From Paludibacter sp. (GTDB lineage: Bacteria > Bacteroidota > Bacteroidia > Bacteroidales > Paludibacteraceae), in the NCBI GenBank assembly GCA_030655595.1, contig JAUSNQ010000125.1, positions 1-14,382 of the forward strand: 14,382 nucleotides of DNA, in the 5' to 3' direction. A program made the translations under genes and the position numbers. Below the pieces are notes generated by a model that did no database searches, was not told where the DNA came from, and saw nothing but the letters and a program-made list of their open reading frames with translations. Positions 1 to 14,382 of the stretch are shown here, in pieces (positions within the stretch are counted from its first letter, which is position 1; the number at the start of each line of letters is the position of its first letter).

Positions 1-1880
1 AACAGTATTTTATAGGCAGAAAGAAAATAAGCATAGAGTAATGATTTTCGATTGCCATAAAAAGCAGTAAAATAGAACATCATATTATCGCAGCTGTAAT
101 AGGCAACAGCCTCTGTTTCGCGACTATACAAATATTTATAATTGAATGCATCGGTATAGGCATCCCAATGTTCTATTCGTTCTTTTCCTGATTCGTCTAA
201 ATATGAAAACTTTAGGGTAGTGTCGGGTAAAACATTAAAAGTGTTGAATAAGAAAGCATTTTGATTGAGATTTGAAACGATTTCATGCTCAAGAGGTTTT
301 GAAAATTGTTCTAATTTTTTTGATTTGATATTCTGATAATATGAAATAGGGTAGTCAATTGTTTTTGATCCAATAGCAGGATAACCCTGTATCTGAAAAT
401 GCAAATGGGGGTAAGGTGAACGACCAGAGTTTCCGCATAATGCCAGCACATCCCCAAGTTTTACATAATCTCCTTTTTTGACTCTCACAGAGTGTTTCTT
501 TAAGTGAGATAATTGTGTGAACACCCCCGGAATATGTTGAATAACAATGCTGTTTCCCCAATTGTGGGTGGTATTAACTTCCCCGATTTGATTATCTTCA
601 ATATTATCGATGATATCTATTACAACACCTTCGGCAGGAGCTGTAACCGGTTTACCAAAGCAATAGTAATTTTCGCAACTCAGTCCATTCGACATGTAAG
701 ATTTTCCATCTTCATCCAGAATCATAAAATCAAGGGCTTTTCCCCACTCGTCTTTGTGTGTAAATTCTCCGTCATGTCCTTGTGTAACCATCCATTCTCC
801 CCAAAAAGGCAACTGAATCGGAAAATATAGAAATCGACTTAACCTTTCCTTGTTGTTCAGGTAGGCATAAAGATTTGTCTCGGGAGAATAACTTTGAATC
901 GGTGTAAGAATCAGTTTCTTCTCACTGGCTCTTTGTCGCAGAAAATGAACGAACATGATGGTGATGAAAGAGTATGGCAAAGAAAAGACAGGAAGTTGAA
1001 TGTAACTGAATAGTTTAGTAAAAAACACCAACACGATGGATGTCAATGGAACCAACAGGATAATCCACATGTATGAGTATTTCGACGGAACGATGAAGAA
1101 TCCCCCAATGGCTATTGCAACCATCATGAAATTAGCTCCGATGTTGTAGTAGGTGATGCTGGCTGCTTCTGATCCCGAGAATTGAGCAAAAATATAGGCA
1201 GATATAAAACCCAGAATTGACAATGAAAAGAAAATGCGTGAACTAATCAGGAGAGCTATTGCCAGAATGATTCCCGTGATCAGATTGTTTTGAAAGATTA
1301 TTGAACTCAATGATCGCAGGTAAATATCCAATAGCTGATTAATCTCCCAGGATTCAATCTGTTGAAAAATATTGAGTAGTGAATTTCCACCTACTGCATA
1401 CATTTCGTTGATCCAAAATATACTCCGTTGGGTTAAACCGAGATTTTCATATAAAGATGCCGGCAACACGACAAACCAAAATGCCAGTACAAACGGAATG
1501 CTCAGAAAGGGAAGTCCATATTTAAAAAGAAACCCACCAAATGCAACCGACAGTATTAACGTCAGGAGGGAAGATAATGCCAGCAAAGAAAAAAACACAA
1601 TTCCCGGATCAAAAAAAGTTCCCAGTCCGATACCGGTAATCAGCGCATTGAAACTCAACACGCCGTTACGCAATTGTGCTTTGTCGAATCCCAGTGAATT
1701 GGCAATCAACACAGCAAGCAGCACAGCTAAAAATCCACTTAATCCAGCATAGAAATTCAAAAAAGTAGCCAGCATGAGGGCAATAGCCATAAAGCGGTTA
1801 TTCAGAAAGAATATGACTGAATAACTGTTTAATATGGCGGGTAATATTGTTTCCCGGATGTTTTTATATCTGTCGTTCAA
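1..1880 (-). CDS. Urea transporter (UT) family membrane domain fused to M23 metallopeptidase, 3' end outside window
   Basis: The frame stays open from about 1880 to the window edge (about 626 codons), so the C-terminus is missing. Residues about 10-310 are strongly hydrophobic and resemble the UT family (PF03253): an N-terminal stretch like NNRFMAIALML, a first half with NGVLSFNALITGIGLG, and a second half with YYNIGANFMMVAIAIGG, matching the family's internal duplication. Residues about 350-500 look like a peptidase M23 domain with its metal and catalytic motifs: His of THKDEW (about 373), Asp of ALDF (about 382), LSHLKKH, and PHLHFQ (about 490). About 130 further residues, unrecognised, follow. 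The first in-frame ATG (1790) would cut into the first membrane segment, so the TTG at 1880, 11 bases after the decarboxylase stop, is the likely start. The close spacing indicates co-translation with the decarboxylase. The UT part probably passes a small neutral solute. The M23 part follows the last membrane segment and may act on peptidoglycan or peptides. Substrates cannot be told from sequence. Confidence 0.85.
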   Translation of the reverse strand, partial: MNDRYKNIRETILPAILNSYSVIFFLNNRFMAIALMLATFLNFYAGLSGFLAVLLAVLIANSLGFDKAQLRNGVLSFNALITGIGLGTFFDPGIVFFSLLALSSLLTLILSVAFGGFLFKYGLPFLSIPFVLAFWFVVLPASLYENLGLTQRSIFWINEMYAVGGNSLLNIFQQIESWEINQLLDIYLRSLSSIIFQNNLITGIILAIALLISSRIFFSLSILGFISAYIFAQFSGSEAASITYYNIGANFMMVAIAIGGFFIVPSKYSYMWIILLVPLTSIVLVFFTKLFSYIQLPVFSLPYSFITIMFVHFLRQRASEKKLILTPIQSYSPETNLYAYLNNKERLSRFLYFPIQLPFWGEWMVTQGHDGEFTHKDEWGKALDFMILDEDGKSYMSNGLSCENYYCFGKPVTAPAEGVVIDIIDNIEDNQIGEVNTTHNWGNSIVIQHIPGVFTQLSHLKKHSVRVKKGDYVKLGDVLALCGNSGRSPYPHLHFQIQGYPAIGSKTIDYPISYYQNIKSKKLEQFSKPLEHEIVSNLNQNAFLFNTFNVLPDTTLKFSYLDESGKERIEHWDAYTDAFNYKYLYSRETEAVAYYSCDNMMFYFTAFYGNRKSLLYAYFLSAYKIL

Positions 1881-1891
1881 ATTTTCTGAAT

Positions 1892-3253
1892 TTATTTCAA
1901 ATGTGCAGGTACTTGTTCTATTGAATCAATATACTCCATGGTTTCCGCTTTCCGAATAATGTGGGTGTTGTTATCACCATCAATTAGAACAACATTAGGA
2001 CGAAGGGTGATGAATTGCATCCATTGTGTCATATTGTAGGCACCTACCTGATGTACAACCAGCTGATTACCTTTTTCCAATAAAGGCATCACAATGCTTT
2101 CTCTTACCACATCTATATTCATGCACAACGGACCGAAAAGCACCATTTCTTCTGTTTGACTTCCAAGCTCTTGAGCCGGACTCACTTTATGTTCGTACCA
2201 CAAAGAAGTAAACAGGGTATTGAGCCCGAAATCGAGGATCGTAGCTCGTCTTCCATCCGACAATCGTTTGGTCGCTAAAACAGTTCCAAGCAAATAACCC
2301 GCATCATCCACCAAAGCCCTGCCCGTTTCGAGTATCAGCAAAGGTAATTCTTCCTGCGTGAAACCATAACCCAATATTACATCAGTGATTGCATCAGCAA
2401 ACTGATCGAGCGATGGTACCGTGTCGGTGCCAGGTAAATAAGCACCTTTGAGTGTGTTTGTTGACGGGAAACCACCGCCTAAATCAATGTATTGCAGTGT
2501 TTTTCCATATCGCTCTTTCACACTCCACGTCAGTTCGCAAAGATTACGGGCAGCCGTCGCATAAGCAGTAGGAGATAGCATGAATGTTCCAATGTGGCAG
2601 TGCAATCCGACCAAATCAAGGTTGGATGAGTTGATGATACGTGTTATGGCATTCCATGCCTGACCATTTTCGAAATTGAATCCAAATCTATCCCACTTCG
2701 GATAAATACCTGTGTCCATGTTTATGCGTATGGCTACCCTTGGCTTTAGGTTAAAATCTTCACTAAGTCTAATCAATGCATAAAGCTCATCATAATGGTC
2801 GATGTGAATCAGTGAGTTGTTTTTGGCTGCTGCAACCAACTGTTCTTCTGATTTATCGGGACCGTTAAAGATAATTTTATTTCCCGGAACACCATTTTTC
2901 AATGCCTTGTCGTATTCAAAGCCCGATACAACCTCCGCCCAGGATCCTTCCTGATGATAGATCTGACAGACAGCATCTAAATAGTTGGTTTTGTACGACC
3001 AGGCAAATTGTACCTTTGGGTAGCGGGTTTTAAAAATTCTGGAAGCATCCTGGAAGTTTCTCCTGATTTGCTTTTCTGAAATAACAAACAAAGGAGAACC
3101 GTAATCTTTCAGCATGCCTTTTACTGATACACTCTCGATGTGTGTAACCGGTTCATTTTCTGTTTTAGTGCCGAATTTGTTCATCAACCCCGTGTTCATT
3201 TTTCGAAGTGTGGGTCGTTCGTATCTTTTCTTTTCCGTAATCATATTGCTCAC
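1892..3253 (-). CDS. PLP-dependent amino-acid decarboxylase, diaminopimelate/ornithine decarboxylase fold
   Basis: A 453-residue protein of the fold-type III PLP decarboxylases (LysA/ODC group; Orn_Arg_deC domains). Visible landmarks are the PLP lysine in SYKTN (K88), HCHIGT (H218-T223), the phosphate-binding glycines in DLGGGFP (259-261), ETGR (309-312) in place of EPGR, a Cys/Asp pair in GPLCMNID (C377, D381) where LysA has CESxD, and the late aromatic in GAYNM (Y406). All catalytic landmarks are present, so it is probably active. The altered CESGD-like motif, in a region that helps select substrate, means it need not be diaminopimelate decarboxylase and should not be called lysA. It is third in the PqqD/ATP-grasp operon, separated from the ATP-grasp gene by 79 bases of repeat sequence and from the UT-M23 gene by 11 bases. 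The expected reaction is CO2 release from an amino acid or an amino-acid-derived intermediate in the cytoplasm. Confidence 0.9.
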   Translation of the reverse strand: MSNMITEKKRYERPTLRKMNTGLMNKFGTKTENEPVTHIESVSVKGMLKDYGSPLFVISEKQIRRNFQDASRIFKTRYPKVQFAWSYKTNYLDAVCQIYHQEGSWAEVVSGFEYDKALKNGVPGNKIIFNGPDKSEEQLVAAAKNNSLIHIDHYDELYALIRLSEDFNLKPRVAIRINMDTGIYPKWDRFGFNFENGQAWNAITRIINSSNLDLVGLHCHIGTFMLSPTAYATAARNLCELTWSVKERYGKTLQYIDLGGGFPSTNTLKGAYLPGTDTVPSLDQFADAITDVILGYGFTQEELPLLILETGRALVDDAGYLLGTVLATKRLSDGRRATILDFGLNTLFTSLWYEHKVSPAQELGSQTEEMVLFGPLCMNIDVVRESIVMPLLEKGNQLVVHQVGAYNMTQWMQFITLRPNVVLIDGDNNTHIIRKAETMEYIDSIEQVPAHLK

Positions 3254-3280
3254 ATATTATTAAAACACTTTCATCTTATT

Positions 3281-3330
3281 TCTTATTTCTTAGCTTTTAG
3301 CTCTTCGCTTTTAACTCTTCGCTTTTCGCT
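3281..3330. repeat. Degenerate heptad repeat, TTTTAGC/TCTTAGC type
   Basis: The gap between the ATP-grasp stop and the decarboxylase start is filled by tandem seven-base units such as TCTTAGC, TTTTAGC, TCTTCGC and TTTTAAC (plus-strand reading). It begins two bases after the ATP-grasp stop codon. The same unit recurs near 10772-10872 and 14171-14214. Here the units have drifted (AGC to CGC or AAC), suggesting an older copy. Confidence 0.7.
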
Positions 3331-3332
3331 AA

Positions 3333-4376
3333 TTACAGTTCCCCATTACCTGAAATGGTTTGAAACTCCTTGATGTCGGTAATTAAATCCCAGGCATAGC
3401 GGATAAATATTTTACCGACTTCGTATTCGGTGAATGGATCAACTTTCTCTCCCATAGCCATTTTAACCAGACTTGCCGGTTGGTTTTGACCTGCCGCTGC
3501 GGTCAGGTATATCCAGGCAGGAAAACGCGGGTTAACCTCCATGATATATGGTTTGCCATCGTCGGTGAGCATCACTTCCAGTTCGCAACCACCCCGCCAG
3601 GTTGTTTTCTCAACAAATCTTCGTGCCAGTTCAATCAGTTTATCATCTTCCAATGTAATTCCTGCCCACGCTTTGCCTTTGTCGGTAATATACAATTTGC
3701 GCATCGGAATGATGCTAATTGCATTGCCTTCTCCATCACCCAGTGCCGCAATATTGATTTCTGTTCCTTTGATAAAATCCTGAATAATAATTGGTAATCC
3801 CCATTTGGCCTGTATTTTATAAAATGCCTTTTCAACCTGATCGAAATTTCTCGCTACAACAGCATCATAGAATTTTCCTTTTACCACAATGGGATATTCC
3901 AGTTCATCTTCCATCTTTTTCAATTCACGCAATTCGTAAATCACCTTGTCTTTGGGAACAAGAAATCCGTTTTGCTTACCAAACTCAAACAATTTTATTT
4001 TGTCGCGTGCTTCAAATTGCTTTAAATCCGGAAGGAAAGTTTGGATGCCCATCATTTTGAGTTTGTCTTTCAATTTGATAAAGCTAAAAAGTTCTGCATC
4101 AAAGTTTGGAATGATTAAATCTAATTTTTCTTCTTCGTGGATGTATTCAAGTCTCGCCATCAGACTATCTGTCCCTCCTGTTGGATAGGGAATCTGATAA
4201 GTTTTATCGACTAAATCGTGCATGTATAGTCCAGGTTCAAGTGCTTCATAGGATAATCCTATAATTCTAACCTGAAAATCTTTACATTCCCTGATTGCCC
4301 TGATAACTGCAACGCCTGGTCCCGGACTGTCGATTGCATTGAGAGCTGTGATTCCTATGACTAATTTTCTTTTCAT
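3333..4376 (-). CDS. ATP-grasp domain protein (CarB-like carboxylate-amine ligase)
   Basis: A 347-residue ATP-grasp enzyme. The family activates a carboxylate as acyl phosphate with ATP and joins it to an amine or thiol. Residues 1-110 form a Rossmann-like pre-ATP-grasp domain (KLVIGIT, SPGPGVAVIRAI, LDLIIPNFDAE). ATP-binding lysine appears in YPIVVKGKF (K166), and the metal/ATP site is GGCELEVM (262-269) followed by YIMEVNPRFPAW (277-288), with E280, N282 and R284 as the usual Mg-binding set. The set looks complete. Length and layout resemble stand-alone relatives of the carbamoyl-phosphate synthase large subunit rather than a housekeeping ligase. It starts 6 bases after the PqqD-like gene and precedes the decarboxylase, so a joint pathway is likely. 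The substrate cannot be read from the sequence. Confidence 0.88.
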   Translation of the reverse strand: MKRKLVIGITALNAIDSPGPGVAVIRAIRECKDFQVRIIGLSYEALEPGLYMHDLVDKTYQIPYPTGGTDSLMARLEYIHEEEKLDLIIPNFDAELFSFIKLKDKLKMMGIQTFLPDLKQFEARDKIKLFEFGKQNGFLVPKDKVIYELRELKKMEDELEYPIVVKGKFYDAVVARNFDQVEKAFYKIQAKWGLPIIIQDFIKGTEINIAALGDGEGNAISIIPMRKLYITDKGKAWAGITLEDDKLIELARRFVEKTTWRGGCELEVMLTDDGKPYIMEVNPRFPAWIYLTAAAGQNQPASLVKMAMGEKVDPFTEYEVGKIFIRYAWDLITDIKEFQTISGNGEL

Positions 4377-4382
4377 AATTGA

Positions 4383-4622
4383 TTAATCAAGAATGCTGTA
4401 ATTTTTTAATAACGTAGCAAACTCATCCAAATCGCGTTCGAAGAGAGTTTTGTCAACATCATATTGCTCACAAATGTTTTCGGCAATGTCTTGTAATGAT
4501 TTGTCTTGTTTCAGTAGTCCGATTATTTCAGAACCAATCCCGTTTGTAGAAAATGAATCTCCGGTGGCAGGATTGAATAGAAATCCTTCGTCGCTTACTG
4601 CAATGTTTTTACGTATTCTCAT
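4383..4622 (-). CDS. PqqD-family small protein (RiPP recognition element fold)
   Basis: A 79-residue protein with the PqqD pattern (PF05402): an N-terminal beta section (IAVSDEGFLFNPATGDSFS) followed by TNGIGSEIIGLL, then helices with LQDIAENICEQYDVD and an acidic FERDLDEFATLL segment. PqqD domains bind leader peptides and present them to modifying enzymes, and relatives lacking a known peptide also occur beside ATP-grasp and kinase genes. It is the first gene of the operon, just 25 bases from the -7 promoter element, and ends 6 bases before the ATP-grasp start. No precursor-peptide reading frame is visible in the 97 bases upstream, so any peptide partner must lie elsewhere. The family call rests on pattern only. 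Confidence 0.8.
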   Translation of the reverse strand: MRIRKNIAVSDEGFLFNPATGDSFSTNGIGSEIIGLLKQDKSLQDIAENICEQYDVDKTLFERDLDEFATLLKNYSILD

Positions 4623-4646
4623 GATGGTGTGTTTTTAATTACGATA

Positions 4647-4678
4647 CAAATGTAGGGTCACTAGATGTGCTCTCCAAA
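4647..4678 (-). promoter_or_regulatory. Bacteroidota-type promoter of the PqqD/ATP-grasp operon
   Basis: Read on the minus strand: TTTG at 4678-4675, a 20-base spacer, then TACATTTG at 4654-4647, a full match to the Bacteroidota -33/-7 consensus (TTTG, 19-21 bases, TAnnTTTG). The PqqD-like ATG is 25 bases downstream, giving a short leader. Confidence 0.75.
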
Positions 4679-4719
4679 TTTTTTCAGCATAAGGGGGGCG
4701 ACATTCAGCCAAACGCATT

Positions 4720-6792
4720 TCAGAATATCACTTTTTCAGTGAAATCATGAATTTTCACAATGAAAATTCCTTTTACCGGAAGATGAAGGCTCATCTCTTC
4801 CGAACTTGCTTTTGCTTTTGTGAGGGCTAAACCATGCAATGTGTAAACTTCCACCCAATCACCGGGGTTTAAATTTTTGATCATTAATCCATTACTTGTT
4901 TTGTAACATTGATATACTTCTTCTGATGTAATTTTATTTTGGGTGTTGAAGTCTATTTCGTTTTTGTTATTGAATTCTTCCCAGTAAGGTGCCTTGCTGT
5001 ACAATGCCAGAGAGCCAATGGGGATTGATAAGGTACAATTTGTTTTGTTGATTAACTCCAGCGCATAATAGTCAACCACCGGCGGAATTGACTTAGCAAC
5101 TCTCAAGTTTGTAAGATTAGAACAGGCATAAAAAGCCCCTGCTCCGATTATATTTACGTTTTGCGGTATGGTCAGGCTATTGATTCCAGTGCAGAATGCA
5201 AAAGCAGAAGCGCCAATTTCCTGTACCGATTCAGCGATGTTGATTGCTGTCATATTGCTACATCCATCGAAAGCAGAGAAACCAATATGTTGAACTGATG
5301 CCGGTATGGTATAACTACCTGATTTACTAAGCGGACATAAATAGAGATAATCCTGATTTTTACTGAATAGAACACTTTCATTTGCGCTAAAATAATTGTT
5401 TGCCTGATCAACCGTGAAACCGGAGATGCCGGAGCAATTATAAAAAGAATATTCCCCTATATAATTGATGGATGCGGGTAGATGGATATTGTCTGTAATG
5501 CCTGTGCAGTTATTGAATGCTCCCGGATCAATGCTGACTGTATTGGCGGGTAATGTGATATTTCCGGACTTAGATGTTGGACAGATGATTATTCTGTCTT
5601 TTGATTTTGAATACAAGATTTCGTTTTCTGCACTGAAATAGTTGTTCTGAGTGTTTACGGCATAACCGCTCAGTAAACTGCAACCATAAAATGCATAATA
5701 ACCGATGTAGTCGGTCAGTGCAGGTATGTTCATTGTGCCTGTTAGTTGGGAACATTTATAAAAAGCATGACTTCCTATCAATTTCACGGTATTGGGAATG
5801 GTGAAAGTATCTGCTTTAGCACCAGGGCAAATAAATAATGTATCCAGATTCTTGCTGTAAAGCACGTCATTCGAAGAAGCATAGTTGGGATTTGACGTAT
5901 TTACTGAAAACGATTTTAGATTATTACATTCCATAAAGCTATAACTTCCCAAATCAGTCAGACTAGCCGGGAGGTAAACTGTCCCGGTTAAATTATAACA
6001 ACCATAAAAAGCTCCTTCTCCGATTGATTTGACGTTGTTTGGGATGGTTAGATTTTCGGATATACCTGAACAATAAGCAAATGCATAGGTGCCGATTGAA
6101 GTTAGAGAAGTTGGGAGCGTTACGGAAGTCAGTTTGTAACAATTTTCAAAAGCTGAATTTGCAATGTGCTTAACTGTAGCTGGTACTGTATAATTACCCA
6201 TTTTTGCATTTGGGAAGACCAACAGCGAGTCCTGCGCTTTATTTAAAAGAACACCTGATGTGCTGCTAAATCTGGTATTCGATACATGTACGGTAAATGA
6301 TTCTAAAGCATAACATCCGTAAAAAGAATATTCAGCAATTGACTTTACAGATGCGGGAATGTCGATGGAGGTTAAATTCCAGCAATAATAAAATGCCAGA
6401 TAACCAATGGATACAGTATTTGCAGGAAGTGTTACGGCAGTCAGGCTAGGTTTGTATGACAACAAAGCAGGATTGTAAAACGCATAGGCTGGCATTTCAT
6501 TAATTGGATAAGTTGTCTTCACCCCGGGGTAAGTGCCATCTGTACCTGTATATGCTTTTATACTTGCATTGGAAAGAATCAGTGTTGTCAGGTTTTTAAT
6601 TTTATCACGCATAAACGCAACATCTCTCGCATCAATACTTCCTGAAACCGTCAAGGTTGTGAGGCTTGTTCGTTCAGATTCACTGATCATTCCTGACAGT
6701 GTTCCGGGAACAGTCACATTTACAGTTTTTGACTGGGCATGTAAGATTGAAGCACTAAAAAAACATAATGCAATAATCAATATTCTTCTCAT
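4720..6792 (-). CDS. BspA-like leucine-rich-repeat (LRR_5) secreted protein with C-terminal sorting-like domain
   Basis: A 690-residue protein with a signal peptide (RRILIIALCFFSASILHA, likely cleaved before Q20). Residues about 85-590 hold at least 13 LRR_5 units of the form IGxxAFxxCxxLTxxxxIPxSV. Among them are four copies of a larger insert of the form YFSxxxxVLxSKxxDxLxxCP followed by a turn and TIP. The array ends with the usual CTLSIPIGSLALY cap and a WEEF segment. The last 60 residues (GLMIKNL, WVEVYTLHG, GIFIVKIHDFTEKVIF) resemble type IX secretion C-terminal sorting domains, so export through the outer membrane and surface attachment are likely. BspA-type proteins bind host or matrix ligands in some species, but the ligand here is unknown. 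It lies 15 bases downstream of a LytTR regulator and probably shares its transcript. Confidence 0.9.
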   Translation of the reverse strand: MRRILIIALCFFSASILHAQSKTVNVTVPGTLSGMISESERTSLTTLTVSGSIDARDVAFMRDKIKNLTTLILSNASIKAYTGTDGTYPGVKTTYPINEMPAYAFYNPALLSYKPSLTAVTLPANTVSIGYLAFYYCWNLTSIDIPASVKSIAEYSFYGCYALESFTVHVSNTRFSSTSGVLLNKAQDSLLVFPNAKMGNYTVPATVKHIANSAFENCYKLTSVTLPTSLTSIGTYAFAYCSGISENLTIPNNVKSIGEGAFYGCYNLTGTVYLPASLTDLGSYSFMECNNLKSFSVNTSNPNYASSNDVLYSKNLDTLFICPGAKADTFTIPNTVKLIGSHAFYKCSQLTGTMNIPALTDYIGYYAFYGCSLLSGYAVNTQNNYFSAENEILYSKSKDRIIICPTSKSGNITLPANTVSIDPGAFNNCTGITDNIHLPASINYIGEYSFYNCSGISGFTVDQANNYFSANESVLFSKNQDYLYLCPLSKSGSYTIPASVQHIGFSAFDGCSNMTAINIAESVQEIGASAFAFCTGINSLTIPQNVNIIGAGAFYACSNLTNLRVAKSIPPVVDYYALELINKTNCTLSIPIGSLALYSKAPYWEEFNNKNEIDFNTQNKITSEEVYQCYKTSNGLMIKNLNPGDWVEVYTLHGLALTKAKASSEEMSLHLPVKGIFIVKIHDFTEKVIF

Positions 6793-6807
6793 TTTTTATG
6801 AACTTAT

Positions 6808-7680
6808 TTATTTTATGAAGTTTTTTCCGAGATATTGCTGAAAGCTTTCTTTATATTGTTCTCCGATTGGAATGTGTTTTTTGTGCTCAATAAAAATTCT
6901 GTTCTTTTCGACCGACTGAATTTTCTCCAGATTGACGATGAAAGAACGCTGTACACGCATGAATTTGTCGGATGGCAGTTTAGATTCAATATTTTTCAAC
7001 CGCATGAAAGTAGTAATTACTTCTCCTTTTTCAAGGAAAATTTTGATGTATTCGTTGGCACTTTCAATATACATGATTTCCGACATCAAAATTTTGACCA
7101 TTTTAAAATCTGCCTTTACATAAATGTAATCATCTATCTTCAGATTGTTGTTTTGCATACTTTGTTGGAGTATCTTTTTTTGTTTTTCCTCGTCAATCCA
7201 GAAGAATATTACTTTGTAGGCGGTTCCCGTTCCTATGACAAGTAAAGCAATTACAAAACGTTGGAAGAATTGCAGTTCAACCGAAGGTGCAATTGATTTT
7301 TGAGATTTAAATCCTTGAGGAGCAGGCATTTTTTTGGATAACTCCATGGGAGGCATTCCTTTGGAATGATTTAGGGTTAACCTGTTTTCCGACCACATGC
7401 TCAGGCATACGATAAGCGGAACGACAACAATGATTGTGAGGATGTATCTTTCGTATTGTTTTTTATGAAGTAAAAATGGGATAAAAAGGTAAATATTAAT
7501 GATAAATACCAAAAGAAAAGAGGCGATATTGAACCAATCAACTTTTAACTCATCCCATAAAAGATTTCCATTGAGTTGGTTTGTGGTGATAGGTATCAAA
7601 AAAACACCCACCCAAATAATGATGAAAATGACAGTTTCAATTAATTTGTAACTGATAAGCTTTTTTGTCGTGATTTGCAT
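6808..7680 (-). CDS. Membrane-bound LytTR-family transcriptional regulator
   Basis: A 290-residue protein: four hydrophobic segments in the first two-thirds (KLIETVIFIIIWVGVFL, a second around FLLVFIINIYLF, RYILTIIVVVPLIVCL, and FVIALLVIGTGTAYKVIFF), a short charged linker (EEKQKKILQQSMQ), then a C-terminal LytTR DNA-binding domain (ILMSEIMYIESANEYIKI, FMRVQRSFIVNLEKIQ, HIPIGEQYKE). There is no receiver domain and no kinase domain. The membrane part looks like that of YehU-type histidine kinases joined straight to a LytTR domain, so sensing and DNA binding are in one protein. A longer frame exists with TTG at 7704, but that codon lies inside the -7 promoter element, so the ATG at 7680 is preferred. 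The BspA-like gene follows after 15 bases and is the obvious candidate target. Confidence 0.88.
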   Translation of the reverse strand: MQITTKKLISYKLIETVIFIIIWVGVFLIPITTNQLNGNLLWDELKVDWFNIASFLLVFIINIYLFIPFLLHKKQYERYILTIIVVVPLIVCLSMWSENRLTLNHSKGMPPMELSKKMPAPQGFKSQKSIAPSVELQFFQRFVIALLVIGTGTAYKVIFFWIDEEKQKKILQQSMQNNNLKIDDYIYVKADFKMVKILMSEIMYIESANEYIKIFLEKGEVITTFMRLKNIESKLPSDKFMRVQRSFIVNLEKIQSVEKNRIFIEHKKHIPIGEQYKESFQQYLGKNFIK

Positions 7681-7701
7681 GGTAGATTCAAATAGTTTAC
7701 G

Positions 7702-7732
7702 CAAATATAAACCTATTCACTATGAACAACAA
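7702..7732 (-). promoter_or_regulatory. Bacteroidota-type promoter of the LytTR/BspA-like pair
   Basis: Minus-strand TTG at 7732-7730, 20 bases, TATATTTG at 7709-7702, matching the TAnnTTTG element. The preferred ATG is at 7680, 21 bases downstream. The element overlaps a possible upstream TTG start, which argues against that start. Confidence 0.65.
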
Positions 7733-7759
7733 GAAAAATCAGTACAAATGAGTTTTTTT

Positions 7760-8518
7760 TCAGTAAAACCCCTTTGAATTTAAAACATCTTTGGCTGTTT
7801 GATACCCCAATTCAAATATCTCCAAAACCTTATCGGTTTCAAAAAAGTCAAAGTCATAGATGTTTTGCGGTTCAATGATGATATCGCAGATTTCTTTATC
7901 AGGAAGCGTGTTGGCTTTAAACATGAAGTGATAGGTCCGGAAAGCTACATCCATGATACTGACCTTGTATTTCTGTGCGACTAAAGGCCCGGCGTTTACA
8001 CCAATTACCAAATCACAATCTTCGCGAATGGTCGAAACGGGAAAGTTTTTCAGCAATCCACCGTCAACATAATAATTGTTTTTGATTTTTTGCGGGACAA
8101 ACAGCACAGGGATGCTACAAGAAGCCATAATCGGTTTTAATAAATGTCCTTCGGAGAAAGTAGTCGGAACACCTAAATCAAAATTTGTTGCAACAATTCG
8201 CAGTGGAATGTCGAGATCTTCAAATGTTTTTGCTTTCAGTTTTTTGCCTAAGAATTTCTCAAAAGCTACGATATTAAAAAAGCCACCATCAGGCACATCC
8301 AGTCGGGTCATGCTTTTAAAACTGATGTCTTCAAATATTTGTGCGATTTCGAGCGGTTTGTACCCATCAGCATATAAAGCTCCAACAATAGCTCCTGCAC
8401 TCACACCTGATATGATTTCCGGCCTGATATTCAATTCTTCCATAGCCATCAAAGCCCCGGCATGTGAAATTCCCCGGATGCCACCGCCACTTAAAGCCAG
8501 TCCGATTCTGTATTTCAT
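7760..8518 (-). CDS. Patatin-like phospholipase
   Basis: A 252-residue single-domain patatin (PF01734), a Ser-Asp dyad lipid acyl hydrolase of the RssA/YchK size class. Visible parts are the oxyanion loop GGGIRG (11-16), the nucleophile elbow GVSAG with S40, the ASCSIP segment (132-137), and the catalytic aspartate in VDGG (D152). There is no signal peptide or membrane segment, so it should be cytoplasmic, acting on phospholipid or lysophospholipid. The start is the only sensible one, since the GLALSGGG strand begins at once. It lies 51 bases behind the second LytTR regulator with no clear promoter between them, so an operon is likely. Confidence 0.93.
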   Translation of the reverse strand: MKYRIGLALSGGGIRGISHAGALMAMEELNIRPEIISGVSAGAIVGALYADGYKPLEIAQIFEDISFKSMTRLDVPDGGFFNIVAFEKFLGKKLKAKTFEDLDIPLRIVATNFDLGVPTTFSEGHLLKPIMASCSIPVLFVPQKIKNNYYVDGGLLKNFPVSTIREDCDLVIGVNAGPLVAQKYKVSIMDVAFRTYHFMFKANTLPDKEICDIIIEPQNIYDFDFFETDKVLEIFELGYQTAKDVLNSKGFY

Positions 8519-8569
8519 GTTTGTTGTTGTACCAGTTGAAAGATTTAATATCAGTAAAAAAGTTAGTTA

Positions 8570-9427
8570 TCAAATTGAATACTGCGAAAATTTTTCCATC
8601 ACCCTGTCGTAATAGGTTTTGGAAACAGGAATATCGGGAGCATTCGGTGCATCTAATTCCATAAAAATACCAGCTTTGGTCTTTCTTAATACTTTGACTT
8701 TGTCAAGATTCACGATGTAAGAACGATGACAACGGACCAGAGGAGTCTCTTTACTTAAGTTTTCCTCCATCCATTTCAAAGAATTTCTAATCAGAAATTT
8801 TGCTATTTTTTCTTTGTTGATGTAATGAATGGTGGCATAATTATCTGCAGAATCAATATAAATGAGATTTTCGAGCATGATAGAGATTTTCAGTTCACCT
8901 TTTTCGTCGGGGAAACCGATTAGGCCTTTTTTCGGGTTCTCTGAAACAGTAGTTGTAATAATTCTTTCCTTCAATAAGCGGTTGTTTTCTTTCCAGGAGA
9001 AATATAAAAAGGAGATGGAATAGGGTAGGAGTAATACAAGACCCGTGTTGATGACAGATTTTTGAAATAGAATCATGAAATCTTTTGCTGTGCCTCCTTC
9101 AGGAAGAAATTTCGAAAATATGGCATAGAAAATCGACATCGCAAGAATCTCTGCAAAAACCCATACCGTGTATTGGAGGTAATATATTTGATGTTTACGG
9201 GTATAAAGTCCCATAATCAACCTGCTGATTACAACAACCAGCATGCCTGTTAAAATAATCAGACTGGAAAAGAAGAAGTAATTGAATTCAGAAACGTTCG
9301 GGTACCAGTTTCTTGATCCAAAAGGTTGAAAAATATTAATAAAAAGCAGGGCAAAAAGTGCCGTAAACAATATCATGCGAATGGTATTGTCTTTTTCGAG
9401 CAGATAATAAGGAATTTTTTTGTCCAC
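8570..9427 (-). CDS. Membrane-bound LytTR-family transcriptional regulator
   Basis: A 285-residue protein with four predicted membrane segments (around residues 17-35 with MILFTALFALLFINIF, 50-70, 85-105 and 125-148), a linker with RLLKERIITTTV, and a C-terminal LytTR DNA-binding domain (LENLIYIDSADNYATIHYI, LVRCHRSYIVNLDKVKVL, DIPVSKTYYDRV). Like the regulator at 6808-7680 it lacks receiver and kinase domains, but the membrane parts are only distantly alike, so this is not a recent duplication. The start is GTG at 9427. No in-frame ATG lies upstream, and the next ATG would remove residues before the first membrane segment. A consensus promoter sits 27 bases upstream and TTAATCCC repeats sit just behind it, suggesting autoregulation. 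The patatin gene follows. Confidence 0.88.
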   Translation of the reverse strand: MDKKIPYYLLEKDNTIRMILFTALFALLFINIFQPFGSRNWYPNVSEFNYFFFSSLIILTGMLVVVISRLIMGLYTRKHQIYYLQYTVWVFAEILAMSIFYAIFSKFLPEGGTAKDFMILFQKSVINTGLVLLLPYSISFLYFSWKENNRLLKERIITTTVSENPKKGLIGFPDEKGELKISIMLENLIYIDSADNYATIHYINKEKIAKFLIRNSLKWMEENLSKETPLVRCHRSYIVNLDKVKVLRKTKAGIFMELDAPNAPDIPVSKTYYDRVMEKFSQYSI

Positions 9428-9453
9428 GATATGTTTTTATTTTTTGAACTACG

Positions 9454-9484
9454 CAAAGGTATATTATTCTGTTCATTAATGCAA
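9454..9484 (-). promoter_or_regulatory. Bacteroidota-type promoter of the LytTR/patatin operon
   Basis: Minus-strand TTG at 9484-9482, 20 bases, TACCTTTG at 9461-9454, a full match to TAnnTTTG. The GTG start of the regulator is 27 bases downstream. Confidence 0.72.
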
Positions 9485-9488
9485 TAAC

Positions 9489-9565
9489 TTAATCCCACGG
9501 AGGTCGTTTTTAATCCCTGTATGTAAATCTTTGTCCCGCATAATCATGTTTAATCCCTCGGGATT
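9489..9565. promoter_or_regulatory. TTAATCCC direct repeats with a palindrome, possible LytTR operator
   Basis: Three exact copies of TTAATCCC lie at 9489-9496, 9510-9517 and 9550-9557 on the plus strand. The first two start 21 bases apart, two helical turns. The third is half of a palindrome, AATCCC-TC-GGGATT (9552-9565). LytTR proteins are known to bind direct repeats with centres about 21-22 bases apart, and the first pair lies immediately behind the -33 element of the LytTR gene, an activator-type position. The function is inferred. The rest of the divergent gap to 9630 holds no recognisable gene. Confidence 0.5.
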
Positions 9566-9630
9566 GTTTCCTTTCACAAAAAATAGGTGGGTTTATGATG
9601 ATATACTTTATTTGTAAAAAAATAAATATT

Positions 9631-10758
9631 ATGATCTATTCAAATCGTTTTCAAGAACTTGCTGCTCAATTTAGGATAGGTAATGATGTGAATCTGGCGT
9701 ATTCTGATATTGCAATCCGTTTCTTTCCGTTTCGGAGTAATCCTACGACAGGTTTTACTGATAGTCAGTTGAATGATACGATTGTCGGTGATTTTGTTTG
9801 CGAAAATGAGCATTTTGATTATCCTGTTTTCATTCATTCCAGGACAAAGCAATACAAGGAGGTGATACTGCTTTTGCATGGTTTGAATGAGCGGAGTTGG
9901 CATAAATATCTTCCATGGGCCGAATACCTTTGTCAGAAAACCGGCAAGGCGATCTTGCTATTCCCGATAGCTTATCACGTGAATCGCTCACCTGTTTCAT
10001 GGACCAATCCCCGATTTCTTCAAAAAATAATTGAATTGCGAAGAAAGCTAAACGGTCATGACCGGTCGCTGAGCCTTGCCAATGTAGCTTTGAGTGAGAG
10101 ACTAAGCGATAATCCCTATCGATTTTACAATTCGGGTCGTCAAAGTTATTTTGATATTGTACGGTTAATTACTGAAATCAAGCAAGGAAAACATCCTTTG
10201 TTCGCAAAAGAAACCAAAGTGGATGTTTTTGCATATTCAATCGGAGCTTTTTTATCTCAAGTATTGTTTTTGGCAAACCCAAATGGATATTTCTCGGAAT
10301 CAAAACTTTTTATGTTTTGCGGAGGAGGCGTATTTAGTTCTATGTACGGACAATCGCGCAGCATTATGGATAAAACCAGTTTTGAGAAACTGTTGGAATA
10401 TTATCAAGCGGGATTTTGGAAAGAAAAAATGGCTATGAATACCGGGGATGATGTGCTCAAAGCATTTTACAGCATGATTGCTTTCGACAATGCAAAAGAT
10501 ACGAGGATCGATACTTTTCGGCAAATGAAGCAACGAATCGGAGGCGTTTCACTCGCATTGGATAAGGTTATGCCATATCCCGGAGTCGTTGCAGCACTGG
10601 GACATGATTGTGCATCCAGGAATATTACTTTAATTGATTTGCCTTACGATTATACGCATGAAGCTCCATTTCCTGTGCATGCGAGTCATGATCTACATGA
10701 AATAAATCAGGCATTTAAAGTGGTGTTCGAACAGGCTGCTGGTTTTCTGGGGAACTAA
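9631..10758 (+). CDS. Alpha/beta-hydrolase-like protein, DUF6051-like
   Basis: A 375-residue protein, apparently cytoplasmic. It shows alpha/beta-hydrolase features: a strand followed by an oxyanion-type HGLNERSW (residues 83-90), a nucleophile elbow FAYSIGAF with Ser203 (AxSxG rather than GxSxG), a GGGVF segment, and a late histidine in DYTHEAPFP. I believe it matches the Bacteroidota family DUF6051, but this is from memory and unverified. The substrate is unknown. The frame extends up to an ATG at 9595, but the extra 12 residues are encoded by A/T-rich leader-like sequence, so the ATG at 9631 preceded by TAAATATT is preferred. A weak TTTATTTG (9607-9614) could be a -7 element. It is the only plus-strand gene here, divergent from the LytTR operon and convergent with hisS. 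Confidence 0.8.
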   Translation: MIYSNRFQELAAQFRIGNDVNLAYSDIAIRFFPFRSNPTTGFTDSQLNDTIVGDFVCENEHFDYPVFIHSRTKQYKEVILLLHGLNERSWHKYLPWAEYLCQKTGKAILLFPIAYHVNRSPVSWTNPRFLQKIIELRRKLNGHDRSLSLANVALSERLSDNPYRFYNSGRQSYFDIVRLITEIKQGKHPLFAKETKVDVFAYSIGAFLSQVLFLANPNGYFSESKLFMFCGGGVFSSMYGQSRSIMDKTSFEKLLEYYQAGFWKEKMAMNTGDDVLKAFYSMIAFDNAKDTRIDTFRQMKQRIGGVSLALDKVMPYPGVVAALGHDCASRNITLIDLPYDYTHEAPFPVHASHDLHEINQAFKVVFEQAAGFLGN

Positions 10759-10770
10759 GGATATTGATAT

Positions 10771-10872
10771 TAGAGCTAAAAGCTAAGAACTAAGAGCTAG
10801 AAATAATTAAATACATTCACTTTCAGTTTTTAGCTCCTAACTTTTAGCTCTTAGCTTTTAGCTCTTAGCTCT
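10771..10872. terminator. Heptad-repeat inverted hairpin between convergent genes, likely bidirectional terminator
   Basis: The left arm (10771-10800) carries AGCTAAA/AGCTAAG units and the right arm (about 10826-10872) carries the complementary TTTTAGC/TCTTAGC units, with a 25-base loop between. An imperfect stem of about 25-30 pairs can form, in more than one register. It sits between the plus-strand hydrolase gene and minus-strand hisS, and T-rich and A-rich stretches flank the loop. The right arm runs into hisS, supplying its last codons and stop. The termination role is inferred from position. Confidence 0.6.
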
Positions 10873-12221
10873 TTACAAACTTCTTCCTGTGTAAGCAAAT
10901 GCTGTGCTCCGGTTTTCATATTTTTCAACATCACCTTGCCTTCATTCATCTCAGTTTCTCCCACAATAGCCGCAAAAGGTATATTTTTATTATCTGCATA
11001 GCTCATCTGCTTTTTCATTTTGGCAGGTTCGGGATAAATTTCTGCATTGATGCCTTTGCTGCGTAAAGTTTTTAGCCAAGGCAGACAATACATCAATTCT
11101 TTTTCGCCAAAACTTACGAACAGAATTTGAGTTTGTTCTTCGGAAGTCTCAGGATATAAATTTAATTGGTTCAGCACATCGTAAATACGGTCGGCACCAA
11201 ACGAAATGCCTACACCCGATACGCCGGGCATACCAAATACACCGGTCAGGTTGTCGTACCGCCCGCCCCCCGTGATACTGCCTATTTCAACATCCAAAGC
11301 TTTCACTTCAAAAATAGCCCCTGTGTAATAATTCAGTCCACGTGCCAGGGTTAAATCCAGTTCAATTTTAGTTACTATTTGCATCGTCTCATATAAACCA
11401 AAAATGGTTTCAAGTTCAGAGACCCCTTTTAGTCCTGTTTCAGAAGACACCAGTACAGATTTCAGTTGATTCAGTTTCTCAGCATTGGTGCCGCTGAGTT
11501 GTAAGATCGGTTGCAATTTATCAATTGCTGACTGCGATATACCTTTTGAGGCAATTTCTTCGTTAACTTTTTCCAGTCCGATTTTGTCCATTTTGTCGAT
11601 GGCGACCGTGATGTCCGTAATTTTTTCCGCTTCGCCAATGATTTCAGCAATACCTGAAAGAATTTTGCGGTTGTTGATTTTGATGCAGACATTGATTTTC
11701 AGGCGGCGATATACTTCATCTACAATCTGAATCAGTTCCAGCTCGTTCAGTAAAGAATCACTTCCCACCACATCCACATCACATTGATAAAATTCGCGGT
11801 ATCGTCCTTTTTGAGGTCTGTCGGCCCTCCATACAGGCTGGATTTGATATCTTTTAAACGGGAACGAAATTTTATCGCGGTTTTGTACTACGAACCGTGC
11901 AAAAGGTACAGTCAGGTCGTAACGCAAGCCTTTTTCCGAGATTTTACTGGTAAGACGGATGCTGTTTCTTCCCTGTAATTCCGGATCAGTAGTCCCCGAT
12001 AAATAATCCCCGGAGTTCAGGATTTTAAACAGCAATTTATCACCCTCTTCTCCGTATTTTCCCATGAGCGTAGAAAGATTCTCCATGGCAGGTGTTTCAA
12101 TTTGCTGAAAACCATATAGCTGAAAAACTGACTTGATAGTATTGAATATGTAATTGCGGTTTGCCATTTCCTGTGGCGTAAAATCGCGGGTTCCTTTGGG
12201 GATGGAGGGTTTCTGAGACAT
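10851..12221 (-). CDS. hisS: Histidine--tRNA ligase
   Basis: A 456-residue class II histidyl-tRNA synthetase, which charges tRNA-His with histidine using ATP. Landmarks in order: GTRDFTP (10-16), class II motif 2 around [20 protein letters not shown] (122-141) and [11 protein letters not shown], the histidine-binding ARGLNYYTG (293-301), [10 protein letters not shown] (318-327), motif 3 [11 protein letters not shown] (336-346), then a C-terminal anticodon-binding domain with [10 protein letters not shown] and [10 protein letters not shown]. Length and motifs are normal for the longer Bacteroidota form. The last residues (ELRAKS) and the stop are encoded by the AGCTAAA-type heptad repeat. The broken kinase-like gene ends 13 bases upstream and no clear promoter lies in that gap, so transcription may enter from upstream. 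Confidence 0.97.
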
Positions 12222-12234
12222 GATAATTCTTAAA

Positions 12235-12712
12235 TTATTTTACATAAAATACGGTATCTATAAAATAGAGCATACCATCATTAGTTAAAACGTTTTCATC
12301 ATGTAAATCTTCAATTAGTATTCCTGATACAGAATTATAATAATCATATTTACGAATAGATATAAATCCGTTTGATTCCATAAACTGACGAACATGGTTC
12401 AGATCAGTTTTTTGATTTGCTTTTATAAATTGCATCATTTAATTTCAGCACAGATTTCCCATCTTTCAGATATACCTTTTGTTCAGCGCCTTCAGAGACA
12501 TATTGCTCCAAATTAATATCAAGAATCCAAAGATTGTTGATTTCTACAAATCGTCTTAATCTCTCTGTTTCTTCTTTTTTGAAGTGCTTATTTGATTTAT
12601 CCAGCGTGCCTGATTTCTCGCTTCCTCTAAGGTAACTGAGGATTGTCTTGATACCAGTTCCAAACTTAATTTGGCTCTCTCCTGAAATGATGCATTGTAT
12701 CTCATTGTTCAT
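12235..12712 (-). pseudogene. Broken polyvalent-protein-kinase-like gene with internal out-of-frame deletion
   Basis: Two overlapping minus-strand frames belong to one former protein. The 5' part (12712-12404, 102 codons) includes NLEQYVSEGAEQKVYLKDGK and SVLKLNDAIY, then runs out after KSKSKN. The 3' part (to 12235) carries FIKANQKTDLNHVRQFMESN and LIEDLHDENVLTNDGMLYFIDTVF in another frame. LEDLHDENVL...FIDTVF resembles the catalytic-loop-like HxxN and DT pair of the small kinase-like proteins found with mobile and plasmid genes in Bacteroidota. As I recall intact relatives, several dozen residues separate DAIY from FIKANQKTDL. Here they abut near 12415-12432 with a frame change, so a deletion is the simplest reading. 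An ATG (12438) could start the 3' part, but a lone fragment lacking the ATP-binding lobe is unlikely to work. A translational coupling or a sequencing error are alternatives. Confidence 0.65.
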
Positions 12713-12749
12713 TCATTTAGAAATCTGATGAATAAAATTATTTTCACTG

Positions 12750-12757
12750 CAAATTTA
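12750..12757 (-). promoter_or_regulatory. Possible -7 element upstream of the broken kinase-like gene and hisS
   Basis: Minus-strand TAAATTTG matches TAnnTTTG, 38 bases before the ATG at 12712. No good TTG is found 19-21 bases further upstream, so only half of the promoter signature is present. If used, it could also drive hisS. Confidence 0.35.
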
Positions 12758-12773
12758 CAAAAAATATTGCGTA

Positions 12774-14054
12774 TTATTTAATATTGGGGTTATTCGGGTT
12801 TATTAACTTGATGATAAGTGCTGTTGCTCCAGTATTTTTCTTTACATATGCTCCTGCAATGCCTGCTGCTTTTGTGTTGTCGGCTAACAGTCTGTCAAAC
12901 AGGGCTTCCAGTTCTTCATAGTTGCCGACAGAGAAACCTCCCTCTTCAGCAATTAATTCTCGAGCTTCCCTGAATCTTTGGTAGTTTGGCCCGAAAACAA
13001 CAGGAACACCCCATACGGCAGCTTCAAGCGTGTTGTGAATACCGACTCCGAAACCTCCTCCGACATATGCCACATGCCCATATCTGTAAATGGAAGATAA
13101 TAAACCAATGGTGTCGACAATCAAACATCTTTCGGAGGTGAGATCTTTATTTGCTGCCTGGGTGTATCGCAACTGATTTTCTCCCGTCAATTTTAAAATA
13201 CCAGCCATGTGGGCTTCGTGGATTTCATGAGGCACGAGTATCAGTTTGAGGTCTGTATGATTTTTCATGTAGCGCACCAGGAATTCCTCGTCTTTGGGCC
13301 AGGTGCTTCCTGCAACAATCACTTTGGAACAGCCTTTTACAAAATTTTCAACAATCGGGATATTTTTTGCTTGTTTTGCCAGATCGCTTACCCTGTCGAA
13401 TCGCGTATCGCCGGCAATTGTAACATTGTCAATCCCATGATGCTGAAGCAAGTGCATGGATTCGGTGTCCTGAACAAAAATTTGATGGAATGATTTTAGT
13501 AAACCCTTATACCATCCGCCATACCATTTGAAAAATACCTGTTCAGGTCGAAATATGGCTGAAATTGAATAAACCGGAATATTTTCTTTTCTCAAAGCCA
13601 TCAGAAAATTTGGCCAGAATTCATATTTGATAAAGACGGCTTTTACAATTTGAACGCTATTTAGAAAACGTTTTGCGTTTTTACGGGTATCCAGTGGCAA
13701 GTAGCAAATTACATCTGCGCCGGAATAATTTTTTCGAATTTCGTATCCTGAAGGAGAAAAGAATGTCAGTAAGATATTTGTATCCGGATTTTCTTTTTTG
13801 AGTTGTTCAATGACTGGCCGGCCTTGCTCGAATTCGCCTAAAGAAGCTGCATGAAACCACACATATTTTTTATCAGGCTGAACTTTTTCTTGGAGTGTTT
13901 TGATGGCTATACCTTGTCCTTGTTTCAATTTTCGTGCTTTGTCATTCAACAAACTCGCACAAAAAATCATCAAGCCATATATGCTGATTCCAACCTGATA
14001 GATGTACTGACTCAGGAGGTGTTTGATTGGTTGTTTTTTAAGTTTTGTGTCCAT
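12774..14054 (-). CDS. waaA: 3-deoxy-D-manno-octulosonic acid (Kdo) transferase
   Basis: A 426-residue GT-B enzyme that adds Kdo from CMP-Kdo to the lipid A precursor at the inner membrane. There is an N-terminal membrane anchor (about residues 18-36, YIYQVGISIYGLMIFCASLL). The Glycos_transf_N domain has WFHAASLGEFEQGRP (66-80) with the conserved base E74, then IKYEFWPNFL, and the C-terminal lobe has VAGSTWPKDE, LVPHEIHE and GGGFGVGIHNTLEAA (about 307-321) followed by GVPVVFGPNY. All family landmarks are present, so a working lipid A pathway is expected. The frame is open to an ATG at 14084, but the ten extra residues (MPFVVVFEYF) come from the inverted repeat; the ATG at 14054 directly precedes the conserved part. 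No consensus promoter was found in the repeat-filled gap upstream. Confidence 0.95.
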   Translation of the reverse strand: MDTKLKKQPIKHLLSQYIYQVGISIYGLMIFCASLLNDKARKLKQGQGIAIKTLQEKVQPDKKYVWFHAASLGEFEQGRPVIEQLKKENPDTNILLTFFSPSGYEIRKNYSGADVICYLPLDTRKNAKRFLNSVQIVKAVFIKYEFWPNFLMALRKENIPVYSISAIFRPEQVFFKWYGGWYKGLLKSFHQIFVQDTESMHLLQHHGIDNVTIAGDTRFDRVSDLAKQAKNIPIVENFVKGCSKVIVAGSTWPKDEEFLVRYMKNHTDLKLILVPHEIHEAHMAGILKLTGENQLRYTQAANKDLTSERCLIVDTIGLLSSIYRYGHVAYVGGGFGVGIHNTLEAAVWGVPVVFGPNYQRFREARELIAEEGGFSVGNYEELEALFDRLLADNTKAAGIAGAYVKKNTGATALIIKLINPNNPNIK

Positions 14055-14069
14055 AAAATATTCGAATAC

Positions 14070-14255
14070 AACCACAAAAGGCACAAAAGGAAGACTAAGG
14101 AGTCACAAAAGATAAATATTTAAACCACTTTGGTCACATAAGAACACCCAAGTGAATACATTTTTTCACTTTTTAGCTCTTAGCTCTTAGTTTTTAGCTG
14201 TTAGCTGTTAGCTCTTTTGTGTTCCCTTAGTCTTCCTTTTGTGCCTTTTGTGGTT
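14070..14255. repeat. Large inverted repeat, 43-base arms, 100-base loop
   Basis: The left arm 14070-14112 and right arm 14213-14255 are reverse complements at 40 of 43 positions, with 31 consecutive matches at the outer end (AACCACAAAAGGCACAAAAG onward) and 9 at the inner end around three mismatches. The arms are built of CACAAAAGG-like units. The loop contains the heptad array at 14171-14214. The element occupies most of the gap between rpsO and waaA and would be a long hairpin in any waaA transcript that starts upstream of it. No transposase gene is present. Confidence 0.85.
14171..14214. repeat. Heptad repeat array, TTTTAGC/TCTTAGC/TGTTAGC type
   Basis: Six tandem seven-base units (TTTTAGC, TCTTAGC, TCTTAG plus T-run, TTTTAGC, TGTTAGC, TGTTAGC, TCTT) inside the loop of the inverted repeat. 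Same unit as at 3281-3330 and 10771-10872. Confidence 0.75.
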
Positions 14256-14286
14256 AATATATTTATCTATATAATTAGATTTTAAC

Positions 14287-14323
14287 AAAAAAGGCATCTC
14301 AAAAAAATTGAAACGCCTTTTTT
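14287..14323 (-). terminator. Intrinsic terminator of rpsO
   Basis: Read on the minus strand: AAAAAAGGCGTTTCAA, a 5-T loop, then TTGAGATGCCTTTTTT. The 16-base stem is complete with two G-U pairs and ends in a T-run. It lies 17 bases after the rpsO stop. Confidence 0.85.
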
Positions 14324-14340
14324 ATGAGATTGGAACGAAA

Positions 14341-14382
14341 TTACTTTCTGATTCCCAGCTCTTTGATGATAGCACGGTAACG
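14341..14382 (-). CDS. rpsO: 30S ribosomal protein S15, C-terminal end only
   Basis: The last 13 codons and stop of a minus-strand gene that begins outside the window: RYRAIIKELGIRK. This is the C-terminal signature of S15 (E. coli ends RYTQLIERLGLRR, and Bacteroidota S15 ends very much like this). S15 is a primary 16S rRNA-binding protein of the small subunit. The strong terminator right behind it supports a true gene end. Only 13 residues are visible. Confidence 0.8.
   Translation of the reverse strand, partial: RYRAIIKELGIRK

Follow-up and report, generated by a model that had tools for sequence, protein, structure and literature searches.

Background

RREs serve as bait in the hunt for peptide natural products. 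The closest described counterparts of the locus presented here are the discrete RREs of lasso-peptide systems (TbiB1, TfuB1 and PbaB1) and LppB, which share with its PqqD-like protein the sequence family, most of the cleft residues and the YxxPx[L/V/I] motif. Unlike those RREs, however, the motif is found here on a 450-aa metabolic enzyme, and unlike the lasso systems no conserved precursor, leader protease or macrocyclase was found among the recurrent neighbours. In LppB, residues N33 and D70 fix the Pro and Tyr of the leader (PMC13381572, in the sections available). The model for discrete lasso RREs collects almost 8,000 proteins, of which only about 4,000 are accompanied by a lasso protease and cyclase; the rest are possible false positives (excerpts of PMC7470986).

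For the decarboxylase of the locus (DC) the best solved relative is the N-citrylornithine decarboxylase FigC/FslC (with SbnH and AcsE), sharing the GPxCM loop and a Thr at the position of the diaminopimelate Arg. FigC/FslC is partnered by an NIS siderophore synthetase, whereas DC is partnered by an ATP-grasp protein and carries a leader-like tail. In butirosin synthesis (BtrI/BtrJ/BtrK) an ATP-grasp ligase (which we take to be BtrJ) is likewise combined with a fold-III decarboxylase; there the substrate is a carrier-bound amino acid, whereas our operon shows an RRE and no acyl-carrier protein was seen in it. Proteins of the urea transporter family UT and M23 peptidases are here fused together and tied to an RRE/ligase/decarboxylase operon, the UT part scoring below the NCBIfam Yut cut-off. 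Finally, in the graspetide system MirB/MirC the ATP-grasp enzyme requires a partner with a domain weakly resembling an RRE (PMC13097080, in part); in that system the peptide is macrocyclised, whereas the present operon has a PRK12767-type ligase and no precursor was found. Searches of the open-licence literature brought up no description of the operon itself.

Results

The window (the whole stretch of DNA analysed, 14,382 nucleotides from Paludibacter sp., GenBank assembly GCA_030655595.1, contig JAUSNQ010000125.1) contains four adjoining minus-strand ORFs, located where the preliminary description had placed them:

4647-4678, minus strand: promoter-like site TTTG-N20-TAnnTTTG, directly upstream of PqqD
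4383-4622, minus strand: PqqD-like protein, 79 aa (Pfam PF05402 3e-12, PDB relatives, conservation, residue mapping)
3333-4376, minus strand: ATP-grasp ligase, 347 aa, PRK12767/ATP-grasp_3 type (Pfam and NCBIfam)
1892-3244, minus strand: fold-III PLP decarboxylase (DC), 450 aa from ATG 3244, putatively of conjugate-decarboxylase type (Pfam, NCBIfam, solved relatives, motifs)
3206-3223, minus strand: putative RRE recognition motif YERPTL, DC residues 8-13
3176-3178, minus strand: tail lysine K23, 12 residues past the motif proline
3-1880, minus strand: UT-M23 fusion running past the edge of the window, with 626 of about 730 aa inside it (PF03253 1.9e-45, PF01551 1.4e-15)

The family names of the four proteins are upheld by Pfam (both UT and M23 domains pass the cut-offs), and in NCBIfam all their matches fall under the curated cut-offs. 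Gaps of 6, 79 and 11 bases had been reported and stand as annotated, except that the middle one grows to 88 if DC begins at ATG 3244. This start is more likely than the GTG at 3253 of the first annotation (ORF 1892-3253), because relatives begin there. As to the claim of one promoter, a single exact match to the pattern that we assume for Bacteroidota (-33 TTTG, 20 bases, -7 TAnnTTTG) lies just before PqqD, but since 0.52 matches are expected in the window by chance, only its position is informative. For the four proteins no PADLOC anti-phage system matched at E 0.001, and neither a tRNA nor an Rfam element reaching its gathering score was detected in the window.

To judge conservation, 440 relatives of the ATP-grasp ligase were confirmed in genome contigs and 80 were retained as related loci, among which only those with enough flank are counted. 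PqqD precedes the ATP-grasp gene in 78/78 loci and UT-M23 follows DC in 65 of 68, while DC follows the ATP-grasp gene in all 80. Relatives show two extra genes after UT-M23, beyond the window, encoding a barrel-like protein (51/51) and a TPR protein (49/49); these strengthen the envelope link proposed earlier. DC, ATP-grasp and close PqqD matches occur in an identical set of 23 out of 247 sampled Bacteroidota genomes. In G466 and G523 the three genes are unlinked, and in a divergent clade (G620, G621, G623 and G625) PqqD lies outside the fetched flank; each of these genomes has one PqqD and keeps the DC tail. A minority of Bacteroidota thus inherits the gene set as one block, the cultured Flavihumibacter stibioxidans YS-17 (locus L056) being among the carriers, and the suspicion that homologs might rarely be neighbours turned out to be the opposite of what is seen: the operon is a genuine unit, far from a chance arrangement.

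PqqD had been described as being of leader-binding type, which agrees with its closest solved relatives in a PDB profile search: TbiB1 (3.2e-12), TfuB1 (3e-8) and then 9x90, a lasso-peptide PqqD-family chaperone that we take to be PbaB1. Its PF05402 match exceeds the cut-off. By sequence, PqqD is a discrete lasso-type RRE, with N27, Y54, D64 and F68 as conserved residues of the predicted YxxP-binding cleft. N27, D64 and F68 were aligned to G42, Q79 and F83 of 9x90 and thence to N33, D70 and F74 of LppB; the remaining contact positions were mapped by constant offset only. N27 is found in 100/101 and D64 in 98/101 sequences; in a wider set N27 is replaced by Ser in 3/122 and position 68 is Leu in 5/122, the DC tail being kept regardless. 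Taken together, the 13 mapped contact positions show higher conservation than randomly drawn sets (p 0.0015). Part of the mapped positions form the hydrophobic core and would be conserved in any case.

The leader-like motif, overlooked in the preliminary description, sits on DC itself. Among the operon proteins DC alone has [YF]xxPx[ILV] within its first 40 residues; the motif is present on the N-terminal tail of 130/131 distinct DCs, the exception being truncated by a contig end, and motif and tail are absent from all five paralogs (5/5). Both this motif and the lasso-type RRE class of PqqD are new here. Replacement of the tail Tyr by Phe coincides with loss of its PqqD partner Asp64, a rule that all 122 distinct loci obey (122/122); on the 114-row tree this amounts to only one tail change and is therefore not independent evidence. 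Of 141 loci considered for this comparison, 9 lacked PqqD in the sequence retrieved; 10 of the other 132 were removed as repeats and 8 were too short for the tree.

In a model of DC alone, residues 1-32 fall under pLDDT 50; the C-terminal domain of this model is weak and therefore only its tail was used. When PqqD, ATP-grasp and DC were modelled as one chain, KRYERPTLRK leaves the segments under 50 and a predicted strand (446-448) appears directly after the motif Leu, the same place as in the PbaA complex (PMC13381572, as far as shown there). The joined model is modest (pTM 0.47; mean pLDDT 55 for block 441-450; strand residue 448 under 50), and its PqqD part has two strands of three residues and three helices, the usual third strand not being clear. 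A fold search with it lists decarboxylase and carboxylase (ATP-grasp type) chains among the 50 matches listed and is uninformative on PqqD. The DC alignment (A2; loci from the genome search plus two paralogs) was kept out of structure prediction. Overall, we consider it likely that the PqqD RRE binds the DC tail.

The earlier statement that all catalytic motifs look intact holds for DC and UT-M23. In 95 aligned DCs the motifs SYKTN, HxHIGT, GGG, ExGR, GPxCMxID and VGAY are intact, with rare substitutions at few positions, and in 30 aligned UT-M23 proteins H375, D384, H459, H492 and H494 (L002 numbering), presumably the M23 metal-site residues, are invariant. The best solved DC relative is N-citrylornithine decarboxylase 7kh2 (211 bits, against 148 for diaminopimelate decarboxylase), and BtrK is also related (80 bits). 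DC scores 236.3 bits with the FslC/FigC NCBIfam model (cut-off 500). By best-match ranking and a common loop it may group with FigC, SbnH, AcsE, MccE and BtrK. The ligase is best matched by the PRK12767 type in NCBIfam and reaches only 26.5 bits with the rimK family; being outside the RimK-like group, and with no precursor found at the loci scanned, it does not fit the definition of a graspetide synthetase. UT-M23 contains the UT domain but scores 105.7 with the Yut equivalog (cut-off 274.6).

Discussion

The preliminary description suggested that a peptide or amino-acid conjugate is built and then decarboxylated, which gains from the ligase adjoining a decarboxylase whose closest solved relative (7kh2) acts on a conjugated amino acid. 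We propose that the ligand of the PqqD RRE would be the leader-like DC tail and not a free precursor peptide. PqqD, gripping this tail, would hold DC beside the ATP-grasp ligase, which would join an amino acid into an amide conjugate; DC would then strip the amino-acid carboxylate from the putative conjugate, as FigC and BtrK do with theirs. At the envelope, UT-M23 together with the barrel-like and TPR proteins would move or use the product, whose export and direction of transport we infer. For this pathway as a whole we consider the chances evenly balanced. The invariant tail Lys is not accounted for by scaffolding alone and counts against a reading in those terms.

That lysine figures in another reading, a fusion of precursor and enzyme, which we regard as unlikely. 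Here the DC tail would be a RiPP-like leader plus core: PqqD would present the tail, the ligase would load an amino acid on the tail Lys, and DC would decarboxylate the tail-bound amino acid, so that the enzyme would have its own substrate arm, by analogy with the BtrI/BtrJ/BtrK carrier logic in a single protein. ATP-grasp ligases are able to make isopeptide bonds, and the Lys keeps its spacing of 12 residues past the motif Pro in 130/130 distinct tails. The position roughly matches the end of the leader in the precursors PbaA (P-12) and LppA (P-13) (PMC13381572, in the part available). The DC relative BtrK works on a glutamylated carrier protein. On the other hand, the K[FYM]G element is equally explicable as a ligase docking site, and no release step is evident unless M23 provides it. 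In an extended form, slightly less likely still, DC would carry a lasso-type leader with a one-lysine core, decarboxylate its own tail substrate and release it to an envelope-spanning UT-M23/TPR/barrel apparatus; if this were true, the RRE would serve small-molecule metabolism and not peptide maturation.

It might also be argued that the ligand of PqqD is a free leader peptide from a gene at another site, with the DC tail otherwise employed (for example in oligomerisation), since discrete RREs are known to bind free precursors (PMC12710340, in its accessible portion). A PqqD-bound carrier had indeed been suggested, but a scan for motif-bearing ORFs of 20-130 aa at 81 loci yielded no conserved standalone candidate. 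The 362 such ORFs are spread over 73/81 loci; the 20 clusters conserved between loci all overlap longer genes (ATP-grasp, DC, UT-M23, TPR or neighbours), either on the opposite strand or in a different reading frame, and the 28 intergenic candidates include no member of a conserved cluster. No short operon-linked precursor with a leader motif, as in lasso and other RiPP clusters, was found in this size range, nor was a leader protease or macrocyclase among the neighbours that recur between loci and were covered by the Pfam scan. The ORF scan would miss any precursor that lacks conservation, exceeds 130 aa or is encoded away from the operon; nonetheless, the DC tail fits the motif that such RREs recognise and accompanies PqqD also where the genes are unlinked, and we hold a free leader to be improbable.

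More improbable again is recycling of peptidoglycan amino acids, the alternative offered earlier, with DC as a diaminopimelate or lysine decarboxylase, M23 supplying the substrate and UT moving small products. DC is homologous to diaminopimelate decarboxylases and the M23 site is intact, but DC reaches only 215.5 bits with the lysA equivalog (cut-off 297.9), and PqqD would be left unexplained. The alternative is weakened because the residues that we take to recognize diaminopimelate are replaced in 95/95 DCs: Met stands for the Glu after the catalytic Cys, and Thr for the distal-carboxylate Arg. That PqqD is a helix-turn-helix regulator merely located in the operon can hardly be upheld: the two folds share a relationship, and helix-turn-helix proteins do turn up as false positives of RRE finders (PMC7470986, in part), but its nearest solved relatives are leader-binding RREs and the mapped cleft positions are conserved above random sets.

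With PqqD read as an RRE that grips the DC tail, the operon offers an explanation for one group of RREs that come without protease and cyclase: the leader would be hidden on an enzyme. The locus suggests that a peptide-tagging trick has found a second use in ordering a small-molecule pathway at the envelope, and would allow a direct test of whether leader-RRE recognition helps to assemble such a pathway. It points to a new metabolite in the 23/247 sampled Bacteroidota genomes and to a possible setting for the urea-channel/M23 fusion. In that fusion, a basic stretch past the last UT helix hints, judging topology from hydropathy and charge, at a possible cytoplasmic location of the M23 domain, a placement that would fit an exported enzyme poorly.

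The operon in the window

The four minus-strand reading frames claimed by the preliminary description, for a PqqD-like protein, an ATP-grasp ligase, a fold-III PLP decarboxylase and a UT-M23 fusion, are genuine and positioned as it had stated, judging by the window sequence. In Pfam the first protein carries a PqqD domain (3e-12), the second matches ATP-grasp_3/ATPgrasp_Ter, the third matches Orn/DAP/Arg decarboxylase domains and the fourth combines UT and Peptidase_M23 domains; all NCBIfam matches listed for these proteins fall under their cut-offs. The UT-M23 gene is cut by the window end. For the decarboxylase, the ATG at 3244 seems the better start since relatives agree. Near the operon start lies:

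4647-4678, promoter-like site

Conservation across Bacteroidota

Relatives of the ATP-grasp ligase were confirmed 440 times in genome contigs, and the best 80 of these 440 were used as loci (whose titles span Bacteroidales, including Paludibacter, as well as Chitinophagaceae and Sphingobacteriales). Counting only loci with sufficient flanking DNA, PqqD is found upstream of ATP-grasp within 2 kb in 78/78, the decarboxylase downstream within 3 kb in 80/80 and UT-M23 within 3 kb in 65/68 (it is absent there in L012, L018 and L031). UT-M23 is followed by a TPR-containing, likely beta-barrel protein (51/51) and then by a gene for a TPR protein (49/49), with extra genes at times interposed among those of the operon. 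A GNAT acetyltransferase gene precedes PqqD in 22/75 loci, every one within L051-L080.

Because these loci were picked via ATP-grasp, the neighbourhood test was repeated with the decarboxylase. The latter is found in 23 of 247 drawn Bacteroidota genomes, and all 24 of its loci adjoin PqqD, ATP-grasp and UT-M23 (genome G129, counted twice, probably represents a contig-end duplicate and not a second operon). The two G129 copies (L111, L113) score equally and sit at opposite ends of one 3.74-Mb contig. Searches of the same draw with PqqD and ATP-grasp return the same 23 genomes, and two further genomes give weak PqqD-like matches only (2.4e-9, 6.6e-9). Two of the 23 (G003, G155) are apparently the genomes that carry L056 and L064 among the 80 loci. 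The gene-neighbourhood check proposed earlier thus reveals a conserved unit: the gene set is real and conserved, and it is undescribed in the open-licence papers searched.

A lasso-type recognition element

The closest solved relatives of the PqqD protein are two discrete lasso-peptide RiPP recognition elements (RREs), TbiB1 (1.4e-9) and TfuB1 (0.0014). With a family profile these reach 3.2e-12 and 3e-8, followed by 9x90 (1.5e-4) and true PqqD (0.0076). Judged by these relatives the protein is a lasso-type RRE, in agreement with the leader-peptide-binding type assigned by the preliminary description.

According to PMC13381572, discrete lasso RREs recognise the motif [Y/W]xxPx[L/V/I/F/A]; in the RRE LppB the motif Tyr is bonded by D70, the kink at Pro is fixed by N33, and F74 packs on Pro and lines a second pocket. 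We took 9x90 to be the PbaB1 of that paper, since G42, Q79 and F83 come into register. Through the 9x90 alignment, N27, D64 and F68 of the window protein are the counterparts of the LppB contact residues, and the other contact positions were placed by the same constant offset. An alignment of 101 PqqD proteins, with one truncated row set aside, has N27 in 100 and D64 in 98; at position 68 there are 91 Phe and 8 Tyr. The 13 mapped contact positions average an entropy of 0.86, compared with an overall mean of 1.55 (p 0.0015 by permutation). Over a larger set (n=122), 117 proteins have Asn at position 27, three have Ser and two are gapped there; the counts at position 68 are 108 Phe, 8 Tyr, 5 Leu and 1 Trp.

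A leader-like tail on the decarboxylase

A separate precursor, sought via conserved short reading frames near the loci, did not emerge: every motif-bearing conserved short frame overlaps a longer gene, and 0 of 28 intergenic ones are conserved. Likewise, [YW]xxPx[LIVFA] is absent from the first 40 residues of PqqD (0/102), ATP-grasp (0/103), UT-M23 (0/89), the barrel-like protein (0/55), the TPR protein (0/52) and GNAT (0/23). On sequence grounds, the leader matching the RRE is the tail of the decarboxylase itself, a stretch of about 35 residues preceding the enzyme fold. Its motif, [YF]xxPx[ILV], occurs in 130 of 131 distinct decarboxylases, divergent loci included; the sole exception, L146, is cut off by a contig end. 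Residue 1 is Tyr in 117 and Phe in 13 of these 130 tails, residue 6 is Ile in 109, Leu in 15 and Val in 6, and a Lys lies 12 residues past the motif Pro in 130/130 (window 3176-3178). Variants at 103 loci are YERP (80), YESP (15), YEKP (4), FERP (3) and YTKP (1). Five of these genomes also yielded fold-III paralogs, and the motif is absent in 5/5 of them. A leader-like, RRE-matching tail borne by a metabolic enzyme is a new element. The tail Lys and a K[FYM]G element are conserved equally to the RRE motif.

Probable pairing of the recognition element and the tail

It is very probable that the RRE binds this tail. In genomes G466 and G523 the decarboxylase is separate from ATP-grasp and PqqD and still keeps the tail; each has a single PqqD elsewhere (6.0e-31, 6.5e-30). 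In the divergent genomes G620, G621, G623 and G625, PqqD falls outside the fetched decarboxylase flank; there is one per genome (3.4e-12 to 6.1e-15), near ATP-grasp in the last three and on another contig in G620.

Over 122 distinct loci, the 110 with a tail Tyr have Asp at PqqD position 64; where the tail has Phe, position 64 is Tyr in 11 loci and His in one. There are 0 exceptions. A 114-row decarboxylase tree contains one tail change and two at position 64, which amounts to a single event. The covariation fits the crystal Tyr-Asp bond, and because of this single evolutionary event it is not independent statistical proof.

In the decarboxylase predicted alone, residues 1-30 have block mean pLDDT values of 29-36. 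When PqqD, ATP-grasp and decarboxylase (three in-frame genes of L003) are modelled as one chain, KRYERPTLRK (residues 438-447) leaves the sub-50 pLDDT segments and residues 446-448 turn into strand. The strand in the complex of the precursor PbaA spans the three residues immediately past the motif Leu, according to PMC13381572. Since the model is weak (pTM 0.47, mean pLDDT 55 for block 441-450) and the partner strand is not visible, it offers support for the RRE-tail pairing, not proof.

Putative chemistry

The PLP-enzyme motifs are kept across 95 aligned decarboxylases, in which the Lys, His, Arg and Cys residues and the Gly-rich loop never vary. Among solved structures the top-scoring relative is 7kh2, an N-citrylornithine decarboxylase (211 bits); diaminopimelate decarboxylase reaches 148 bits and BtrK about 80 bits. 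Our enzyme and 7kh2 have GPxCM in common, and both carry Thr at the site of Arg in the diaminopimelate enzyme 1twi.

PMC7857480 groups FigC, SbnH, AcsE, MccE and BtrK with diaminopimelate decarboxylases, considers specialised metabolism more likely for the remaining members of that clade, and gives a glutamylated carrier protein as the substrate that BtrK decarboxylates. Based on these relatives and their reported substrates, the most economical reading is that the ATP-grasp ligase would make a conjugate which the decarboxylase would then decarboxylate. For a scaffolded ligase-decarboxylase pathway as such we see roughly even chances. The tail Lys, constant in all tails, might itself be loaded, which we consider improbable.

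Envelope proteins

The M23 metal-site residues are kept in 30/30 aligned UT-M23 proteins (picked as full or near-full length), and the gene appears split in L027 and L060. The protein that follows is likely a beta-barrel, an assignment made from reading its sequence, as Pfam gives only weak TPR matches; by eye, signal-like N-terminal stretches are present on this protein and on the TPR protein. A basic stretch past the last UT helix argues for M23 on the cytoplasmic side; the partner proteins argue for the periplasm.

Neighbouring genes

A BspA-type LRR protein gene (4720-6792, minus strand) lies immediately before PqqD, and its cluster recurs in 17/81 loci, counting the window. Upstream of the operon, LytTR-domain proteins (6808-7704 and 8570-9427, minus strand) flank a patatin gene; being recurrent near the operon (38/81 loci, counting the window), they may regulate it. 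A full-length DUF6051 protein (2.1e-119) is encoded at 9595-10758 (plus strand). Two overlapping reading frames at 12235-12712 (minus strand) match parts 1-56 and 95-159 of the Kinase-PolyVal profile; as these are consecutive stretches of one domain, a split or frameshifted gene is suggested.

Among the relatives, six loci (L018, L029-L032, L034) have a gene for a 266-267 aa protein with a Por_Secre_tail sorting domain between PqqD and ATP-grasp, a place taken by a large repeat-rich protein gene in the divergent L154, L155 and L157. A MatE-family transporter gene, possibly a further candidate product exporter, precedes GNAT in eight loci (including L051-L053, L057 and L058). In the Paludibacter-titled L002, L003, L004 and L013, the gene after that for the TPR protein encodes a class I/II aminotransferase (cluster in 6 loci), and a DUF2202 protein gene recurs beside the operon (cluster in 10 loci, including L008, L012, L014, L032 and L034). 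Adjoining an unlinked decarboxylase, L127 contains three tandem 64-codon reading frames (3243-4262) that look cold-shock-like by eye.
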